This document shows, piece after piece, positions 1 to 64,000 of a stretch of 64,000 bases of DNA. A model generated the notes under the pieces. The model saw only the letters and a program-made list of their open reading frames with translations, did no database searches and was not told where the DNA came from. Source of the stretch: Salsipaludibacter albus (lineage in GTDB: Bacteria; Actinomycetota; Nitriliruptoria; Nitriliruptorales; Nitriliruptoraceae); contig NZ_JAHOPH010000020.1 of assembly GCF_019798055.1 (NCBI RefSeq), positions 1 to 64,000 on the forward strand. Direction: 5' to 3'. Both the position numbers and the translations under genes were made by a program. How positions within the stretch are numbered: position 1 is the first letter of the stretch; the number at the start of each line of letters is the position of its first letter.

Positions 1-707
1 CTGCTGGCCGACGTGCGCACCCGCCAGCGCGGGATCGAGCGGGGTGCCGCCGCGTCCGCTGCCTCCCAGCGGCCGTGGGCCTCGGTCCAGCCGCCGGCCC
101 AGCGCACGACGTCACCGTCGGAGACCCGGAGGGTGTCCTCGGCCAGGTCGTCCAGGACGGCACGGTCGTGGCTGACGAGCAGCACCAGGGGCACGCCGCC
201 GGCCCGAACTGCCTTGACGAACCGGTCCCTGGCCCCGGCGTCGAGATGGTTGGTCGGCTCGTCCAGCACGAGCACGTCGGGGTCGGATGCCAACGCCGCG
301 GCGAGATGCCACTGCATCCGTCGACCGGGCGATCGGGTCGACCAGTCGGCGAGGTCGTCGACGTCCAGGCCGAAGCGCCGCCGCCACGTCACGGCATCAC
401 CGTCCCAGCGCAGAGCGAAGTCGCCGACGACGTCGGTCAGGTCGGTGGCGTCCTGGCGGACTCGCCGCACCGGACCGTCGTGGACGAGGTCGACTCGCCC
501 GGACGTCGGCGTGAGCGTGCCGTCGACGAGGTCGAGCAGGGTGGACTTGCCGGCGCCGTTGGGACCGACGACGGCGTGCAGCCCGGGGCCGACGTCCAGC
601 GTGACGTCGTCGAGCACGGGCACGGCCGTGGAGTGGGCGAACGAGACCCCGCGCAGGTGCACGGAGGTGAGTGAACGGGCAGCACTGCCCGAGGATGATG
701 CAGCCAT
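1..707 (-). CDS. ABC-F family ATPase, partial (3' end beyond the window)
   Basis: This is the N-terminal 235 residues of a soluble ABC-F protein; such proteins act on the ribosome (translation factors or antibiotic-resistance proteins) rather than in transport. The first ATPase domain is visible: Walker A GPNGAGKST at about 48-56, a degenerate signature SPGRR at 126-130, Walker B VLVLDE at 145-150, PTNHLD at 151-156 and the H-loop His at 180. There is no membrane segment. I chose the ATG at 707 because GAGG lies 6 nt upstream; a GTG at 662 has no ribosome site. The roughly 150-nt leader folds into hairpins (separate entries). Whether it is a resistance or a housekeeping ABC-F cannot be told from half the protein. 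Confidence 0.88.
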   Translation of the reverse strand, partial: MAASSSGSAARSLTSVHLRGVSFAHSTAVPVLDDVTLDVGPGLHAVVGPNGAGKSTLLDLVDGTLTPTSGRVDLVHDGPVRRVRQDATDLTDVVGDFALRWDGDAVTWRRRFGLDVDDLADWSTRSPGRRMQWHLAAALASDPDVLVLDEPTNHLDAGARDRFVKAVRAGGVPLVLLVSHDRAVLDDLAEDTLRVSDGDVVRWAGGWTEAHGRWEAADAAAPRSIPRWRVRTSAS

Positions 708-721
708 GGAGTACCTCGCAG

Positions 722-761
722 GCATCCCAGAGCGGGGATGCAGTCGAACCAGAAGGGTTCA
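722..761 (-). promoter_or_regulatory. structured leader of the ABC-F gene (two adjacent hairpins)
   Basis: In the leader of the leftward ABC-F gene, GCATCCC (722-728) pairs with GGGATGC (735-741), and GAACC (747-751) pairs with GGTTC (757-761). The first hairpin ends about 5 nt before the GAGG ribosome site. Together with a leader of about 150 nt this suggests translational or transcriptional attenuation, which is known for antibiotic-responsive ABC-F genes. The role here is inference. Confidence 0.4.
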
Positions 762-861
762 GGCGAGGTGGCGCAACGGTCGTCCGACGGACGGGGACAG
801 GTGGGTCGTTCCGCGTCGTTCACGCAGAATGCCCGGCGGTTTCCCTGCCGAGCATGCGGTG

Positions 862-867
862 AGTCTA
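862..867 (-). promoter_or_regulatory. -10 element TAGACT for the ABC-F gene
   Basis: This is the only TANNNT on the minus strand in the divergent gap; it predicts a transcript start near 855 and a leader of about 148 nt. No clear -35 is seen. Confidence 0.35.
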
Positions 868-944
868 CCACCTCGCTGGCCCAGGGTGCAAGCGAATCAA
901 TTCGCCAGTCGTTCGGTGGGGCCCGGACGGCCCCCGGCTGCCCG

Positions 945-950
945 TAGGCT
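945..950 (+). promoter_or_regulatory. -10 element TAGGCT, leaderless start of the DUF1684 gene
   Basis: Only 7 nt separate TAGGCT from the ATG at 958, so the transcript should begin on or next to the start codon. No ribosome site is present, as expected for a leaderless mRNA. Confidence 0.6.
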
Positions 951-957
951 CGCCGGC

Positions 958-1554
958 ATGGACCTCACCCTGCTCGACTACCGCCGACGCGTCGCCGACC
1001 TGTACCGACAGGTGCGGAGCACGGCCGACCCGGCCGTCGCACACCGCACCTGGATCGACGGCCGCCACGAGCTGTTCGCCGACCACCCGCAGAGCCCCGT
1101 CGCGGACCGCGCGTCCTTCACCGGCATCGACTACTTCGACCACGACCCGTCGTGGCGACTGGTCGGCAGGTTCGTCCCCGGCGACGACCGGCCGGCCGCG
1201 GACGTGGCCCACTCCGGTGACGGGACCACGCCCTTCCGACCGATCGGGACGGTGACCTTCCACCGGGACGGGACCGACCACGAGCTCGAGGTCCTGTGGC
1301 TGGCCGGCTACGGCGGCGGCGTGTTCCTGCCCTTCCGCGACGCGACCAACGGCGACGAGACCTACGGCGGTGGCCGCTACCTGCTCGACACGGTCAAGGG
1401 TGCGGACCTCGGCCACCAGGGCGACGACGTCGTGCTGGACTTCAACTTCGCCTACCACCCGTCGTGCGTCCACGACGACTCCTGGTCCTGCCCGCTCGCC
1501 CCGCCGGGCAACCACCTCGACGTCACGGTCCGGGCCGGCGAGCGCCTGGGCTGA
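958..1554 (+). CDS. DUF1684 family protein
   Basis: A 198-residue cytoplasmic protein of the DUF1684 family, which is widespread in actinobacteria and halophilic archaea and has no established biochemical role. The family hallmarks are in the second half: a glycine- and phenylalanine-rich strand with FLPFRDATNG, the YGGGRYL motif, then DFNFAYHPSCVHDDSWSCPL with its Pro-Ser-Cys turn, and the LAPPGN motif near the C-terminus. There is no signal peptide or membrane segment. The ATG at 958 follows a -10 element too closely for an untranslated leader. The gene is a single unit divergent from the ABC-F gene. Confidence 0.85.
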   Translation: MDLTLLDYRRRVADLYRQVRSTADPAVAHRTWIDGRHELFADHPQSPVADRASFTGIDYFDHDPSWRLVGRFVPGDDRPAADVAHSGDGTTPFRPIGTVTFHRDGTDHELEVLWLAGYGGGVFLPFRDATNGDETYGGGRYLLDTVKGADLGHQGDDVVLDFNFAYHPSCVHDDSWSCPLAPPGNHLDVTVRAGERLG

Positions 1555-1575
1555 CCCGGCCCACCTCCTCGTCAG

Positions 1576-1581
1576 TAGGGT
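1576..1581 (+). promoter_or_regulatory. -10 element TAGGGT for the S16 protease gene
   Basis: TAGGGT lies 22 nt after the DUF1684 stop. The expected start site near 1589 falls after the ATGs at 1584 and 1588, which argues for a translation start at GTG 1650 or ATG 1689. Confidence 0.45.
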
Positions 1582-1649
1582 GGATGGATGGGGTGTGCGG
1601 CGATCCAGACCTCCGGGTCCGACAGCTCGCACCGGGACGGGGGACACAG

Positions 1650-2690
1650 GTGGCGAACCGATCCTCGACGGCGGTGCGCGAGTCCCGGATGGCCATCGGG
1701 CCCACCACCCGGGAACGGACCGGACCCCGGCACGGGCCACGTGTCGCGCCACGTCGGTGGCGCCCGTTCGTCGTGGGGGTGGCGGCCCTGGGCCTCCTCC
1801 TCGTCCCGGTGCCGTGGCGCCTGCAGATGGGTGACGACCCGCTGGCCCTGACCTGGGACCTCGACGGCCGACTGGAGGTCGACGGGGAACTGCTCGACCC
1901 CCCGGGCAGGTGGACGTGGCTGACCGTCGGTCGTCCCCCACTGGCCGGGGAGGTGCTGGTCGACGTGCTCGACGGCGGCGACCGATCGTCGTGGGACATC
2001 CGCGACGGCGCGTCCACGTCACGGCCAGCCGTCGTCGAACCGGTGGCCGCCGCCGCCGGGCTGCGGGCCGCCGGTCGCGACGTCTCGGTGGGACTCACCG
2101 TCACGGTCTCGGAAGCGGTCGATCCGCGACTCCCCGAGCGAGCAGTCCTCGTCGAACTCAACGGCATGACCCTGGAGGACCGGGGCGACTGGGCGGTGGC
2201 CGCCAGCCGCCCGGGCCTGCCGGTGACCTTCCGGTTGTCGGACGGGACCACGGGCACCCACCCCGGGCGGACCCTTCCCTGGCGTGACATCGAGGTGGCC
2301 GACGTGCCGCCCGACGACCTCCAGGCCAGGCTGTTCGGCAACCTCCCGGACGTGGCACCGATCCAGTGGGCGCGTGACCACCTGGCGCTGGGACCCTCCC
2401 ACGGCCTGATGGTCGCGCTCACGACGTGGGCGGCCGCCAGCGGCCTGGAGCTCGACGGCGTGCACGTCGCCGGGACCGGAGGCATCCGCGGGGACGGGGT
2501 GGTCACCCCGATCGGAGGACTGGAGCCCAAGGCACGCGCCGCGCGCGACGATGGCGCGGACCTCCTGTTCTTCCCGCTCCCACAGGCCGGCGAGCTGGAC
2601 GGCTTCGACCCCGGATCCATGACCCTGGTCGGGGTCAGCCGACTCGAGGACGCCACCCGCGTGCTGGAATCGTGGCCTGGAGCCTCCTGA
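1650..2690 (+). CDS. membrane-anchored Lon-like serine protease (peptidase S16 domain)
   Basis: A 346-residue protein with an N-terminal membrane anchor (about residues 37-55), a middle region that looks like a degenerate PDZ fold, and a C-terminal Lon-type protease domain. The Ser-Lys dyad is intact: Ser250 in GPSHG and Lys294 in GGLEPKA, 44 residues apart as in Lon. There is no AAA ATPase domain, so it resembles the YlbL/secreted Lon-like group; the catalytic part should face outward. Substrates are unknown. The start is uncertain: GTG 1650 has GGGGA upstream, and ATG 1689 would remove 13 residues. It is transcribed alone and converges on mnmA. Confidence 0.82.
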   Translation: MANRSSTAVRESRMAIGPTTRERTGPRHGPRVAPRRWRPFVVGVAALGLLLVPVPWRLQMGDDPLALTWDLDGRLEVDGELLDPPGRWTWLTVGRPPLAGEVLVDVLDGGDRSSWDIRDGASTSRPAVVEPVAAAAGLRAAGRDVSVGLTVTVSEAVDPRLPERAVLVELNGMTLEDRGDWAVAASRPGLPVTFRLSDGTTGTHPGRTLPWRDIEVADVPPDDLQARLFGNLPDVAPIQWARDHLALGPSHGLMVALTTWAAASGLELDGVHVAGTGGIRGDGVVTPIGGLEPKARAARDDGADLLFFPLPQAGELDGFDPGSMTLVGVSRLEDATRVLESWPGAS

Positions 2691-2745
2691 GCCACCGGGA
2701 CGGCGACGTGGTCCCGTCGACCTGGACCGCCAACCCCTCGGGAGA

Positions 2746-3855
2746 TCAGCCCACCGGCACGGGCTGGCGGCGAACCGAGGTGATCCGTCCCCCGCCCAGG
2801 CACCGCCCACCGTCGTAGGCGACCGCCGACTGGCCCCGCGCCACCCCGTGCACGGACTCGTCGAGCCGGATGACGACGCCGCGTGACCCGTGCCGTTCGA
2901 GCCGGGCGGGCCGAGGGCGGCCGTGGGCGCGGAACTGGACCGTCAGCCCGTCACCGTCCGGCCACGCACCGGTGGTCCACGACGGTTCGTCCACCCCGAT
3001 CGTGTCGACGGCGAGCGCGTCGCGTGGTCCGACCACGACGGTGTTGGACGTCGCGTCCACCTCGACGACGAACCGACGCTCGTGGTGGTCCAGGCCCAGC
3101 CCGCGTCGCTGGCCGACCGTGTAGTGCCAGATCCCGTCGTGCTGGCCGAGCACCTCGCCGGACACGTCGACGATCTCGCCACGCACCACCGGGAGGTGGC
3201 GACCGAGGTACCCGGCGGTGTCGCCGTCGGGCACGAAGCAGATGTCGTGGCTGTCCGGCTTGGTCGCCACGCGCAGCCCGAACACCTCCGCGCGGGTCCG
3301 CACCTCGTCCTTGGTCAGCCAACCGACGGGGAACAGGGAACGGGCGAGCTGGTCCGGGGTGGCCATCCACAGCACGTAGGACTGGTCCTTGCGCTCGTCC
3401 ACGGCGCGGTGCAGCCGCGCGGGGCCGCCCGGACGCGTGACCGGGCGCCCGTCCGGCGTGCGCAGCCGGACGTGGTGGCCGGTCGCCAGCGCGTCGAAGC
3501 CGACGGCCCGGGCCCGGTCGAGCAGGGCCGCGTACTTGACCTTCTCGTTGCAGCTGACACACGGGTTGGGGGTGCGTCCGGTCGCGTACTCGCGGGCGAA
3601 GGGGTCCTGGACCTCCCGGGCGAACACCGTCGACAGGTCCCAGACGTAGAACGGCACGTCCAGCACCTGGGCGGCGCGGCGGGCGTCCGAGGCGTCGTCC
3701 AGGCTGCAGCAGCCGTGCCCGGGGACCTGCTGGTCGTCGGGCACGTCGGCCAGCTTGAGGTGCACACCGGTGACGTCGTGGCCAGCCTCGACCAGCAACG
3801 CGGCCGCGACCGCGGAGTCGACCCCGCCGGACATCGCGACCAGGACCCGGCTCAC
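2746..3855 (-). CDS. mnmA: tRNA-specific 2-thiouridylase MnmA
   Basis: A 369-residue enzyme that installs the 2-thio group on U34 of Lys, Glu and Gln tRNAs, using ATP and sulfur passed on from a cysteine desulfurase. It carries the PP-loop SGGVDS at 9-14, catalytic Cys99 in NPCVSC and Cys206 in SHDICFVP, followed by the C-terminal beta-barrel. The GTG start at 3855 overlaps the TGA of the desulfurase gene by 4 nt (GTGA), so the sulfur donor and acceptor are translationally coupled. The length is normal for the family. Confidence 0.96.
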   Translation of the reverse strand: MSRVLVAMSGGVDSAVAAALLVEAGHDVTGVHLKLADVPDDQQVPGHGCCSLDDASDARRAAQVLDVPFYVWDLSTVFAREVQDPFAREYATGRTPNPCVSCNEKVKYAALLDRARAVGFDALATGHHVRLRTPDGRPVTRPGGPARLHRAVDERKDQSYVLWMATPDQLARSLFPVGWLTKDEVRTRAEVFGLRVATKPDSHDICFVPDGDTAGYLGRHLPVVRGEIVDVSGEVLGQHDGIWHYTVGQRRGLGLDHHERRFVVEVDATSNTVVVGPRDALAVDTIGVDEPSWTTGAWPDGDGLTVQFRAHGRPRPARLERHGSRGVVIRLDESVHGVARGQSAVAYDGGRCLGGGRITSVRRQPVPVG

Positions 3856-5027
3856 GACGAGCCCGCCAGGTCGAACAGCCCCTGGCCGGCCCGCAGCCGG
3901 GCAACCACGTCCACCAGCACCTCGCCGGCGCGGGCCACCTCCTCGTCGGTGCTGGTCCAGCCCACCGACAGGCGCAGCACCGCGTCGTCGTCGATCCCGC
4001 ACGCGCTCACCACGTGGCTCGTGGCGGCCCCTCCCGACGAGCAGGCGGAGCCGGTGGACGCGCACAGGCCCGCCTGGTCCAGGCCGAAGGTCAACAGCTC
4101 GGCCTGCACGCCGTCCAGTCCGAGGTGCAGGTGGGTGGGCAGGCGCCACGCCGGGTCGGACGCGCCGTGGACGTGCACGCCGTCGATGCTCTCGGCGACT
4201 CCGCGCAGGTGGTCGGTCTGGCGTCGCGCGGCCTCCACGAGCCGGTCCCGGTCGGCGACCGCGGCGGTGACACCGGCACCGAGCGCAGCATCCAGCGCGG
4301 CGGCGAAGGTGCCCGAGCGCACGCCCCGGTCCTGGCCGCCACCGTGGAGCAGCGACTGGACCGGCACGCCGCGACGCAGCACGGCCGCACCCACCCCGGG
4401 CGGTGCGCCGAACTTGTGTCCGGACAGCGAGATGGCGTCGAGTCCCTCCACCAGGCGGACCGGGCGGGTGGCGAACGCCTGGATGGCGTCGGTGTGCAGG
4501 ACGGCGGGTCGTTCGGCCAGTTCGGCGGCCAGCGTGTCGAGGTCGTTGCACGAACCGACCTCGTTGTTGGCGGCCATGACGCTGACGACCGCCGTGTCGT
4601 CGGTGACGGCGGCCACCACCTCCTCGACGTCGACCCGACCGTCGCGGCCGGGCGCGACCTCGGTCAGGGTGAAGCCGTGCTCGGCCAGCCAGCGAGCGGC
4701 GTTGCGGACCGCCGCGTGCTCGACGGCGGTCGTCACGAGGTGGTGCCGCCCGGCATCGGCGGCGGCCCAGGCCAGGCCCTTGACGGCGAGGTTGTCGGCC
4801 TCCGTGCCCCCCGAGGTGAACACGACGTCGGCCGGGGCGGCGCCGACGGCGTGGGCGACGGCCTCACGCGCCTGCTCGACCGCGACCCGGTTCGCGCGAC
4901 CGGCGGCGTGCATCGCCGAGGGGTTGCCGAGCACGCCGTCGTGGCCCGCCTCGTCCAGCCAGTCGTGGAGCGCAGCGCGGGCCTCGGGGCGCACCGGCGT
5001 CGAGGCCGCATGGTCGAGGTAGAGCAT
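3852..5027 (-). CDS. cysteine desulfurase (IscS/NifS type)
   Basis: A 391-residue PLP enzyme that converts cysteine to alanine and carries a persulfide. The PLP lysine is Lys205 in SLSGHKFG and the persulfide Cys is Cys329 in ASTGSACSSG, within the flexible-loop sequence typical of group I IscS/NifS enzymes. The ATG at 5027 gives the conserved LYLDHAAST beginning; GGTG is the only upstream ribosome-site candidate. Its end overlaps mnmA, indicating that its main task here is sulfur supply for tRNA thiolation; a second role in iron-sulfur assembly is possible. No isc or suf scaffold genes are nearby. Confidence 0.95.
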   Translation of the reverse strand: MLYLDHAASTPVRPEARAALHDWLDEAGHDGVLGNPSAMHAAGRANRVAVEQAREAVAHAVGAAPADVVFTSGGTEADNLAVKGLAWAAADAGRHHLVTTAVEHAAVRNAARWLAEHGFTLTEVAPGRDGRVDVEEVVAAVTDDTAVVSVMAANNEVGSCNDLDTLAAELAERPAVLHTDAIQAFATRPVRLVEGLDAISLSGHKFGAPPGVGAAVLRRGVPVQSLLHGGGQDRGVRSGTFAAALDAALGAGVTAAVADRDRLVEAARRQTDHLRGVAESIDGVHVHGASDPAWRLPTHLHLGLDGVQAELLTFGLDQAGLCASTGSACSSGGAATSHVVSACGIDDDAVLRLSVGWTSTDEEVARAGEVLVDVVARLRAGQGLFDLAGSS

Positions 5028-5124
5028 GACACCAAGGGTGCCAACTGCGACGCCACCCTGCCCACACGGGCCGGCGCCGGACGGCCAGGACCCGGCCCGC
5101 ACGAGCCTGACGATCAGCGGGGAT

Positions 5125-5141
5125 CGGACGCATGCCGTCCG
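5125..5141. promoter_or_regulatory. inverted repeat CGGACG-N5-CGTCCG in a divergent promoter region
   Basis: The two 6-bp arms flank CATGC and end 2 nt before a TACGGT -10 element, in the gap between the cysteine desulfurase (leftward) and the 5177 gene (rightward). The position suits an operator, but no regulator is encoded next to it. Confidence 0.3.
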
Positions 5142-5143
5142 GC

Positions 5144-5149
5144 TACGGT
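5144..5149 (+). promoter_or_regulatory. -10 element TACGGT for the 5177/tspO/ybaK unit
   Basis: TACGGT is 27 nt before the ATG at 5177. It lies downstream of an alternative ATG at 5132, which is why the shorter start is preferred. Confidence 0.45.
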
Positions 5150-5176
5150 CGTCGATCCTCGACGGGCAGGCCACCG

Positions 5177-5542
5177 ATGCGACCACTCCGGGTCGACCCC
5201 CTGGTCACCGATGTCGGCACCGCGGCCGGACACCGCCTGGTGCTGCTGTCGCTGGAGGTCTACGACGAGGTCGCCGACCTGCGCTTCGCCCGGATCGACG
5301 TCGACGCCCCCCGGCCGCTCGCCCGCCGGGTCCCGAGCGCCGACGCCTGGCAGGTCACGGTGGACGGCACCCCGGCCCGGGTGCTGGACGCGGTCGGCCG
5401 CGGGGACCGCGCGTTCTCCAACGGCGAGGTCCGCCTCGCCCCGCCCCCGCGACCGGGGGCTCGGCTGGTCGTGACGGTCGACCTGGCGCGCGACGAGGAG
5501 CCGCTCACCGCCACGGTCGACCTGCCCACGGCGTCCGCATGA
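5177..5542 (+). CDS. hypothetical protein, beta-rich, coupled to tspO
   Basis: A 121-residue protein that I do not recognise. It is rich in short predicted beta strands and charged residues, has no cysteines in motif spacing, no signal peptide and no membrane segment. The composition and alternating hydrophobic pattern suggest a beta-sandwich or Ig-like fold, but that is a guess. Its stop codon overlaps the start of tspO (ATGA), so the two products are probably made together. The start at 5177 is chosen over 5132 because of the position of the promoter. Confidence 0.65.
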   Translation: MRPLRVDPLVTDVGTAAGHRLVLLSLEVYDEVADLRFARIDVDAPRPLARRVPSADAWQVTVDGTPARVLDAVGRGDRAFSNGEVRLAPPPRPGARLVVTVDLARDEEPLTATVDLPTASA

Positions 5543-6042
5543 CGAGCCCGGGAGAGCCTGCGGTCCCGACCACCCGGCGGTGGCTCGCCCTGGCCGGGTT
5601 CCTCGCCGCGTCGTTCGCCGCCGCGGGGATCGCCGTGTCGCTGCAGGGAGGTGGCGTCGAGGGCTTCTACACCAGCCTCGACCTGCCGGCGTGGGCGCCG
5701 CCGTCGTGGCTGTTCGGTCCGGTGTGGACCGTGCTGTACATCGCGATCGCGGTCGCGGCATGGCGCGTGTGGGAGCACGCCGGCTGGACCGCGGCCCTGA
5801 CGGTGTGGTCGGTGCAACTGGTGTTCAACGCGGCCTGGACCCCGGCGTTCTTCAACCTGCAGTTCGCGACCCTCGCCCTGGCCATCATCGTGGTGCTGCT
5901 GGGACTGGTGCTGGTGACGATCGCCCTGATGGCACGCCACGACCGCGTCGCCGTCGCCCTGATGGTTCCCTACGCGCTGTGGGTCGGGTTCGCCACGGCG
6001 CTGACGCTGGCGATCTGGGTCCTCAACCCGAACCTGCGGTAG
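5539..6042 (+). CDS. tspO: TspO/MBR family membrane protein
   Basis: A 167-residue integral membrane protein with five predicted helices, the normal TspO architecture. Family motifs include the aromatic stretch WAPPSWLFGPVWTVLY between helices 1 and 2, and the WTPAFF and NLQFATLAL segments around helices 3 and 4. TspO proteins bind porphyrins and related ligands and are linked to tetrapyrrole and oxidative-stress responses. Translation is coupled to the preceding hypothetical gene by a 4-nt overlap. The ligand in this organism cannot be deduced. Confidence 0.93.
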   Translation: MTSPGEPAVPTTRRWLALAGFLAASFAAAGIAVSLQGGGVEGFYTSLDLPAWAPPSWLFGPVWTVLYIAIAVAAWRVWEHAGWTAALTVWSVQLVFNAAWTPAFFNLQFATLALAIIVVLLGLVLVTIALMARHDRVAVALMVPYALWVGFATALTLAIWVLNPNLR

Positions 6043-6086
6043 CAGCGAGTCTGCCGACGACCTCCAACGACGACGGAGCGACCACC

Positions 6087-6554
6087 ATGCCGGATGCCGT
6101 GGACCGCTTCCTGGCCACCTTCGACGACCCCGAGGGGGTGCAGGTGCGGCGCTACCCCGCCGGAACCCGCACCGCGGCGGACGCCGCGGCCGCGATCGGC
6201 TGCGACGTCGCGCAGATCGTGAAGTCTCTGGTCTTCGTGGCCGACGACACGCCGGTGCTCGTCCTCACCGCGGGGAGCAACCGGGTCGACCCCGGCCGGG
6301 TCGCGACGCTGCTGGGTGCCGACCGCGTGACCAAGGCCGACGCCGACGTCGTGCGGGCGGCGACCGGCTTCGCGATCGGGGGGACGCCCCCGTTCGGCCA
6401 CCCCGCTCCCCTGCCCACGCTCGTGGACCGTGACCTGCTTGCCCACGACGTCGTGTGGGCGGCGGCCGGCAGCCCCGACAGCGTGTTCCCGCTCGACCCG
6501 TCGACCCTGCCGGCTCGCACGGGCGGCACGGTCGGCGACGTCGCGGCCGGGTAG
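6087..6554 (+). CDS. YbaK/EbsC family aminoacyl-tRNA deacylase
   Basis: A 155-residue protein of the YbaK (prolyl-tRNA synthetase editing) fold, which hydrolyses mischarged tRNAs such as Cys-tRNA(Pro). The conserved lysine is in IVKSLVF and the substrate-pocket loop reads GGTPPFGH, close to the classical GGVSPFGH. GGAGCG sits 6 nt before the ATG. It follows tspO by 44 nt and probably shares its transcript, and it ends only 5 nt from the convergent small membrane protein gene. Substrate specificity within the family is not predictable. Confidence 0.9.
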   Translation: MPDAVDRFLATFDDPEGVQVRRYPAGTRTAADAAAAIGCDVAQIVKSLVFVADDTPVLVLTAGSNRVDPGRVATLLGADRVTKADADVVRAATGFAIGGTPPFGHPAPLPTLVDRDLLAHDVVWAAAGSPDSVFPLDPSTLPARTGGTVGDVAAG

Positions 6555-6559
6555 AACGC

Positions 6560-6778
6560 TCACCGAGGGTGGCGGCTGAAGAACCACCAGACGATGAACG
6601 CCATGAAGCCACCGAGCACGATCCCGGCCAGCGCGACCGCGAACACCATCTGGGTCAGGGCCAGGACCCAGTCCTCGACCGGCAGCCCGGCCCACCGCTC
6701 GAGCAGGAGCACGGCCCCGGTCAGGACGGCCAGGACCAGCGGCCACCGGGCGAACTGCCGTGCCGGGCGCCGCGACAT
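6560..6778 (-). CDS. small two-helix membrane protein
   Basis: A 72-residue protein with a basic N-terminus, two predicted membrane helices (about 12-28 and 41-66) and an aromatic-basic tail FIVWWFFSRHPR. I recognise no family. It lies 36 nt downstream of the CoA-binding protein gene on the same strand and is likely co-transcribed with it. Confidence 0.6.
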   Translation of the reverse strand: MSRRPARQFARWPLVLAVLTGAVLLLERWAGLPVEDWVLALTQMVFAVALAGIVLGGFMAFIVWWFFSRHPR

Positions 6779-6814
6779 CCCGACTCCTCCCGGCCCCGTG
6801 GTCCGTCGGCCGCC

Positions 6815-7309
6815 TCAGCTGCGCCGCATGAGCTCGACCCTGGTGCAGCGGTCCTCGACGTAGTCCATGCCCGCCTCGGCCGCGATCTCGGCGGCCTCGG
6901 GGCTGCGCAGGCCCAACTGGTTCCACAGCGCGGGCGCGCCGGCGGCAGCGGCCTCGGACGCGATCCCGGGCAGGTGCTCGACGCGACGGAACACGTCCAC
7001 GAGGTCGACCGGACCGGCCTCGGCGATCGTGTCCACCGCCGGCACCCCCAGGACCTCGTCGACCTCGGGGTTGACCGGCACGATCTCCCAGCCGTGCGAC
7101 TGCAGGTACGCCGCGACCTCGTGACTGGCTCGCCAGGGGCGATCGGACAGGCCCACGATCGCAACCCGGCCCGGCTCGGCGAGGAGCCGGTCGATCAGCT
7201 GCTCGCGTGCGTCGCGGGAGCCTGCGAGCGGCCCGTCGGGGACCGGGCAGACGTCGTCGGCGTCGACGCCGGGGACGTCGAGTGGGACGGCGGATGGTCG
7301 CGTGGGCAC
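6815..7309 (-). CDS. CoA-binding domain protein (YccU type)
   Basis: A 164-residue Rossmann-fold protein of the CoA_binding_2 family, related to the CoA-binding subunit of succinyl-CoA synthetase. The nucleotide loop is VAIVGLSDRPWRASHEVA, followed by the PVNPEVDEVLG and LWNQLGLRSPEA segments typical of the family. No catalytic subunit is nearby, so it is a stand-alone CoA-sensing or binding protein of unknown role. I chose the GTG at 7309, which has GAGGAG 5 nt upstream, over an upstream in-frame ATG at 7366. Confidence 0.87.
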   Translation of the reverse strand: MPTRPSAVPLDVPGVDADDVCPVPDGPLAGSRDAREQLIDRLLAEPGRVAIVGLSDRPWRASHEVAAYLQSHGWEIVPVNPEVDEVLGVPAVDTIAEAGPVDLVDVFRRVEHLPGIASEAAAAGAPALWNQLGLRSPEAAEIAAEAGMDYVEDRCTRVELMRRS

Positions 7310-7448
7310 GATGGCTCCTCGGGGCGGGGCGGACGCGCGGGAACGGTGCATCGGGGGCAACGGCAACGCCGGTCACGGTCTTCCCAGCCAACCAGTCCAC
7401 TGCCGGGGACGCCCGTCGTTCGCCGGGTGGGCCGACCGCCTCGGTTGC

Positions 7449-7454
7449 TACGGT
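7449..7454 (+). promoter_or_regulatory. -10 element TACGGT for the ferredoxin/dCMP deaminase unit
   Basis: TACGGT is 32 nt upstream of the GTG at 7487, leaving room for the GAAGGA ribosome site. Confidence 0.45.
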
Positions 7455-7486
7455 CGTGCCACGTCGCCAGCGAAGGATCCGTCCGA

Positions 7487-7882
7487 GTGGCTCGAGCCGG
7501 CAAGCCCCGCAAGCACGTGTTCGTCTGCGTCAACCAGCGCGATCCCCAACATCCACGCCCCTCGTGCCTGCCACGGGGAGGCGGGGACGTCTTCGAACTC
7601 GTCCGCGAGTTCTCCGGCGCCCACGGCCTGGACGACGTCAAGGTCGTCGCCTCGTTCTGTCTCGAACCGTGCATGGTCGGCCCGGTGGTGTACGTCGCCC
7701 CGGACGACGTCTGGTACGGCGGCGTGACCGTGGACGACGTCGAGCAGATCGTCGAGCAGCACCTGCGCGACGAGGAACCGGTCGAGTTCCTGCGCATCGG
7801 CGAGCCCGAGTTCGAACTGTCCCCCCTGCAGGGCCGGGACGCCCTGCCCCCGGGGATGATCCCGCCGGTGCCGCCGCAATGA
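7487..7882 (+). CDS. (2Fe-2S) ferredoxin domain protein, thioredoxin-like fold
   Basis: A 131-residue protein of the thioredoxin-like 2Fe-2S ferredoxin family (Shethna protein type). The ligand cysteines lie in the pattern VFVCVNQRDP...PSCLPRGG and later ASFCLEPCMVGP. It has a basic N-terminus and an acidic C-terminal half. The GTG start has GAAGGA 8 nt upstream. The gene overlaps dCMP deaminase by the ATGA junction, an association suggesting only shared expression, not a shared reaction. Such proteins serve as small electron carriers; the partner is unknown. Confidence 0.85.
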   Translation: MARAGKPRKHVFVCVNQRDPQHPRPSCLPRGGGDVFELVREFSGAHGLDDVKVVASFCLEPCMVGPVVYVAPDDVWYGGVTVDDVEQIVEQHLRDEEPVEFLRIGEPEFELSPLQGRDALPPGMIPPVPPQ

Positions 7883-8424
7883 CCGAACGGAGCACCATGG
7901 GCGGGGAGGGGGTCGATGCCACGGGTCGCCAGACGTGGGACGCCTACTTCCTCGAACTCGCCCGGACGACCGCCACGCGCGCCACGTGCCTGCGACGCAA
8001 GCACGGTGCCGTGATCGTCCAGGAGCGTCGGATCGTGTCGACCGGCTACAACGGTGCCCCGTCCGGGCACCCCCACTGCACCGAGGGCGCCTGTCCACGG
8101 GCCCGGTCGGACACGCCACAGGGCCACGACTACAGCCAGTGCATCGCCATCCACGCCGAGGCCAACGCCCTGCTGTTCTCCGGTCCCGCCGAGCGCGCCA
8201 ACGCCACCCTCTACTGCACCGGTGCACCCTGCTTCGGCTGTGCGAAGCTGATCGCCAACTCCGGCATCGGGGAGGTCGTGGCCTCGGGCGGCCGCTACGA
8301 CGGGTGGGACCGCACCCGGGAGTTCCTGCTCACGTCCGGGGTGCGCGTGCGGCTCCTCGACGGGCTCGACCACCTCCCCACCCTCGACCTCCACGTCCCG
8401 CACGAGGTCGACGGCCGCCCCTGA
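7879..8424 (+). CDS. dCMP/cytidine deaminase family protein
   Basis: A 181-residue zinc deaminase of the ComEB/dCMP deaminase type, which converts dCMP to dUMP for thymidylate synthesis. Zinc and catalytic residues are complete: His92 and Glu94 in IHAEAN, and Cys118 and Cys121 in PCFGC. The region with HCTEGACPRARSD carries the extra cysteines usual for dCMP deaminases. The start at 7879 overlaps the preceding gene; an internal ATG at 7897 is a possible alternative. Confidence 0.9.
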   Translation: MTERSTMGGEGVDATGRQTWDAYFLELARTTATRATCLRRKHGAVIVQERRIVSTGYNGAPSGHPHCTEGACPRARSDTPQGHDYSQCIAIHAEANALLFSGPAERANATLYCTGAPCFGCAKLIANSGIGEVVASGGRYDGWDRTREFLLTSGVRVRLLDGLDHLPTLDLHVPHEVDGRP

Positions 8425-8436
8425 GCGGGCGCCGTG

Positions 8437-8931
8437 TCAGTTCAGCCACTGCAGGACGAGCCCGACGGCCAGCAGGAACACCAGCATCCATCCGCCCACC
8501 CGGAGCATGCCGGTGACCTCGCGCCCGATCCCCCGTGGTTCGGGGAGCGGCTGCAGGCGGCGGCCGCACGGGCAGGTCCCGGGATCCAGGGTCACGACGT
8601 GGTTCTCGCTGCACCGGTAGCGCGGTCGTCGGGCGAGGTCGTAGCCACAGGCGCTGCAGGCCACGCCGTCGCGGGGATTGCGCGCGGTGCAGGCCGGGCA
8701 CTGTCGGGCCTGGAGCCGGTCGTAGGCCACGAAGCCGGTGGCCAGGGCGACCAGGCCCCCGTACACGACCGAGGCCGCGACCAGGTCGGCGAAGGACGCA
8801 CGGTCGGCCAGCACGAACGGCGACATGGCGACCATCGCCACGCCGATCGGCGCGATGCTCCAGGCAGCGACGATCCCCCGCTCACGGGTGGTGAGCGGAC
8901 CACGCTGGGGCTGACGTGGCTCCTCGCTCAC
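8437..8931 (-). CDS. membrane protein with a central zinc ribbon
   Basis: A 164-residue protein with two N-terminal membrane helices (about 20-40 and 50-70), a double zinc-ribbon segment (CPACTARNP, CSACGYDL, later CSENH and CPCG) and one C-terminal helix (about 145-160). No known enzyme family is apparent; zinc-ribbon membrane proteins of this kind are often of unknown role. The GTG at 8931 has AGGA 5 nt upstream. The gene is convergent with dCMP deaminase and divergent from the crotonase. Confidence 0.7.
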   Translation of the reverse strand: MSEEPRQPQRGPLTTRERGIVAAWSIAPIGVAMVAMSPFVLADRASFADLVAASVVYGGLVALATGFVAYDRLQARQCPACTARNPRDGVACSACGYDLARRPRYRCSENHVVTLDPGTCPCGRRLQPLPEPRGIGREVTGMLRVGGWMLVFLLAVGLVLQWLN

Positions 8932-8958
8932 TCACGTCCTGGGGTCGACGACGCCGCA

Positions 8959-8964
8959 AGGGTA
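8959..8964 (-). promoter_or_regulatory. -10 element TACCCT for the zinc-ribbon membrane gene
   Basis: It lies 27 nt before the GTG at 8931 and only 10 nt from the outward-facing -10 of the crotonase gene, giving closely spaced divergent promoters. Confidence 0.4.
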
Positions 8965-8974
8965 CGACGCCAGT

Positions 8975-8980
8975 TAGGCT
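8975..8980 (+). promoter_or_regulatory. -10 element TAGGCT for the crotonase/E1 unit
   Basis: TAGGCT is 61 nt upstream of the ATG at 9042 and should drive the crotonase and the downstream E1 fusion. Confidence 0.45.
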
Positions 8981-9041
8981 CGCCACCCGGCCGGGGCACC
9001 GTGGCCCCGGGACGCCGCGCCGTCGACTCGAGGTCGCATCC

Positions 9042-9746
9042 ATGAGCCTGCAGGTGTCCACCACCGATGACGGCATCGCCGTCCTGACCCTGGACGACGG
9101 CGCCCACAACGCGCTGGGACCGGAGCGGTTCCGCGAGTTGCTCGCCGCCTTCGACGACGCCGACGACGACGTCCGGGCCTTCGTGGTCACGGGTCGCGAG
9201 GGCATCCTCACGGCCGGGCTGGACCTGAAGTTCATGGCGGCCTCGGACGCCGATGCCATCCATGACCTGCTGGTCGTCTTCGGGCGTGCCATGATGCGGG
9301 TCTGGACCGAGCCGCGGCCGACGGTCTGCGCGGCGACCGGCCACGCGGTCGCGGCGGGCACGATGTTGGCGATGGCCTGTGACCACGCCATCGCGGCCGA
9401 GGGCGAGTTCGCCTGGGGCCTGACCGAGACCCAGATCGACTTCGCGATGCCCAGCTACGGACTCGCGCTGGCCCGCCACAACGTGCGGGCCGATCGGCTC
9501 GACGACCTGGTCCTGCAGGGTCGGCGGGTCGACCCCGTGACCGCCGTCGAGGTCGGCTACGCCGACGCCCTGGTCCCCGTCGAGCAGGTGCGCCAGGCCG
9601 GCCTCGACGCCGCCCGCCAACTGGCCGAACTCCCGCCCCGGGCCTACGCCAGCACCAAGCAGCGGCTGCGTGGCGCGGCGGCGGACGCCGTCCTTTCGGG
9701 TCTCGAGGCGGACATCGAGGCCATGCGCGACTTCCTCGAGACCTGA
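9042..9746 (+). CDS. enoyl-CoA hydratase/isomerase family protein
   Basis: A 234-residue crotonase-fold protein. The first oxyanion-hole segment reads LTAGLDLKFM and the second ATGHAVAAGTM. By eye, the glutamate equivalent to Glu164 of rat hydratase is kept (LTETQ), but the one equivalent to Glu144 is replaced within GTMLAMACD, which favours an isomerase-like or other crotonase reaction rather than classical hydration. The E1 dehydrogenase GTG begins 1 nt after its stop, so the two form an operon, perhaps in branched-chain or short-chain acyl-CoA breakdown. Confidence 0.88.
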   Translation: MSLQVSTTDDGIAVLTLDDGAHNALGPERFRELLAAFDDADDDVRAFVVTGREGILTAGLDLKFMAASDADAIHDLLVVFGRAMMRVWTEPRPTVCAATGHAVAAGTMLAMACDHAIAAEGEFAWGLTETQIDFAMPSYGLALARHNVRADRLDDLVLQGRRVDPVTAVEVGYADALVPVEQVRQAGLDAARQLAELPPRAYASTKQRLRGAAADAVLSGLEADIEAMRDFLET

Positions 9747-9747
9747 C

Positions 9748-11940
9748 GTGGCCGACGTCCTGGACGCCTCGCTGGCCCGGCTGGATGCCGCGCTGGCAGG
9801 ACCGGTGGAGCCGACCGCGGCCGCCGCGCCGACCAGCCTGACCCCGGCCCGCGCGCAGTCGCTGTTCACCGACATGGTGCGGTCGCGCCTGTTGGACGTG
9901 GCGGCGCGACGACTGCAGGCACGGGGACACGGGTTCTACACCATCGCCTCGGCTGGCCACGAGCTGACGGCCGTCGTCGGGGCCCAGCTGCGTCGCACCG
10001 ACCCGTGCCTGCTGCACTACCGCGACGGCGGGCTGGTCATGGCCAAGTCGCGGACCCACCCCGATCCGGACCACGACGTGCTGGCGGCGACCGTGGCCAG
10101 CTTCGTGGCCGCGGCGGACGAGCCGGCGTCGGGAGGACGTCACAAGGTGTGGGGTGACCCGGCGACGTGGATCGTGCCCCAGACGTCGACCATCGGGTCA
10201 CACCCGCCCAAGGCGGTCGGGATGGCCGCGATGCTCGCCCGGGCGGCCCGGCTCGAGGAGCACCCGGCGGTCCCCGCCGACGCGATCGTCGTCACCAGCC
10301 TGGGAGACGCGTCGGCCAACCACGCCACCACGCTGTCGGCGCTGACCGCCGCACGCTGGGCCCATCGCCACGGCAACCCGGTGCCGGTCCTGGTGGTGGT
10401 GGAGGACAACGGTCGGGGGATCTCGGTGCCGACGCCGCGGCGGTGGATCGCCGACTCGCTGTCGCACCTGCCGGGGCTGGCGTTCCACGACGTCGGGGAG
10501 GTCGAGACGCCGGTGGAGCACGCCTGGGAGGTCGTGGCAACGGCGGTCGAGCAGGTCCGCACCCAGCGACGCCCGGCGATCCTGCGGCTGCCGTGCGTCC
10601 GGCTGGGTGGGCATGCCGGCAGTGACGTCGAGGCGGGCTACCGACGACGGCGCGACATCGACACCGACCTGGACACCGACCCGCTCGTCGCGGTCGCGTT
10701 GCGGCTGTGCGGGCTCGGCCTGACCACGTCGGAGGAGCTCCGGGAGGTGGTGGCCGCCACCCGCGCCCGGCTGGACGAGCTGGTGGCGGACGTGGGGCGC
10801 CACCGCCACCTGGCCTCGGCCGACGAGGTCATGGCGCCGATGGCACCGCACCGCCCGGACGCCGTGCGTGCCGACGCGGTCGCCCACGTGGCCCCGGCGG
10901 GCGACGACGGCCCACCGACCGGCGAGCTGACCCTGGCACAGGGACTCAACGGGGCACTGCGCGAGCAGCTCGTGACGCGTCCGGAGACGTTGGTCTTCGG
11001 CGAGGACGTCGCGGTCAAGGGTGGGGTGTACGGGGTCACCAAGGGGCTGCAGGACCTGGCGGGACGGGCCCGGGTGTTCGACACGCTGCTGGACGAGACC
11101 ACGATCCTGGGCACCGCCCAGGGCGCCGGGCTGCTCGGGCTGCTGCCGTTCCCCGAGGTGCAGTACCTGGCCTACCTCCACAACGCCCTGGACCAGCTCC
11201 GGGGCGAGGCGGCGTCGACCCGGTTCTTCTCCGACGGTGCGTTCGCCACGCCGATGGTGCTGCGGGTGGCGGGGCTGGCCTACCAGAAGGGCTTCGGTGG
11301 CCACTTCCACAACGACAACGCGATCGGGGCGCTGCGCGACGTCCCGGGGCTTCGACTGGCGGTGCCGACGCGTGCCGACGACGCCGTGGGGATGGTGCGT
11401 GCGGCCGCGGCCATGGCGTCGGTCGACGGTGACGTGGTGGTGGTCCTCGAGCCGATCGCGCTGTACCACCGCCGCGACCTGCACGCGCCCGACGACGGTG
11501 CGTGGACCAGTCCGTGGCCGGGTCCCGACCACGTCCTGCTGCCCGGCGAACTGGGGATCCGCCACCCGGAGGCGACCGACGTCGCGGTCGTCACCTGGGG
11601 CAACGGCGTGCCGATGACGCTGGAGGCGGCGCGGCGGCTGGGCGACGGCGCCGGGATCCGGGTGATCGACCTGCGATGGCTCGCCCCACTGCCGCTGGCC
11701 GCGGTGCGCGACGCGGTCGCCGACTGTGCGGCGGTGCTGGTCGCGGACGAGGCCCGGGCGACGGGTGGCGGGATCGCCGACGCGGTGGTCGCCGACCTGG
11801 CCCGCCACGGCTGGGACGGAGGCCTGGACAGCGTCGCCAGCCGGGACTCCTACGTGCCGCTCGGCCCGGCCGCGGACCACGTCCTGCTGGGCGTCGACGA
11901 CATCCACGCCGCCGTCCTCCGCCTGCTCGACCGCACGTAG
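9748..11940 (+). CDS. 2-oxoacid dehydrogenase E1, fused alpha and beta subunits
   Basis: A 730-residue thiamine-diphosphate enzyme in which the alpha half (about 1-385) and beta half (about 395-730) of a branched-chain-type E1 are joined in one chain. The ThDP motif is GDASANHATT through VVEDN; the beta half carries GEDVAVKGGVYGVT, the DTLLDETTILG segment and RLAVPTRADD. The genes for the lipoyl E2 and E3 partners are not in this window. The GTG at 9748 follows the crotonase stop by 1 nt. The likely role is oxidative decarboxylation of a branched-chain 2-oxoacid; the exact substrate is open. Confidence 0.9.
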   Translation: MADVLDASLARLDAALAGPVEPTAAAAPTSLTPARAQSLFTDMVRSRLLDVAARRLQARGHGFYTIASAGHELTAVVGAQLRRTDPCLLHYRDGGLVMAKSRTHPDPDHDVLAATVASFVAAADEPASGGRHKVWGDPATWIVPQTSTIGSHPPKAVGMAAMLARAARLEEHPAVPADAIVVTSLGDASANHATTLSALTAARWAHRHGNPVPVLVVVEDNGRGISVPTPRRWIADSLSHLPGLAFHDVGEVETPVEHAWEVVATAVEQVRTQRRPAILRLPCVRLGGHAGSDVEAGYRRRRDIDTDLDTDPLVAVALRLCGLGLTTSEELREVVAATRARLDELVADVGRHRHLASADEVMAPMAPHRPDAVRADAVAHVAPAGDDGPPTGELTLAQGLNGALREQLVTRPETLVFGEDVAVKGGVYGVTKGLQDLAGRARVFDTLLDETTILGTAQGAGLLGLLPFPEVQYLAYLHNALDQLRGEAASTRFFSDGAFATPMVLRVAGLAYQKGFGGHFHNDNAIGALRDVPGLRLAVPTRADDAVGMVRAAAAMASVDGDVVVVLEPIALYHRRDLHAPDDGAWTSPWPGPDHVLLPGELGIRHPEATDVAVVTWGNGVPMTLEAARRLGDGAGIRVIDLRWLAPLPLAAVRDAVADCAAVLVADEARATGGGIADAVVADLARHGWDGGLDSVASRDSYVPLGPAADHVLLGVDDIHAAVLRLLDRT

Positions 11941-11959
11941 GTCGGTCCAACGACAGCCA

Positions 11960-12008
11960 CCTGGCGTTCGCTGCCGCCCCACCCGGGCTCGAACGCCACC
12001 AGGAGGTC
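11960..12008. repeat. 49-bp hairpin repeat, copy 1
   Basis: Two 49-bp units 72 bp apart match at 47 of 49 positions. Each is an interrupted palindrome: TGGCGTTCG near the left pairs with CGAACGCCA 19 nt later, followed by CCAGGAGGTC. This copy starts 20 nt after the E1 stop codon. It may be a REP-like element or a tandem terminator. Confidence 0.75.
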
Positions 12009-12031
12009 GCCGGCGGGTCGAGACGCAACAG

Positions 12032-12080
12032 CCTGGCGTTCGGTGCCGCCCCACCCGGCCTCGAACGCCACCAGGAGGTC
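12032..12080. repeat. 49-bp hairpin repeat, copy 2
   Basis: The second copy differs from copy 1 by two substitutions (C to G after the left arm and G to C in the loop); both stem arms are unchanged, as expected if structure is under selection. It ends 55 nt before the FrhB gene promoter. Confidence 0.75.
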
Positions 12081-12134
12081 ACGGCCGGGAACAGCGACCG
12101 TGGCGGCGCGGGCCCGGTCGACGGGGCGGCGTCC

Positions 12135-12140
12135 TAGGCT
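12135..12140 (+). promoter_or_regulatory. -10 element TAGGCT for the FrhB-like gene
   Basis: TAGGCT lies 32 nt before the GTG at 12173, downstream of the paired hairpin repeats, indicating a separate transcript from the E1 gene. Confidence 0.45.
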
Positions 12141-12172
12141 CGGTCACCACGCCACAGGAAGGGCCGGGACGC

Positions 12173-13291
12173 GTGGGTGACGTGCATTGGCGGGAGCTGT
12201 ACCACGAGGTGGTGGACACGGGGCTGTGCACGGGGTGTGCGGCGTGCGTGATGGCGTGTCCGCGCGACGTGCTGGGCTACACCGAGGACTACTTCCCGGT
12301 GCAGGTCGGCGAGGGCCACGCCTTCGACCAGTGCACGATCGGCGATCGCGGCTGCGACATCTGCACGCGGGCGTGCCCACGGTTCCGCAACTGGGAGTCC
12401 GACCTCGACGAGGTGTTGTTCGGCCGGCCGCGTGACCGAGACGAGGTGTACGGCCAGGTCCGGTCGATCCTGCTGACCCGTGCGACCGACACGGCCGTGC
12501 ACGAGCAGGGCCAGGACGGTGGGCTGGTGTCGACGCTGCTGATCTGGGGGCTCGAACAGGAGATGATCGACGGTGCGCTGACGTCGGCGATCGTGGACAC
12601 GCGCGGTCCGTTCGACTCCGAGCCGGCGCTGGTGACCGATCGCGACGGCGTGCTGGCGACGGCAGGATCCCGCTACACCTACAGCGCCAACCCGTTGGCC
12701 ATGGCCGACGCCGAGCAAGCCGGGCTCAAGAACATCGCGTTGGTGGGGATGTCGTGCCAGGCGTCGATCGGGGGCACCGTCGAGGCCTACGGGGTCAACA
12801 AGTACAAGCGCAAGATCGCGTTGACGATCGGGCTGCTGTGCTCCAAGACGTTCACCTACGACGGGCAGAAGCAGGTCCTGGCAGAGCACGGCATCGACAT
12901 CGCCGACGTGGTGAAGGTCAACATCAAGGGCCGCTACATGGTGTGGCTGCGCGACGGCACCTACGAGGAGTTGCCGCTGAAGCTGTTCCACCCCCACACC
13001 CGGCCGGGCTGCAAGCTGTGTCCGGACTTCGCGGCCGAGCACGCCGACATCGCGACCGGCGGGATCGGCGCCGACGACGACTGGACCCTGACGCTGGTCC
13101 GCACCGAACGTGGTGAGGAGTGGATGCGCGGCGTGATCGACGCCGGACTGGTCGAGGCGCGCCCGGGCGAGGACGACCCCGTCGCGATGAACCTCCTGAC
13201 CCGGCTGTCCACCGTCTCCCGGAAGCGCTGGCCCACCGACGCCGTCCCGGCCGACGCCCGCACACCCGGGCTCCTCCCCCTGGCGGACTGA
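12173..13291 (+). CDS. coenzyme F420 hydrogenase/dehydrogenase beta subunit (FrhB) family protein
   Basis: A 372-residue iron-sulfur flavoprotein. Near the N-terminus is a two-cluster ferredoxin domain: CTGCAACVMACPRDV and CDICTRACPRF. The FrhB domains follow, with VGMSCQASIGG, the LLCSKTF segment and the cysteine motif RPGCKLCPDFAAEHADI. FrhB proteins oxidise or reduce the deazaflavin F420, usually with a partner protein; no hydrogenase or dehydrogenase alpha subunit is next to it. The neighbouring E1 gene could supply electrons, but that is inference. The start is a GTG with GGGA close upstream. Confidence 0.87.
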   Translation: MGDVHWRELYHEVVDTGLCTGCAACVMACPRDVLGYTEDYFPVQVGEGHAFDQCTIGDRGCDICTRACPRFRNWESDLDEVLFGRPRDRDEVYGQVRSILLTRATDTAVHEQGQDGGLVSTLLIWGLEQEMIDGALTSAIVDTRGPFDSEPALVTDRDGVLATAGSRYTYSANPLAMADAEQAGLKNIALVGMSCQASIGGTVEAYGVNKYKRKIALTIGLLCSKTFTYDGQKQVLAEHGIDIADVVKVNIKGRYMVWLRDGTYEELPLKLFHPHTRPGCKLCPDFAAEHADIATGGIGADDDWTLTLVRTERGEEWMRGVIDAGLVEARPGEDDPVAMNLLTRLSTVSRKRWPTDAVPADARTPGLLPLAD

Positions 13292-13317
13292 GACTCCCCG
13301 ACCCGTCGGCACGGCGT

Positions 13318-13335
13318 GCGCAACCCCTGTTGCGC
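13318..13335 (+). terminator. hairpin after the FrhB-like gene
   Basis: GCGCAAC pairs perfectly with GTTGCGC around a CCCT tetraloop, 26 nt after the stop codon. There is no T-run, as is usual for GC-rich intrinsic terminators. Confidence 0.55.
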
Positions 13336-13375
13336 GGTGAGTGCACGGGGGTGATGCCTGGTCGGACGTGGTGAC

Positions 13376-13381
13376 TACGTT
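13376..13381 (+). promoter_or_regulatory. -10 element TACGTT for the secreted TQGYWK protein gene
   Basis: This TANNNT element is followed by a leader of roughly 100 nt that ends with a strong GGGGGGA ribosome site before the ATG at 13487. Confidence 0.35.
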
Positions 13382-13486
13382 CCACGGTGGATGTCGTCCA
13401 TGGTCCGACCACGACGTCTCGGGGCGCATCATCGCGTCGGACCCCGGTCCTCGACGACCGACCGTTTCTCTGGGGGGAAACCACCA

Positions 13487-15061
13487 ATGCCACAGGACAC
13501 CTGTACCCAATCGCGCCACGGCACCCGCCGACTGGCTGTCACCACCCTGCTCGCCGCGGCCCTCGCCATGCTGGTCGCCATGCTCATGGCCGGCCCGGCC
13601 CTGGCGACCCACGTCGACCCGGTCCTCGTGCCGGGCAACCCGGACTGCCAGGACCTCGGCTACGAGTTCGGCGTCAAGATCGACACGTCACCCACGAACG
13701 GGACCTACCAACTGGGCGACGACGCAGTCGTGGTGGTGCCGTCCGACGACTCGCTGGTCGTGACGATCACCAACGCCACCGCCACGACCTTCGACTGGTC
13801 CACCAACATCGGCGTGGACGCCGTCATCGTCAAGGGTGGGCCGAACGCGAACAGCTACACCTACGTTCCGGAGGCCACCGCCGACACGGGTCTGCACGCC
13901 CCGGTCAACCCGAGCAACGGCACCTTCTACGGGCTGAGCCACGTGGAGTTCTGCTACGACCTCGAGGTCGTGGTGACCAAGACCGCGGTGACCTCGTTCA
14001 CCCGGACCTGGGACTGGGACGTCACCAAGGAGGCGGACCAGACCTCGGTCATGATCTCGGACAACCAGTCGTTCGTCGTCGGCTACACCGTCACCGCCTC
14101 GACGACCGGTTCCGTCGACAGCGACTGGGCCGTCTCCGGGGTCATCTCGATCGCCAACCCGCACCCGACGGCGGCAGCGTCCGTCACCGGCGTCACCGAC
14201 ATGGTGTCCGGCCTCGGGGCGGTGGCCGTGGACTGCGGCGGGCCGTTCCCGATCGCCGTCGCTGCCGGCGCCACCCTGGAGTGCACCTACAGCACGCCGC
14301 TCCCGGACGCCTCGTCCCGCACCAACACCGCCACCGCGACCACGACCGGTGCGGTCGGCGGTGGGCAGGGCAGCGCACCCGTGACGTTCTCGGCCACGCC
14401 CACCACAGAGGTGGACGAGTGCGTGGACGTCACCGACACCAACGTCGGGATCCTCGGGACGGTCTGTGCGGACGGGGCGCCAGAGGCCTTCGTCTACACG
14501 CTGTCGTTCGGGACCGCCGCCGACAACGACGTGGTCGTCGCGTGCGGCGACACCTCCCACGACAACACCGCCACGGTGACCACCAACGACACCGGCACGG
14601 AGCACGACGACACCGTGACCGTCGACGTGGAGGTCCTGTGCGCGTCCAGCTGCACCCTGACCCAGGGCTACTGGAAGACCCACTCCCAGCAGGGGCCCGC
14701 CCCCTACGACGCCGACTGGGCCAACCTCGGCCCCATGGAGGAACAGACGACGTTCTTCCTGAGTGGGAAGACCTGGCACCAGACCTTCTGGACCCCGCCG
14801 GCGGGCAACGTCTACTACGTCCTGGCGCACCAGTACCAGGCCGCGACGCTGAACGTGCTGGACGGGGCGAGTGCACCTGCCGAGGTGACCGCCGCACTGT
14901 CGAGCGCCCAGACGTTGTTCTCGACCACCACTCCCGCCCAGGCCGCCGGCCTGAAGGGTGGCAGCAAGCAGGCCTGGACCGGCCTGGCCTCGCTGCTCGA
15001 CGACTACAACAACGGCCTGGTCGGGCCGGGCCACTGTGACGGGGGCGTCATGGCGGGCTGA
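13487..15061 (+). CDS. secreted protein with C-terminal TQGYWKTH motif
   Basis: A 524-residue exported protein. Residues 1-40 form a signal peptide ending near GPALA. The rest is Thr/Val/Asp-rich with repeated beta-sandwich segments; the middle resembles DUF11-type cell-surface repeats (WAVSGVISIANPHP, then TDMVSGLGAVAVDC). After about residue 385 comes the conserved CTLTQGYWKTHSQQG block with several aromatic residues, a motif seen at the end of many secreted bacterial proteins of unknown function. There is no LPXTG or obvious anchor. It is probably an abundant surface or extracellular protein: the ribosome site is very strong and a terminator follows. Confidence 0.8.
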   Translation: MPQDTCTQSRHGTRRLAVTTLLAAALAMLVAMLMAGPALATHVDPVLVPGNPDCQDLGYEFGVKIDTSPTNGTYQLGDDAVVVVPSDDSLVVTITNATATTFDWSTNIGVDAVIVKGGPNANSYTYVPEATADTGLHAPVNPSNGTFYGLSHVEFCYDLEVVVTKTAVTSFTRTWDWDVTKEADQTSVMISDNQSFVVGYTVTASTTGSVDSDWAVSGVISIANPHPTAAASVTGVTDMVSGLGAVAVDCGGPFPIAVAAGATLECTYSTPLPDASSRTNTATATTTGAVGGGQGSAPVTFSATPTTEVDECVDVTDTNVGILGTVCADGAPEAFVYTLSFGTAADNDVVVACGDTSHDNTATVTTNDTGTEHDDTVTVDVEVLCASSCTLTQGYWKTHSQQGPAPYDADWANLGPMEEQTTFFLSGKTWHQTFWTPPAGNVYYVLAHQYQAATLNVLDGASAPAEVTAALSSAQTLFSTTTPAQAAGLKGGSKQAWTGLASLLDDYNNGLVGPGHCDGGVMAG

Positions 15062-15075
15062 CCCGACGCGATCAC

Positions 15076-15105
15076 GGACGGCCGGGCCCACGGGCCCGGC
15101 CGTCC
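15076..15105. terminator. bidirectional terminator, 13-bp perfect stem
   Basis: GGACGGCCGGGCC and GGCCCGGCCGTCC form a perfect 13-bp stem around CACG, placed between the convergent stops of the secreted protein gene (15061) and the ROK kinase gene (15111). Confidence 0.85.
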
Positions 15106-15110
15106 CCATG

Positions 15111-16055
15111 TCAGCCCAGCAGCATCGCCGCCCGGCCGAGTGCGGCGGCGCCGACCATGCCGGCGTCGTCCTCGAGCTCGGCCAGCACGATCTGGCGCTT
15201 CGCCGAGGGCAGGAACACGTGGGGTCGAGCGGCCTCCTCGACCTGCTCGGCCAGGTCGTCCCCGAGCTTCTCGGCGAGGCCCCCACCCAGCACGATCCGG
15301 TCCACGTCCAACAGGTTGATGACCGACGCGATGCCGATCGCGACGGCCTCCACGGCCTCGTTGAACAACCGGACGGCGAGCTTGTCCCCCTGGTCCAGCG
15401 CCCTGTCCCACACGCTGGAGGTGAGCCGGTCCTTGCCCTTGTCGTCCCGGATCTCGAACAGCGTCGTGGGGAAGCCCCCCGCGGCAGCGCGCTCCGCCGC
15501 GCGCTCCATGTTGGCCCGACCGCCGTAGGCCTCGATGCAGCCCCGGCGTCCACATCCGCACTGGGCACCACCGGCGTGCACGATCATGTGCCCGAACTCA
15601 CCGGCGCCACCCACCGACCCGGTGTAGGGCCGGCCGTCCAGGACCAGCCCGCCGCCGACGCCGGTGCCCATCCACACGCCCAGGAGGAACTTCGAGCCCC
15701 GTCCGGCACCGGCGACCCACTCCCCCAGCACGCCGACGTTGGCGTCGTTGCCGACCGCGACGGGCATGGCGACCGCCTCGGACAGGCGTCCTCCGACGTC
15801 GACCGGCTCGGGCCAGTTCTGCAGGTTCGGTGGGTGGCTGACGACCCCGTCGTCGACCGGACCGGGCATGCCGACCCCGACCGCGGCCGGTTCCTCGTCG
15901 AGTTCGCCCAACAGTTCGGCCACGACCTCCAGGACCGCGTCGGGCCCGTCGGTCGGCGTGGACCGCTTGTGGCGATCCCCCACCTGGTGTTCGTCGTCGA
16001 CCAGCGCCACCGAGATGTTGGTGCCGCCGATGTCCACGCCTGCGACGGTTGCCAT
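15111..16055 (-). CDS. ROK family glucokinase
   Basis: A 314-residue sugar kinase of the ROK family, phosphorylating glucose with ATP (or polyphosphate in some actinobacteria). The ATP loop is GVDIGGTNISVAL at the N-terminus, the catalytic region reads VGNDANVGVLGEW, and the ROK zinc signature is present as HAGGAQCGCGRRGCIEAY. The ATG at 16055 has GAGGA 7 nt upstream; longer in-frame starts lack a ribosome site. It has no N-terminal helix-turn-helix, so it is a kinase rather than a NagC-type repressor. The physiological sugar is inferred from the family. Confidence 0.92.
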   Translation of the reverse strand: MATVAGVDIGGTNISVALVDDEHQVGDRHKRSTPTDGPDAVLEVVAELLGELDEEPAAVGVGMPGPVDDGVVSHPPNLQNWPEPVDVGGRLSEAVAMPVAVGNDANVGVLGEWVAGAGRGSKFLLGVWMGTGVGGGLVLDGRPYTGSVGGAGEFGHMIVHAGGAQCGCGRRGCIEAYGGRANMERAAERAAAGGFPTTLFEIRDDKGKDRLTSSVWDRALDQGDKLAVRLFNEAVEAVAIGIASVINLLDVDRIVLGGGLAEKLGDDLAEQVEEAARPHVFLPSAKRQIVLAELEDDAGMVGAAALGRAAMLLG

Positions 16056-16212
16056 TGCCACGTCCTCGTCGGCTCGACGGACACGCCGCGACGACGCGCC
16101 CGTCGCCCAGTCAACCAGCCTCATGCGCTCCCGACCGGACTGATGGGTGACCCGACCCGGCCGATCGAACGAATCCCCCAAGCTGCCCATTGTCGCTGGC
16201 CACCGGGGCTCC

Positions 16213-16218
16213 TAGGGT
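16213..16218 (+). promoter_or_regulatory. -10 element TAGGGT for the DUF839 gene
   Basis: It predicts a leader of about 130 nt before the ATG at 16355. The leader contains an imperfect GC hairpin a short way upstream of the ACGGAGG ribosome site. Confidence 0.4.
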
Positions 16219-16354
16219 CGAGTCCAGCGGGGATCGACGACCCGGGGCGATCTCGGGGCACGGTTCGGGTGCGCCATCCAGTTGCGCCACCACCGGTCGA
16301 TGCGACTCCGCGTCGGCGGCCGCGACCCTCGCGGTCGGGCCACGGAGGTGCGCC

Positions 16355-17815
16355 ATGGGGTCGATGGATCGAAGGACGTTCCTGAAGGGCGCGGGGGCCG
16401 CTGCCGGCGGTGCCCTGCTGGGCGGGCCGTTCGCCGGCTTCGTCGCACGACAGGCCCATGCGGGCCCCGGACCGAGCTTCCGCGACCTCGGACCCGTCGA
16501 GGACCTGCGGGACGGCCGGGTCCGGCTGTGGCTGCCGGACGGTTTCTCCTACCAATCCTTCCATGACAACGACGGTCCCGAGGTCGTGCTGGACGACGGG
16601 ACCTCGCTGCCGGGACGCCACGACGGGATGGCCGCGCTGCCCGGACCGAACGGGGACGTCTGGCTGGTCCGCAACCACGAGGTCAACGGCAACGCGCCGG
16701 GTGGTGCCTTCGGCCCCGGCACGCCGTACGACGGGGCCGCACTGGGCGGCACCACGACGACCCTGGTCTCGCCGCTGGGCGAGGTCCGCGAGTCCTACAC
16801 CAGCCTGAACGGAACGCAGATGAACTGCTCCGGGGGCCCCATGCCCTGGGGTGCATGGATCACCTGCGAGGAGACGGTCAACGGCCCCGACGTCGGTCCG
16901 GACTTCACCGGCACGTCCAACGAGGACCTCGAACAACCGCACGGGTTCGTCTTCGAGGTGCCGGCAGGCGGGCAGTCCGATCGCCAGCCGATCCGCCAGG
17001 CCGGGCGCTTCGCCCACGAGGCGGTCGCGTTCGACCCGGTCGACGGCATCCTGTACCTGACCGAGGACAACTTCGGGTTCCCCTCGGGGTTCTTCCGCTA
17101 CCTCCCCCCGAGCGACCCGATGGAGACCGGCAGGCTCGACGACGGCGGTCGACTCCAGATGCTCGCGGTCGTCGGCCGTCCGAACGCCGACCTGGCACGA
17201 GCCCAGCCACGTCGGGCGACCTTCGACGTCGACTGGGTCGACATCGACGACCCGGACCCGGAGTTCGACCCGGTGGTCAGCAACAACGACGCCATCGTGT
17301 ACGTCGGCAACCAGGGACGAGCCGGCGGGGCGGCGTGGTTCTCCCGGCTCGAGGGTTGCGTCTACGACGACAACGTCGTGTACTTCTGCTCGACCCAGGG
17401 TGGCGGGGAGCCGGAGGGCCAGTTCGGCCCGGTCGGGGACGGCTTCGGCAACGGGCGTGGGCAGGTCTGGGCCTACCACACGCGGGGGCAGACACTGCAA
17501 CTCGTCTACGAGTCCACCGGCGAGGAAGTGCTGGACTTCCCCGACAACGTGACCACCAGCCCCCGGGGCACGCTCGTGCTGTGCGAGGACGGCCCGGCCG
17601 ACAACCACCTGCGTGGCCTCAACCGCGGTGGCCAGATCTTCGACATCGCCGTCAACCGCCTGCGACGCAACGACGACCCGACCGTGACCAGGTTCGGCGA
17701 GGAGTTCGCCGGGACGACGTTCACCGCGGACGGACACACGCTGTTCGTGAACATCCAGGCGTCCGACGGCATCACGTTCGCCATCTGGGGCCCGTGGGAG
17801 CGCATCCGGGTGTAG
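16355..17815 (+). CDS. Tat-exported DUF839 (PhoX-like) protein
   Basis: A 486-residue protein with a twin-arginine signal (DRRTFLKGAGAAAGG) at residues 5-35, so it is exported folded. The remainder is a beta-propeller of the DUF839/PhoX family: WLVRNHEVNG, WGAWITCEETVNG, GFVFEVPAG, RFAHEAVAFDP, YLTEDNFGFPSGFFRY and NVTTSPRGTLVLCED. PhoX proteins are calcium-iron alkaline phosphatases, but many DUF839 members are not proven phosphatases. A good ribosome site (GGAGG) precedes the ATG. It stands alone, divergent from the ROK kinase gene. Confidence 0.88.
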   Translation: MGSMDRRTFLKGAGAAAGGALLGGPFAGFVARQAHAGPGPSFRDLGPVEDLRDGRVRLWLPDGFSYQSFHDNDGPEVVLDDGTSLPGRHDGMAALPGPNGDVWLVRNHEVNGNAPGGAFGPGTPYDGAALGGTTTTLVSPLGEVRESYTSLNGTQMNCSGGPMPWGAWITCEETVNGPDVGPDFTGTSNEDLEQPHGFVFEVPAGGQSDRQPIRQAGRFAHEAVAFDPVDGILYLTEDNFGFPSGFFRYLPPSDPMETGRLDDGGRLQMLAVVGRPNADLARAQPRRATFDVDWVDIDDPDPEFDPVVSNNDAIVYVGNQGRAGGAAWFSRLEGCVYDDNVVYFCSTQGGGEPEGQFGPVGDGFGNGRGQVWAYHTRGQTLQLVYESTGEEVLDFPDNVTTSPRGTLVLCEDGPADNHLRGLNRGGQIFDIAVNRLRRNDDPTVTRFGEEFAGTTFTADGHTLFVNIQASDGITFAIWGPWERIRV

Positions 17816-17871
17816 CTGGCCCGCCCGTGACGAGGGAGTCGATCGGCCCGGTGGAAGCCGAAGGGCGCTCG

Positions 17872-18552
17872 TCAGCTGGAGGTCTGCTTCGGCAGCTTCG
17901 GGATGATCCAGCCCAGGAAGGCCTCGGGGCTGCGGGTCTGGGTGTAGACCCGGCCCGGGCCGGTGAGCGTGACCACCAGGCCCTCGCCGCTGAGCACGGT
18001 CGACTTCCAGTTGCCGACCTTGCGGACCTCGTAGTTGACGCCCTCCTGCCAGCCGACCATGTGCCCGGTGTCCACGACGTACTGCTCGCCTGCCGCGAGG
18101 TCGATGGCCTGGATCGCGCCGTAGCTGGACACGACGAGGTCGCCGACCCCGGTGCACTTGAGCATCACCAGCCCCTCCCGGGAGAAGAACGTCTTGGAGC
18201 CACCCCACTTGCTGTCCACCTCGATCGTCTCGGGCGAGGCGAGGTAGGACCCCGACTGGAGGAAGACCGCATGGCTGCCGTCCATCGACCAGCTGACGAT
18301 GTCGCCCGGCAGGGGCGGGGCCACCCGCACGACCGAACCCGCCTCGCGGGCCGTGAAGGTGTTCATGAAGAAGGACTCGCCACCCAGGGAGCGACGCAGG
18401 CCCTTCATGAACCCACCCTGCGTGGAGGTCTCGATGTCCACGCTCGGCGACATCGCGACCATGGCCCCGGCCTCGGCCCGGACGGTCTCGCCGGCGTCGA
18501 GGTGGAGCGTGGCCTGGGCGAAGGCCGGTCCGTCGGTGATCTCGGTGCGCAT
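17872..18552 (-). CDS. AIM24 family protein
   Basis: A 226-residue all-beta protein of the AIM24 (TRAP-like double-stranded beta-helix) family, found in bacteria and mitochondria without a settled bacterial role. Characteristic segments are EAGAMVAMSPSVDIET, the GGFMKGLRRSLGGESFF motif, and GGSKTFFSREGLVMLK. There is no signal peptide or membrane segment. It has its own TAGGGT promoter and lies downstream of pirin on the same strand. Confidence 0.88.
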   Translation of the reverse strand: MRTEITDGPAFAQATLHLDAGETVRAEAGAMVAMSPSVDIETSTQGGFMKGLRRSLGGESFFMNTFTAREAGSVVRVAPPLPGDIVSWSMDGSHAVFLQSGSYLASPETIEVDSKWGGSKTFFSREGLVMLKCTGVGDLVVSSYGAIQAIDLAAGEQYVVDTGHMVGWQEGVNYEVRKVGNWKSTVLSGEGLVVTLTGPGRVYTQTRSPEAFLGWIIPKLPKQTSS

Positions 18553-18591
18553 GGCTGGTCCCGATGCGTTCGGTGGCGTCTGGTGTGCGAG

Positions 18592-18597
18592 ACCCTA
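18592..18597 (-). promoter_or_regulatory. -10 element TAGGGT for the AIM24 gene
   Basis: The hexamer is 39 nt from the ATG at 18552 and downstream of the pirin stop, so AIM24 can be transcribed independently of pirin. Confidence 0.45.
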
Positions 18598-18656
18598 GCC
18601 CCGTCACCCGCCCGGGTGACCGAGCGGGACAGCGGTGACGACCGTCCACGGGCGTC

Positions 18657-19694
18657 TCACACGACGGCGAGCTCCTCCTCGCGACCGTCCGCGTGACGGG
18701 CGAAGCGTCGGACCTCGGGGCCGTGGTTGGGGTCGTCGTCGGACCACGGCCAGCCACCGAAGCCGGTGTCGGCGTAGTCGGCGTAGGCCTGCTGGATCCC
18801 ACGACGGTCGTTCATCACGAACGGGCCGTACTGCACGACCGGCTCGCCGATCGGTCGACCCTGCAGCACCAGTGCCTCGGTCCCGGACCCGGCGTCGTCG
18901 ACCACCTCGACCGGGCGGTCGCCTCGCAGCACGGCCGCGTGTCCACCGGTGACCTCGGTGCCCCCGACCCGCAGTGATCCGTCCCCGAAGACGTACAGGG
19001 TGCGGACGGTGTCGCGGTGGCGGACCGGTGGCAGGGTCCACGTGGCGTCGCCCGCCACGTCGAGGTGCCAGATGGCCACGTCGGTGTCGGCACGCGACGC
19101 CCACGAGTGGGGTGGCGGGGTCGGGGCGGGGTGGCCGTCCAGGAGCTGACCGGCCACGACCGTCACCGTCGTCGGGCGACCACGGTCGTCGAGGAAGGTG
19201 TGGCGCGGGATCTCGTGGTCCCACAGCATGGTGAAGTGGGGCGGCACCATCTTGTCGCCGGCGGGCAGGTTGATCCAGATCTGGAACAGCTCGGTCGGGT
19301 TCCGGTCCGCGTGGTTGAGCAGCGGGAACATCTCGGCGTGCACGATGCCGGACCCGGCCGTCATCCACTGGACGTCGCCACGCCCGAACCGGGCGGCCGC
19401 GCCCAGCGAGTCGGAGTGGTCCATGAAGCCGCCCCGCATGAACGAGATCGTCTCGAACCCGCGGTGCGGGTGCTGGGGGAAGCCCGGCACGAGCGATCCG
19501 TGGTACATCGACCACCCGTCACGACCGGAGAAGTCCATGCCGAGGTTGCGACCGACCAGTGGCGCACACGGCCCGAACTCCTCGTCACCCTGGGGGTAGT
19601 CGTCGTCGTGGTGCACGCAGAACAGGAACGGGTCGACGGTCTGCCACACCCGTCCCAGTTCCACCTGCTGCACCACTGCGTCCGGGTCGCCCAT
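18657..19694 (-). CDS. pirin family protein
   Basis: A 345-residue bicupin of the pirin family. The iron-binding motif is intact: HPHRGFETI (two His) and later GSGIVHAEM (His and Glu). Pirins act as iron-dependent quercetin dioxygenases or as redox-sensing co-regulators. I chose the ATG at 19694, with AGGAG 6 nt upstream, over the upstream GTG at 19718. It lies 78 nt after the histidine kinase gene on the same strand with no separate -10 visible, so it may be the last gene of the redox-signalling cluster. Confidence 0.93.
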   Translation of the reverse strand: MGDPDAVVQQVELGRVWQTVDPFLFCVHHDDDYPQGDEEFGPCAPLVGRNLGMDFSGRDGWSMYHGSLVPGFPQHPHRGFETISFMRGGFMDHSDSLGAAARFGRGDVQWMTAGSGIVHAEMFPLLNHADRNPTELFQIWINLPAGDKMVPPHFTMLWDHEIPRHTFLDDRGRPTTVTVVAGQLLDGHPAPTPPPHSWASRADTDVAIWHLDVAGDATWTLPPVRHRDTVRTLYVFGDGSLRVGGTEVTGGHAAVLRGDRPVEVVDDAGSGTEALVLQGRPIGEPVVQYGPFVMNDRRGIQQAYADYADTGFGGWPWSDDDPNHGPEVRRFARHADGREEELAVV

Positions 19695-19772
19695 CGTCCA
19701 CTCCTGCACGTCGATCACTCGTCGGTGGAACGACCCACGGTCCCGACGGCATTCCCGCCCCCGAGGGCCTGC

Positions 19773-21440
19773 TCAGCGCTGGAGGCCGAGTTCGTGGTCG
19801 TAGCACCAGGCCCAGTCCTCACCGGGCTCGAGCGACCGGATCACGGGATGGCCGGAGGTCTCCGCGTGGCGTGAGGCGTGCCGGTTGGGGGACTCGTCAC
19901 AACAGCCGATCCGGCCACAGCGGTTGCAGAACCGGAGCTGCTGCCAGCGGTCGCCGGCCGCCAGGCAGTCCGGGCACTCGCCGGTGGGACGCTCGGCCCA
20001 GGCCATCCCCGCCAGGTCCGCGCAGGAGCGACCGGCGGACGTCGAGTCCTCGGCCGCGCCACCGTCGGTCGTGGCGCGGTCCATCGGCAGCTCGACCCGG
20101 AAGACGGTCCGGCCCGGCTCGGACGACAGGGTCAGCTCGCCCTCGTGCTCGAGGACCAGGCGGTAGCTGAGGTACAGCCCCAACCCGGTCCCGACGCCGG
20201 GGGGCTTCGTGGTGAAGAAGGCGTCGAAGACCTGCTCCTGCACGGGCTCGGGCATGCCGGGGCCGTTGTCCTCCACCTCCACCACCAGGCCGCGCTCCAT
20301 GGCCCGGGTGCGCAGGGTCAGGCTCGGCACCCGGTCGGTCACCCCGGCCAGGGCATCACAGGCGTTGTCGACCAGGTTCGTCCACACCTGGTTGAGCTCG
20401 GTGCCGAACGCCGTGATCGTCGGCAGGTCGTCGTCGTAGTCCCGGACGAGGGTGACGTGGCGGGTCTTGTGGGCCAGCAGCACCAGGGTGTCCTCCAGTC
20501 CCCGGTGCACGTCGACGTCCTGGACGGGTGACTGGTCGAGGTAGGCGTAGGACTTGAGCGCCTTGACGATGCCGGACAACCGCCCGGCCGCCGTGGCGAT
20601 GACGGCGGCGGTGCGCCGGGTCGCCACGGCTGCGGCGGCCAGCCGCAGCAGGTCCTCCAGCTCCGGGCCGGTCGGCGGGAGCTGCCAGCCGTCCAACTCG
20701 TCCACCCCGATCCCCGCGTCCACCAGGTCGGGTGCCAGCTCCCAGGGTGCCGGCACCCCGCGATCGCCCAGCCAGTCCTCGACCTCCTCCTCGGCGTCGC
20801 TGCGTGCCAGGGCACTGGACGGGACCTCGGTCGGGTCGACCCCGAGCGTCACGAGGTCCGGCGCACCCTCGGGGGCGCCCCGCGCGACGTGCTCGAGCAG
20901 GCCGGCGACGTCGTCGGAGAGGCGGTGGGCCGCACGGGCGATCGCTGCCGCCGGGTTGTTGAGCTCGTGCGCGACGCCGGCCGTGAGCGTGCCGAGCTGG
21001 GCCATGCGCTCGGTCTGCTTCAACTGGTCGTTGGTGGCCTTCAGGCGGTGGACGAAGGTCTCGTAGATCGCCCGCGTCGCGCGTGGGCTGGCCTCGAGCA
21101 CCTGGTCGAGGGCCTGCCGCGGGATGGCCAGCAGGTCCACGGGCGTCCGGGCCCGGACCGAGGCCGTGCGCGGCTCCTGCTGGAGGAGGGCCATCTCCCC
21201 GATGACGTCACCGTCCTCGCGGACCGCCAGCAGCATGTCGCGACGCTCGCCGGCCTTGAGGATCTCCACCCGTCCGCGGGTCAGGACGTAGGCGTGCTCG
21301 CCCCAGTCCCCCTCGTGGAACAGGAACTCGCCGACGTCGAGGTGGACCGGGACGACGTCGTCACAGATCCGCTCGAGTTCGGTGTCGTCCATGCCCTCGA
21401 AGAGGCTGAGCGCTCGCAGGGTGTCGAACGCCGGGGACAT
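19773..21440 (-). CDS. histidine kinase with cyclic-nucleotide sensor and C-terminal UBP zinc finger
   Basis: A 555-residue soluble protein with three parts. Residues 8-125 are a cNMP-binding domain whose phosphate cassette reads GEMALLQQEPRTASVRA. Residues 140-455 are a histidine kinase: His158 in GVAHELNNPA, N-box NQVWTNLVDNA at 350-360, DNGPGMP at 391-397 and GVGTGLGLYLS. Residues 473-550 are a UBP-type zinc finger (C487-type cysteine pairs, FCNRCGRIGCC, NRHASRH, WAWCYDHE). There is no membrane segment, so it senses an internal ligand. The start overlaps the upstream fusion gene by 1 nt (TGATG). The partner receiver is very likely the one in that fusion. Confidence 0.9.
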   Translation of the reverse strand: MSPAFDTLRALSLFEGMDDTELERICDDVVPVHLDVGEFLFHEGDWGEHAYVLTRGRVEILKAGERRDMLLAVREDGDVIGEMALLQQEPRTASVRARTPVDLLAIPRQALDQVLEASPRATRAIYETFVHRLKATNDQLKQTERMAQLGTLTAGVAHELNNPAAAIARAAHRLSDDVAGLLEHVARGAPEGAPDLVTLGVDPTEVPSSALARSDAEEEVEDWLGDRGVPAPWELAPDLVDAGIGVDELDGWQLPPTGPELEDLLRLAAAAVATRRTAAVIATAAGRLSGIVKALKSYAYLDQSPVQDVDVHRGLEDTLVLLAHKTRHVTLVRDYDDDLPTITAFGTELNQVWTNLVDNACDALAGVTDRVPSLTLRTRAMERGLVVEVEDNGPGMPEPVQEQVFDAFFTTKPPGVGTGLGLYLSYRLVLEHEGELTLSSEPGRTVFRVELPMDRATTDGGAAEDSTSAGRSCADLAGMAWAERPTGECPDCLAAGDRWQQLRFCNRCGRIGCCDESPNRHASRHAETSGHPVIRSLEPGEDWAWCYDHELGLQR

Positions 21441-23101
21441 CAGGCCATCCCGAGGTAGCGGTGCACCATCGTGACACAGGTCGAGCCCTGGCCGACCGCG
21501 GACGCGACCCGCCGGATCGCCCCGTCGCGGACGTCACCGGCCGCGAACACGCCCGGGACGCTGGTCTCGAAGGGCAGCGGGTCGCGATCGACGGTCCAGC
21601 CGGCCGGGCGCGTCCCGTCGGCCAGCAGCTCGGGGCCGGTCAGGATGAAGCCCCGGGCGGTGCGCTCCACCACGTCCGCGACGAACCCGGTGTGCGGCAC
21701 GGCGCCGGCGAAGACGAACAGGCCCGCCCCGGCACGCTCCTGCGTGGCACCCGCCCGCCCGTCGCGGAGCACGACCCGCTCGAGCCGATCCCCACCGTGG
21801 ACCGAGACCACCTCCGTGTCGCAGAGCACCTCGACGTTGCCGAGCTCGGCGAGCTGGTCGACCAGGTAGCTCGACATCTTGTGGGCGAGCGAGTCCCCCC
21901 GCACGAGCAGCGTGACGGTGCGGGCGTGGCGTGCGAACCACACGGCGCCCTGGCCGGCCGAGTTCGCCCCGCCGACGACGAACACGTCCTCGCCGGCGAA
22001 CGCGGCCGCCTCGCTCAGGGTCGCGCCGTAGTAGACGCCCTTGCCCGTCAGGCGCTCGAAGCCCGGCACGTCCAGCGTGCGGGTGGTCATGCCCGATGCG
22101 ATGATCACCGCGTGCGAGGACAGCTCGGCGCCGTCACCGAGCACGATCGTGCGACGCGGCCCCTCCACGCGGAGCTGGACGACGTCGGCCGCGGTCAGGA
22201 TCTCGGCACCGAAGCGCACCGCCTGGGCGGTCGCGCGACGGGCGAGGTCCAGGCCACTGATGCCCTTGGGGAAGCCGAGGTAGTTCTCGATCCGTGAACT
22301 GCTCCCTGCCTGGCCACCCGTGGCCTGGCGCTCGACGACCGCGACCCGCAGTCCCTCGGTCGCGCCGTAGACCGCCGCCGCGAGGCCAGCCGGGCCGGCG
22401 CCGACCACGACCAGGTCGTAGAACGGCGCGGACGCCTGCACGTGCAGCCCGATCCGACCGGCGAGGTCACGTGGCTCTGGGGCCTCCAGGACGTCCCCGT
22501 CCGGCAGGACGACCACCGGCAGGGTGGGTTCGTCGGTCGGCATGGCCTCGAGCAACCGGGTCGCCTGCGGGTCACGCTCCACGTCCAGGAAGACGTACGG
22601 GACCTGGTTGCGGGCGAGGAAGTCCTTGACGTCGTGGGTGGCTGGGGACCACCGCATCCCCAGCACCCGGATGCCACCCTCGGCGGGTGGCCGGTTGGCC
22701 TGCCAGTCGTCCAGCAGGTCGTCGAGCACGGGGTACAGCGCCTCCTCGGGCGGGTCCCACGGCTTCAGCAGGTAGTGGTCGAGGTTGACCGTGTTGATCG
22801 ACGCGATCGCGGTGTCGGTGTCCGCGTACGCCGTCAGCAGGACCCGCTTGGCATCGGGGAACCGACCCGCCGACGCGAGCAGGAAGTCCGTGCCGGACAT
22901 GACCGGCATTCGCTGGTCGACCAGGAACAGCGCCACCTCCTCGCCCCGGAGGACGAGTTCCTCCACGGCCTCGAGCGCGCGGGCGCCACTGCTCGCCCCC
23001 ACGATCCGGTAGTGCTCGCGATAGTGACTCCGCAGGTCGGCCCGGACTTCGGCCAGCACCTGGGGGTCGTCATCGACCGCGATGATCGCCGGTCTGGCCA
23101 T
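21440..23101 (-). CDS. fused response regulator / thioredoxin-reductase-like flavoprotein without redox cysteines
   Basis: A 553-residue fusion. Residues 1-125 are a receiver with Asp62 (FLVDQRMPVMSG) and Lys113 (LLKPW). Residues 143-220 are a glutaredoxin-like segment in which the usual CxxC is replaced by SPAT. Residues 228-553 are a thioredoxin-reductase-like FAD/NADPH module (GAGPAG at 234-239, VGGANSAGQGA, GDVRDGAIR). The usual active-site disulfide position reads YGATLSEA, and the whole protein has only two cysteines, so disulfide reduction is improbable. The start overlaps the end of the metallophosphoesterase gene by 32 nt and the end overlaps the kinase gene, giving a tight operon. 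Confidence 0.9.
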   Translation of the reverse strand: MARPAIIAVDDDPQVLAEVRADLRSHYREHYRIVGASSGARALEAVEELVLRGEEVALFLVDQRMPVMSGTDFLLASAGRFPDAKRVLLTAYADTDTAIASINTVNLDHYLLKPWDPPEEALYPVLDDLLDDWQANRPPAEGGIRVLGMRWSPATHDVKDFLARNQVPYVFLDVERDPQATRLLEAMPTDEPTLPVVVLPDGDVLEAPEPRDLAGRIGLHVQASAPFYDLVVVGAGPAGLAAAVYGATEGLRVAVVERQATGGQAGSSSRIENYLGFPKGISGLDLARRATAQAVRFGAEILTAADVVQLRVEGPRRTIVLGDGAELSSHAVIIASGMTTRTLDVPGFERLTGKGVYYGATLSEAAAFAGEDVFVVGGANSAGQGAVWFARHARTVTLLVRGDSLAHKMSSYLVDQLAELGNVEVLCDTEVVSVHGGDRLERVVLRDGRAGATQERAGAGLFVFAGAVPHTGFVADVVERTARGFILTGPELLADGTRPAGWTVDRDPLPFETSVPGVFAAGDVRDGAIRRVASAVGQGSTCVTMVHRYLGMA

Positions 23102-23984
23102 CTCCAACCCCCACGTCCCCCGTGAACGAAACATAGTCGTGGTGCACGGCGCCCCCGCGCACGTCGACGACCCGGAATCCCGACGGGTCGTCCCCCAACG
23201 GGTAGCCGACCGGACCGGTCACGACCACCTCGAGCCCGTCGACGGTGCCTCCGCCGTTGCGATGCCAGTGACCGCACAGGTAGGTGGTCACGCCGTGCGC
23301 GACGAACAGGTCGACCAGCCCGGACCGCTGTGCCCGTGGCACGTTCCAGTAGCTGTCGGGCTCGTCGGGGTCACGCGTGAACAGCGGGTGGTGGCCACAC
23401 ACCACGACCGGACCCCCACGGTCACGAGCCCGGGCGAGGCGCTGCTCGAGCAGGTCCTGGTGGTGGGCGTGGGCCTCCGGGAGCTGCTCGGCATGGATCC
23501 ACACCGACGAGTTCACCACGATCACGGTGGTGTCGCCGTGGACCAGGTCGTAGTGGTCGGGGCCCCAGTGCTCGCGGTAGGCAACCAGGCTGGCGGGGCT
23601 GGGATCCCGGTCGGGCACGGCCACGTCGTGGTTGCCCGGGACCCAGTGCATCGGTGCCGACAGGCGCTCGGTCAGTCGCACCAGTTCGCGACGGGCCGCG
23701 TCGTCGTCCGGGTCGTCGAGCATGTCGCCACCCATGACCACGAACGCCGGCGACAGCTCGTTGGCCGCGTCGACCGCGAGGCGGTAGCGGGCCGCGTCCC
23801 AGGCGAACCCCTCGACGGACGGGACGGCCTCCACCTGCAGCCCGCGAGCGGCGTAGGCCGCCACGTCGTCGTCGTCCAGACCCGAGAAGCTGGCGTAGGC
23901 GCCGAACTGGCAGTCGGCCATGAACACGAATCGCAACGAGCTCCGGGCCGGCCCCCCGTCGGGCGTGGCCTCAGGGGTGGGCAT
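23070..23984 (-). CDS. calcineurin-like metallophosphoesterase
   Basis: A 304-residue phosphoesterase. Metal-binding motifs are VFMADCQFG (first Asp; the classical DxH appears as DCQ, similar to the CPPED1-type DPQ), VMGGDMLDD, PGNHD, VVCGHHPLF and LCGHWH. It is soluble. The sequence type is compatible with class III cyclic-nucleotide phosphodiesterases or protein phosphatases; a cNMP substrate is attractive because a cNMP-sensing kinase is encoded in the same unit, but this is inference. The ATG at 23984 overlaps the end of the UBP gene by 14 nt. Confidence 0.87.
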   Translation of the reverse strand: MPTPEATPDGGPARSSLRFVFMADCQFGAYASFSGLDDDDVAAYAARGLQVEAVPSVEGFAWDAARYRLAVDAANELSPAFVVMGGDMLDDPDDDAARRELVRLTERLSAPMHWVPGNHDVAVPDRDPSPASLVAYREHWGPDHYDLVHGDTTVIVVNSSVWIHAEQLPEAHAHHQDLLEQRLARARDRGGPVVVCGHHPLFTRDPDEPDSYWNVPRAQRSGLVDLFVAHGVTTYLCGHWHRNGGGTVDGLEVVVTGPVGYPLGDDPSGFRVVDVRGGAVHHDYVSFTGDVGVGDGQTGDHRGR

Positions 23985-24261
23985 ACGACGTGGCGTCGGG
24001 CATCGTGAACACGAGGTCGTCGTCGTAGCAGTACCACCAGTCCTCACCCGGCTCGTAGGACTGGATCAGCGCATGGCCCGCATCGTGGTGATGGGCGGTG
24101 GCGTGGCGGTTCGGCGAGCTGTCGCAGCAGCCCACGTGGCCACACACCCGGCACATGCGCAGGTGCAGCCACCGGGCACCGATGGCGAGACAGTCCTCGC
24201 AGCCGTCGCTGCTCGGACGTGCGTCGGTCACGTCGTCGAGGTGCGTGCAGGTGTCCGCCAT
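23971..24261 (-). CDS. stand-alone UBP-type zinc finger protein
   Basis: A 96-residue protein made almost entirely of one UBP zinc finger, the fold that in eukaryotes binds a free C-terminal Gly-Gly of ubiquitin. Ligand candidates are CTHLDD, GCEDC, MCRVCGHVGCC, and the His residues of NRHATAHHH; the aromatic pocket stretch WWYCYDDDL is retained. It is clearly related to the C-terminal finger of the histidine kinase encoded downstream. GGGGTG precedes the ATG. It is the first gene of the signalling cluster, behind a TAGGCT promoter. Confidence 0.9.
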   Translation of the reverse strand: MADTCTHLDDVTDARPSSDGCEDCLAIGARWLHLRMCRVCGHVGCCDSSPNRHATAHHHDAGHALIQSYEPGEDWWYCYDDDLVFTMPDATSYAHP

Positions 24262-24277
24262 GGTCACCCCCTGTCGG

Positions 24278-24283
24278 AGCCTA
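24278..24283 (-). promoter_or_regulatory. -10 element TAGGCT heading the UBP/redox signalling cluster
   Basis: The hexamer overlaps the TAG stop of the upstream methyltransferase gene and is 16 nt from the UBP start codon, marking the start of an independent transcript with a very short leader. Confidence 0.5.
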
Positions 24284-25204
24284 CTCCGGAACGGCCCTCC
24301 CGGCGGCATCCACGTCGGAATCCACGTCGGACGCCGATCCAGCCCGATGCAACGTCAGGCGCACCTCCATCGCGGGCCGGGACGGGTCGGCCGGTGGATG
24401 CTCGAGGGCGACCCGTTCGAGCCCACCGACCCGGTAGGCGGCCAGCTCGGACGGCGCCTGGGCCCACGGGGGTCCCTGCCAGGACCTCGCCGCCTCCTCG
24501 GAGGTCGCCAGCAGGGTCGACACCAGCACCCAGCCCCCCGGGCCGGCCAGCGAGGACACCCCGACCATCGCGCGGTCACGCACCGTCGCCGGCAGCGACT
24601 GGACCGTGCGCACCTCCACGACCAGCCCGAACGCCCCGACCAGGTGGGCCGGCAGGTCGAGCAGGTCCGCGACCTGCCAGTCCACCGTGCCCGGCATCCC
24701 CGCCAGGTCCCGGGCGAATCGCTCCCGGGCCCACGTGACGGCGGTCGGTGAGACGTCGAACGCGGTCACCCGACAGCCGCGCCGGGCGAGCTCCACGGCG
24801 TCGTCGCCCAGCCCGCACCCGACCACCACGGCGTCGACGCCGGTGACGTCGAGACCGGGTTGGTCGAGCCACCCGACCACGTGGGGGTGCGGGGCGAGGC
24901 CGGCCCACGGCACGGCGGACGGATCGCCGGCGGCGTCGCGGTACAGGGGCTCGAACCACTCCGTCGCCCGGTCGCGCAGCACCGCGGCCGCCGCTGCGGT
25001 CACGTCGGGGGTCCCGCCATCGCCGGAGGCGCCACCGTCCCGCTGGCCGGGGGGCGCGTCGGCCAAGGCGCCCAGCGGGCCGTCGAGCCCGGACGACGGA
25101 TCGCCCCCGGGGTCACGACCCACCCCAGCAGGCGAGCCCCCGGGATCGTCCCGGGGGCTCGTGGTCTCGGTGGGCTCGTCGTCGGGCCCGGATCCGTCGG
25201 TCAT
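24281..25204 (-). CDS. class I SAM-dependent methyltransferase
   Basis: A 307-residue protein. The first 75 residues are Gly/Pro/Asp-rich and probably disordered; the Rossmann-type methyltransferase domain follows with motif I VVVGCGLGDDAVELARRG, the acidic strand-2 end VTAFDVSPTAV and WQVADLLDLP. The acceptor substrate is not predictable. The ATG overlaps the stop of ferredoxin copy A (ATGA), so it is translated with that ferredoxin, an unusual pairing. Confidence 0.82.
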   Translation of the reverse strand: MTDGSGPDDEPTETTSPRDDPGGSPAGVGRDPGGDPSSGLDGPLGALADAPPGQRDGGASGDGGTPDVTAAAAAVLRDRATEWFEPLYRDAAGDPSAVPWAGLAPHPHVVGWLDQPGLDVTGVDAVVVGCGLGDDAVELARRGCRVTAFDVSPTAVTWARERFARDLAGMPGTVDWQVADLLDLPAHLVGAFGLVVEVRTVQSLPATVRDRAMVGVSSLAGPGGWVLVSTLLATSEEAARSWQGPPWAQAPSELAAYRVGGLERVALEHPPADPSRPAMEVRLTLHRAGSASDVDSDVDAAGRAVPE

Positions 25205-25536
25205 GCCGGGGAGGCGATCTCCCACTCGGCGACCTTGGGGTGGTCGGCCCCCGTGGCGCCGACCTCGGCCGCACCGCCGGGTGAGCCCAGTCCGGTCATG
25301 TCGTCGTCGAAGAACTCGGCGTTCCAGGCGGTGAACTGCGACCACTCGTCCGGGACGTCGTCGGCGTAGAAGATCGCCTCGACCGGGCAGGCCGGCTCGC
25401 AGGCGGCGCAGTCGATGCACTCGCCGGGGTGGATGTAGAGGCTGCGGTCACCCTCGTAGATGCAGTCGACGGGGCATTCCTCGACGCAGGCCTTGTCCTT
25501 GACGTCGACACACGGTTCGGCGATGACGTAGGTCAT
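25201..25536 (-). CDS. 7Fe ferredoxin (copy A)
   Basis: A 111-residue FdxA-type ferredoxin with one 3Fe-4S and one 4Fe-4S site: the N-terminal CVDVKDKACVEECPVDC cysteines and the C-terminal CIDCAACEPACP. The acidic tail after residue 60 is typical of actinobacterial FdxA. It is a tandem paralogue of copy B 136 nt upstream; they differ in the second cluster loop (CAACEPAC against CGACEPVC) and at the C-terminus. It overlaps the methyltransferase gene, and its own TATCGT element lies upstream. Confidence 0.93.
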   Translation of the reverse strand: MTYVIAEPCVDVKDKACVEECPVDCIYEGDRSLYIHPGECIDCAACEPACPVEAIFYADDVPDEWSQFTAWNAEFFDDDMTGLGSPGGAAEVGATGADHPKVAEWEIASPA

Positions 25537-25606
25537 GGGGTGGTCCTTGGAGGCATCGGGGCCGGAATCGGCTGGCGTCGGGTGGTCCCGGTCGTGCTGG
25601 GAGGCA

Positions 25607-25612
25607 ACGATA
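25607..25612 (-). promoter_or_regulatory. -10 element TATCGT for ferredoxin copy A
   Basis: It sits 70 nt before the ATG at 25536, between the two ferredoxin genes, allowing separate expression of copy A and the methyltransferase. Confidence 0.35.
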
Positions 25613-25672
25613 CCGGCTGGTGAACTCCCGCCACCAGCCGACGGGACCCGGGTGCGACCGGAGGTCGCGTGG

Positions 25673-25996
25673 TCACATCTCCCAGTCGGCGATCTTGGGA
25701 TGGTCGACGTCGACCGCGCCGACACCCGCGTAGCCACCGGGCGACCCCAGGCCCGACACGGAGTCCTCGAAGAACTCGGCGTTGATCGGCGTGAACTCGT
25801 CCCACTCGTCGGGGACGTCGTCCTCGTAGAAGATCGCCTCGACCGGGCAGACCGGCTCGCAGGCGCCGCAGTCGATGCACTCCTCGGGGTGGATGTAGAG
25901 CATCCGTGGCCCCTCGTAGATGCAGTCGACGGGGCACTCCTCGATGCAGGCCTTGTCCTTGACGTCGATGCACGGTTCCGCGATCGTGTAGGTCAT
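25673..25996 (-). CDS. 7Fe ferredoxin (copy B)
   Basis: A 107-residue FdxA-type ferredoxin with the cysteine pattern CIDVKDKACIEECPVDC and CIDCGACEPVCP, serving as a low-potential electron carrier. Both copies begin MTY-IAEPC and keep CPVDCIYEG, VEAIFY, DVPDEW and GLGSPGG, so they arose by tandem duplication. Copy B is the more conventional of the two. Candidate redox partners in the window include the FrhB-like protein and 2-oxoacid oxidation, without direct evidence. Confidence 0.93.
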   Translation of the reverse strand: MTYTIAEPCIDVKDKACIEECPVDCIYEGPRMLYIHPEECIDCGACEPVCPVEAIFYEDDVPDEWDEFTPINAEFFEDSVSGLGSPGGYAGVGAVDVDHPKIADWEM

Positions 25997-26059
25997 TGTG
26001 GGGACGTCCTCCTGCTGGTCCGGCGCTCCGCCGGCGCTCGTGGCGGTACGGGAGTCCCG

Positions 26060-26065
26060 ACAGTA
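26060..26065 (-). promoter_or_regulatory. -10 element TACTGT for ferredoxin copy B
   Basis: It lies 63 nt before the ATG at 25996, in the divergent gap shared with ppk1. Confidence 0.4.
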
Positions 26066-26162
26066 GCGAAGACCGGCACGGATCGCGGCCAGCACCGACC
26101 CCGCCACCCCGTCCCGTCGGTGGGCCCGGCCGGCCGTCCACCCGGCCCTCGGTGACAGGCTC

Positions 26163-26168
26163 TAGGGT
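26163..26168 (+). promoter_or_regulatory. -10 element TAGGGT for ppk1
   Basis: TAGGGT is followed by an 83-nt stretch to the ATG at 26252 and is about 97 bp from the opposite -10 of ferredoxin copy B. Confidence 0.45.
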
Positions 26169-26251
26169 GTGGGCCGAGGCGGTCGCCGTGGCCGCGTTCG
26201 ACGCATGCCACCCGGATCGCGCCCGTTCCCCGGACCCCGAGGTCGTCACCC

Positions 26252-28462
26252 ATGACCGAGCAGTCCTCCACCACCACGACCCCCGCCGACGTGGTCACCG
26301 ACCCACCCCCGGGGTCGTCGGAGCGTCCGTCGCCCGAGGGGGTCCCGACCCGCCACGGGCGCACGGTTCGCGACGGTCACGAGGGCACGCCCACGTCGCG
26401 CGCGGTCCTGGCCGACCACCCCGACATCGACGAGCCCCGGCGCTACCTCAATCGTGAACTGACCTGGCTGTCGTTCAACGAGCGGGTCCTGGCGCTGGCC
26501 GAACGCGACGACCTCCCCCTGCTGGAGCGCGTGAAGTTCCTGGCGATCTTCACCACCAACTTCGACGAGTTCTTCCAGGTCCGGGTCGCCGGCCTGATGG
26601 ACCAGGTGGCCGCCGGGCGCTCGACGCCACCGCCCGACGGCATGTCCCCCAGCCAGCAGCTCACCGCGATCCGCGCCTACGCGGGCGAGCTGGCCGAGCG
26701 CCAGACCACGATCTTCCACGACCAGGTCAGCCCGGCGCTGGACGCCGAGGGCATCCGCTACTCCGACTGGAGCTCGCTGGACGACGACGACCGGCGCTAC
26801 CTGGTGTCGGCCTTCGAGGAACGGGTCTTCCCGGTCCTGACCCCGCTGGCCGTCGACCCGGTCCATCCCTTCCCCTACATCTCCAATCTGTCGCTGAACC
26901 TGGCCGTCGTGGTCCGCAACCCGTCCGACCACACCACCCACTTCGCCCGTGTCAAGGTCCCGCCGATCCTGCCCCGGTTCGTCGTCATGCCCGACGGCGA
27001 GCGGTTCGTCCCGCTCGAGCAGGTGATCGCCGCCCACCTCGACCGGCTGTTCCCCGGTCACGAGATCGTCGACCACCACCTGTTCCGGGTCACCCGCAAC
27101 GCCGACCTGGAGGTCGAGGAGGACGAGGCCGACGACCTGATGATGGCGATCGAGTCCGAGCTGACCCGGCGGCGCTTCGGCCGTGTCGTGCGCCTCGAGA
27201 TCGAGCCGTCCATCCCCGGCGACATCCTCAACCTGCTGATGCGCGAGATGGACATCGCCGACGAGCAGGTCGACAAGATCCGTGGCCCGCTGGGGCTGGA
27301 CGGGCTGATGAGCCTGTACGACCTCGAGCGGTCCGACCTCAAGTACAAGCCCTACAAGACCGCCGTCCCACCGGCACTGGGCAAGTCCGCGACCGGCAGC
27401 ATCTTCTCGTGCATCCGCCGCGGCGACATCCTCGTGCACCACCCCTACGACTCGTTCTCGCGCACCGTCCAGCGCTTCGTCGAGACCGCCGCCCGGGACC
27501 CACATGTCCTGGCGATCAAGATGACCCTGTACCGGACGTCGCCGGACTCCCCGATCGTCAACGCCCTGATCAAGGCGGCCGAGGCCGGGAAGCAGGTGGT
27601 GGCCCTGGTCGAGCTCAAGGCCCGCTTCGACGAGGAGCGCAACATCGAGTGGGCTCGCACGCTGGAGGAGGTCGGGGTCCACGTCACCTACGGCGTGGCC
27701 GGCCTCAAGACCCACACCAAGATCGCCATGGTGGTGCGGCAGGAACACGGGCGGGTGGTGCGCTACGCCCACGTGGGCACGGGCAACTACAACGACAAGA
27801 CCGCCCGGATCTACGAGGACGTCGGGCTGCTCACCAACGACGCCGCGGTCGGGGCGGACCTCACCGAGCTGTTCAACGTCATGACCGGCTACGGGCGCCA
27901 GCGGTCCTACCGCCGGCTGGTGACCGCGCCGACCACCTTCCGCTCCGAGATCCTGCGCCTGATCCGGCGCGAGTCCCGCGCCGAACGTGGCCGGATCGTG
28001 TTGAAGATGAACAGCCTGGTCGACGCGGAGATGATCGACGCGCTCTACGAGGCGTCGCAGGCGGGCACGCCCGTTGACCTGGTCGTGCGCGGGATCTGCT
28101 GCCTGCGGGCCGGGGTGCCGGGGCTGTCGGACAACATCCGGGTCCGGTCGCTGGTCGGGCGCTACCTCGAGCACTCCCGCATCTACGCCTTCGGCGTGCC
28201 GGGCGACAACGTCGACGTGCTGATCGGGTCCGGCGACCTGATGCCGCGCAACCTCAACCGCCGGATCGAGGCGCTGATCCCGATCCGCGAGGCGGCCCTC
28301 AAGACCCAGCTGCTCGACCTGCTCGACCTGGTGCTGGCCGACGACGTCCTGGCCTGGGAGCAGTTCCCCGACGGCTCGTGGTCCCGGGTGCCCACGGTCG
28401 ACGGCATCAACGCCCAGGAGCGGTTGCAGGAGCTCGCCCACACCCGGGCTGCCGACGACTGA
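26252..28462 (+). CDS. ppk1: polyphosphate kinase 1
   Basis: A 736-residue enzyme that reversibly transfers the ATP gamma-phosphate to inorganic polyphosphate. The family regions are complete: the start of the N domain LNRELTWLSFNERVLALA, the FHPYD-like motif HHPYDSFS, and the autophosphorylated histidine segment RYAHVGTGNYNDKTARIY, plus a final C-terminal PLD-like domain. The first 60 residues are an unstructured Thr/Pro-rich extension. It is followed by mutT1, the mycobacterial arrangement; a Ppx/GppA phosphatase is encoded 6 kb away. Confidence 0.97.
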   Translation: MTEQSSTTTTPADVVTDPPPGSSERPSPEGVPTRHGRTVRDGHEGTPTSRAVLADHPDIDEPRRYLNRELTWLSFNERVLALAERDDLPLLERVKFLAIFTTNFDEFFQVRVAGLMDQVAAGRSTPPPDGMSPSQQLTAIRAYAGELAERQTTIFHDQVSPALDAEGIRYSDWSSLDDDDRRYLVSAFEERVFPVLTPLAVDPVHPFPYISNLSLNLAVVVRNPSDHTTHFARVKVPPILPRFVVMPDGERFVPLEQVIAAHLDRLFPGHEIVDHHLFRVTRNADLEVEEDEADDLMMAIESELTRRRFGRVVRLEIEPSIPGDILNLLMREMDIADEQVDKIRGPLGLDGLMSLYDLERSDLKYKPYKTAVPPALGKSATGSIFSCIRRGDILVHHPYDSFSRTVQRFVETAARDPHVLAIKMTLYRTSPDSPIVNALIKAAEAGKQVVALVELKARFDEERNIEWARTLEEVGVHVTYGVAGLKTHTKIAMVVRQEHGRVVRYAHVGTGNYNDKTARIYEDVGLLTNDAAVGADLTELFNVMTGYGRQRSYRRLVTAPTTFRSEILRLIRRESRAERGRIVLKMNSLVDAEMIDALYEASQAGTPVDLVVRGICCLRAGVPGLSDNIRVRSLVGRYLEHSRIYAFGVPGDNVDVLIGSGDLMPRNLNRRIEALIPIREAALKTQLLDLLDLVLADDVLAWEQFPDGSWSRVPTVDGINAQERLQELAHTRAADD

Positions 28463-28464
28463 GT

Positions 28465-28503
28465 CGGGCCTCGCCGGGGCCGAGCGGGGCCGCCCCGAGC
28501 CCG
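28465..28503 (+). terminator. nested GC hairpin after ppk1
   Basis: CGGGC (28465) pairs with GCCCG (28499-28503), enclosing GGGGC (28476) paired with GCCCC (28492). It lies between the ppk1 stop and the mutT1 promoter. Confidence 0.35.
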
Positions 28504-28538
28504 TGGTCGTCCGGAGGCTGTCGACCTGGCGGCTCCGC

Positions 28539-28544
28539 TAGCGT
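28539..28544 (+). promoter_or_regulatory. -10 element TAGCGT for mutT1
   Basis: It is 55 nt before the ATG at 28600 and follows the hairpin after ppk1, so mutT1 can be expressed separately. Confidence 0.4.
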
Positions 28545-28599
28545 GTGCTCGCGCGCACCGATGCACCGAGGCACCGACCCCTCGACAGGATCCCCCACG

Positions 28600-29469
28600 A
28601 TGACCAGTTCGCCCGTCCTCGCCGCCGGTGGCGTGGTCGTGCGCCAGCGGGGCAGGGGCCGCGAGGTGCTGGTCGTCCACCGGCCGTCCTACGACGACTG
28701 GTCGCTGCCCAAGGGCAAGCTCGACCGGGGCGAGGACCTGCCGGCAGCCGCGCTGCGCGAGGTGCACGAGGAGACCGGGGTCCACGCACGGCTGGGTGCG
28801 CACCTGGGCGCGATCGACTACCGCGACCGCAAGGGCCGACCCAAGCGGGTGCACTGGTGGGCCATGAGCCCGACCGACATCGAGTCGCGCGAGCCCGACC
28901 GCGAGGTCGACGAGGTGGCCTGGCTGCCGATCGACAAGGCGCAGCGCCGGCTCACCTACCGCACCGACCGCGCGACCCTGGCCACGGCCCTGGAGGATCG
29001 CACCAGCCTGCTGATCCTGCGCCACGCCCACGCCGGCAAGCGTGGCACGGTCGATCCGGACGAGGATCGCCCGCTGTCCAAGAAGGGCAAGAAGCAACGC
29101 AAGAAGCTCGTCACGCAGCTCGACGGCCACCGCATCGACATGATCGTGACCTCGCCGTACACGCGGTGCCGCCAGTCCGTCACGAAGCTGGCCAAGGCAC
29201 GCGGCCTGGACGTCGTCGTCGACGAGCGGCTCGCCGAGGAGACCCCGTTGGCCCAGGTCCTCGAACTCGTCGACGAGTTGCCCGCGGCCGCGCTGATCTG
29301 CAGCCACGGCGACGTCATCGGGGATCTCGTCAGCCGCCTGTCGGCGGTGGCCGAGACGCCCTTGGACGCCGGGTTCGACCACCTGCGCTGGGAGAAGGGC
29401 GCCACGTGGTGGGTGACGCTGGCCGGCCACCGCCCCCTCGCCGCCCGGTACCTCCCACCCCCCACCTGA
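28600..29469 (+). CDS. mutT1: bifunctional Nudix hydrolase / histidine phosphatase (MutT1-like)
   Basis: A 289-residue two-domain protein. Residues 1-140 hold the Nudix box GKLDRGEDLPAAALREVHEE; residues 145-289 are a histidine-phosphatase domain starting LLILRHAHAGKRG, with SPYTRCRQS and ICSHGDV. The same architecture and the position next to ppk1 occur in mycobacterial MutT1, which degrades 8-oxo-GTP/dGTP and dinucleoside polyphosphates. AGGA precedes the ATG. It should act in nucleotide-pool sanitation. Confidence 0.92.
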   Translation: MTSSPVLAAGGVVVRQRGRGREVLVVHRPSYDDWSLPKGKLDRGEDLPAAALREVHEETGVHARLGAHLGAIDYRDRKGRPKRVHWWAMSPTDIESREPDREVDEVAWLPIDKAQRRLTYRTDRATLATALEDRTSLLILRHAHAGKRGTVDPDEDRPLSKKGKKQRKKLVTQLDGHRIDMIVTSPYTRCRQSVTKLAKARGLDVVVDERLAEETPLAQVLELVDELPAAALICSHGDVIGDLVSRLSAVAETPLDAGFDHLRWEKGATWWVTLAGHRPLAARYLPPPT

Positions 29470-29537
29470 GCCAGGGTCGCACCGACGAAACCCGGATGAC
29501 GGCTCACTTGCCGGTCTCGCCACGTGACCCCGCGGCC

Positions 29538-31652
29538 CTACAGGAGTTGTGCCAGCGCGGCTGCGGCGCGCGCGGCGCCGTCGGTCTCGACCGGGCGGTA
29601 GGCCACGTCCCGGCCGACGTCGGTGGCGATGACCTCGGCCAGCTGGTCCGGATCGGCCGCCGCGAAGTCCATCCGGCGACCGGCGCCGTGGTTGCGCAGG
29701 CGGTGGTGGACGTGGAGGTTCTGTTCGAAGTGGTTGCGCAGCGGCAGGTACACGAACGGGCGGCGTGACGCCGTCAGCTCCATGCAGGTGGTCAGGCCGC
29801 CCTGCACGACCGCCAGGTCGCAGACCGCCAGGTGCCGGTACAGCTCGTGGACGTAGCCGTGTACCTCCAGCCCCTCGTGCGCCGGGAACGAGTCCGGGTC
29901 GATCCGTGGTCCGGCCACCAGCACCAGGCGCAGGCCGGGGACCCGACGCCGGGCTGCGGGGAACGCGGACACGACCCGGTCCAGCAGGTCGCGTCCGATG
30001 CCGGAGCCGCCGACCGTCACGATGCAGACCTGCTCGTCCGGGTCGTAGCCCAGTTCGTCGCGGACCTCCTCGCGGTCGCCCAGTGCCGCCGGGTCGAAGC
30101 CCGTCACGTAGCCCGGGAAGTCGTAGTGCTCCTCGGTCCAGTCCCGGATCCTCGGCAGGTCCGGGCCGAAGCAGTCGTCGACGATGTCGTCCGGGTTGCC
30201 GACGAACAGCGCGAGGTCACGGATCCGGGGGTGCCGGGCGATGTGCTCGATCATCTCGGCGTTGTAGTCCGCGGTGAGGAATCGTTCGCGATCACCGCCC
30301 GCGGGCATCGGCAGCCAGCCGACGAAGTCGGTCGACCACGCATAGGCGAAGCGCTTGAGCTCCGGGTTCTCGTGGAGGAAGTAGTCCACGTCCCACGCCT
30401 CGTCGCCGATGACCAGGTCGTAGTCGGTCGCGGTGACGACGTCGTGGAACACCATGAAGTCGGCCAGCAGGATCTCGTCCATGCGGCGCCAGGCCTGGAA
30501 GCAGTGCAGCTCGTGCTCGCCGGATTCGGACGTGACGTGGGCCGACTCCGACGCGAGCTCGGCACTGGCCGGGTGGACCCGCTCCCCCGCCCGCTCCAGC
30601 ACGGTCGTGACCGGGTGTTGGGCGAGCCAGTCGACCTCCAGGTCGGGATGGTGGCGGCGCAGCTCGCGGATCGTGGCGAGGTCGCGGGTGGCGTGGCCCA
30701 GCCCGATCGGCGACGACACCATCAACGCGCGAGGACGGCGGGACCGACCCCGGGTCCAGGTGCGTCGCGCTGGCGGCGCGGGGCGCAGTGGTGCGGCGAA
30801 CTCGTCCAGGAGCAGGTTGACCTGCACCGGGTCGCGGGCCAGCGGGATGTGCCCAGACCCCTCCAGCACCACGAGCTCCCCACCGGTGGCGCCCGCCAGG
30901 GCCTCCCCCCGCGACACCGGGCTGATCCGGTCGTCACTGCCGTGGACCACCAGGACTGGGTGGTCGACCGACGCGCACCACCCCAGCACGCGGTCCCGGT
31001 CGGTCCCGCGCCCCCCGCCCTCGGCCTCGGCCACGAGCACCTCGGGGGTGGTCTCGGCGGCCCATCCCCGGGTGTCCTCGCGCTGCTTGGTCGAGTGCGG
31101 CTCGGTGAAGCACTGGTCGAAGAAGAACCGCGTGAAGTCGGGCAGGTCGTCGCGCCAGTGGTTGGCGTTGTACTTGGCCCAGCCCTGCGGATGGTCGACC
31201 TCGTCGTGGAAGTGGTCCCCGATCGCCTCGCGGTCGGGAGCCTGCTCCGCGAGCGGCACCGACGCGCCGACCAGGACCTGACCCAGGACGCGCTCGGGAT
31301 GGTCGGCGGCGAACTTCAACGACCAGTTCGCCCCCATGGACAGGGACACGAGGATCGCCCGATCCGTCCCGGTGGCGTCCAGCACGGCTCCCACCAGGGC
31401 TGCCTGGCGCTCGACGTCGTAGACGGTCGCATCCACCGAGCGATCGGACCGGCCGTTGCCCGGTCCGTCGTAGGTGACGACCCGGGCATGGCGGGCGAGG
31501 TGGTGCACCTGCAGTTTCCAGAAGCGGCTGTGCACGATCGTCCACGTGGGCAGCAGCAGCCACGTCAAGGGACCGTCCCCGAACGACTCCCAACCGATCG
31601 TGGTCCCCTCGTGGTCGAGTGTCCCCACCCGGTCCGGCTCACGTGCCCTCAT
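29538..31652 (-). CDS. fusion of alpha/beta hydrolase and UDP-glycosyltransferase-like domain
   Basis: A 704-residue protein joining two enzymes. Residues 1-270 are an alpha/beta hydrolase (YDGPGNGRSDR, nucleophile region LVSLSMGAN, acid and His in GSDDRISP and SGHIPLA). After a basic linker, residues 290-704 are a GT-B glycosyltransferase (SPIGLGHATRDLA, TVGGSGIGRDLL, and the donor region VVQGGLTTCMELTASRRPF). The start overlaps the TetR gene stop (ATGA) and has GGGAGG upstream, so it is the direct target of that regulator. A role in modifying and hydrolysing a lipid or xenobiotic glycoside is inference. Confidence 0.88.
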   Translation of the reverse strand: MRAREPDRVGTLDHEGTTIGWESFGDGPLTWLLLPTWTIVHSRFWKLQVHHLARHARVVTYDGPGNGRSDRSVDATVYDVERQAALVGAVLDATGTDRAILVSLSMGANWSLKFAADHPERVLGQVLVGASVPLAEQAPDREAIGDHFHDEVDHPQGWAKYNANHWRDDLPDFTRFFFDQCFTEPHSTKQREDTRGWAAETTPEVLVAEAEGGGRGTDRDRVLGWCASVDHPVLVVHGSDDRISPVSRGEALAGATGGELVVLEGSGHIPLARDPVQVNLLLDEFAAPLRPAPPARRTWTRGRSRRPRALMVSSPIGLGHATRDLATIRELRRHHPDLEVDWLAQHPVTTVLERAGERVHPASAELASESAHVTSESGEHELHCFQAWRRMDEILLADFMVFHDVVTATDYDLVIGDEAWDVDYFLHENPELKRFAYAWSTDFVGWLPMPAGGDRERFLTADYNAEMIEHIARHPRIRDLALFVGNPDDIVDDCFGPDLPRIRDWTEEHYDFPGYVTGFDPAALGDREEVRDELGYDPDEQVCIVTVGGSGIGRDLLDRVVSAFPAARRRVPGLRLVLVAGPRIDPDSFPAHEGLEVHGYVHELYRHLAVCDLAVVQGGLTTCMELTASRRPFVYLPLRNHFEQNLHVHHRLRNHGAGRRMDFAAADPDQLAEVIATDVGRDVAYRPVETDGAARAAAALAQLL

Positions 31653-32278
31653 GGTGTCCTCCCGTCCGCGCGGTCCTCCGCCCGTCGCAGCATCTCCCCG
31701 ACGCGCCGCAGTGCGCGACGGACGGGCACGGCCTCCTCGGTGAGTCCCAGCAGGATCAACTGCTCGGCGCCGAGGAAGGCGGCACCGGCGAGGATGGCTG
31801 CCTCCTGCGGATCGAACGGCCCGACGTCGCCGGTGCGCTGTTCCAGCTCGGTGAACACGCCCGTGAGCAGGGCGAACCACCCGTCCAGGTTCGCGCGGAC
31901 GGCCGCAGCCACCTCGTCGTCGGACCAGCCGGCCGCGGTCATCTCCTGCAGCACCCGGACGTAGCCCGAGTCGAGGTCGTCGTCCAGGAAGTCACAGGCC
32001 TGCTCCCAGCGCTTCCACAACGGCGCGTCACTGCCGTACATCTGTGACTGGCGGGCCAGCAGGCGGGCGTTCTCGGCCTCCAGCAACGCCAGCACCAGCC
32101 CGCGGCGTGATCCGAAGTGGTAGTGGATCTGGCTGAGCGGCACCCCGGCGGCATCGGTCACGGACCGGGTCGACAACTGTCCGTACCCCTGCTCGAGCAG
32201 GCAGGTCTTCGCCGCGTCGAGGAGCGCCGCCCGGGTGTCCCCCGACGCCGCCCCCGATCGGGGTCCGCCCGTCCCCAT
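31649..32278 (-). CDS. TetR family transcriptional regulator
   Basis: A 209-residue regulator. The N-terminal helix-turn-helix is at about 15-60 (LSTRSVTDAAGVPLSQIHYH, then FGSRRGLVL); the C-terminal ligand domain is all-helical. It is translated together with the hydrolase-glycosyltransferase fusion through a 4-nt overlap. A perfect 20-bp palindrome in its own promoter indicates negative autoregulation of the two-gene operon. The inducing ligand is unknown but is probably a substrate of the fusion enzyme. Confidence 0.93.
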   Translation of the reverse strand: MGTGGPRSGAASGDTRAALLDAAKTCLLEQGYGQLSTRSVTDAAGVPLSQIHYHFGSRRGLVLALLEAENARLLARQSQMYGSDAPLWKRWEQACDFLDDDLDSGYVRVLQEMTAAGWSDDEVAAAVRANLDGWFALLTGVFTELEQRTGDVGPFDPQEAAILAGAAFLGAEQLILLGLTEEAVPVRRALRRVGEMLRRAEDRADGRTP

Positions 32279-32299
32279 GCTCTGCCCCCGCTGGCTGTC

Positions 32300-32319
32300 G
32301 TTCGGTCGATCGACCGAAC
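32300..32319. promoter_or_regulatory. TetR operator: perfect 20-bp palindrome
   Basis: GTTCGGTCGATCGACCGAAC is exactly self-complementary and ends 22 nt before the tetR start codon. It overlaps the -10 element and the expected transcript start, the position at which a TetR dimer would block transcription. Confidence 0.8.
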
Positions 32320-32323
32320 ACTA
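32318..32323 (-). promoter_or_regulatory. -10 element TAGTGT of the tetR operon
   Basis: The hexamer reads leftward toward tetR and shares two bases with the operator palindrome. Confidence 0.5.
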
Positions 32324-32374
32324 GCCACGAGACCGCCCGACGTCAACAGCAGAGGGGAACGGAGGGGCAACCAC

Positions 32375-32423
32375 GTCGAGTGTGCGCCCCGCTCCCACCC
32401 GCTGGGGCGGGGCGCACATCGAC
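32375..32423. terminator. hairpin terminator with GTCGAGTGTGCGC arm, copy 1
   Basis: The left arm (32375-32392) pairs with the right arm (32407-32423) through TGTGCGCCCCGC and GCGGGGCGCACA plus GTCGA/TCGAC, with a one-base bulge. It follows the stop of the secreted hydrolase gene (32435, leftward). The outer sequence GTCGAGTGTGCGC recurs at 49636. Confidence 0.75.
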
Positions 32424-32434
32424 CCGCGTGACGA

Positions 32435-34078
32435 TCAGGCGCCCGCGAGCTCGAGGATGCCGACGACGGCGGCCGTGCCACGGCTGACCGTCGCGATGGC
32501 GTCGGCGTCGCCCCGCAACTGGCGCTCGGCGAACACGTCGGCCTGTCGCATCCAGCGTCGGGCGGCCCGCAGGTCACCGTCGTCCGCGGCGTCCGCGGCC
32601 TGGTGCACCCGGTCCAGCAGACGGTCGGTCGCCCGGTCGTCCAGTCGGCCGTCGGCGGTCCGCGCCTCGACCAGCTCGACGACGTCGGTGTACCAGGCGG
32701 GGTCACGCGCGAAGTCGTCGTGCAGCCAGCCGTTGGCGACGGCGTTGGCGGTCACGGCCACGACCTCGTCGACGTAGTCGTCGCTGTCCGGGTACCAGTC
32801 CGCCAGGGTCGCGTCGTCGACCGGGACCGAGCTCCCGTCGAGGAAGCAGAACCCCGGACCACTGTTCAGCCCGGAATTGAGCCGGACGGGGACGTCCTGC
32901 GGGGCCAACCGGATCCCACCGAGCCCGAGGCCGAGCTCGTCACGTGCGACCGTGCCACCGGCGAGGGTGATCGAGGGCCCGGAGGGCGGCTGGGTCCCGT
33001 CGGCGACCCAGTCGGCCACGCGGTCGTAGAGGGTCGACTGGACCATGTGCTGCGGGACGCGGGACCCGGACGGGTTGTCGCAGGTCTGCGGGGTGCCCGG
33101 ATAGCCGCCGGGCGCCGTGCCGATGTCGCGGATGCGCAGGCGGCCGTAGTCGGTGATCAGCTTCCAGTCCCCGTGCGAGGCGCCCGAGACCTCCCAGGTG
33201 ACCAGCGTGTCGCTGTCGGGCTGCCGCTGGGCCGCGCCCAGCAGGTTGATCGCGACGTCGGTCTCGCTGTTGATCTTGAACACGGGGGTGTCGATGTCGG
33301 TGCGCATGATGCCGCCGCCACCGTGCAGCACGACCGCGTCGACCACGCCGGCCAGCGGGTCCACGGAGTTCACGTAGCTCCACAGCCGTCCGGCCGACTG
33401 GGAGTGGCCGGTGGCGATGACGCGCTCGGCGTCGAGCTGCCCCAGGGGGGCGGTGGCGGCCGGGTCACGCACGGCCTGCACGGCCTGCGAGAAGACGTCC
33501 CACGAGAGGGTGTCGTTGGTGACGGCGCCACCGTCGGTGAGGTCGAGGTCGCCGTAGCGCTCGGGGCTCCAGGCACGCAGCCCGGTCCCGGAGTGGACCC
33601 CGTTCCGCTGGGCCGAGACGCCGACCCAGGCGTAGCCCGACCGGACCAGGTGCTCGTGGGTCTGGAACCAGTCGACCTCCTGGTCCCACTGGTTGCTGAC
33701 GTTGTACCACTCGGCGATCACGGTGCCGTTGAAGTCGGCGGGATCGGCCGGACGCCGGACCACGATGCGGGTGGTGTAGTCGTGCCCGGTGCTGATGACG
33801 GTCGCGTCGGTCGCGCCGTTCGCGGCGTAGCTCGTGGCCTGGCCCGAGAGGAAGAACTCCTCCTCGACATAGCCATGGCCGGCGAGGTCGTAGTCGGTGG
33901 CCAGGAACGGGTAGCCGTGCGCGGGATCACCGACGGCGGAGGTGACGGGGATCGGACCGGTGACCTCGGCGTCGGGGACGGTCGCCGACTGGGCCGTGGC
34001 GCCCGTCGCGAGCAGGCCGAGGCCGAGCAGGACGGCGAGGAGGATCGTGGTCGTGCGGCGGACGGAGAGGACATCCAT
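32435..34078 (-). CDS. secreted alpha/beta hydrolase domain protein
   Basis: A 547-residue exported protein with a signal peptide (residues 1-30, LLAVLLGLGLLATGATA). The mature part belongs to the large alpha/beta hydrolase-domain family of unknown substrate; the nucleophile elbow is GHSQSAG, and the His may be in SGASHGDW. Family members include GTVIAEWYNVSNQWDQ-like segments early and a C-terminal helical region here rich in Arg and Ala. The ATG at 34078 follows GGAGTG at a long spacing. It is a single gene with its own TAGGGT promoter and terminator. An extracellular esterase function is plausible. Confidence 0.84.
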   Translation of the reverse strand: MDVLSVRRTTTILLAVLLGLGLLATGATAQSATVPDAEVTGPIPVTSAVGDPAHGYPFLATDYDLAGHGYVEEEFFLSGQATSYAANGATDATVISTGHDYTTRIVVRRPADPADFNGTVIAEWYNVSNQWDQEVDWFQTHEHLVRSGYAWVGVSAQRNGVHSGTGLRAWSPERYGDLDLTDGGAVTNDTLSWDVFSQAVQAVRDPAATAPLGQLDAERVIATGHSQSAGRLWSYVNSVDPLAGVVDAVVLHGGGGIMRTDIDTPVFKINSETDVAINLLGAAQRQPDSDTLVTWEVSGASHGDWKLITDYGRLRIRDIGTAPGGYPGTPQTCDNPSGSRVPQHMVQSTLYDRVADWVADGTQPPSGPSITLAGGTVARDELGLGLGGIRLAPQDVPVRLNSGLNSGPGFCFLDGSSVPVDDATLADWYPDSDDYVDEVVAVTANAVANGWLHDDFARDPAWYTDVVELVEARTADGRLDDRATDRLLDRVHQAADAADDGDLRAARRWMRQADVFAERQLRGDADAIATVSRGTAAVVGILELAGA

Positions 34079-34142
34079 TGGGGGGAACACTCCTGTGTCG
34101 ACCGGTGCCCTGCACCCACCGGCAGCGGTCGAGGTGGTGCTG

Positions 34143-34148
34143 ACCCTA
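34143..34148 (-). promoter_or_regulatory. -10 element TAGGGT for the secreted hydrolase gene
   Basis: It is 64 nt upstream of the ATG at 34078, on the minus strand of the divergent gap shared with the Ppx/GppA gene. Confidence 0.45.
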
Positions 34149-34274
34149 GACCGTCCCGACAGGTTTGTCCACGGCCGATCCAGACTTCTTCCACCTCCTC
34201 GACCGAAGGCGTCGACACCACCGACCCCGACACCGGCCGTGTCGTTCCCGATGCCCCACACACGTGCCCGTGGC

Positions 34275-34280
34275 TACGTT
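34275..34280 (+). promoter_or_regulatory. -10 element TACGTT for the Ppx/GppA gene
   Basis: The hexamer is 31 nt before the GTG at 34312, leaving room for a GCGAGG ribosome site. Confidence 0.4.
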
Positions 34281-34311
34281 CGTCGTCCGGTCACGACGAG
34301 CGAGGACACCC

Positions 34312-35838
34312 GTGCGCCTGTCCGTGCTGGACCTGGGCTCCAACTCCTTCCACGTGCTCGTGGCCGACGTCGACGAGACCGGCATGGTCGTCCCGGTCGC
34401 ACGCGAGCGCGAGATGCTCCACCTGGGCGCGGTCGTCGCCGAGCACGGGTCCATCCCGGACGACGTGCGGGCCGACGCGGTCGCCGTCGTCGCCCACTTC
34501 ACGGCGCTGGCCACCAGGCTGGGGGCCGAGCAGCGACTGGCCGTCGCCACCTCGGCCCTGCGTGACGCCGACAACGGGCCCAGCGTCGTCGCCCACATGG
34601 AGATCGCGGCCGACACCACGATCCGGGTGATCGACGGCCACGAGGAGGGGGAACTGGCCTTCGCCGGCGTGGCCGCATCGCTGGGCGCGGCCACCTCCCC
34701 CCGGCTGATGCTCGACCTCGGGGGTGGCAGCCTGGAGCTGGCGGTCGGCACGGGGCACACGGTCGACCACGCGACGACCTTCCCCGTGGGGGTCTCGCGC
34801 CTGGCCGGCATGCTGGCCGACGACCCGCCGTCGAAGAAGGACGTCACGCGACTGCGCCAGCACGTGCGCGAGGTCCTGGCGCCGGCGATCGACGACTTCC
34901 CCCTGGACGACGTCACCCAGGTGGTGGCCGTCGGGGGCACCGTGCGGGCGCTGGCGCGCGTGGCGGCCGCCCGGGCGGGACGCTGGCTGCCCGCGACGCT
35001 CAACCTCCTGCACCTCGAGCGGGCACAGTTCACGGACCTGCGGAAACGCCTGACCAGGATGGACCGCGACGACCGGCTCGACGAGCCCGGCATGAAGGCC
35101 AAGCGCGCCGACCACGTCCACGTCGCCGCCACGATCGTGGACACGGTCCTGCGCGAGCTCGGGATCGACGAGGTCGTGGTGTCCGACTGGGGACTGCGCG
35201 AGGGCGTGCTGCTCCAGGCTCGGGCTGCCGTCCCGCCCGCGCTGCCCGAGCTGCGGGAGCGCGAGGTCGTCCGGATGCAGCAGACCTTCCTGCCCGACGA
35301 CCCCCACCTCGACCACGTCGGCGGGCTCGCCGCCCGGCTGTTCGACGCGACCACCGACCTGCACGACCTCGACGAGGCCGACCGTGACCTCCTGGTGGCC
35401 GGCGCCCGCCTCCACGGCGTCGGCCAGTCCCTCGCCCTGCGACGCCAGCACCACCACGGCGCCTACCTGATCGAGCACATGGAGCTGCGAGGGTTCTCGC
35501 CCCGCGAGACCGCGATGCTGTGCTGCATGGCGCGGTTCCACTCCACCCGGGGGATGTCGGCGAAGTTCCCAGCCTTCGCGGCAATGGACGACACCGACCG
35601 TGAGGTGGCCCGCCAACTGGTGGCCCTGGTCCAGGTGGCCGACGGCCTCGACCGGGCGCGCGACCAGGCCGTGGACGACGTGGAGGTGCGCCGCAACCGC
35701 GACGTCGTCGGGCTGCGTCTGCGTGGTGACCAGCTGCACGTCGCGGTCGAGGAGGTCCAGCGCCGGACCGCCTTCTTCGAACAGGTCTTCGACGTGACGG
35801 TGGTCGTGACGGTGGCACCCGCCGGGCCGACGGCATGA
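34312..35838 (+). CDS. Ppx/GppA family phosphatase
   Basis: A 508-residue enzyme of the exopolyphosphatase / guanosine pentaphosphate phosphatase family. The N-terminal actin-like ATPase domain shows LDLGSNSFHVLVADVD, LDLGGGSLELAVG and AVGGTVRALA; the C-terminal third is an HD-like helical domain (HGVGQSLALRRQHHHGAYLI), so it is the long form of the family. I chose the GTG at 34312, which has GAGG upstream and begins with the conserved VRLSVLDLG. It could hydrolyse the polyphosphate made by Ppk1 or act on (p)ppGpp; the two are not separable by sequence. Confidence 0.93.
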   Translation: MRLSVLDLGSNSFHVLVADVDETGMVVPVAREREMLHLGAVVAEHGSIPDDVRADAVAVVAHFTALATRLGAEQRLAVATSALRDADNGPSVVAHMEIAADTTIRVIDGHEEGELAFAGVAASLGAATSPRLMLDLGGGSLELAVGTGHTVDHATTFPVGVSRLAGMLADDPPSKKDVTRLRQHVREVLAPAIDDFPLDDVTQVVAVGGTVRALARVAAARAGRWLPATLNLLHLERAQFTDLRKRLTRMDRDDRLDEPGMKAKRADHVHVAATIVDTVLRELGIDEVVVSDWGLREGVLLQARAAVPPALPELREREVVRMQQTFLPDDPHLDHVGGLAARLFDATTDLHDLDEADRDLLVAGARLHGVGQSLALRRQHHHGAYLIEHMELRGFSPRETAMLCCMARFHSTRGMSAKFPAFAAMDDTDREVARQLVALVQVADGLDRARDQAVDDVEVRRNRDVVGLRLRGDQLHVAVEEVQRRTAFFEQVFDVTVVVTVAPAGPTA

Positions 35839-36083
35839 CCCGCTACCGCGACGAGGTGACCCCGGAGCACGTGGGCAACCGCGTCACCGTGCGCCACCTG
35901 GTCGACGACGACGGACGCGAGGTCCCCACGGACGTCGTCGGCGAGTTGGTGTCCGCCGATGCGATGACGTTCACGGTCCGTCGTCGATCCGGTGAGGAGG
36001 TGGTGGTCGACCGCGCCCGCCTGGTGGCCAGCAAGCTGATCCCGGCGGCCCCACCCCGACGTCGACCGGGTCGCCCAACGTGA
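35835..36083 (+). CDS. stand-alone Rv0428c-type SH3 domain protein
   Basis: An 82-residue protein matching the N-terminal SH3-like domain of mycobacterial Rv0428c-type acetyltransferases (VGNRVTVRHLVDD, then TDVVGELVSADAMTFTVRRRSG and DRARLVASKLIP), with a basic proline-rich tail but no acetyltransferase domain. Its ATG overlaps the Ppx/GppA stop (ATGA), so it is translationally coupled to that phosphatase and may interact with it. The Ppx association is seen in the sequence; the function is unknown. Confidence 0.72.
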   Translation: MTRYRDEVTPEHVGNRVTVRHLVDDDGREVPTDVVGELVSADAMTFTVRRRSGEEVVVDRARLVASKLIPAAPPRRRPGRPT

Positions 36084-36092
36084 TGACGGGGA

Positions 36093-36116
36093 GGCGGGCC
36101 GCGGCCGGGGCCTGCC
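36093..36116. terminator. hairpin between the SH3 gene and the heliorhodopsin gene
   Basis: GGCGGGCC (36093-36100) pairs with GGCCTGCC (36109-36116) with one G-T pair, in the 39-nt gap between two convergent genes. Confidence 0.6.
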
Positions 36117-36122
36117 AGCCGC

Positions 36123-36887
36123 TCAGCCGGCCAGGGTGCCAGCGAACACCTGCCATGCCAGGGCCGACTTGGCCACGAGGCTGAGCACGATGTAGGACCG
36201 CTCCCCCACCAGGTAGTCCGACCAGCGGCCGACCTCGCGGTACTGCAGCCACTGCACCAGCGCGAAGCTGTTGAAGAACAGGAACAGCGACACGAAGATG
36301 CCGTAGACGAACCCGGGGGCGTCCGCGGCGCTGCCCGGCGACACCAGGTAGAAGCCGATCGCCAGCCACGGCACGATGCCCAGGACGCAGCCGAGCCAGA
36401 ACGGCCACAGCGACCCGCCCGGTCGTTCGTAGCGCTCCTGGACCGCGCCGAACATGATCATCCCGGCGTTCACCCCGAACAGCGCCACCAACGCAGCCAG
36501 GTCGGAGATCCCGGTGAGCATCGCGATCAGCACGATCATGACCGAGGCCGACAGCGAGTACTCGATCCAGCGGAGCTGGTTCTGGCCTCGCGCCAACTGG
36601 TCGCGGTAGCGGTCGAACAGCACCACCCCGGCCAGCAGGTGGAAGGCCGCGGACAGGAACAGGAAGACGGCGACGCCCCAGGCCACGTCCAGGTCGAACA
36701 CGGTCGTCGGTGCGGCCGGGTCCGTCCCGGGCGGTCCCTCCAGGAAGCTCGCCGTCACCGGCAGCGTGAAGTCGTTGGCCAGCACGACGACCGCGACGCC
36801 CTGGGCGGCATGGAGCACTGCCATGACCAGGTTGTCGCGGCGCAGTCGGGACGCGCGGTGGTCGTCGATGGTCACGTCGGTCGCCAC
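36123..36887 (-). CDS. heliorhodopsin
   Basis: A 254-residue seven-helix retinal protein of the heliorhodopsin family, which is inverted in the membrane compared with classical microbial rhodopsins. Key residues match the 48C12 type: retinal Lys240 in SLVAKSALAWQVF (helix 7), counterion Glu109 in RWIEYSLSAS (helix 3), and the inner histidines His26 and His83. The long loop after helix 1 (about 48-66) is a family trait. The GTG at 36887 has GAGGAG 6 nt upstream. No retinal-synthesis gene is near; heliorhodopsins do not pump ions strongly and their physiological role (light sensing or enzyme regulation) is unsettled. Confidence 0.93.
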   Translation of the reverse strand: MATDVTIDDHRASRLRRDNLVMAVLHAAQGVAVVVLANDFTLPVTASFLEGPPGTDPAAPTTVFDLDVAWGVAVFLFLSAAFHLLAGVVLFDRYRDQLARGQNQLRWIEYSLSASVMIVLIAMLTGISDLAALVALFGVNAGMIMFGAVQERYERPGGSLWPFWLGCVLGIVPWLAIGFYLVSPGSAADAPGFVYGIFVSLFLFFNSFALVQWLQYREVGRWSDYLVGERSYIVLSLVAKSALAWQVFAGTLAG

Positions 36888-36921
36888 GGGGACTCCTCGG
36901 GGTGGTCGGGCGGGCCGGCTC

Positions 36922-36947
36922 GGGGCCGGGTCCGCCGTCGCGGCCCC
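36922..36947 (-). terminator. hairpin between the acyl-CoA dehydrogenase and heliorhodopsin genes
   Basis: GGGGCC pairs with GGCCCC across 14 nt in the 109-nt gap. Heliorhodopsin may be expressed as read-through or from a promoter I cannot identify; the gap contains no TA step. Confidence 0.35.
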
Positions 36948-36996
36948 ACCGGCGCGACGGGTGCTCGCCGGGCTCGGTGCGCCGACGAGGGGATGA

Positions 36997-38181
36997 TCAG
37001 GTGAACGCGTTGATGCCGGTCAGGGCCTGGCCGAGGATCAGCGTGTGGATCTCGTTGGTGCCCTCGTAGGTGAAGACCGACTCGAGGTTGTTCATGTGCC
37101 GGATCACCGGGTACTCTAGGGTGATCCCGTTGGCGCCCAGCACCGACCGCGCGGTCCGCGCGACCTCCAGCGCCATGGCCACGTTGTCCATCTTGCCGAA
37201 GCTGACCTGGGTGGCGGCCAGCTCACCGGCGTCCTTGCGGCGACCCAGGTGCAGTGCGACCAGCATGCCCTTGTTGACGGCGACCATCATCTCGACCAGC
37301 TTGCGCTGGGTGAGCTGGAACGAGGCGATCGGTCGATCGAACTGCTCGCGGGTGCCGGCGTAGTCCAGGGCCGACTCGTAGCACGCCCGGGCGGCTCCCA
37401 CGGCACCGAACAGGATGCCGAAACGTGCCTCGTTGAGACACGACAGTGGCCCACGCATCCCCTGCACGCCCGGCAGGACCGCGTCGCCGGGCAGGCGCAG
37501 GTCGGTGAAGACCAGCTCGGAGGTGACCGACGCCCGCAGCGACATCTTCGGTGGCACCGGCCGGGCGGAGAACCCGTCGGTGTCGGTCGGGACGACGAAT
37601 CCGCGAACGCCCTCGTCGGTGCGGGCCCACACGACGGCGACGTCGGCGACGCCCCCGTTGGTGATCCACATCTTGGTGCCGTTCAGCACCCAGTCGTCGC
37701 CGTCGCGCTTGGCCGTGGTGCGCATCGAGGAGGGGTCCGACCCCGAGTCGGGTTCGGTCAGGCCGAAGCACCCGATCGCCCGTCCCGCCGCCATCTCCGG
37801 CAGCCACTGCTGCTTCTGCTCCTCGGAGCCGAACGCCCAGATCGGGTACATCGCCAGCGAGCCCTGGACCGACACGAAGCTGCGCACGCCGGAGTCACCA
37901 GCCTCCAGCTCGAGGCAGGCCAGCCCGTACTCGGTCGACGACGACCCGGCACAGCCGTAGCCCTCCAGGTGCATGCCGAGCAGCCCGAGGTCCCCCAGCT
38001 CGCCGGCCAGCTCGGCCGGGATGATGCCCTGGTCGTACCAGTCGCCGATGTCGGGGAGCACCCGGTCGCCGACCCAGTCGCGGACGGTGTCGACCAGCAG
38101 GCGCTCCTGCTCGTCGAGCATCGAGCGGACGTCCAGGAAGTCGGTGGGCGTGGGGGCCAGGTCGGTGCGGACACCACTCAC
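36997..38181 (-). CDS. acyl-CoA dehydrogenase, glutaryl-CoA dehydrogenase-like
   Basis: A 394-residue FAD enzyme of the acyl-CoA dehydrogenase family. The C-terminal motif YEGTNEIHTLILGQALTG contains the catalytic Glu and matches the glutaryl-CoA dehydrogenase group; FAD-binding segments CFGLTEPDSGSD and WITNGGVADVAVVWA are normal. Glutaryl-CoA dehydrogenase acts in lysine and tryptophan breakdown. The GTG at 38181 has GAGGAG 6 nt upstream. It is 124 nt upstream of nothing but heliorhodopsin and is divergent from no gene; the liv genes on the same strand follow a promoter-containing gap. Confidence 0.88.
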   Translation of the reverse strand: MSGVRTDLAPTPTDFLDVRSMLDEQERLLVDTVRDWVGDRVLPDIGDWYDQGIIPAELAGELGDLGLLGMHLEGYGCAGSSSTEYGLACLELEAGDSGVRSFVSVQGSLAMYPIWAFGSEEQKQQWLPEMAAGRAIGCFGLTEPDSGSDPSSMRTTAKRDGDDWVLNGTKMWITNGGVADVAVVWARTDEGVRGFVVPTDTDGFSARPVPPKMSLRASVTSELVFTDLRLPGDAVLPGVQGMRGPLSCLNEARFGILFGAVGAARACYESALDYAGTREQFDRPIASFQLTQRKLVEMMVAVNKGMLVALHLGRRKDAGELAATQVSFGKMDNVAMALEVARTARSVLGANGITLEYPVIRHMNNLESVFTYEGTNEIHTLILGQALTGINAFT

Positions 38182-38226
38182 GGCAGGCTCCTCGAGGGGC
38201 GTGGGGACGTGCAGTCGTGACCCGCG

Positions 38227-38232
38227 AGGGTA
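38227..38232 (-). promoter_or_regulatory. -10 element TACCCT for the acyl-CoA dehydrogenase gene
   Basis: It is 45 nt upstream of the GTG at 38181 and lies between livF and this gene, so the dehydrogenase has its own promoter downstream of the transporter operon. Confidence 0.45.
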
Positions 38233-38305
38233 GGCCACGGGGCGATCGACGACGGCCGCCGCACCGCGCACCGCACGGTCGACCTCCCGACCCGGCGGGC
38301 ACGCG

Positions 38306-39007
38306 TCAGGCGAGGCCGAGCTCGCGCCGCAGGAGGGCGGGATCGTCCCGGGCCGTGGCGGCGTCGAGGACCTCGGTGACGGAGCCGCGCTCGATCACGG
38401 CGACGCGGTCGGCCACGTCCAGGGCGAAGCCCAGGCGCTGCTCGACCAGCAGCACCGCGGCACCACCGGCGACGAGGTCGGTGACGGCGGACGCGACCCG
38501 GCCGACCCGGGTGGGGTCCAGTCCCTCGGACGGCTCGTCCAGCAGGACGACCCGGGCGTCGGTGACCAGCGCACGCGCGACCATCAGCATCTTCTGCTGG
38601 CCACCGGACAGGCTGTCGGCGCGCTGGTGGAGGCGCTCGGACAGGATCGGGAACCGCTCGAGCATGCGGTCGCGACGGCCCAGGTCCAGGCCCGCCACGA
38701 CGGCGAGGTTCTCGGCCACGGTGAGTGACCGGAACACGCGGTGGCCCTGTGCCACCAGCTCCATGCCCCCCGCGTGCCGACGCTGGGGTGTCCAGCCGGT
38801 GACGTCGGTGCCGTCGACCGCGACCGTGCCCGCCGTGGCCGGGTGCAGCCCCATCACGGTGCGGACCAGCGTGGTCTTGCCCATCCCGTTGCGTCCGAGC
38901 ACGGCGAGGCACTCGCCCGCCGCCACCTCCAACGACAGGCCGTGGAGGACCTGGCCCGCACCGTGGTGGGCGTCGAGCCGCTCGACCTGCAGCCGGGGAT
39001 CACCCAT
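38306..39007 (-). CDS. livF: branched-chain amino acid ABC transporter ATPase LivF
   Basis: A 233-residue ATPase of the LivF type, one of two nucleotide-binding subunits of a high-affinity branched-chain amino acid importer. Walker A is GRNGMGKTT, the signature LSGGQQKML, and Walker B VVLLDEPSEGLDP. Its ATG lies 8 nt inside the end of livG, so the two are translated together. It is the last gene of the transporter unit. Confidence 0.93.
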   Translation of the reverse strand: MGDPRLQVERLDAHHGAGQVLHGLSLEVAAGECLAVLGRNGMGKTTLVRTVMGLHPATAGTVAVDGTDVTGWTPQRRHAGGMELVAQGHRVFRSLTVAENLAVVAGLDLGRRDRMLERFPILSERLHQRADSLSGGQQKMLMVARALVTDARVVLLDEPSEGLDPTRVGRVASAVTDLVAGGAAVLLVEQRLGFALDVADRVAVIERGSVTEVLDAATARDDPALLRRELGLA

Positions 39008-39881
39008 CGTGGTGGCCTCCCCCGGGCTCGGTCCCGGACGCGGTCCCGGGCTCGGTCCCGGGCGGGGTGTCGGGCTCGGGCGGGGTGTCGGGCTCGGCTC
39101 CTGGGTCGACCCCGATCTCGGCCCCGAGGTAGGCCGCGACGACGGCGGGATCGCGGCGCACCTCGTCGGGCGTGCCGGTCACCAGCTCGGCGCCGTCGAC
39201 CAGCACCGTGACGCGGTCGGCGAGCGCGAACGCCACCTCCATGTCGTGCTCGACCAGCAGGACGGTCAGGTCGCCGGGCAGGTCGTCGACGATCGCCGTG
39301 ATCGCCTCGGCGTCTCCGCGCGCGACCCCGGCCGTCGGCTCGTCGAGCAGCAGCACCCGGGGCTCGCCGGCCAGCGCCATGGCGATCTCCAGCACCCGCT
39401 GCTGGCCGTAGGCCAGCGTGGCGACGCGCCGGGCCGCCACGTCCTCCAGGCCGAAGGTCGCCAGCACCTCGCGGGCCCGGTCGTCGACCCGGGGCAGCGT
39501 CCGCAGCGGCTGCCAGAACCGCCGTCGCGCCACGGCGTCGTTGCCCGTCACGGCCAACCGGACGTTGTCGAGCACGGTCAGGTCGTCGAACAGGTTGGAC
39601 AGCTGGAACGTGCGGGACACCCCGTCGCGACTGCGCTCGTGCGCCGGCACGTCGGTGACGTCCACCCCGAACAGCTCGATGCGTCCGGACGTGGCCGGCA
39701 GGTGCCCCGAGACCAGGTTGAACAGGGTGGTCTTGCCCGCACCGTTCGGCCCGATGACGGCCCTGGTCTCCCCCGCCGGGACGACCAGGTCGACGTCGGT
39801 GAGCGCCCGGACCGCACCGAAGGATCGCGAGAGCGCGTGCGTGGCCAGCGCGACCGGCGTGGTCGATCCCCGGTCGCTCAT
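39000..39881 (-). CDS. livG: branched-chain amino acid ABC transporter ATPase LivG
   Basis: A 293-residue LivG-type ATPase with Walker A GPNGAGKTT, the variant signature LAYGQQRVLEIA, and Walker B VLLLDEPTAGV. The last 40 residues are a low-complexity tail of Pro, Glu, Thr and Gly (PDTPPEPDTPPGTEPG) encoded by short DNA repeats; this extension is not part of the family and is probably disordered. The ATG overlaps livM (ATGA). Confidence 0.93.
   Translation of the reverse strand: MSDRGSTTPVALATHALSRSFGAVRALTDVDLVVPAGETRAVIGPNGAGKTTLFNLVSGHLPATSGRIELFGVDVTDVPAHERSRDGVSRTFQLSNLFDDLTVLDNVRLAVTGNDAVARRRFWQPLRTLPRVDDRAREVLATFGLEDVAARRVATLAYGQQRVLEIAMALAGEPRVLLLDEPTAGVARGDAEAITAIVDDLPGDLTVLLVEHDMEVAFALADRVTVLVDGAELVTGTPDEVRRDPAVVAAYLGAEIGVDPGAEPDTPPEPDTPPGTEPGTASGTEPGGGHHDG
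39017..39090. repeat. low-complexity tandem repeats in the livG 3' end
   Basis: Repeats of GGTCCCGGGCTC and GGCGGGGTGTCGGGCTC encode the Pro/Glu/Thr-rich tail of LivG. The copy number is likely to vary between strains. Confidence 0.6.
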
Positions 39882-40927
39882 GGCTCTGCTTCCACGGCGG
39901 GCGGCAGCGACCGTCCCACTCGGGACGCACGGGTCGGCCGATCGGGGTCGTCGCGACCGTCGCGCCACTGCGACAGCCATCCGACCACGCCGTCCGGCAG
40001 GAACAACAGCGTCACCACGTACAGCAGGCCCAGCACCGTGGGCCACCGGTCGGTCCAGTCGGACACGACGACCTCCGCCCCGGCGACCAGCACGACCCCG
40101 ACCAGGGGCCCCGCGAACGAGGCGGCCCCGCCCAGGATCGCGAACAGCATGACCTCGGCCGACAGCTGCCAGGCCAGGTTCTCGGGCCCCACGAACCTGG
40201 TCGCCATGGCCATCAGCATCCCGGCCAGGGCCGAGAACGCACCGGACACGGCGAAGGCGGTGACCCGGTAGCTGCCGACGGCGAAGCCCAGGGCCCGCAG
40301 GCGCGACGGCGACATCCCGACCGCCTCGACCACGGTGCCGACGATCGAGATCCGGAACGCGTAGAGCAGCGCGGCCGCGACGGTCACGACGGCCAGCGCC
40401 GCCCAGTAGAAGCCGACCAACCCGTCACCCCCCAGGGTCAGCAGGCCCCGGTCGATGCCCGCGATCCCGTTGTCCCCTCCGGTCAGGCGGACCTGCTGGA
40501 ACGCCAGGCCCCACACGGCCTGCGCGATCGCCAGGGTCAGCAGCAACAGGTAGATCCCCTGCGTGCGGAGGGTGGCGATGCCCATCAGGATCCCCAGCAG
40601 GGTGCCGACGGCCACGGCGGCCACGACGACCGTGCCGATACCCCAGCCCCAGCGCACCAGGCCCAGCCCGCAGGCGTAGCTGCCCACGCCGAACAGGGCG
40701 GCGTGGCCCAGCGACGGCATGTCCGCGGCGCCGAACACCACGTTGAAGGCCAGGGCGAACAGGCCCAGCACCACCATCCGCAGGACCACCGTGACGACGT
40801 AGGTCGACGCGACGAACGGCACGACCGCCAGCGCGACCACGACGGCCACCGCCAGGGCGACCAGGCGGAGGTCGGGCTGGCGTCGCGGGTCGGGCTGGCG
40901 TCGCAGGTCGGGCGTCGTGCTGCTCAT
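39878..40927 (-). CDS. livM: branched-chain amino acid ABC transporter permease LivM
   Basis: A 349-residue permease with about nine membrane helices and the LivM pattern ALAFNVVFGAADMPSLGHAALFGVGSYA near the N-terminus. The first 22 residues are an Arg/Pro repeat (RRQPDPRRQPDLR) from an 18-bp tandem duplication, absent from the family. The ATG overlaps livH (ATGA) and its stop overlaps livG. Confidence 0.93.
   Translation of the reverse strand: MSSTTPDLRRQPDPRRQPDLRLVALAVAVVVALAVVPFVASTYVVTVVLRMVVLGLFALAFNVVFGAADMPSLGHAALFGVGSYACGLGLVRWGWGIGTVVVAAVAVGTLLGILMGIATLRTQGIYLLLLTLAIAQAVWGLAFQQVRLTGGDNGIAGIDRGLLTLGGDGLVGFYWAALAVVTVAAALLYAFRISIVGTVVEAVGMSPSRLRALGFAVGSYRVTAFAVSGAFSALAGMLMAMATRFVGPENLAWQLSAEVMLFAILGGAASFAGPLVGVVLVAGAEVVVSDWTDRWPTVLGLLYVVTLLFLPDGVVGWLSQWRDGRDDPDRPTRASRVGRSLPPAVEAEP
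40871..40906. repeat. 18-bp tandem duplication in livM
   Basis: Two 18-bp copies of a GTCGGGCTGGCGTCGC-containing unit (40871-40888 and 40889-40906) differ at one base and extend the cytoplasmic N-terminus in frame. Confidence 0.6.
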
Positions 40928-41781
40928 GCCACCCGCTCCTCGCGCCCGAACAGCCCTCGTGGCCGCAGGGCCAGCAGGACGGCGACGGGCGCGTAGAGCG
41001 TGAACAGCGCGAAGGACGGGAACAGCCACTTGCCGAACTCGTCGAGCAGGCCCACCAGCAGGGCGGCCACGAACGCCCCGCGGATCGACCCGAGCCCGCC
41101 GACCACGACGACGATCAGCGCCAGCAGGAGGATGTCCCACTCGGTCCCGGGTCGCAGCCCGGTGAACGCGCCACCCCAGACGCCGGCGAAGGCGGCCAGC
41201 CCGGAGCCGGCGGCGAACGTGACGGCGAACAGCATCCCGACGTCGATCCCGACGGCGCGCGCGGTCTCGTCGTCGTCGACCGCCGCGCGGATCCGGGCGC
41301 CGACCAGCGTGTCGGCGAGGCTGCGCTGCAGCACCAGGTAGACCACGACGGCCAGGACGAGCAGCCCGAGCCGGAACCACGGGAAGGTGAGGCTGCCGAG
41401 GTTGAGCACCCCGTCGAGCCCGGGCGGGCGCGGCAGCGTCTGGGGTCGACCGCCCCACACGGCCAGGACCACGTCACCGATGACGTAGGCGATCCCGACC
41501 GTGATCATGATCTGGGGCAGTTCGCGACCCGCGACCCGCTGCAGCACCACGCGCTCGAGGACCACCCCGACCACGGCCACCACGGCGACCGCGACCACCA
41601 GGCCGAGCAGGTAGCTGCCACTGGCCCGGATGACCGCCAGGGCGAGGTAGCCGCCCAGCGCGTAGAAGGCCCCGTGGGCGAGGTTGACGGTGCGCATCAT
41701 GCCGAAGGTCAGGGTCAGCCCACTGGCGAGCAGGAACAGCAGCCCCCCGAAGGACAGCCCGTTGAGCACGTGCCCCAGCAA
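40924..41781 (-). CDS. livH: branched-chain amino acid ABC transporter permease LivH
   Basis: A 285-residue permease with about eight helices and the LivH beginning NGLSFGGLLFLLASGLTLTFG and NLAHGAFYALGGY. The start is unclear: TTG at 41781 gives LLGHVLNGL but is 14 nt from the ribosome site GGGAGGG, while an in-frame ATC at 41790 is 5 nt from it. The stop overlaps livM. It follows the binding-protein gene by about 40 nt on the same strand. Confidence 0.9.
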   Translation of the reverse strand: MLGHVLNGLSFGGLLFLLASGLTLTFGMMRTVNLAHGAFYALGGYLALAVIRASGSYLLGLVVAVAVVAVVGVVLERVVLQRVAGRELPQIMITVGIAYVIGDVVLAVWGGRPQTLPRPPGLDGVLNLGSLTFPWFRLGLLVLAVVVYLVLQRSLADTLVGARIRAAVDDDETARAVGIDVGMLFAVTFAAGSGLAAFAGVWGGAFTGLRPGTEWDILLLALIVVVVGGLGSIRGAFVAALLVGLLDEFGKWLFPSFALFTLYAPVAVLLALRPRGLFGREERVA

Positions 41782-41825
41782 CGTGGCGATGGGGTCCCTC
41801 CCGGGTCGTCAGCCGGTGCGTGCCG

Positions 41826-43124
41826 CTAGTCCCAGGTGCCGTGCAGCTCGGCCAGTGGCGTGCCGGCCATGAACTCCTCGGGATCGTAGGTCCAGAACTG
41901 CGACGTGTCCGGGTAGGAATCCACCACCTCGTTCACCCAGGTCCCGTCGACCTCGGCGACCCGGCGCACGTAGACGGTGTAGATCGCCTGTCCGTACTCG
42001 TCGAAGCGCAGGGGGCCACGCGGCGCGTCGATCTCGACACCACCGATCGCCTCGACCAGGGTCTCGCGGGTGACCTCGCCGTCGATCGACTCCAGTGCCG
42101 CCTCCAGGACCTGCGCGGTGGCCCAGCCGTGCTCGGCGTACTGGGACACCGACCGGCCGGTCTCGTCCTCGAAGGCCGTGACGAACGCGCGGTTGTCGTC
42201 GCTGTCGATCGCCGCCGAGTAGTGCAGGGAGGTGACGACGCCGTCCGCCGTGGCCTGCTGTTCGGACAGGATCTGCTCGTCGGTGGTCGACCCGTGGCCG
42301 ATCAGCGGCTGGGAGACCCCGAAGTCGCGGTAGGCCTGCAGCAGTCGGATCCCGTCGCTGCCCGGGGCGACCGCCCAGACGGCGGCGGCCCGGTCGTCGA
42401 TCTGCTGGACGAACGGTGCCCAGTCCGAGGTCCCCAGGGCCGCGTAGATCTCCTGGACGACGTCGCAGCCGGCGTCCTCGTAGGCCGTGGCGAACCCGCT
42501 GGCCGCCTCCCACCCGAAGGCGTAGTCCAGTCCGATGATTGCCATCGTCTCGTGGCCCAGCTCGGTGCAGGCGTACTCGCCGAGCGGCATGGCGTCCTGC
42601 GACGAGGTGTAGGACAGCCGGAAGATGTTGTCGGCCGCGTCCCGCTGGGTCAGGTCGTCGGCGCCGGCGGTGGTGATGACCAGCGGCACGCCGGAGTCCA
42701 CGATGTCGGCGGCCACGCCGTAGGTGACCCCGGAGTTGACGAACCCGGCCAGCAGGTCGACGCCGTCCTCGGTCAGCTTGGTGACGGCCTCCTGGGCGGT
42801 GGCGACGTCGTTGGCCGTGTCCTCGGTCTCCACGACGACCTCGTGGCCGGCGAGCATCCCGTCGTGCTGGTCGAGGTACAGCCGGAAGCCGTCGTTGACG
42901 TCCTCCCCGAGTGCCGCGAACGGCCCGGTCAGGGGGTTGACCAGCCCGACCGTGATCGGCTGGGCGTCCGCATCGGGGTCGTCCGGGGCGGCCGACGCGT
43001 CGGTCGCCGGATCGGCGGGCTCCTCGTCCTGGACGGCGGAGCCCGCGCAGGCCGCGGTCACCAGTGCCAGCGACACCACCAGGGCGAGGCCGAGTCGGAC
43101 CGGACGGTGCGGTCGGGCGATCAC
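41826..43124 (-). CDS. livK: branched-chain amino acid ABC transporter substrate-binding lipoprotein
   Basis: A 432-residue type 1 periplasmic-binding-fold protein. The lipoprotein signal is residues 1-24 with lipobox VTAAC; the linker that follows is Asp/Ala/Pro-rich. The binding domain begins ITVGLVNPLTGPFAALGEDV. It captures the amino acid for LivHMGF. The GTG at 43124 has GGAG 9 nt upstream. It is the first gene of the transporter operon, which has the order livK-H-M-G-F; the exact ligand (Leu, Ile, Val or another amide or acid) is not fixed by sequence. Confidence 0.92.
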   Translation of the reverse strand: MIARPHRPVRLGLALVVSLALVTAACAGSAVQDEEPADPATDASAAPDDPDADAQPITVGLVNPLTGPFAALGEDVNDGFRLYLDQHDGMLAGHEVVVETEDTANDVATAQEAVTKLTEDGVDLLAGFVNSGVTYGVAADIVDSGVPLVITTAGADDLTQRDAADNIFRLSYTSSQDAMPLGEYACTELGHETMAIIGLDYAFGWEAASGFATAYEDAGCDVVQEIYAALGTSDWAPFVQQIDDRAAAVWAVAPGSDGIRLLQAYRDFGVSQPLIGHGSTTDEQILSEQQATADGVVTSLHYSAAIDSDDNRAFVTAFEDETGRSVSQYAEHGWATAQVLEAALESIDGEVTRETLVEAIGGVEIDAPRGPLRFDEYGQAIYTVYVRRVAEVDGTWVNEVVDSYPDTSQFWTYDPEEFMAGTPLAELHGTWD

Positions 43125-43293
43125 GTGGGGATGCTCCGGGGCGAGGACGCGGTTCGGGGCCAGTCTGCCGGATGCGGACCCGGACCGACCACTCGGTGGA
43201 CGCCGCGACGGCCGCCACCCGTGCCACCGCACGGCGCGGCGGGCGGTCGTGGTCGGCGGTGGACGGCCGGCGGCCGTCAACCCCGGACGGGTG

Positions 43294-43662
43294 TCAGACC
43301 TGCACCTCGCGGAGGAAGACCAGGCGGTAGACGTTGGCCTCGTCGTCCCACGACTGGCGGCGGTCGTCGGAGACGTCGTACTTGTCGTGGAACAGTTCGA
43401 GGGCGGCCGCCCGCACGACGGGATCGGCGACCTCGGCGGCGCGTGCCTGGAAGCGGTGCTCGCCGATCCGGACCACGGCCTGCTCCTCGGCCTCGAGGTC
43501 GAGGCACCACTGGCGCAGGCCGCCCGAGCCCGACAGCAGGAACACCCCACCGTCCGCCGGGACGAACCGCAGCTCGGCCGTGTGGCGTCGCGCGGTGACC
43601 CGACCGGTCGTGGTCAGCCAGCAGTGCGGGGCATGGAGCGTGGAGACGTCGACGTCGACCAT
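43294..43662 (-). CDS. nitroreductase/quinone-reductase-type deazaflavin (F420)-dependent protein
   Basis: A 122-residue split-barrel protein of the DDN-like deazaflavin-dependent nitroreductase family (DUF385 group). Motifs: HCWLTTTGRVTARRHTAEL early, FLLSGSGGLRQWCLDL in the middle and the C-terminal YRLVFLREVQV. It starts 1 nt inside the stop of the EEP gene (TGATG), so they are co-expressed. With the FrhB-like gene it supports the presence of F420 in this organism. The substrate is unknown. Confidence 0.8.
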   Translation of the reverse strand: MVDVDVSTLHAPHCWLTTTGRVTARRHTAELRFVPADGGVFLLSGSGGLRQWCLDLEAEEQAVVRIGEHRFQARAAEVADPVVRAAALELFHDKYDVSDDRRQSWDDEANVYRLVFLREVQV

Positions 43663-44648
43663 CAGGCTTCCTCGAAGGCGAACACGGCCACCACGGGTCG
43701 GTGGTCGGAGGGCCCGCCACGGTCGACCCAGGCGTCGATGGGCTCGAGCCCTCGACTCAGCAGCCAGTCGATCCGGAAGGCGGGGAAGGGCAGTCGGTCG
43801 TCGTCCGGCCAGGTGAACCCGGGCCCGGAGCCGGCCTCCCGGTGCGCGTCGTGGAACCCGGCACCGGTGAGGGAACGGTACGGCGCGGAGCGCTCGTTGG
43901 AGTTGAAGTCACCCCCGACGATCGCGGGGGTCCGGTCCAGGGCGGAGATCACGGTGGCCATCTCCGCCTCGCGGGACTCGCCCTCCAGCTGGAGCCGATC
44001 GGTCAGCGACGTGCCACAGGTGGGGCACGGTGACCGCAGGTGCACGGGGACGACCTGCACCAGCTGGCCGTCGACGTCGATGACCGCCACGGCCGTGGCC
44101 CGCACGTCGTCCGAGCCGGTCTCGACCGGCCGCTCCTCCACGATGGGGTAGCGCGACGCGACCATGACCCCGCCGACCCCCTCGGACTGCACCGTCATCG
44201 TGTGGGGCAGCGTGTCGGCCAACGACTCCTCGAGCTCCTCCTGGAGTGGTGGGAACACCTCCTGGAGCAGCAGCACGTCCGGGTCGACCCGGTCGACGAG
44301 GTCACGCACGTGGCCGCCGTCGGGCGCCTGGACCCAGGTGTTGTAGGTCGCGACGGTGAGGTCCGGTGGGAGGTCGGGGGTGGTGGAGGGCAGGAACAGC
44401 GTGCCGTAGCTCCACAGGAAGACCGCGGCCGGCACGGCGAGCGCCGCGGCGACGTCCCAGCGTCGGAACAGGGCGGCCAGCAGCAGGAGGAACACCGCCG
44501 GCAGGCTCCACCAGAAGGTCGTGAGGTTGAACGGCTGGAGCCACCAGGCATCGCCCACCACGATCCAGGCGACCACCAGGAGCAGTGCGAGCACGGCGTA
44601 GCCCAGGCCCAGCACCAGGGGCCAGCGACGGCGGGACGGCTCATCCAT
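43662..44648 (-). CDS. membrane-anchored endonuclease/exonuclease/phosphatase family protein
   Basis: A 328-residue protein with three N-terminal membrane helices (about 10-32, 44-62, 68-88) and an extracytoplasmic EEP domain. The catalytic residues are visible: LLLQEV (Glu), VGGDFNSN (Asp, Asn) and PSDHRPVV (Asp, His). This is the VanJ-like architecture; VanJ family members act on undecaprenyl pyrophosphate in Streptomyces, while others are phospholipases or nucleases. No ribosome site is visible before the ATG at 44648, so the start is moderately sure. Confidence 0.83.
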   Translation of the reverse strand: MDEPSRRRWPLVLGLGYAVLALLLVVAWIVVGDAWWLQPFNLTTFWWSLPAVFLLLLAALFRRWDVAAALAVPAAVFLWSYGTLFLPSTTPDLPPDLTVATYNTWVQAPDGGHVRDLVDRVDPDVLLLQEVFPPLQEELEESLADTLPHTMTVQSEGVGGVMVASRYPIVEERPVETGSDDVRATAVAVIDVDGQLVQVVPVHLRSPCPTCGTSLTDRLQLEGESREAEMATVISALDRTPAIVGGDFNSNERSAPYRSLTGAGFHDAHREAGSGPGFTWPDDDRLPFPAFRIDWLLSRGLEPIDAWVDRGGPSDHRPVVAVFAFEEA

Positions 44649-44692
44649 GGAAGGCAAACGACACCCGGACGGCGAACAGACGGACGATCGAG

Positions 44693-44720
44693 GCAGGACG
44701 TGGAACGCAGGACGTGGAAA
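44693..44720. repeat. 14-bp tandem repeat in a divergent promoter region
   Basis: GCAGGACGTGGAAC is followed directly by GCAGGACGTGGAAA (13 of 14 identical), 45 nt upstream of the EEP gene and 187 nt upstream of the PfpI-like gene. It is a candidate binding site for a direct-repeat regulator. The rest of this 258-nt gap shows no gene. Confidence 0.4.
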
Positions 44721-44906
44721 CGTGGAGGACCGGCAGGCTGCGCCTCGCCGGTCTCGGTCGGGACCGTATCCCCTGGCGCTCGTCCGACCGGCCGGACGAC
44801 TGGACGACCTGCCACCTCCCGCACCAGGGGTTGCCGGGGGTGCGTCGCCCGGGCATGCTGGATCCCGAGGGGCCCGCCACGAGCCGGGCCCGGGAACGGC
44901 AACGAC

Positions 44907-45632
44907 ATGGTCCAGATCGCCCTGGCGCTGTTCCCGGGCGTGTCCGGCGACGAGTGCGAGGCCTTCGCCGCGGTCCTGGGAGGACTGCCCGAGGTCGAGC
45001 TGGTCGCCGTGGGCGCCGAGGTGGGGCCGGTCCCGGGGGTCGGGCCCCACCAGGACGTCGAGGCCACCTTCGACGAGGTCACCCGGCCCGAGGTCGTGCT
45101 GCTCCCGGGCGGGCTCGGGGTGCGCGAGACCGCCGCCGACCACGAGCTGGTCGCCTGGCTGCGGCAGGTCGAGCCGACCTGCCGGTGGATGGTGGCCAGC
45201 TCCACCGGGACGGTCGTGCTGGCCGCGGCCGGGCTGCTGGACGAGCGACCGGTCGCGACCCACTGGCTGGCCGGCTCGCTGCTGGAGTCCTACGGCTCGG
45301 CCGCCTCGACCGAGCGGATCGTCGAGCACGACCGGATCGTCACCTGCGAGGGCAAGGTCACCGCGGTCGACGTCGCCCTGCTGCTGACGGCCCGACTGCT
45401 CGGGCCGGAACGGGCCGCGGAGGCACGGACGCGACTGCCGGGACGCGAGTGGCCCGAGCCACCCCCTCCCCGGCGACGCCTGCGCGAGTGGTGGTCCGAC
45501 GTGTTCGACCGCACCGCCAAGGGTCCGGGTCGTCCGCGCAATCCCGAGCTGGCCGTCTCGGACTGGGTCGAACTCGAACTGGTCGAGATGGACGTCGACG
45601 AGGCCTGGGCCCCCACCGACGACAAGCCCTAA
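44907..45632 (+). CDS. DJ-1/PfpI family protein lacking the nucleophilic cysteine
   Basis: A 241-residue protein of the DJ-1/PfpI (class I amidotransferase-like) superfamily. The nucleophile elbow, normally with Cys, reads ASSTGTVVLAAAGLL, so Ser replaces Cys; the following THWLAG and the family core VVLLPGGLG are kept. A 55-residue C-terminal Arg/Pro/Glu-rich extension is not typical. It may be a catalytically altered or regulatory AraC-less relative. Its TAA overlaps the stop of pyruvate kinase on the other strand. Confidence 0.82.
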   Translation: MVQIALALFPGVSGDECEAFAAVLGGLPEVELVAVGAEVGPVPGVGPHQDVEATFDEVTRPEVVLLPGGLGVRETAADHELVAWLRQVEPTCRWMVASSTGTVVLAAAGLLDERPVATHWLAGSLLESYGSAASTERIVEHDRIVTCEGKVTAVDVALLLTARLLGPERAAEARTRLPGREWPEPPPPRRRLREWWSDVFDRTAKGPGRPRNPELAVSDWVELELVEMDVDEAWAPTDDKP

Positions 45633-47068
45633 TCCGGGACGCCGCCGATCTCGTGGACGAGGAGGCGGTTGGTGCCACCGTGGCCGCCGGGGATGCCCGA
45701 CACGATGACGACCGAGTCACCGGGGGCGGCGAGCCCGGAACGCAGGCAGACCTCCTCGGCGGCCAGGGTGAGGGCGCGCGAGTCGTCCTTGGTCGGCACG
45801 TCCAGGGCGCGGGTGCCCCACATGAGCGCCATCCGCCGCAGCGATCGGTGGTCGGGGGTGAGCCCCACCAGCGGCGTCGACGGCCGGAACTTCGACACCA
45901 GCTGCACGGACGAGCCCGACAGCGAGAACACCAGCAGCGCCTTGGCGTGCACGTCGGCTGCCACCTCGACCGCGGCCTTGGCGACGATCCGCGAGACCGA
46001 GGCGTCCTGGCGCTGCTTGGGCGGTGCGTGGAGGAGGTGCTCGGAGGACTCGGCGACCTCGATGATCCGTGCCATGGTCCGCACGGCCTCGACCGGGTAG
46101 CGCCCCGCCGCGGTCTCCCCGGACAGCATCACGGCGTCGGTGCCGTCGAAGATGGCGTTGGCGACGTCGGACGCCTCGGCCCGGGTGGGCCGTGGACTGC
46201 GGATCATCGAGTCGAGCATCTCGGTGGCGGTGATCACCGGCCGGCCGGCGTCGTTGGAGATGTCGATGATGCGCTTCTGCAGGGCCGGCACGCGCTCCGG
46301 CCCGATCTCGACACCCAGGTCACCCCGGGCAACCATGACCGCGTCGGTGGCGGCCACGATCGACTCGAGGTTGGTCATCGCCTCGGGTCGCTCGAGCTTG
46401 GCGACCACGGGCGCCTCGCCACCGTGGCCGTGGATGAGGTCGCGGACCTCGGTCACGTCGGAGGCCCGGCGCACGAACGACAGGGCGACCCAGTCGACCT
46501 CCATGTCGACCATGGCGGCGAGGTCCTCGCGGTCCTTGTCGGTCAGGCAGCCCGCCGAGACGGCCACGCCCGGGAGGTTGACGCCCTTGCGGCTCTTGGC
46601 GATGCCGCCGGCGACGACCCGGGCAGTGACGGTGTTGCCCTCGACCCGGGCGGCGACCAGCCGGATGAGCCCGTCCTCGATCAGGACCAGCGCGCCCGGC
46701 TCGACGTCGTCGGCGAGCTGTTCGTAGACGACCGGCAGCACGGGAGTCCCGGTGCCGTCGTCGTGGTCGTCGACCTCCTCGACGCCACTGACCAGCACGA
46801 CCTCGGAGCCGTCCTCGAGCGGGATCCCCGGCTCCGGCAGGAGCCCCAGCCGGATCTTCGGTCCCTGGAGGTCGCCCAGTGCGCCGACGGTGCGGCCGAG
46901 CTGGTCGGCCATCGTCCGGACGCGCGACAGGCGTCGTTCGTGCTCGGCATGGGTGCCGTGCGAGAAGTTCAGCCGAACCACGTCGATCCCGGCGGCGAGC
47001 GCGGCCTTGAGCCGTCCCTCGTCGTCCAGTGCCGGCCCGAGCGTGGCCACGATCTTGGCACGACGCAC
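45629..47068 (-). CDS. pyk: pyruvate kinase
   Basis: A 479-residue glycolytic enzyme converting phosphoenolpyruvate and ADP to pyruvate and ATP. The N-terminal active-site region is RAKIVATLGPALDD with VRLNFSHGTH, and the catalytic Lys is in VVAKLERPEAM; the substrate motif MVARGDLGVEIGPERV and the C-terminal allosteric domain are present. The GTG at 47068 has AGGAG 7 nt upstream. Its stop overlaps that of the convergent PfpI-like gene by 3 nt (45629-45632). Confidence 0.97.
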   Translation of the reverse strand: MRRAKIVATLGPALDDEGRLKAALAAGIDVVRLNFSHGTHAEHERRLSRVRTMADQLGRTVGALGDLQGPKIRLGLLPEPGIPLEDGSEVVLVSGVEEVDDHDDGTGTPVLPVVYEQLADDVEPGALVLIEDGLIRLVAARVEGNTVTARVVAGGIAKSRKGVNLPGVAVSAGCLTDKDREDLAAMVDMEVDWVALSFVRRASDVTEVRDLIHGHGGEAPVVAKLERPEAMTNLESIVAATDAVMVARGDLGVEIGPERVPALQKRIIDISNDAGRPVITATEMLDSMIRSPRPTRAEASDVANAIFDGTDAVMLSGETAAGRYPVEAVRTMARIIEVAESSEHLLHAPPKQRQDASVSRIVAKAAVEVAADVHAKALLVFSLSGSSVQLVSKFRPSTPLVGLTPDHRSLRRMALMWGTRALDVPTKDDSRALTLAAEEVCLRSGLAAPGDSVVIVSGIPGGHGGTNRLLVHEIGGVPD

Positions 47069-47119
47069 GACGATGCTCCTGTCGGTGATGGTGGGGGGCG
47101 ACGGTCGTCGCCCCCCACG

Positions 47120-47125
47120 AGCCTA
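47120..47125 (-). promoter_or_regulatory. -10 element TAGGCT for pyruvate kinase
   Basis: It reads leftward, 51 nt before the GTG at 47068, about 90 bp from the divergent -10 of upp. Confidence 0.5.
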
Positions 47126-47212
47126 GGTGCGCACCTCGGGTCGTGTCTGACCCGATCCCGGTGACGGATCGTGACGCCGACGGACTCCCGGTCGGTGGCG
47201 ATGGCCGCACCC

Positions 47213-47218
47213 TAGGCT
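47213..47218 (+). promoter_or_regulatory. -10 element TAGGCT for upp
   Basis: It is 23 nt before the GTG at 47242; the short leader holds the GAGGAG ribosome site. Confidence 0.5.
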
Positions 47219-47241
47219 GCGACCGAACCGAGGAGCGCCCC

Positions 47242-47889
47242 GTGCCAACGTCCACCCCCACCCCCGACCGCGTCCTGGTCGTCGACGACGCCGCGACCAG
47301 CGTCCACCTCGCCCGGGTCCGGGACGCGTCGACCTCGCCGACCGACTTCATCCGCCATGCCCGCCAGCTCGGCGTGCACCTGGGCCTGGCGGCGGTCGCC
47401 GACCTGCCGGTCCGCGAGGTGGAGGTCACGACCCCGCTCGGACCGGCCCCGGCTCGCGAACCTGCCGTGCCGATCGTCGCCGTGCCGGTGCTGCGGGCGG
47501 GGCTCGGACTGCTCCAGGGACTCCAGGAGGCGCTGCCGACGCTGGTGGTGGGCATGCTGGGGCTCGAGCGCGACGAGGAAACGCTGGAGGCGCGCGAGTA
47601 CTACCGCAACATCCCTCCGGCCAAGGGCGCCTGGGTGCTGGTCCTCGAGCCGATGCTGGCGACCGGGGGCTCGGCCGCGGCGGCGGTGCGGTCGGTCGCC
47701 GACCTCGAGCCCGCCCGGGTGACGGTGGTCTCGGTGGTCGCGACCCAGCAGGCGGTGGACCGCATCCTGGAGGCCGACCCCGAGGCGCACGTGGTGACGG
47801 CGGCGCTGGACCCGGGCCTGGACGACAACGGGTTCATCGTGCCCGGGCTGGGCGACTTCGGCGACCGCCTCTTCGGCACCCCTGGCTGA
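47242..47889 (+). CDS. upp: uracil phosphoribosyltransferase
   Basis: A 215-residue enzyme making UMP from uracil and PRPP in pyrimidine salvage. The PRPP loop is VLEPMLATGGSAAAAV and the uracil-binding C-terminus is DNGFIVPGLGDFGDRLFG; VPVLRAGLGLLQGL and LERDEETLEAREYY are also conserved. The GTG at 47242 has GAGGAG 6 nt upstream. An in-frame longer start lies upstream of the promoter and is rejected. A pair of hairpins follows the gene. Confidence 0.96.
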   Translation: MPTSTPTPDRVLVVDDAATSVHLARVRDASTSPTDFIRHARQLGVHLGLAAVADLPVREVEVTTPLGPAPAREPAVPIVAVPVLRAGLGLLQGLQEALPTLVVGMLGLERDEETLEAREYYRNIPPAKGAWVLVLEPMLATGGSAAAAVRSVADLEPARVTVVSVVATQQAVDRILEADPEAHVVTAALDPGLDDNGFIVPGLGDFGDRLFGTPG

Positions 47890-47891
47890 CG

Positions 47892-47945
47892 CGCGTCCTC
47901 GCTGCGCTCGGACGCGTTGGAGTTGCTCGCTGCGCTGCGAACTCC
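47892..47945 (+). terminator. two consecutive hairpins after upp
   Basis: CGCGTCC pairs with GGACGCG (47892-47916), then GGAGTT pairs with AACTCC (47919-47945). Both loops contain CTCGCTGCGCT, so the pair looks like a duplicated terminator or REP-like unit. Confidence 0.65.
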
Positions 47946-47995
47946 CCGGCGCGCTGGCGGGCCCGGTCGGACACGGAGGCGGGTGGCCGACGCGA

Positions 47996-48001
47996 TAGCC
48001 T
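47996..48001 (+). promoter_or_regulatory. -10 element TAGCCT for the 48029 gene
   Basis: It is 27 nt before the GTG at 48029. Confidence 0.45.
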
Positions 48002-48028
48002 CGACGGTCGAACAGGAGGTGGTCGTCC

Positions 48029-48433
48029 GTGGGATTCGCCGACCGCATCAAGGCGTGGTTCAAGGGCGAGACGAAGCCTGCCAAGGCCGCCAAGCCGGCC
48101 GCGTCGACGCCCGCCAGCCGGCAGGCCGTCAAGGAGCTCGAGGGGTTCCTCGAGGGGCGGGACGGCGTCGAGGGGTTCGTCGAGCCCGCGACGACGGTCT
48201 ACCCGACGACCCTGCTGCTGGTTGCCGGTGACGGCGAGTACCTGCGCCGGCCGATCCTCGACCGTGACCGCGCCCGCAAGCTGTGCGAGCGTCACAGCCT
48301 GCCCCTGTACGACGCGGCCAAGGTGGGCTATCCCAAGCGGATGCGCGACTACGACCGCGGGATCCGCCGCGAGGCCATCCAGCTCGAGGACCTGCCGCCG
48401 TGGCCCGGGGACGACGACCCACCGGACGCCTGA
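48029..48433 (+). CDS. conserved hypothetical protein
   Basis: A 134-residue soluble protein that I do not recognise by name. The N-terminus is a short amphipathic basic segment (MGFADRIKAWFKG) and a Lys/Ala linker; the core has a PTTLLLVAGDGEYLRR strand-turn and a Tyr/Arg-rich helix (YPKRMRDYDRG). A strong AGGAGG ribosome site precedes the GTG. The 5'-end amphipathic helix suggests membrane-surface association. It stands alone between upp and the alcohol dehydrogenase. Confidence 0.7.
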   Translation: MGFADRIKAWFKGETKPAKAAKPAASTPASRQAVKELEGFLEGRDGVEGFVEPATTVYPTTLLLVAGDGEYLRRPILDRDRARKLCERHSLPLYDAAKVGYPKRMRDYDRGIRREAIQLEDLPPWPGDDDPPDA

Positions 48434-48479
48434 GCGCCCTGCCACGACCGCGACCGCACCATCGTCCCGGATCCCCTCC

Positions 48480-48504
48480 CCGCCCGCCCCCAACCGGCGG
48501 GCGG
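48480..48504 (+). terminator. 9-bp GC hairpin upstream of the alcohol dehydrogenase gene
   Basis: CCGCCCGCC pairs with GGCGGGCGG around a 7-nt loop, 46 nt after the stop of the 48029 gene and 18 nt before the next start codon. It may terminate the first transcript or act as a leader hairpin for the second. Confidence 0.5.
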
Positions 48505-48522
48505 CCAGACGTGGAGACGCCC

Positions 48523-49596
48523 ATGCCCCAGCCCCTCCCCGACACGATGCGCGCCGCGCGCCTGCACGCCACGGCGTCGGACCCCGAGCGTGGACCGTCC
48601 GCCGCGGACGTCCGCATCGACGAGCTCGCGGTGCCCGAGCCGGGGCCGGGCGAGGTGCTGGTCGCCGTCGCGGCCTGTGGCGTGTGCGCGTCGGACCTCC
48701 ACGTCGCCCTGGGGATCACCCCCGCGGCGACCCTGCCGCTGACCCTGGGCCACGAGGCGGCCGGCACGATCGCCGCGGTCGGGGACGACGTGGGTGACTG
48801 GCAGGTCGGGGACCGGGTGCTGGTCCCGGCCGGTCGGTCCTGCGGCACCTGTGCCCTGTGCCGGACGGGTCGTGACAACCTGTGCCAGGAGGTCGCCGTC
48901 CTGGGCGTGGACGTCGACGGCGCCCAGGCGGGCTGGGTCCGCGTGCCGGCCCGCCTGCCCCTCCCGGTCCCGGGCCACGTCGACCTGGTCGAGGCGGCCA
49001 TCCTCGCCGACGCCGTCGCCACCCCCTACCACGCGCTGAAGCGTGGCGGGATCGGCGACGGGATGGTCGCGGTCGTCATCGGACTGGGCGGGCTGGGCAT
49101 GCACGCGCTGCAGCTCGCCCGGCTGGCCGGAGCCGAGGTGATCGGGATCGACGTCGACGAGGTCGCGTTGCAGCGAGCGCGCGAGTGGGGCGCCGTCGAG
49201 GTGGTGGACGCCAGCCGGCCCGACGCCGGTGCCCACGTCCGGTCCCTGACCGGTGGCGGGGCCGACGTCAGCTTCGAGTTCGTCGGCTCGGCGGACACGG
49301 CCGCGCTGGCCAGCAGCGTGCTCGCACCGGGCGGCCGCGCGACCCTGGCCGGGATCGGTCGGGACCGGCTGGCCGGGCCCCCGCTCGGCCTGTTCGTCTC
49401 CCGGGAGCAGGAGGTGGTCGGGTCGTTCGGCGCGACGACCTCCGACGTCAACGAGTTGCTCGACCTGCTCGACGCCGGCCGCCTCGACCTGTCACGGTCG
49501 ATCTCCCATCGCCTCGACATCGACGACTTCCCCACCGCCCTGGAGATGCTCCACACCCGCCACGACCACCCCCTCCGCATCGTCATCACCCACTAG
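48523..49596 (+). CDS. zinc-dependent alcohol dehydrogenase (MDR family)
   Basis: A 357-residue medium-chain dehydrogenase. The catalytic zinc is bound by the CGVCASDLH and GHEAAG motifs; the structural zinc lobe has four cysteines in SCGTCALCRTGRDNLC; the nucleotide fold is VIGLGGLGMHALQLA with an acidic residue ending strand 2 (IGIDVDE), indicating NAD. The preferred alcohol or aldehyde is not predictable. GGAG precedes the ATG. It converges on the cytosolic cyclophilin gene. Confidence 0.92.
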   Translation: MPQPLPDTMRAARLHATASDPERGPSAADVRIDELAVPEPGPGEVLVAVAACGVCASDLHVALGITPAATLPLTLGHEAAGTIAAVGDDVGDWQVGDRVLVPAGRSCGTCALCRTGRDNLCQEVAVLGVDVDGAQAGWVRVPARLPLPVPGHVDLVEAAILADAVATPYHALKRGGIGDGMVAVVIGLGGLGMHALQLARLAGAEVIGIDVDEVALQRAREWGAVEVVDASRPDAGAHVRSLTGGGADVSFEFVGSADTAALASSVLAPGGRATLAGIGRDRLAGPPLGLFVSREQEVVGSFGATTSDVNELLDLLDAGRLDLSRSISHRLDIDDFPTALEMLHTRHDHPLRIVITH

Positions 49597-49634
49597 CACC
49601 GGCCACACCTCCCGGCGCCAACCCCCGCATCACC

Positions 49635-49686
49635 CGTCGAGTGTGCGCATCACGGCCACGTGCGGCCGCAACGAGCACACTCGACG
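49635..49686. terminator. bidirectional hairpin terminator with GTCGAGTGTGCGC arm, copy 2
   Basis: CGTCGAGTGTGC (49635-49646) pairs perfectly with GCACACTCGACG (49675-49686); the 28-nt loop holds an inner GGCC/GGCC stem. It sits between the convergent ends of the alcohol dehydrogenase and cyclophilin genes and shares GTCGAGTGTGCGC with the element at 32375. Confidence 0.8.
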
Positions 49687-49693
49687 CTCTTGG

Positions 49694-50209
49694 TCAGTCC
49701 TGGGAGATGGTGATGGACTCGATGACGACATCGTCGACGGGGCGGTCCTGGGCACCCGTGGCGGTGGTGGCGATGGCGTCGACGATGTCGAGGCCGTCCA
49801 CCGCCTTGCCGAAGACGTTGTACTGGGGCGGCAGGCCGTAGTCGGCGTGCATGATGAAGAACTGCGACCCGTTGGTGTTCGGACCGGAGTTGGCCATCGC
49901 GAGGGTGCCGCGTGCGTAGCGCAGCTCGCGCGCCGCGTCGAGCTCGTCGTCGAACGTGTAGCCGGGACCACCGAGACCGGTGCCTGTGGGGTCCCCGCCC
50001 TGGACCATGAAGCCCTCGATGACCCGGTGGAAGATCACCCCGTCGTAGAAGCCGTCGTTGGCCAGGAACACGAAGTTGTTGACGGTCCGGGGCGCCTTGT
50101 CGGCGTGCAGGCGGGCCGTGATCGTGCCGTGGTTGGTCTCGATCGTGGCGGTGTAGGCCGAGTCCGGGTCGATGGTCATCTCGGGCGGGCTGTCGTACTG
50201 CTGGGCCAT
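49694..50209 (-). CDS. peptidyl-prolyl cis-trans isomerase, cytosolic cyclophilin
   Basis: A 171-residue cyclophilin without signal or membrane segment. The active-site signature FHRVIEGFMVQGGDPTGTG is intact, with the Gln of SQFF and the loop ARGTLAMANSGPNTNG. It catalyses proline isomerisation during folding. A second, membrane-anchored cyclophilin with the same core lies 1 kb to the right on the same strand, suggesting a local duplication and relocation. Confidence 0.94.
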   Translation of the reverse strand: MAQQYDSPPEMTIDPDSAYTATIETNHGTITARLHADKAPRTVNNFVFLANDGFYDGVIFHRVIEGFMVQGGDPTGTGLGGPGYTFDDELDAARELRYARGTLAMANSGPNTNGSQFFIMHADYGLPPQYNVFGKAVDGLDIVDAIATTATGAQDRPVDDVVIESITISQD

Positions 50210-50252
50210 GGAGGCATCCTCGGGGTGCGTTCAGTGGGAGGGTTCGGGCTCG

Positions 50253-50258
50253 ACGGTA
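50253..50258 (-). promoter_or_regulatory. -10 element TACCGT for the cytosolic cyclophilin gene
   Basis: It lies 43 nt before the ATG at 50209, in a divergent gap with the DUF2461 promoter. Confidence 0.4.
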
Positions 50259-50313
50259 CCGGGGCCGATGGTTGCGCCACCCGGCGCCCACCCCACCGCA
50301 CGTCGGCACGGCC

Positions 50314-50319
50314 TACCGT
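50314..50319 (+). promoter_or_regulatory. -10 element TACCGT for the DUF2461 gene
   Basis: It lies 26 nt before the GTG at 50346; the same hexamer faces the other way 55 bp to the left. Confidence 0.4.
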
Positions 50320-50345
50320 CGACCAGACGCGCACAGGAGGTCGTC

Positions 50346-51029
50346 GTGGACCACGAGATCGCGCCCTTCGCGGGCTTCGGGCCGGAGGCCGTCACGTTCT
50401 ACCGTCGGCTGGAGGACGACAACTCCAAGGCATGGTTCGACGACCACCGGGACGTCTACGAGCGTGACGTGCGCGAGCCGATGGAGCGGCTGCTGGGCGA
50501 GGTCGCCGACGAGTTCGGCTTCGACGGCAAGGTGTTCCGCCCGAACCGGGACGTGCGCTTCAGCCACGACAAGTCCCCCTACAAGCTGCACTGCGGGGCG
50601 GTGATCGGCGATGGCGAGCCGGGGTCCCCCGTCTACTACGCGCAGGTCAGCGGCAGTGGGCTGCGCACCGCGTCGGGCTACTACCGGATGAGCCGGGACC
50701 AGGTGGCCCGCTTCTACGCCGCGATCGACGACCAGCGGACCGGTCCCGAGCTCGCGGCCCTGGTCGCGGACGCGCGAACAGCCGGCATGGAGGTGGGGGG
50801 CAGCGAGCTGAAGACCTCACCGCGGGGGTACGCCAACGACCATCCGCGGGTCGAGCTGCTGCGCCACAAGGGCTTGACCCTGTCCCGCGCCTGGAAGCCC
50901 TACAAGTGGCTGCAGACCCGCGAGGCGCTGCGCCGGATCACCGCCCTGTGGCGTGACGCCGGCCCGATCAACGACTGGTTGCAGGCCCACGTCGGACCCG
51001 CCCGCGAGGTCGACCACGGCCGCCCCTGA
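50346..51029 (+). CDS. DUF2461 domain protein
   Basis: A 227-residue soluble protein of the DUF2461/TIGR02453 family, common in bacteria and fungi and not biochemically defined. Family motifs are FGPEAVTFYRRLEDDNSKAWF near the N-terminus (a helix followed by NxxxWF), FRPNRDVRFSHDKSPYKLH and the segment LKTSPRGYANDHPRV. The GTG at 50346 has AGGAGG 5 nt upstream. The gene is transcribed alone and is convergent with the anchored cyclophilin. Confidence 0.9.
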   Translation: MDHEIAPFAGFGPEAVTFYRRLEDDNSKAWFDDHRDVYERDVREPMERLLGEVADEFGFDGKVFRPNRDVRFSHDKSPYKLHCGAVIGDGEPGSPVYYAQVSGSGLRTASGYYRMSRDQVARFYAAIDDQRTGPELAALVADARTAGMEVGGSELKTSPRGYANDHPRVELLRHKGLTLSRAWKPYKWLQTREALRRITALWRDAGPINDWLQAHVGPAREVDHGRP

Positions 51030-51036
51030 CCCCACC

Positions 51037-51082
51037 GACCGTGAAGGGATCGCGCAACAGTTCGCGCTCACCGGTCACGGTC
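51037..51082. terminator. branched hairpin between convergent genes
   Basis: GACCGTGA (51037-51044) pairs with TCACGGTC (51075-51082), and the loop carries an inner CGCG/CGCG stem. It lies between the DUF2461 and anchored cyclophilin stops. Confidence 0.6.
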
Positions 51083-51120
51083 GATAGTCGCTGGGTGCTG
51101 GCGACCGCGGTCAGGGAGAG

Positions 51121-52056
51121 TCAGGGAGTCGTCGCCGGCTCCAGGACGATGTCGATGATCCGGGCGGGATCGACGGCCTGGTCGGCGCTGGGACCGGTGA
51201 CCGGGCCGTTGGCGATGTCGTCCACGACGTCCATGCCCTCGGTCACGGTGCCGAACACGGCGTAGTCGGGTGGGAACGGGTAGCCCGGTTCCGCCTGGAC
51301 GACGAAGAACTGCGAACCGTTGGTGTTCGGCCCCGAGTTCGCCATCGCGAGCGTGCCACGCGGGTACAGCCCGTCGTTGTCGGCCACGACCTGCTCGGAC
51401 AGGGTGAGCTCGTCGTCGAAGGCGTAGCCGGGGCCACCCGTGCCCGTCCCGGTCGGGTCGCCGCCCTGGATCACGAAGTCGGCCTGGACCCGGTGGAACG
51501 GCGTGCCGTCGTAGAAGCCCTCCTCGGCCAGGAACACGAAGCTGGAGACGGTCTGGGGGGCGGCGGCGCCGTCGAGCTCGGCGACGATCGTGCCACAGGT
51601 CGTCTCGATGGTGGCGATCACCGTCTCGGTGACGTCGGGCGGTGGCGCCTGGTCGAACTGCAGGGAGGTGTCGGGCTCCGGCGCGTCGGTCGGCGGCGGG
51701 CACGGGGCCGTGGCCTCGGTCGCCTCGGTCGCGTCCGGATCGGCCGGGACCGCGCTCGGATCGGCGCTCTCCCCCGCGGTCGGCGCCGCGGACTCCTCGA
51801 CGGGACTGGCACTGGCGCCCGGGCTCGGGGTGGCCGCGGGACTGCTGCTCGGGGCCGCCGACGGGGTCTCGGACGCGGCCACCTCGGGCGTGTCGTCCTG
51901 GCCGACCAGCAGCCACCACGCCAGCGCCCCGGCAGCCGCCAGCGCGACCACGACAACGGCGATCACGATGCGTCGCTGGCTGCGCTGCTGGCTGCGCTCC
52001 TGCTCCCGTCGGGCCCGCGCCCGCGCCTGCTGCTTCTCCTGGTGCTTCCTGCTCAT
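51121..52056 (-). CDS. membrane-anchored cyclophilin (peptidyl-prolyl isomerase)
   Basis: A 311-residue protein. A basic Arg/Gln-rich cytoplasmic tail (1-28) is followed by one helix (29-51), an Ala/Pro/Ser/Glu-rich linker of about 85 residues and an extracytoplasmic cyclophilin domain. The active-site region FHRVQADFVIQGGDPTGTG and GSQFFVV are intact. Two cysteines (CPPPTD and ETTCGT) could form a disulfide outside the cell. It should assist folding of exported proteins. Confidence 0.92.
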   Translation of the reverse strand: MSRKHQEKQQARARARREQERSQQRSQRRIVIAVVVVALAAAGALAWWLLVGQDDTPEVAASETPSAAPSSSPAATPSPGASASPVEESAAPTAGESADPSAVPADPDATEATEATAPCPPPTDAPEPDTSLQFDQAPPPDVTETVIATIETTCGTIVAELDGAAAPQTVSSFVFLAEEGFYDGTPFHRVQADFVIQGGDPTGTGTGGPGYAFDDELTLSEQVVADNDGLYPRGTLAMANSGPNTNGSQFFVVQAEPGYPFPPDYAVFGTVTEGMDVVDDIANGPVTGPSADQAVDPARIIDIVLEPATTP

Positions 52057-52081
52057 CGTCCCTCCACGGCCGCGGGGCGGC

Positions 52082-52087
52082 AGGCTA
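52082..52087 (-). promoter_or_regulatory. -10 element TAGCCT for the anchored cyclophilin gene
   Basis: It is 25 nt before the ATG at 52056. Confidence 0.4.
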
Positions 52088-52148
52088 GCCAGCGTCGGGT
52101 CGCGATGGGAGGTTCGCGCCGGCGACGGCCCGAGGGGTCACGTGTGGG

Positions 52149-52649
52149 TCAGAGCCGCCGGGCCAGCAACAGGTCGTCGACCTCGACCCCGTCCAGGACG
52201 AACTCCCCGGCGAGGACCCCCTCCCGGACGAAGCCCTGGGCGGCGTACAGGGCGCGCGCAGCGCCGTTGGTCGCGAGCACCCGCAGCGTCAGCCGGCGGC
52301 CACCACGTCGACGGGCCTCGTCGACCGCGGCCCGCACCAGCCGCGTCCCGATCCCCCGGCCCTGGGCGTCGGGATGCACCGCCAGGCCCATGATCGACCA
52401 GACGTGCGCGTTGGACCGAAGGGGCGTGGGTCGGCCGAGCACGACGTGTCCGAGCACCCGTCCGGCGACCTCCGCGACCAGCACGTCCTCGGGCCCGTGC
52501 CGCGCGAAGGGGTCGACGGGAGCGGCCTGCGGGTCGACCGGGTCGGCGGGCGACACCTGCGACGACAGCGTGGCGTCGTCGATCTCCCGGAGGGCGTCGG
52601 CGTCGGCGCGACGTGCCGGCCGGACCCGGACCTCGTCGACGGTCACCAC
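52149..52649 (-). CDS. GNAT family N-acetyltransferase
   Basis: A 166-residue acetyltransferase. The acetyl-CoA loop is HPDAQGRGIGTRLVRAAV, followed by NGAARALYAAQGFVREG, the usual strand 5 to helix 4 pattern. The substrate (amine, protein N-terminus or antibiotic) is unknown. It begins GTG-GTG; the first lies 4 nt, and the second 1 nt, from the overlap with the stop of the small zinc protein gene, so the two are coupled. Confidence 0.88.
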   Translation of the reverse strand: MVTVDEVRVRPARRADADALREIDDATLSSQVSPADPVDPQAAPVDPFARHGPEDVLVAEVAGRVLGHVVLGRPTPLRSNAHVWSIMGLAVHPDAQGRGIGTRLVRAAVDEARRRGGRRLTLRVLATNGAARALYAAQGFVREGVLAGEFVLDGVEVDDLLLARRL

Positions 52650-52870
52650 AGCCGTCCCGCCCGGACGGCGACCCGCCAGCAGTGGCGGTGCCAGTGGCGC
52701 CGCAGGTCCGGGAGCCCGTCCGGCCAGGTGACCAGGTGGCCGGTCCCCCTGGTCACGGAGTTGCCACAGTTCGGGCAGGTGTAGTCCTTGGCGGCCCGCA
52801 CACCGGGAACGGGCCGGACCTGCCAGCCGTCCGGGGTCGGGGGGACGAGGTCAGACACGGCGGTCAGCAC
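52643..52870 (-). CDS. small actinobacterial zinc-binding protein
   Basis: A 75-residue protein with one CPNCG pair and a C-terminal HRHCW, matching a short conserved actinobacterial family (Cys-x2-Cys, His, His-x2-Cys-Trp) with no assigned function. The likely zinc site uses both cysteines of CPNC plus His and Cys of RHWHRHCW. The start is uncertain between GTG 52870 and GTG 52858; neither has a clear ribosome site. It overlaps the GNAT gene. Confidence 0.65.
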   Translation of the reverse strand: MLTAVSDLVPPTPDGWQVRPVPGVRAAKDYTCPNCGNSVTRGTGHLVTWPDGLPDLRRHWHRHCWRVAVRAGRLW

Positions 52871-52886
52871 GCGGACCGGCGCTCGA

Positions 52887-53414
52887 TCACTTGACGCCCA
52901 CCAGCCCCATGATCAGGGCCAGGCCCTCGTCGGACCCGGTCCACAGGTCGGTCAGGACCTCGTAGCCCGCGGAGTCCACGAGGTAGCGCAGGGACCGGGC
53001 GACCAGGTAGATGTCGTCGATGCGACCCGCCGTCGGGATGAAGTCCGGCACGACGTCCAGCGGCGACACGACGTAGGCGGCGGCCAGCCCGCACACGACC
53101 TTGGCCCGGGCCGGCACGCGGTCGTCCCGGGCGAGGTCCCACAGCAGTCGTCCTGCACTCCCGGCGAACTTGGCGAGCTCGACCCACGTGGTCGGGTCGG
53201 TGGCGTTGTCACCCGGGGCGATCCGCCCATCCGAGTCGATGACGATGCCCGGGAGCAGCTCACGTGCCTCGCCGTCTGCGAGCAGCATCCCGAGGTCGTC
53301 CAGCTTGGAGCGGGCCCGGCCGAGTCCGGTCGGGCTCAGCCCGCGGCGGCCGCGATCGGCCATCCGGGACAGGCGTCCGCGTGGGGGGGTCGAGTGATCA
53401 CGATTCGTGGACAT
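52887..53414 (-). CDS. YkvA/DUF1232 family protein
   Basis: A 175-residue protein. The C-terminal DUF1232 segment has the diagnostic AAAYVVSPLDVVPDFIP helix-turn, a short membrane-associating hairpin in this family. The N-terminal 80 residues are soluble and Arg/Asp-rich. I chose the ATG at 53414, preceded by GAGGA, over an upstream in-frame start at 53453; it lies 17 nt inside the 3' end of the dehydrogenase gene. The role is unknown. Confidence 0.82.
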   Translation of the reverse strand: MSTNRDHSTPPRGRLSRMADRGRRGLSPTGLGRARSKLDDLGMLLADGEARELLPGIVIDSDGRIAPGDNATDPTTWVELAKFAGSAGRLLWDLARDDRVPARAKVVCGLAAAYVVSPLDVVPDFIPTAGRIDDIYLVARSLRYLVDSAGYEVLTDLWTGSDEGLALIMGLVGVK

Positions 53415-55197
53415 GGAATCCTCGTCCTGCCTTCCGACCGGAGAAGCCGGCATGCACCATGTGGCGCAGCAGCGGCGCCGCGGCGTACGACGGCTCGCGG
53501 AACTCGGCGTGGAGGCGATCGATGATGGCCAGGGAGACGTCCAGCCCGACGATGTCGAGCAGTTCGAACGGTCCCATCGGGTACCCGCACCCCAGCTTCA
53601 TAGCCGTGTCGATCTCCTCGGCCGTCGCGTAGTGCGAGTCCAGCATCTTGATGGCGTCGTTCAGGTAGGGGAACAGCAGTGCGTTGACGATGAACCCGGC
53701 CCGGTCCCCGGCCAGCACCCCGACCTTGCCGACCTGGTCGACGAAGGCCCGGGCGGCCTCCACGACGGCGGGGTCGGTCCGGACCGTGGGCACGACCTCG
53801 ACCAGCTGCATGACGGCCGCCGGGTTGAAGAAGTGGAGGCCGACGACCCGCTCGGGGCGATCGGTGACCATCGCGCAGGCGATCACGGGCAGCGACGACG
53901 TGGTGGTGGCCAGCACGCAGTCCTCGTCCAGCACGTCGGCCAGTTCCGCGAACACCTCCCGCTTGACGTCGAGGTCCTCGGCGACGGCCTCGATCACCAG
54001 GTCACACCCGGCGAGGTCGTCGAACGCATCGGTCGAGGTGATCCGCGCGAGGGTCTCTTCGCGATCCCCGCCGTCGAGGCGTCCCTTGTCGACCATGCGT
54101 TGCAGGGATGCACCGACCCCCGCGACGACGGCGTCTGCCTTGGCGGGGCTGCGACCCCGCACGACGACGTCGTGGCCGGTCCGGGCACAGACCTCGGCGA
54201 TGCCGGTCGCCATGGTCCCGGTGCCGACGACGCCCACGCGACCCCAGCTCGCGATCGACCCGGGGTCGGCCGGTTCGCGCTCGGTCTCGGACTCGGCGAA
54301 GCGGGTCGATCCGGGCCGCTGGTAGGTGTAGAACCCGCGTCCGGACTTGCGCCCGCGGTAGCCCGCTTCCACGAGTTGCTTGAGGATCGGACGGGGCGCG
54401 AACCGGGGGTCGTCGAACTGCGAGTGGATCGCGTCCATGATCCCGACCATCGTGTCCAGCCCGACCAGGTCGACCAACGCGATCGGGCCCATCGGCAGGC
54501 CGGCCCCGAAGCGCATCGCGGCGTCGACGTCCTCCTTGGTCGCGTAGCCCGACTCGACCAGCTCGACGGCCTGGTTGAGGTAGGGGAACAGCAGCTGGTT
54601 GGCGATGAAGCCACGCCGGTCCCCCACCACCACGGGCGACTTGCCGATCGACTCGGCGAAGGACCTGGCGGTGTCGACCACCGACTCGTCGGTCACGACG
54701 GTGCGGACCAGCTCGATCAGCTTCATGACCGGTGCCGGGTTGAAGAAGTGGAAGCCCAGGACCCGGTTGGGCCGGGAGGCGTGGACGGCGATGTCCATGA
54801 CGGGCAGCGACGAGGTGTTGGTCGCGATGATGGTGTCACGCCCCACGACCGCGTCGATCTGCTCGAACGCCCGCTGCTTGAGGGCGAGCTGTTCGGGGAC
54901 CGCCTCGATCACCAGGTCGGCCCCGGCCAGGACCGACCAGTCCGGCGAGCCGGTGATCCGGTCCGCGATCGCCTCGGCGTCGTCGGGACTGAGGCGTTCC
55001 CGACGCACGTCACGGTCCAGCGCGTTGCGGATGCGCTCACGCCCGGTCTCGACCGCGGCCTCGTCGACCTCGACGAACGCGACCTCGATGCCGTTGCCGG
55101 CGATGATCTGGGCGATCCCGGCACCCATGGTGCCGGCACCCACGACCCCCACGCGGCGGATGCGGTCGGTCACCTCGGTCACTTTCCTCGTGGCCAC
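53398..55197 (-). CDS. 3-hydroxyacyl-CoA dehydrogenase with two tandem full-length copies
   Basis: A 599-residue protein made of two complete 3-hydroxyacyl-CoA dehydrogenase units (about 12-290 and 310-598), each with an NAD fold (VGVVGAGTMGAGIAQ and VGVVGTGTMATGIAE), the EAVPE or EAVAE segment, the catalytic His in FHFFNPAPVMKLIE or HFFNPAAVMQLVE, and a C-terminal helical domain ending SGRGFYTY or AGRGFHVH. Unlike FadB it has no hydratase part. It oxidises 3-hydroxyacyl-CoA in beta-oxidation. The long GTG start is used; GTG 55182 is an alternative. Confidence 0.93.
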   Translation of the reverse strand: MATRKVTEVTDRIRRVGVVGAGTMGAGIAQIIAGNGIEVAFVEVDEAAVETGRERIRNALDRDVRRERLSPDDAEAIADRITGSPDWSVLAGADLVIEAVPEQLALKQRAFEQIDAVVGRDTIIATNTSSLPVMDIAVHASRPNRVLGFHFFNPAPVMKLIELVRTVVTDESVVDTARSFAESIGKSPVVVGDRRGFIANQLLFPYLNQAVELVESGYATKEDVDAAMRFGAGLPMGPIALVDLVGLDTMVGIMDAIHSQFDDPRFAPRPILKQLVEAGYRGRKSGRGFYTYQRPGSTRFAESETEREPADPGSIASWGRVGVVGTGTMATGIAEVCARTGHDVVVRGRSPAKADAVVAGVGASLQRMVDKGRLDGGDREETLARITSTDAFDDLAGCDLVIEAVAEDLDVKREVFAELADVLDEDCVLATTTSSLPVIACAMVTDRPERVVGLHFFNPAAVMQLVEVVPTVRTDPAVVEAARAFVDQVGKVGVLAGDRAGFIVNALLFPYLNDAIKMLDSHYATAEEIDTAMKLGCGYPMGPFELLDIVGLDVSLAIIDRLHAEFREPSYAAAPLLRHMVHAGFSGRKAGRGFHVHES

Positions 55198-55226
55198 CGA
55201 CGTCGGTGGCGTGGGCGTCGACGGGC

Positions 55227-55232
55227 AGGGTA
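55227..55232 (-). promoter_or_regulatory. -10 element TACCCT for the hydroxyacyl-CoA dehydrogenase gene
   Basis: It is 29 nt before the start at 55197. Confidence 0.4.
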
Positions 55233-55270
55233 CGACCCACCCGGCCGGGCCGACCCCCGCCGCTCGTGGG

Positions 55271-56143
55271 TCACAGGCTGGTCGGGACCAGTGACGCCAG
55301 CAGCAGGGTGATCCCGTTGAAGGTCGCGTGCGCGACCACCGGGACGACCAGTGAGCCGGTCCGGTGGAAGATGGCGGCGAGCCACAGGCCCAGCACCAGC
55401 AGGCCGAAGACCGCCGGGAGCGAGTTCAGCACCTCGAGGTGGGTGAACGCGAACAGCAGCGACGACAGCACGAGGCCGCCGACCAGCCCGACCCGGGAGC
55501 GAGCGGACTGGAACAGGACGGCGCGGTAGGTCGTCTCCTCGACGATCGGGGCCATGACCATCGTCGCGACGACCACGGCGATCGTGGTCGCGACCCCGCC
55601 CTCGATCTCGAGCAGGGCCTGGCTGGGTGCCTGGGAGTCGGGGAAGGCGGCGACCACGACCAGGGCGGTGACCTGGACCAGCAGGAAACCCACGGCACCC
55701 AGGCCGATCCCGAATCCCACGTGGCGCCACCGGGGACGGACCGGGCCCAGCAGCCGCCACGCCGAGCGACCGGTCAGGCGCAGCCAGCCCAGGACCCCGG
55801 CCAGGGTCAGGACCTGCATGCCCACGACCAGCCAGATGCTGGCCAGTCCCGACAGGCCGTCGACGTCCACACCTGCGGCCACCGCGACCGCCACGACCAC
55901 CACCTGCGCGAGGATCGACCAGGCGAGGATCAGGAACGCCGCCAACAGGCTGATCCCTGTCCGGAACGCCTCGTCGGGATCGCCCGCGTCGTGGCGCGCG
56001 TCGGTGTCGGGCCATGGCGGGTCGTCGCCGCGACCTCGTCGCGGTGCGGGCCCGTCCGGGCGCCGGTCGGGGGCGGGTGGTGGGGACGACGAGGGCGGCT
56101 GGGGCGGGCCGGGTGGTGGTCCGGACGGCGGGAGGTCGGTCAT
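55271..56143 (-). CDS. CPBP family intramembrane metalloprotease
   Basis: A 290-residue protein with a proline-rich cytoplasmic N-terminus (first 70 residues) and about seven membrane helices. The three active-site motifs of CPBP/Abi glutamic proteases are present: EETTYR, FAFTHLEVL and HATFNG. These enzymes cleave within membranes (protein maturation or prenyl-protein processing). Its ATG overlaps the murA stop (ATGA), placing it at the end of the ATP synthase-murA unit. Confidence 0.88.
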   Translation of the reverse strand: MTDLPPSGPPPGPPQPPSSSPPPAPDRRPDGPAPRRGRGDDPPWPDTDARHDAGDPDEAFRTGISLLAAFLILAWSILAQVVVVAVAVAAGVDVDGLSGLASIWLVVGMQVLTLAGVLGWLRLTGRSAWRLLGPVRPRWRHVGFGIGLGAVGFLLVQVTALVVVAAFPDSQAPSQALLEIEGGVATTIAVVVATMVMAPIVEETTYRAVLFQSARSRVGLVGGLVLSSLLFAFTHLEVLNSLPAVFGLLVLGLWLAAIFHRTGSLVVPVVAHATFNGITLLLASLVPTSL

Positions 56144-57456
56144 CGTGGTTCTCCTGCCCCCGCCGAGGCGGGGAGCCGCTCGATGTCCGCACCCAAGGCA
56201 CGCAGCCGGCCGGCGAAGTCCGGGTAGCCACGGTCGACGTGGTGGATGTCGTGCACGTGGGTGGTGCCGGTGGCGACCAGCCCGGCCAGCACGCCCGCGG
56301 CACCGGCGCGGATGTCGAGCGCGTCGAGGTGCGCACCGTGCAGGGTGGTGGGGCCCCGGATGACCGCGTGGTGGCCCTCGACGGTGATGTCGGCACCCAT
56401 CCGACGCAGCTCGTCGACGAACGAGTAGCGGGACTCGAAGACGTTCTCGGTGCACTGCGACAGCCCGTGGGCCTGGGTCAGCAGGACCATCATCTGCGGC
56501 TGCATGTCGGTCGGGAAGCCCGGGTAGGGCAGGGTCAGGACCCGGGTCGCGAGCAGGTCCTGGGCGGTGACGCGGACGTGGTCGCGTTCCGGCGTGACGC
56601 TGACCCCGGCCCGGTCCAGCACCCGCAGCAGCATCTCGTGGTGGGCCGGGCGGACGTTGTCGACCAGGACGTCCCCGGCGGTGATCGCCGCGGCGACCAT
56701 CCAGGTGCCGGCCTCGATCCGGTCGGGGACGACCGTCCACGACACGCCCTCGAGCCGGTCGACGCCCTGGATGGTGACGGTGCCGGTGCCGATGCCGTCG
56801 ATCGACGCACCCATCGCCACCAGCATCCGGCACAGGTCCTGGATCTCGGGTTCGCGCGCGGCGTTGTCGATGGTGGTGACACCGTCAGCCAGCACGGCCG
56901 CCATGACCAGGTTCTCCGTGGCGCCGACACTGGCGTACTCCAGCGTGATCCGGGCGCCGTGCAGGTCGGGTGCGAGGACGTCGACGTGGTCGGGACCCTC
57001 CTCGAGGCGGGCCCCCATGGCGACCAGTCCCGACAGGTGGAGGTCGATCCCCCGGGCCCCGATCTTGTCGCCACCGGGGCGCACCAGCCGGGCCCGGCGG
57101 ACCCGTCCGACCAGCGGTCCCAACAGGCTGGTCGAGGCGCGGATGGCCGTCATCAGGTTGCGCTCCGGCTGCCACCCGATCCCGCTGTCGGCGACGATCT
57201 CGACGACGTCGCCGTCCCGCTCGACGGAGGCCCCGACGGAGCGCACGAGGTCGACCATCACCGGGACGTCGGCGATGTCGGGCACGTCGGCCAGCCGGAC
57301 CGGGGCGTCGGTCAGCAGCGAGGCCGCGATCAGCTTGAGTGCGGAGTTCTTGGCCCCGGGGACCCGGACCGTCCCGGACAGGGGGGTCCCACCCGTGACG
57401 GCGAAGACCTCCCCGGCCTGCAGGGAGGTCTCGTCGGGTGGCGTGGCGCCACTCAT
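56140..57456 (-). CDS. murA: UDP-N-acetylglucosamine 1-carboxyvinyltransferase with Asp in place of the catalytic Cys
   Basis: A 438-residue enzyme for the first committed step of peptidoglycan synthesis (enolpyruvyl transfer from PEP to UDP-GlcNAc). The substrate-binding loop, normally GGCAIG, reads RPGGDKIGARGIDLH: Asp replaces the Cys that fosfomycin alkylates, as in mycobacterial MurA, predicting intrinsic fosfomycin resistance. Lys22 is in VPGAKNSALK. It starts 10 nt after atpC, so cell-wall synthesis is transcribed with ATP synthase. Confidence 0.95.
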   Translation of the reverse strand: MSGATPPDETSLQAGEVFAVTGGTPLSGTVRVPGAKNSALKLIAASLLTDAPVRLADVPDIADVPVMVDLVRSVGASVERDGDVVEIVADSGIGWQPERNLMTAIRASTSLLGPLVGRVRRARLVRPGGDKIGARGIDLHLSGLVAMGARLEEGPDHVDVLAPDLHGARITLEYASVGATENLVMAAVLADGVTTIDNAAREPEIQDLCRMLVAMGASIDGIGTGTVTIQGVDRLEGVSWTVVPDRIEAGTWMVAAAITAGDVLVDNVRPAHHEMLLRVLDRAGVSVTPERDHVRVTAQDLLATRVLTLPYPGFPTDMQPQMMVLLTQAHGLSQCTENVFESRYSFVDELRRMGADITVEGHHAVIRGPTTLHGAHLDALDIRAGAAGVLAGLVATGTTHVHDIHHVDRGYPDFAGRLRALGADIERLPASAGAGEPR

Positions 57457-57466
57457 GCCGGATCCG

Positions 57467-57847
57467 TCACGGCGCCAGCGACAACCGGACGTCCTGCTTG
57501 CGGATCGACGCGGCCACCGCGGCGTCCTCGCGGGTCTCGCGGCGCTCCAGTTCCTCACGACGCCGTCGGGCCCGGTCGACGTCGATGTCCTCGGCGCGCT
57601 CGGCGATGTCGGCCAGCACCACCAGCGAGTCACGCTGGTAGTACAGGAAGCCGTTGTGCACGGCGAGCCGGATCGTCTGGTCAGTGGTGACGATCGACAC
57701 CGGCGCGATGTCCAGTGCCAGCAGCACGGGCTGGTGGCCGGGCAGGATGCCGATCTCGCCGTCCAGCGACCGGGCGTAGACCGCCTCGGCCTCCACCGAC
57801 AACACCGACGTCTCGGCCGAGACCACCTCGACCTGGAAGGTCGCCAT
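57467..57847 (-). CDS. atpC: ATP synthase F1 epsilon subunit
   Basis: A 126-residue subunit of the central stalk; a beta-sandwich domain (1-85, with GEIGILPGHQPVLLAL) and a short two-helix C-terminal part rich in Arg and Glu. The C-terminal helices regulate ATP hydrolysis in the family. It begins 3 nt after atpD. Confidence 0.94.
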   Translation of the reverse strand: MATFQVEVVSAETSVLSVEAEAVYARSLDGEIGILPGHQPVLLALDIAPVSIVTTDQTIRLAVHNGFLYYQRDSLVVLADIAERAEDIDVDRARRRREELERRETREDAAVAASIRKQDVRLSLAP

Positions 57848-57850
57848 GGC

Positions 57851-60245
<2,395 letters not shown>

Positions 60246-60290
60246 GTCACTCCCTCACGTCGTCGGGCGGTTCGTCAGGACGAACGGGAC

Positions 60291-61946
<1,656 letters not shown>

Positions 61947-61986
61947 CGTGGCTTCCTTCGGGTTCAGCGGTGGTCGCGGTGTGTTC

Positions 61987-62514
61987 TCAGGCGGACAGGG
62001 CGGTGCGGACGGCGGCCAGGCGGCCGGCCACCGACCCGTCGATGACGGTGTCGCCGATGCGGGCACGGACCCCGCCGACGACCGACGGGTCGACCTGCAC
62101 CTTCAGGTCCAGCGACTTGCCGGTGGCGCGCTCGAGCGCGGTCCGCAGCTTCTCGCGGGAGGCGTCGTCCAGCGGGGCGGCGACGGTGACCTCGGCGACC
62201 TCGCGGGAGCGCTTGGCCGAGGCGGCATCCGACACCCTGGACGCGATCTCGGTGATGTCGCCGGCGCCCTCGCCGGTGATCACCATGGCCAGCGCGGCCC
62301 GGGTCATCGGGCTCGCGGCTGCCAGGGTCTCCGACTCGACGAACTTCAGCCGCTGGCTGGCCGGCAGCTGGACGTCGACGAGCCGCTCGTACAGGTCCGG
62401 GTTGGCGTCGACGGCCCGGGCGATCGTCGTCAGCTCGGTGTCGACGACGTCGAGCGTGCCGGCGCCGTCGGCAAGTGCGACGATCGCGTCGGCGAATGCG
62501 GTGCTGGTGGTCAT
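61987..62514 (-). CDS. atpH: ATP synthase F1 delta subunit
   Basis: A 175-residue peripheral-stalk subunit of normal length, unlike the mycobacterial b-delta fusion. It is helical at the N-terminus and ends with the conserved [22 protein letters not shown]. The ATG at 62514 (MTTSTAF) is preferred; a 12-residue longer start overlaps no ribosome site. Confidence 0.95.
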
Positions 62515-62574
62515 GGTGTCAGCCTCGTGGCGGCCCGCCGGGGCGGGCATGCGTCGACGTCGGCGGTGGGTGGG

Positions 62575-63135
62575 TCAGTTGCTGCTCGACAGGTTGTTGA
62601 TGTAGCTGTCGACCAGGTCGCGGTGCGTGGCGGGGTCGATCTCCTTCTCCACGATCTTGGAGGCGAGCTCGACCGACAGGGTGGACACCTCGGCGCGCAG
62701 CTCCTGCAGGGTCCGCTCACGCTCCTGGGCGGCGTCGGCCTGGGCGCGCTCGCGCACGGCGGCGGCCTCCTGCTCGGCCTTGCCCACGAGGTCCTCGCGG
62801 ATGCGGGCGGCGTCCGCCTTGGCCTCCTCACGGATGCGGTTGGCCTCGCCCTTGGCGTCGGCGATCGACGCCTCGTACTCGGACTTGGCCTGGGCGGCCT
62901 CGGCCCGCATGCCCTCGGCCTCCTCCATCTTCCCCTGGATGGACGAGCGGCGCTCGTCCAGCATGGTGTTCAGGCTGGGGAAGGCGAACCGGCGCAGCAC
63001 CAGGTAGACCCCGATGAAGGCCAGCAGGCCCCAGACCAGCTCGGCGGCCTCGGGCAGGATCAGGGTCAGTCCGCCACCGTCGGACTCGGCGGCCTCGACG
63101 GCGCCCTCGGTGGCCAGGAGCAACAGGTTCGTCAT
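62575..63135 (-). CDS. atpF: ATP synthase Fo b subunit
   Basis: A 186-residue stator subunit with one membrane helix (about 27-48) and a long coiled coil rich in Ala, Glu and Arg (55-180). An Asp/Gly-containing lumenal N-terminus precedes the helix. It is separate from atpH, the usual non-mycobacterial arrangement. Confidence 0.95.
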   Translation of the reverse strand: MTNLLLLATEGAVEAAESDGGGLTLILPEAAELVWGLLAFIGVYLVLRRFAFPSLNTMLDERRSSIQGKMEEAEGMRAEAAQAKSEYEASIADAKGEANRIREEAKADAARIREDLVGKAEQEAAAVRERAQADAAQERERTLQELRAEVSTLSVELASKIVEKEIDPATHRDLVDSYINNLSSSN

Positions 63136-63202
63136 GGCGTCCTCATCTCGTGCAGGGTCGGTGGTGCGTCAGTCGGGTGGTCGGTCACCCGACCGTGGGC
63201 GA

Positions 63203-64000
<798 letters not shown>

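Follow-up and report, generated by a model that had tools for sequence, protein, structure and literature searches.

In the 64,000-nucleotide stretch of DNA that we analyzed (the window), four minus-strand genes follow one another, each overlapping the next; they encode a UBP finger protein, a metallophosphoesterase, a flavoprotein, and a fusion of a cyclic-nucleotide (cNMP)-binding domain, a histidine kinase, and a UBP finger. Do these genes form a signaling system and, if so, of what kind? The sequence-only reading of the locus knew of no defined pathway that combines such proteins, but in 2011 Burroughs, Iyer, and Aravind (Mol Biosyst 7:2261, doi 10.1039/c1mb05061c) reportedly proposed for bacterial ZF-UBP domains a "cyclic nucleotide-dependent redox signaling system", in which ZF-UBP, a cNMP-binding domain, a histidine kinase, and a receiver-TrxR flavoprotein are said to be encoded together. 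The locus is one actinobacterial copy of this widespread, already described bacterial signaling operon. PMC4506424 cites the 2011 paper as its reference 9. Widespread as the system is, our literature search found no experimental study of it.

Gene layout and its conservation

Features of the locus, with positions in the window and the evidence for each
Feature	Length	Positions	Strand	Evidence
Stand-alone bacterial UBP-type zinc finger protein	96 aa	23971..24261	-	PF02148, 41.1 bits
Calcineurin-like metallophosphoesterase	304 aa	23070..23984	-	PF00149
Receiver/thioredoxin-like/TrxR-like flavoprotein	564 aa	21440..23134	-	Pfam, 81-sequence alignment, AlphaFold model
Receiver domain		22745..23092	-	PF00072, alignment
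Thioredoxin/glutaredoxin-like domain		22445..22672	-	Glutaredoxin below Pfam cut-off, alignment, predicted secondary structure
TrxR-like FAD/NAD(P)H domain		21449..22423	-	PF07992, PDB alignments, 81-sequence alignment, Foldseek
cNMP-binding/histidine kinase/UBP finger fusion	555 aa	19773..21440	-	Pfam, PDB search
Cyclic-nucleotide-binding domain		21039..21407	-	PF00027, 77 bits
Histidine kinase core		20073..21023	-	HATPase_c, alignment of 34 adjacent kinases
C-terminal UBP finger of kinase		19773..20027	-	PF02148, 40.4 bits
Claimed TAGGCT promoter		24278..24283	-	TAG stop of upstream methyltransferase plus GCT

The overlaps measure 14 nt between the UBP finger and metallophosphoesterase genes, 32 to 65 nt between the metallophosphoesterase and flavoprotein genes (the range spans two candidate flavoprotein starts), and 1 nt between the flavoprotein and kinase genes. 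Because the relatives of the flavoprotein begin around residue 12, position 23101 is more likely than 23134 to be its true start. All domains of the four genes scored above their Pfam cut-offs except Glutaredoxin (20.7 bits against 22.9) and HisKA (18.1 bits against 26.9); direct reading and Pfam bore out the earlier description of four overlapping same-strand genes of the named domain types.

The borders first assigned to the cluster fared less well. A single TAGGCT promoter had been proposed, but this hexamer (24283-24278), which lies 17 nt ahead of the UBP start codon, starts with the stop codon of the upstream methyltransferase gene, and a promoter search found no sigma-70-like site in the region; we rejected it as a promoter on both counts. 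The methyltransferase and a ferredoxin gene join the cluster through a 19-nt gap and an ATGA overlap, and since they are nearly continuous with it, the transcription unit may start further upstream of the UBP gene. Pirin, thought to be the probable end of the cluster, is indeed encoded downstream in the same orientation, after a gap of 54 nt, but was absent near all 80 flavoprotein relatives and near the loci of the window's class, and its membership is thus unsupported. Pirin, AIM24, the methyltransferase, and the ferredoxins were all rejected as parts of the system, none of them being a conserved neighbor.

The arrangement of the core genes was conserved across genomes, as the earlier reading had suggested checking; the lack of any such neighborhood, which it had named as a refutation, was not observed, and the outcome favors linkage. 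Among 80 loci, an uneven sample made up of the relatives that scored best against a single query, a same-strand kinase of this family lay within 400 bp of the flavoprotein gene in 59, and in 49 of the 67 loci flanked on each side by 1.6 kb or more. A UBP gene was present within the fetched stretch in 20/80 relatives, showing that the finger is not obligatory. In the window's class, 8 genomes had both UBP and flavoprotein, 3 UBP only, 10 flavoprotein only, and 45 neither (Fisher p=0.0008). The kinase-flavoprotein arrangement recurs in many phyla and within this class, which argues that it is more than chance; the system extends over actinobacteria, cyanobacteria, Chloroflexi, Acidobacteria, Verrucomicrobia, and thaumarchaea. 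As in the bacterial ZF-UBP/cNMP/flavoprotein system, a ZF-UBP gene or fusion is linked here to a TrxR-like flavoprotein.

The kinase and the adjacent flavoprotein

The kinase core carries H158, N355/N359, and the G boxes, with D391, G393, and G395 conserved; H158, E159, N161, N162, and P163 were found in 34/34 adjacent kinases, and the same alignment revealed a family-specific insert between the two DHp helices, at about residues 186-270. In the flavoprotein, the receiver residues D21, D22, D73, T101, and K124 were invariant in 81/81 aligned sequences. By sequence, therefore, both halves of a two-component pair are present: the H, N, and G boxes of the kinase and the D-D, D, T, and K of the receiver. 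The N-terminal domain of the kinase has an intact phosphate-binding cassette, GEMALLQQEPRTASVRA, with E82 and R91 (GEMALL...PRTASVRA), and its best PDB match was PKA RI-alpha; with this full PKA-like pocket it is predicted to be competent for cyclic-nucleotide binding, and cyclase domains are encoded in the same genome. Many relatives differ, with a degenerate pocket in cyanobacterial ones and receiver or PAS inputs in others, indicating that cyclic-nucleotide gating is lineage-specific. At the level of sequence, the invariant receiver, the intact pocket, and kinase-flavoprotein adjacency across phyla support the suggestion that a cyclic nucleotide gates a two-component pair whose output is a flavoprotein.

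The word "redox", if meant in the thiol sense, did not fit the flavoprotein. Its AlphaFold model had a mean pLDDT of 86.5, and Foldseek aligned the TrxR-like domain with 5mh4 at a TMt of 0.92. FAD and NAD motifs were retained in the 81-sequence alignment, but YGA[A/T] occupies the place of the redox-active CxxC in the TrxR-like domain, and W-S-P-x-S/T-H replaces the catalytic CxxC (no CxxS either) in the thioredoxin/glutaredoxin-like domain, where the cis-Pro P206 is invariant. Neither thiol site was present in any of the 81 sequences, and the thioredoxin reductase model TIGR01292 gave 222 bits against a cut-off of 343. We concluded that thioredoxin reductase or glutaredoxin thiol chemistry should be rejected for the whole family.

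The phosphoesterase and the UBP fingers

The class III phosphodiesterase motif has been defined as D-GD-GNH[E/D]-H-GHxH (PMC8366450), and the phosphoesterase contains it complete: D24...GD86-87...GNHD117-120...H198...GHWH238-241. Motif I was D-x-Q in all four aligned members. A sequence search found no similar solved structure; the model, of modest quality (pLDDT 69), had Foldseek matches that include Rv0805, GpdQ, and purple acid phosphatases. The subfamily occurred in 4/296 sampled genomes of the phylum. In the other three, the gene adjoins the flavoprotein gene twice (G056 and G106, one of which has the order phosphoesterase-flavoprotein-kinase-UBP) and a gene for a small cNMP-binding protein once (G297).

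The closest solved structure to the stand-alone UBP finger was 2IDA (E=7e-32). The finger of the kinase is nearest to separate post-kinase UBP genes of other actinobacteria (57% identity to those at loci L085 and L149), and the kinase-UBP fusion was found also at L055. The zinc ligands C21, C24, C37, C40, C45, H53, H57, and H63 are conserved, and the aromatic pocket of bacterial UBP fingers is conserved in parts. The arginine with which eukaryotic fingers bind a C-terminus (HDAC6 R1155, USP5 R221) is not conserved in the bacterial proteins: CCDSS after the zinc Cys aligns with HDAC6 CGRY, placing D47/S48 at that position, with D47 in 35/36 bacterial fingers. The fingers are probably adaptors that lack the eukaryotic residue for reading a free protein end.

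Proposed mechanism, alternatives, and known systems

The domain set, the gene linkage, the phosphorelay and cNMP-pocket residues, the loss of thiol sites, and the linkage of the phosphoesterase are features of the sequences themselves; the biochemical steps, the electron acceptor, and the UBP partner we infer. With somewhat better than even confidence, we propose that the locus, as an actinobacterial member of the ZF-UBP/cNMP/flavoprotein system, acts in six steps. Class III cyclases encoded elsewhere in the genome would supply a cyclic nucleotide, which would bind the PKA-like domain of the kinase; binding would alter autophosphorylation at H158; and the phosphate would pass to D73 of the flavoprotein receiver. 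Phosphorylation would then switch the flavoprotein, in which electrons would move from NAD(P)H to FAD and to a further acceptor without a thioredoxin-type disulfide. The adjacent metallophosphoesterase would reset the switch, most likely by hydrolyzing the cyclic nucleotide, and the zinc-bound UBP fingers would serve as adaptors holding kinase, flavoprotein, and possibly membrane targets, without reading a ubiquitin-like C-terminus.

Information might instead flow from flavin to kinase, with the flavoprotein acting mainly as a redox sensor that controls the receiver, or else the attached kinase, according to its NAD(P)H/FAD state. FAD and NAD motifs kept while both thiol sites were lost would suit such a sensor, as would a kinase with input domains of its own, at which both inputs could be integrated; an invariant phosphorylatable receiver, however, normally stands downstream of a kinase, and kinase inputs that vary by lineage beside a constant flavoprotein are what a common output predicts. 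We consider the sensor role unlikely. Somewhat stronger, though still improbable, is the case for a phosphoesterase that is a CPPED1-like protein phosphatase or acts on another phosphodiester. Its substrate is not fixed by the motif, which is common to protein phosphatases such as CPPED1, an enzyme that dephosphorylates proteins despite the same class III signature (PMC8366450), nor by the Foldseek matches from a low-confidence model, where purple acid phosphatases and GpdQ stand beside Rv0805. Against this, the phosphoesterase occurs in G056 and G106 alongside kinases whose cNMP pocket is intact, and in G297 alongside a cNMP-binding protein, which favors the cyclic nucleotide as substrate.

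Two further readings we rejected. The sequence-only reading had speculated that the UBP fingers recognize a small modifier, for example Pup, by its free C-terminus; Pup is encoded in the window's genome, and the fingers keep the zinc ligands and some of the aromatic pocket, but with D47/S48 at the arginine position, and with Pup detected in 3/12 genomes carrying flavoprotein and UBP and undetected in 9/12 (cyanobacteria, Chloroflexi, and a betaproteobacterium among them), we regard this as very improbable. That the neighborhood is an accidental run of unrelated genes agrees with the inconstancy of its pirin, methyltransferase, and ferredoxin neighbors, but for the four core genes the idea is refuted: distant genomes have UBP and phosphoesterase together with the kinase-flavoprotein pair, in the same order.

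Where "redox signaling" had been a vague label, the invariant receiver, lost cysteines, intact cNMP pocket, and linked phosphoesterase yield biochemical predictions that can be tested. More tentatively, with the odds somewhat against it, the system may comprise a phosphorylation-switched flavoenzyme that is devoid of both thiol sites and hands NAD(P)H electrons to a further acceptor, driven by a kinase family with exchangeable inputs and a distinctive insert in its dimerization hairpin; in this branch, a co-encoded cyclic-nucleotide phosphodiesterase would close the loop. On that reading, "redox signaling" here would mean an NAD(P)H/flavin switch under cyclic-nucleotide control and not thiol chemistry. 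To our knowledge, few response regulators seem to have a redox enzyme as their output.

Comparison with known proteins sets the parts apart from their relatives. The flavoprotein shares with low-molecular-weight thioredoxin reductase and AhpF the FAD and NAD(P)H fold and, with AhpF, the order of thioredoxin fold then reductase; unlike them, it has an N-terminal receiver and no CxxC in either part. TrxR-fold ferredoxin-NADP reductases (3lzw and 3ab1, both matched in the PDB search) also have a TrxR-like fold without the internal disulfide, but they scored below true thioredoxin reductase, the flavoprotein has a fused receiver, and the ferredoxin genes upstream are not conserved neighbors. The phosphoesterase resembles the class III cNMP phosphodiesterases Rv0805 and CpdA, and CPPED1, in its complete signature, and differs in its D-x-Q motif I and in a score far below the cut-off of the NCBIfam CpdA model (28 bits against 225). 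The structure 2IDA, deposited as a hypothetical protein and presumably the zf-UBP protein of Rhodopseudomonas palustris, belongs to the same bacterial UBP subfamily and matches at full length; that protein stands alone, and we know of no functional data for it. The system of 2011 is reported to have the same ZF-UBP, cNMP domain, histidine kinase, and receiver-TrxR flavoprotein together; at this locus, one UBP finger is part of the kinase, another stands alone, and a phosphoesterase is included.

Layout of the cluster and its flanks

The sequence-only reading had placed the four genes of the cluster on one strand with overlaps, and this was borne out by their coordinates and Pfam matches, with successive genes overlapping by 14, 32-65 and 1 nt. 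zf-UBP was matched twice, and the Glutaredoxin and HisKA matches fell under their Pfam cut-offs. The TAGGCT sequence read as the cluster promoter did not hold up, as it opens with the TAG stop of the upstream SAM methyltransferase gene; a search of the cluster region found neither a sigma-70-like promoter nor a terminator. The start of the methyltransferase gene, which ends 19 nt from the cluster, overlaps a ferredoxin gene via ATGA. Because of this overlap and the stop within TAGGCT, the cluster transcript may start further upstream, beyond that site, and the ferredoxin and methyltransferase genes may share it; these genes are not conserved neighbours of the cluster. Pirin, which had been taken as the probable last member, lies 54 nt past the cluster end and was nearby in none of the relatives.

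Features of the cluster and its flanks, with Pfam matches above cut-off
Feature	Coordinates	Strand	Remarks
Divergent polyphosphate kinase gene, then NUDIX/phosphohistidine-phosphatase-like (SixA-type) gene	26252-29469	plus	sequence reading only
Two ferredoxin genes	25201-26107	minus	lead, with SAM methyltransferase, into cluster
SAM methyltransferase gene	25204-24281	minus	
TAGGCT site	24283-24278		
UBP finger gene	24261-23971	minus	zf-UBP
Metallophosphoesterase gene	23984-23070	minus	Metallophos
Receiver/Grx-like/TrxR-like flavoprotein gene	23134 (probably 23101)-21440	minus	Response_reg, Pyr_redox_2
cNMP/kinase/UBP gene	21440-19773	minus	cNMP_binding, HATPase_c, zf-UBP
Pirin gene	19718-18657		
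AIM24 (TIGR00266) family protein gene	17872-18552	minus	downstream of pirin

Kinase and flavoprotein

A flavoprotein scan with one genome per species listed at least 80 loci, from cyanobacteria, Chloroflexi, actinobacteria, Acidobacteria, Verrucomicrobia, Gemmatimonadetes, proteobacteria and thaumarchaea. Among the matches listed, a kinase of the cluster-kinase family lay on the same strand within 400 bp of the flavoprotein at 59 of 80 loci (49 of 67 where at least 1.6 kb was present on both sides), and a UBP gene was present in 20 of 80 fetched stretches. Within the window's class (66 genomes), 11 genomes had the UBP family and 18 the flavoprotein, with 8 having the two together (Fisher p=0.0008, a value weakened by shared ancestry of the genomes). 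Even so, the distribution is patchy, since neither family occurs in many near relatives, among them the one further genome from the genus. The recurring linkage across phyla and the co-occurrence in the class therefore dispose of the objection that these families have no conserved neighbourhood.

The nearest solved structure to the kinase N-terminal domain was PKA RI-alpha (PDB search), and the full phosphate-binding cassette, GEMALLQQEPRTASVRA, is intact; the genome encodes three class III cyclase domains. The cassette is likewise retained by about two dozen related kinases, most of them from actinobacteria and Chloroflexi; cyanobacterial and verrucomicrobial ones have lost its arginine, and others carry a receiver or receiver-PAS-PAS in place of the cNMP domain. 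Because relatives lose the arginine or exchange the domain, we infer that the core of the system is the kinase-flavoprotein pair, with cyclic nucleotide one among several inputs. On a comparison of 34 kinases, a long conserved insert separates the two DHp helices of the cluster kinase (H158 and N355 lie 197 residues apart; W223, L224 and W233 conserved), in agreement with the partial HisKA match.

In an alignment of 81 flavoproteins, receiver residues D21, D22, D73, T101 and K124 and the FAD glycines were invariant. CxxC was absent from all 81 both at the TrxR site, occupied by YGA[A/T] or close cysteine-free variants, and in the Grx-like domain, which has W-S-P-x-S/T-H, ruling out a thiol enzyme; PDB alignments show directly how it departs from real TrxR sequences. 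The paralogues checked contained no CxxC anywhere. The AlphaFold model (mean pLDDT 86.5) matched TrxR structures and AhpF, with Lactococcus TrxR giving TMt 0.92 for 5mh4, labelled FR conformation, and 0.62 for 5mjk, labelled FO; this predicted structure is consistent with electron flow from NAD(P)H to FAD to some further acceptor. Public plasmid records annotate the flavoprotein solely as "FAD-dependent oxidoreductase." A second cysteine-free TrxR-like paralogue in the same genome (L125, G000:C23:214624-216258; 39% identity) has a receiver-like N-terminus that Pfam misses, and it lacks a neighbouring kinase from the cluster-kinase family. Paralogues at two other loci (L138, L139), with receiver-like N-termini below Pfam detection, lie directly beside UBP genes, and no such kinase was found in the stretches examined.

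Phosphoesterase and UBP fingers

Of 296 genomes sampled across the phylum, 4 had a phosphoesterase like that of the cluster, this genome and three others; gene order was phosphoesterase-flavoprotein-kinase in one of the three (G056) and phosphoesterase-flavoprotein-kinase-UBP in another (G106), and in a third (G297) the gene adjoins that of a small cNMP-binding protein. The cluster enzyme has the motif D..GD..GNH[E/D]..H..GHxH, defined for class III phosphodiesterases (PMC8366450), with D-x-Q as motif I. Its predicted activity is most likely cyclic-nucleotide hydrolysis, graded so because human CPPED1 carries the same motif yet acts on proteins (PMC8366450).

The UBP fingers belong to a bacterial subfamily whose top solved member is 2IDA, and their zinc ligands are conserved. 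In eukaryotic UBP fingers an arginine touches the C-terminal carboxylate of the ligand. Past the first zinc cysteine HDAC6 has G-RY, whereas the bacterial fingers have C-DSS; this arginine therefore has no counterpart at its site, which argues against the suggestion that the fingers read a free C-terminus. Pup, offered as an example of such a ligand, fares no better: although encoded in this genome, it went undetected in 9 of the 12 others that carry flavoprotein and UBP. The finger within the kinase is nearest (57%) to separate UBP genes 3' of the kinase in other actinobacteria, and on this relationship most likely stems from a gene fusion. The UBP gene upstream represents a second copy, distinct from the fused one. 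Elsewhere, bacterial UBP fingers are fused to a Na+/H+ exchanger-TrkA_N protein, LtrA and another cNMP kinase, and one adjoins a cNMP-TrxR fusion. The fusions to the exchanger and the LtrA membrane protein are C-terminal (L142:4441-6597, L130:9045-11111, L095, L097), which suggests membrane targets of a UBP adaptor. The simplest, putative view is that the fingers share an adaptor role.

Relation to the proposed signalling system

The statement that no defined pathway combining these families is known is overtaken by a comparative-genomics proposal: the 2011 abstract of Burroughs, Iyer and Aravind (Mol Biosyst 7:2261; reference 9 of PMC4506424) reportedly assigns bacterial ZF-UBP domains to a novel redox signalling system that depends on cyclic nucleotides. 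The cluster is thus one member of a kind already put forward. The literature searched yielded no experimental study of the system. The present analysis contributes the family-wide loss of both thiol sites in the flavoprotein, the lineage-specific cNMP gating with exchangeable kinase inputs, the linked class III phosphoesterase, the DHp insert of the kinase, and the evidence against reading of Pup or C-termini by the UBP fingers.
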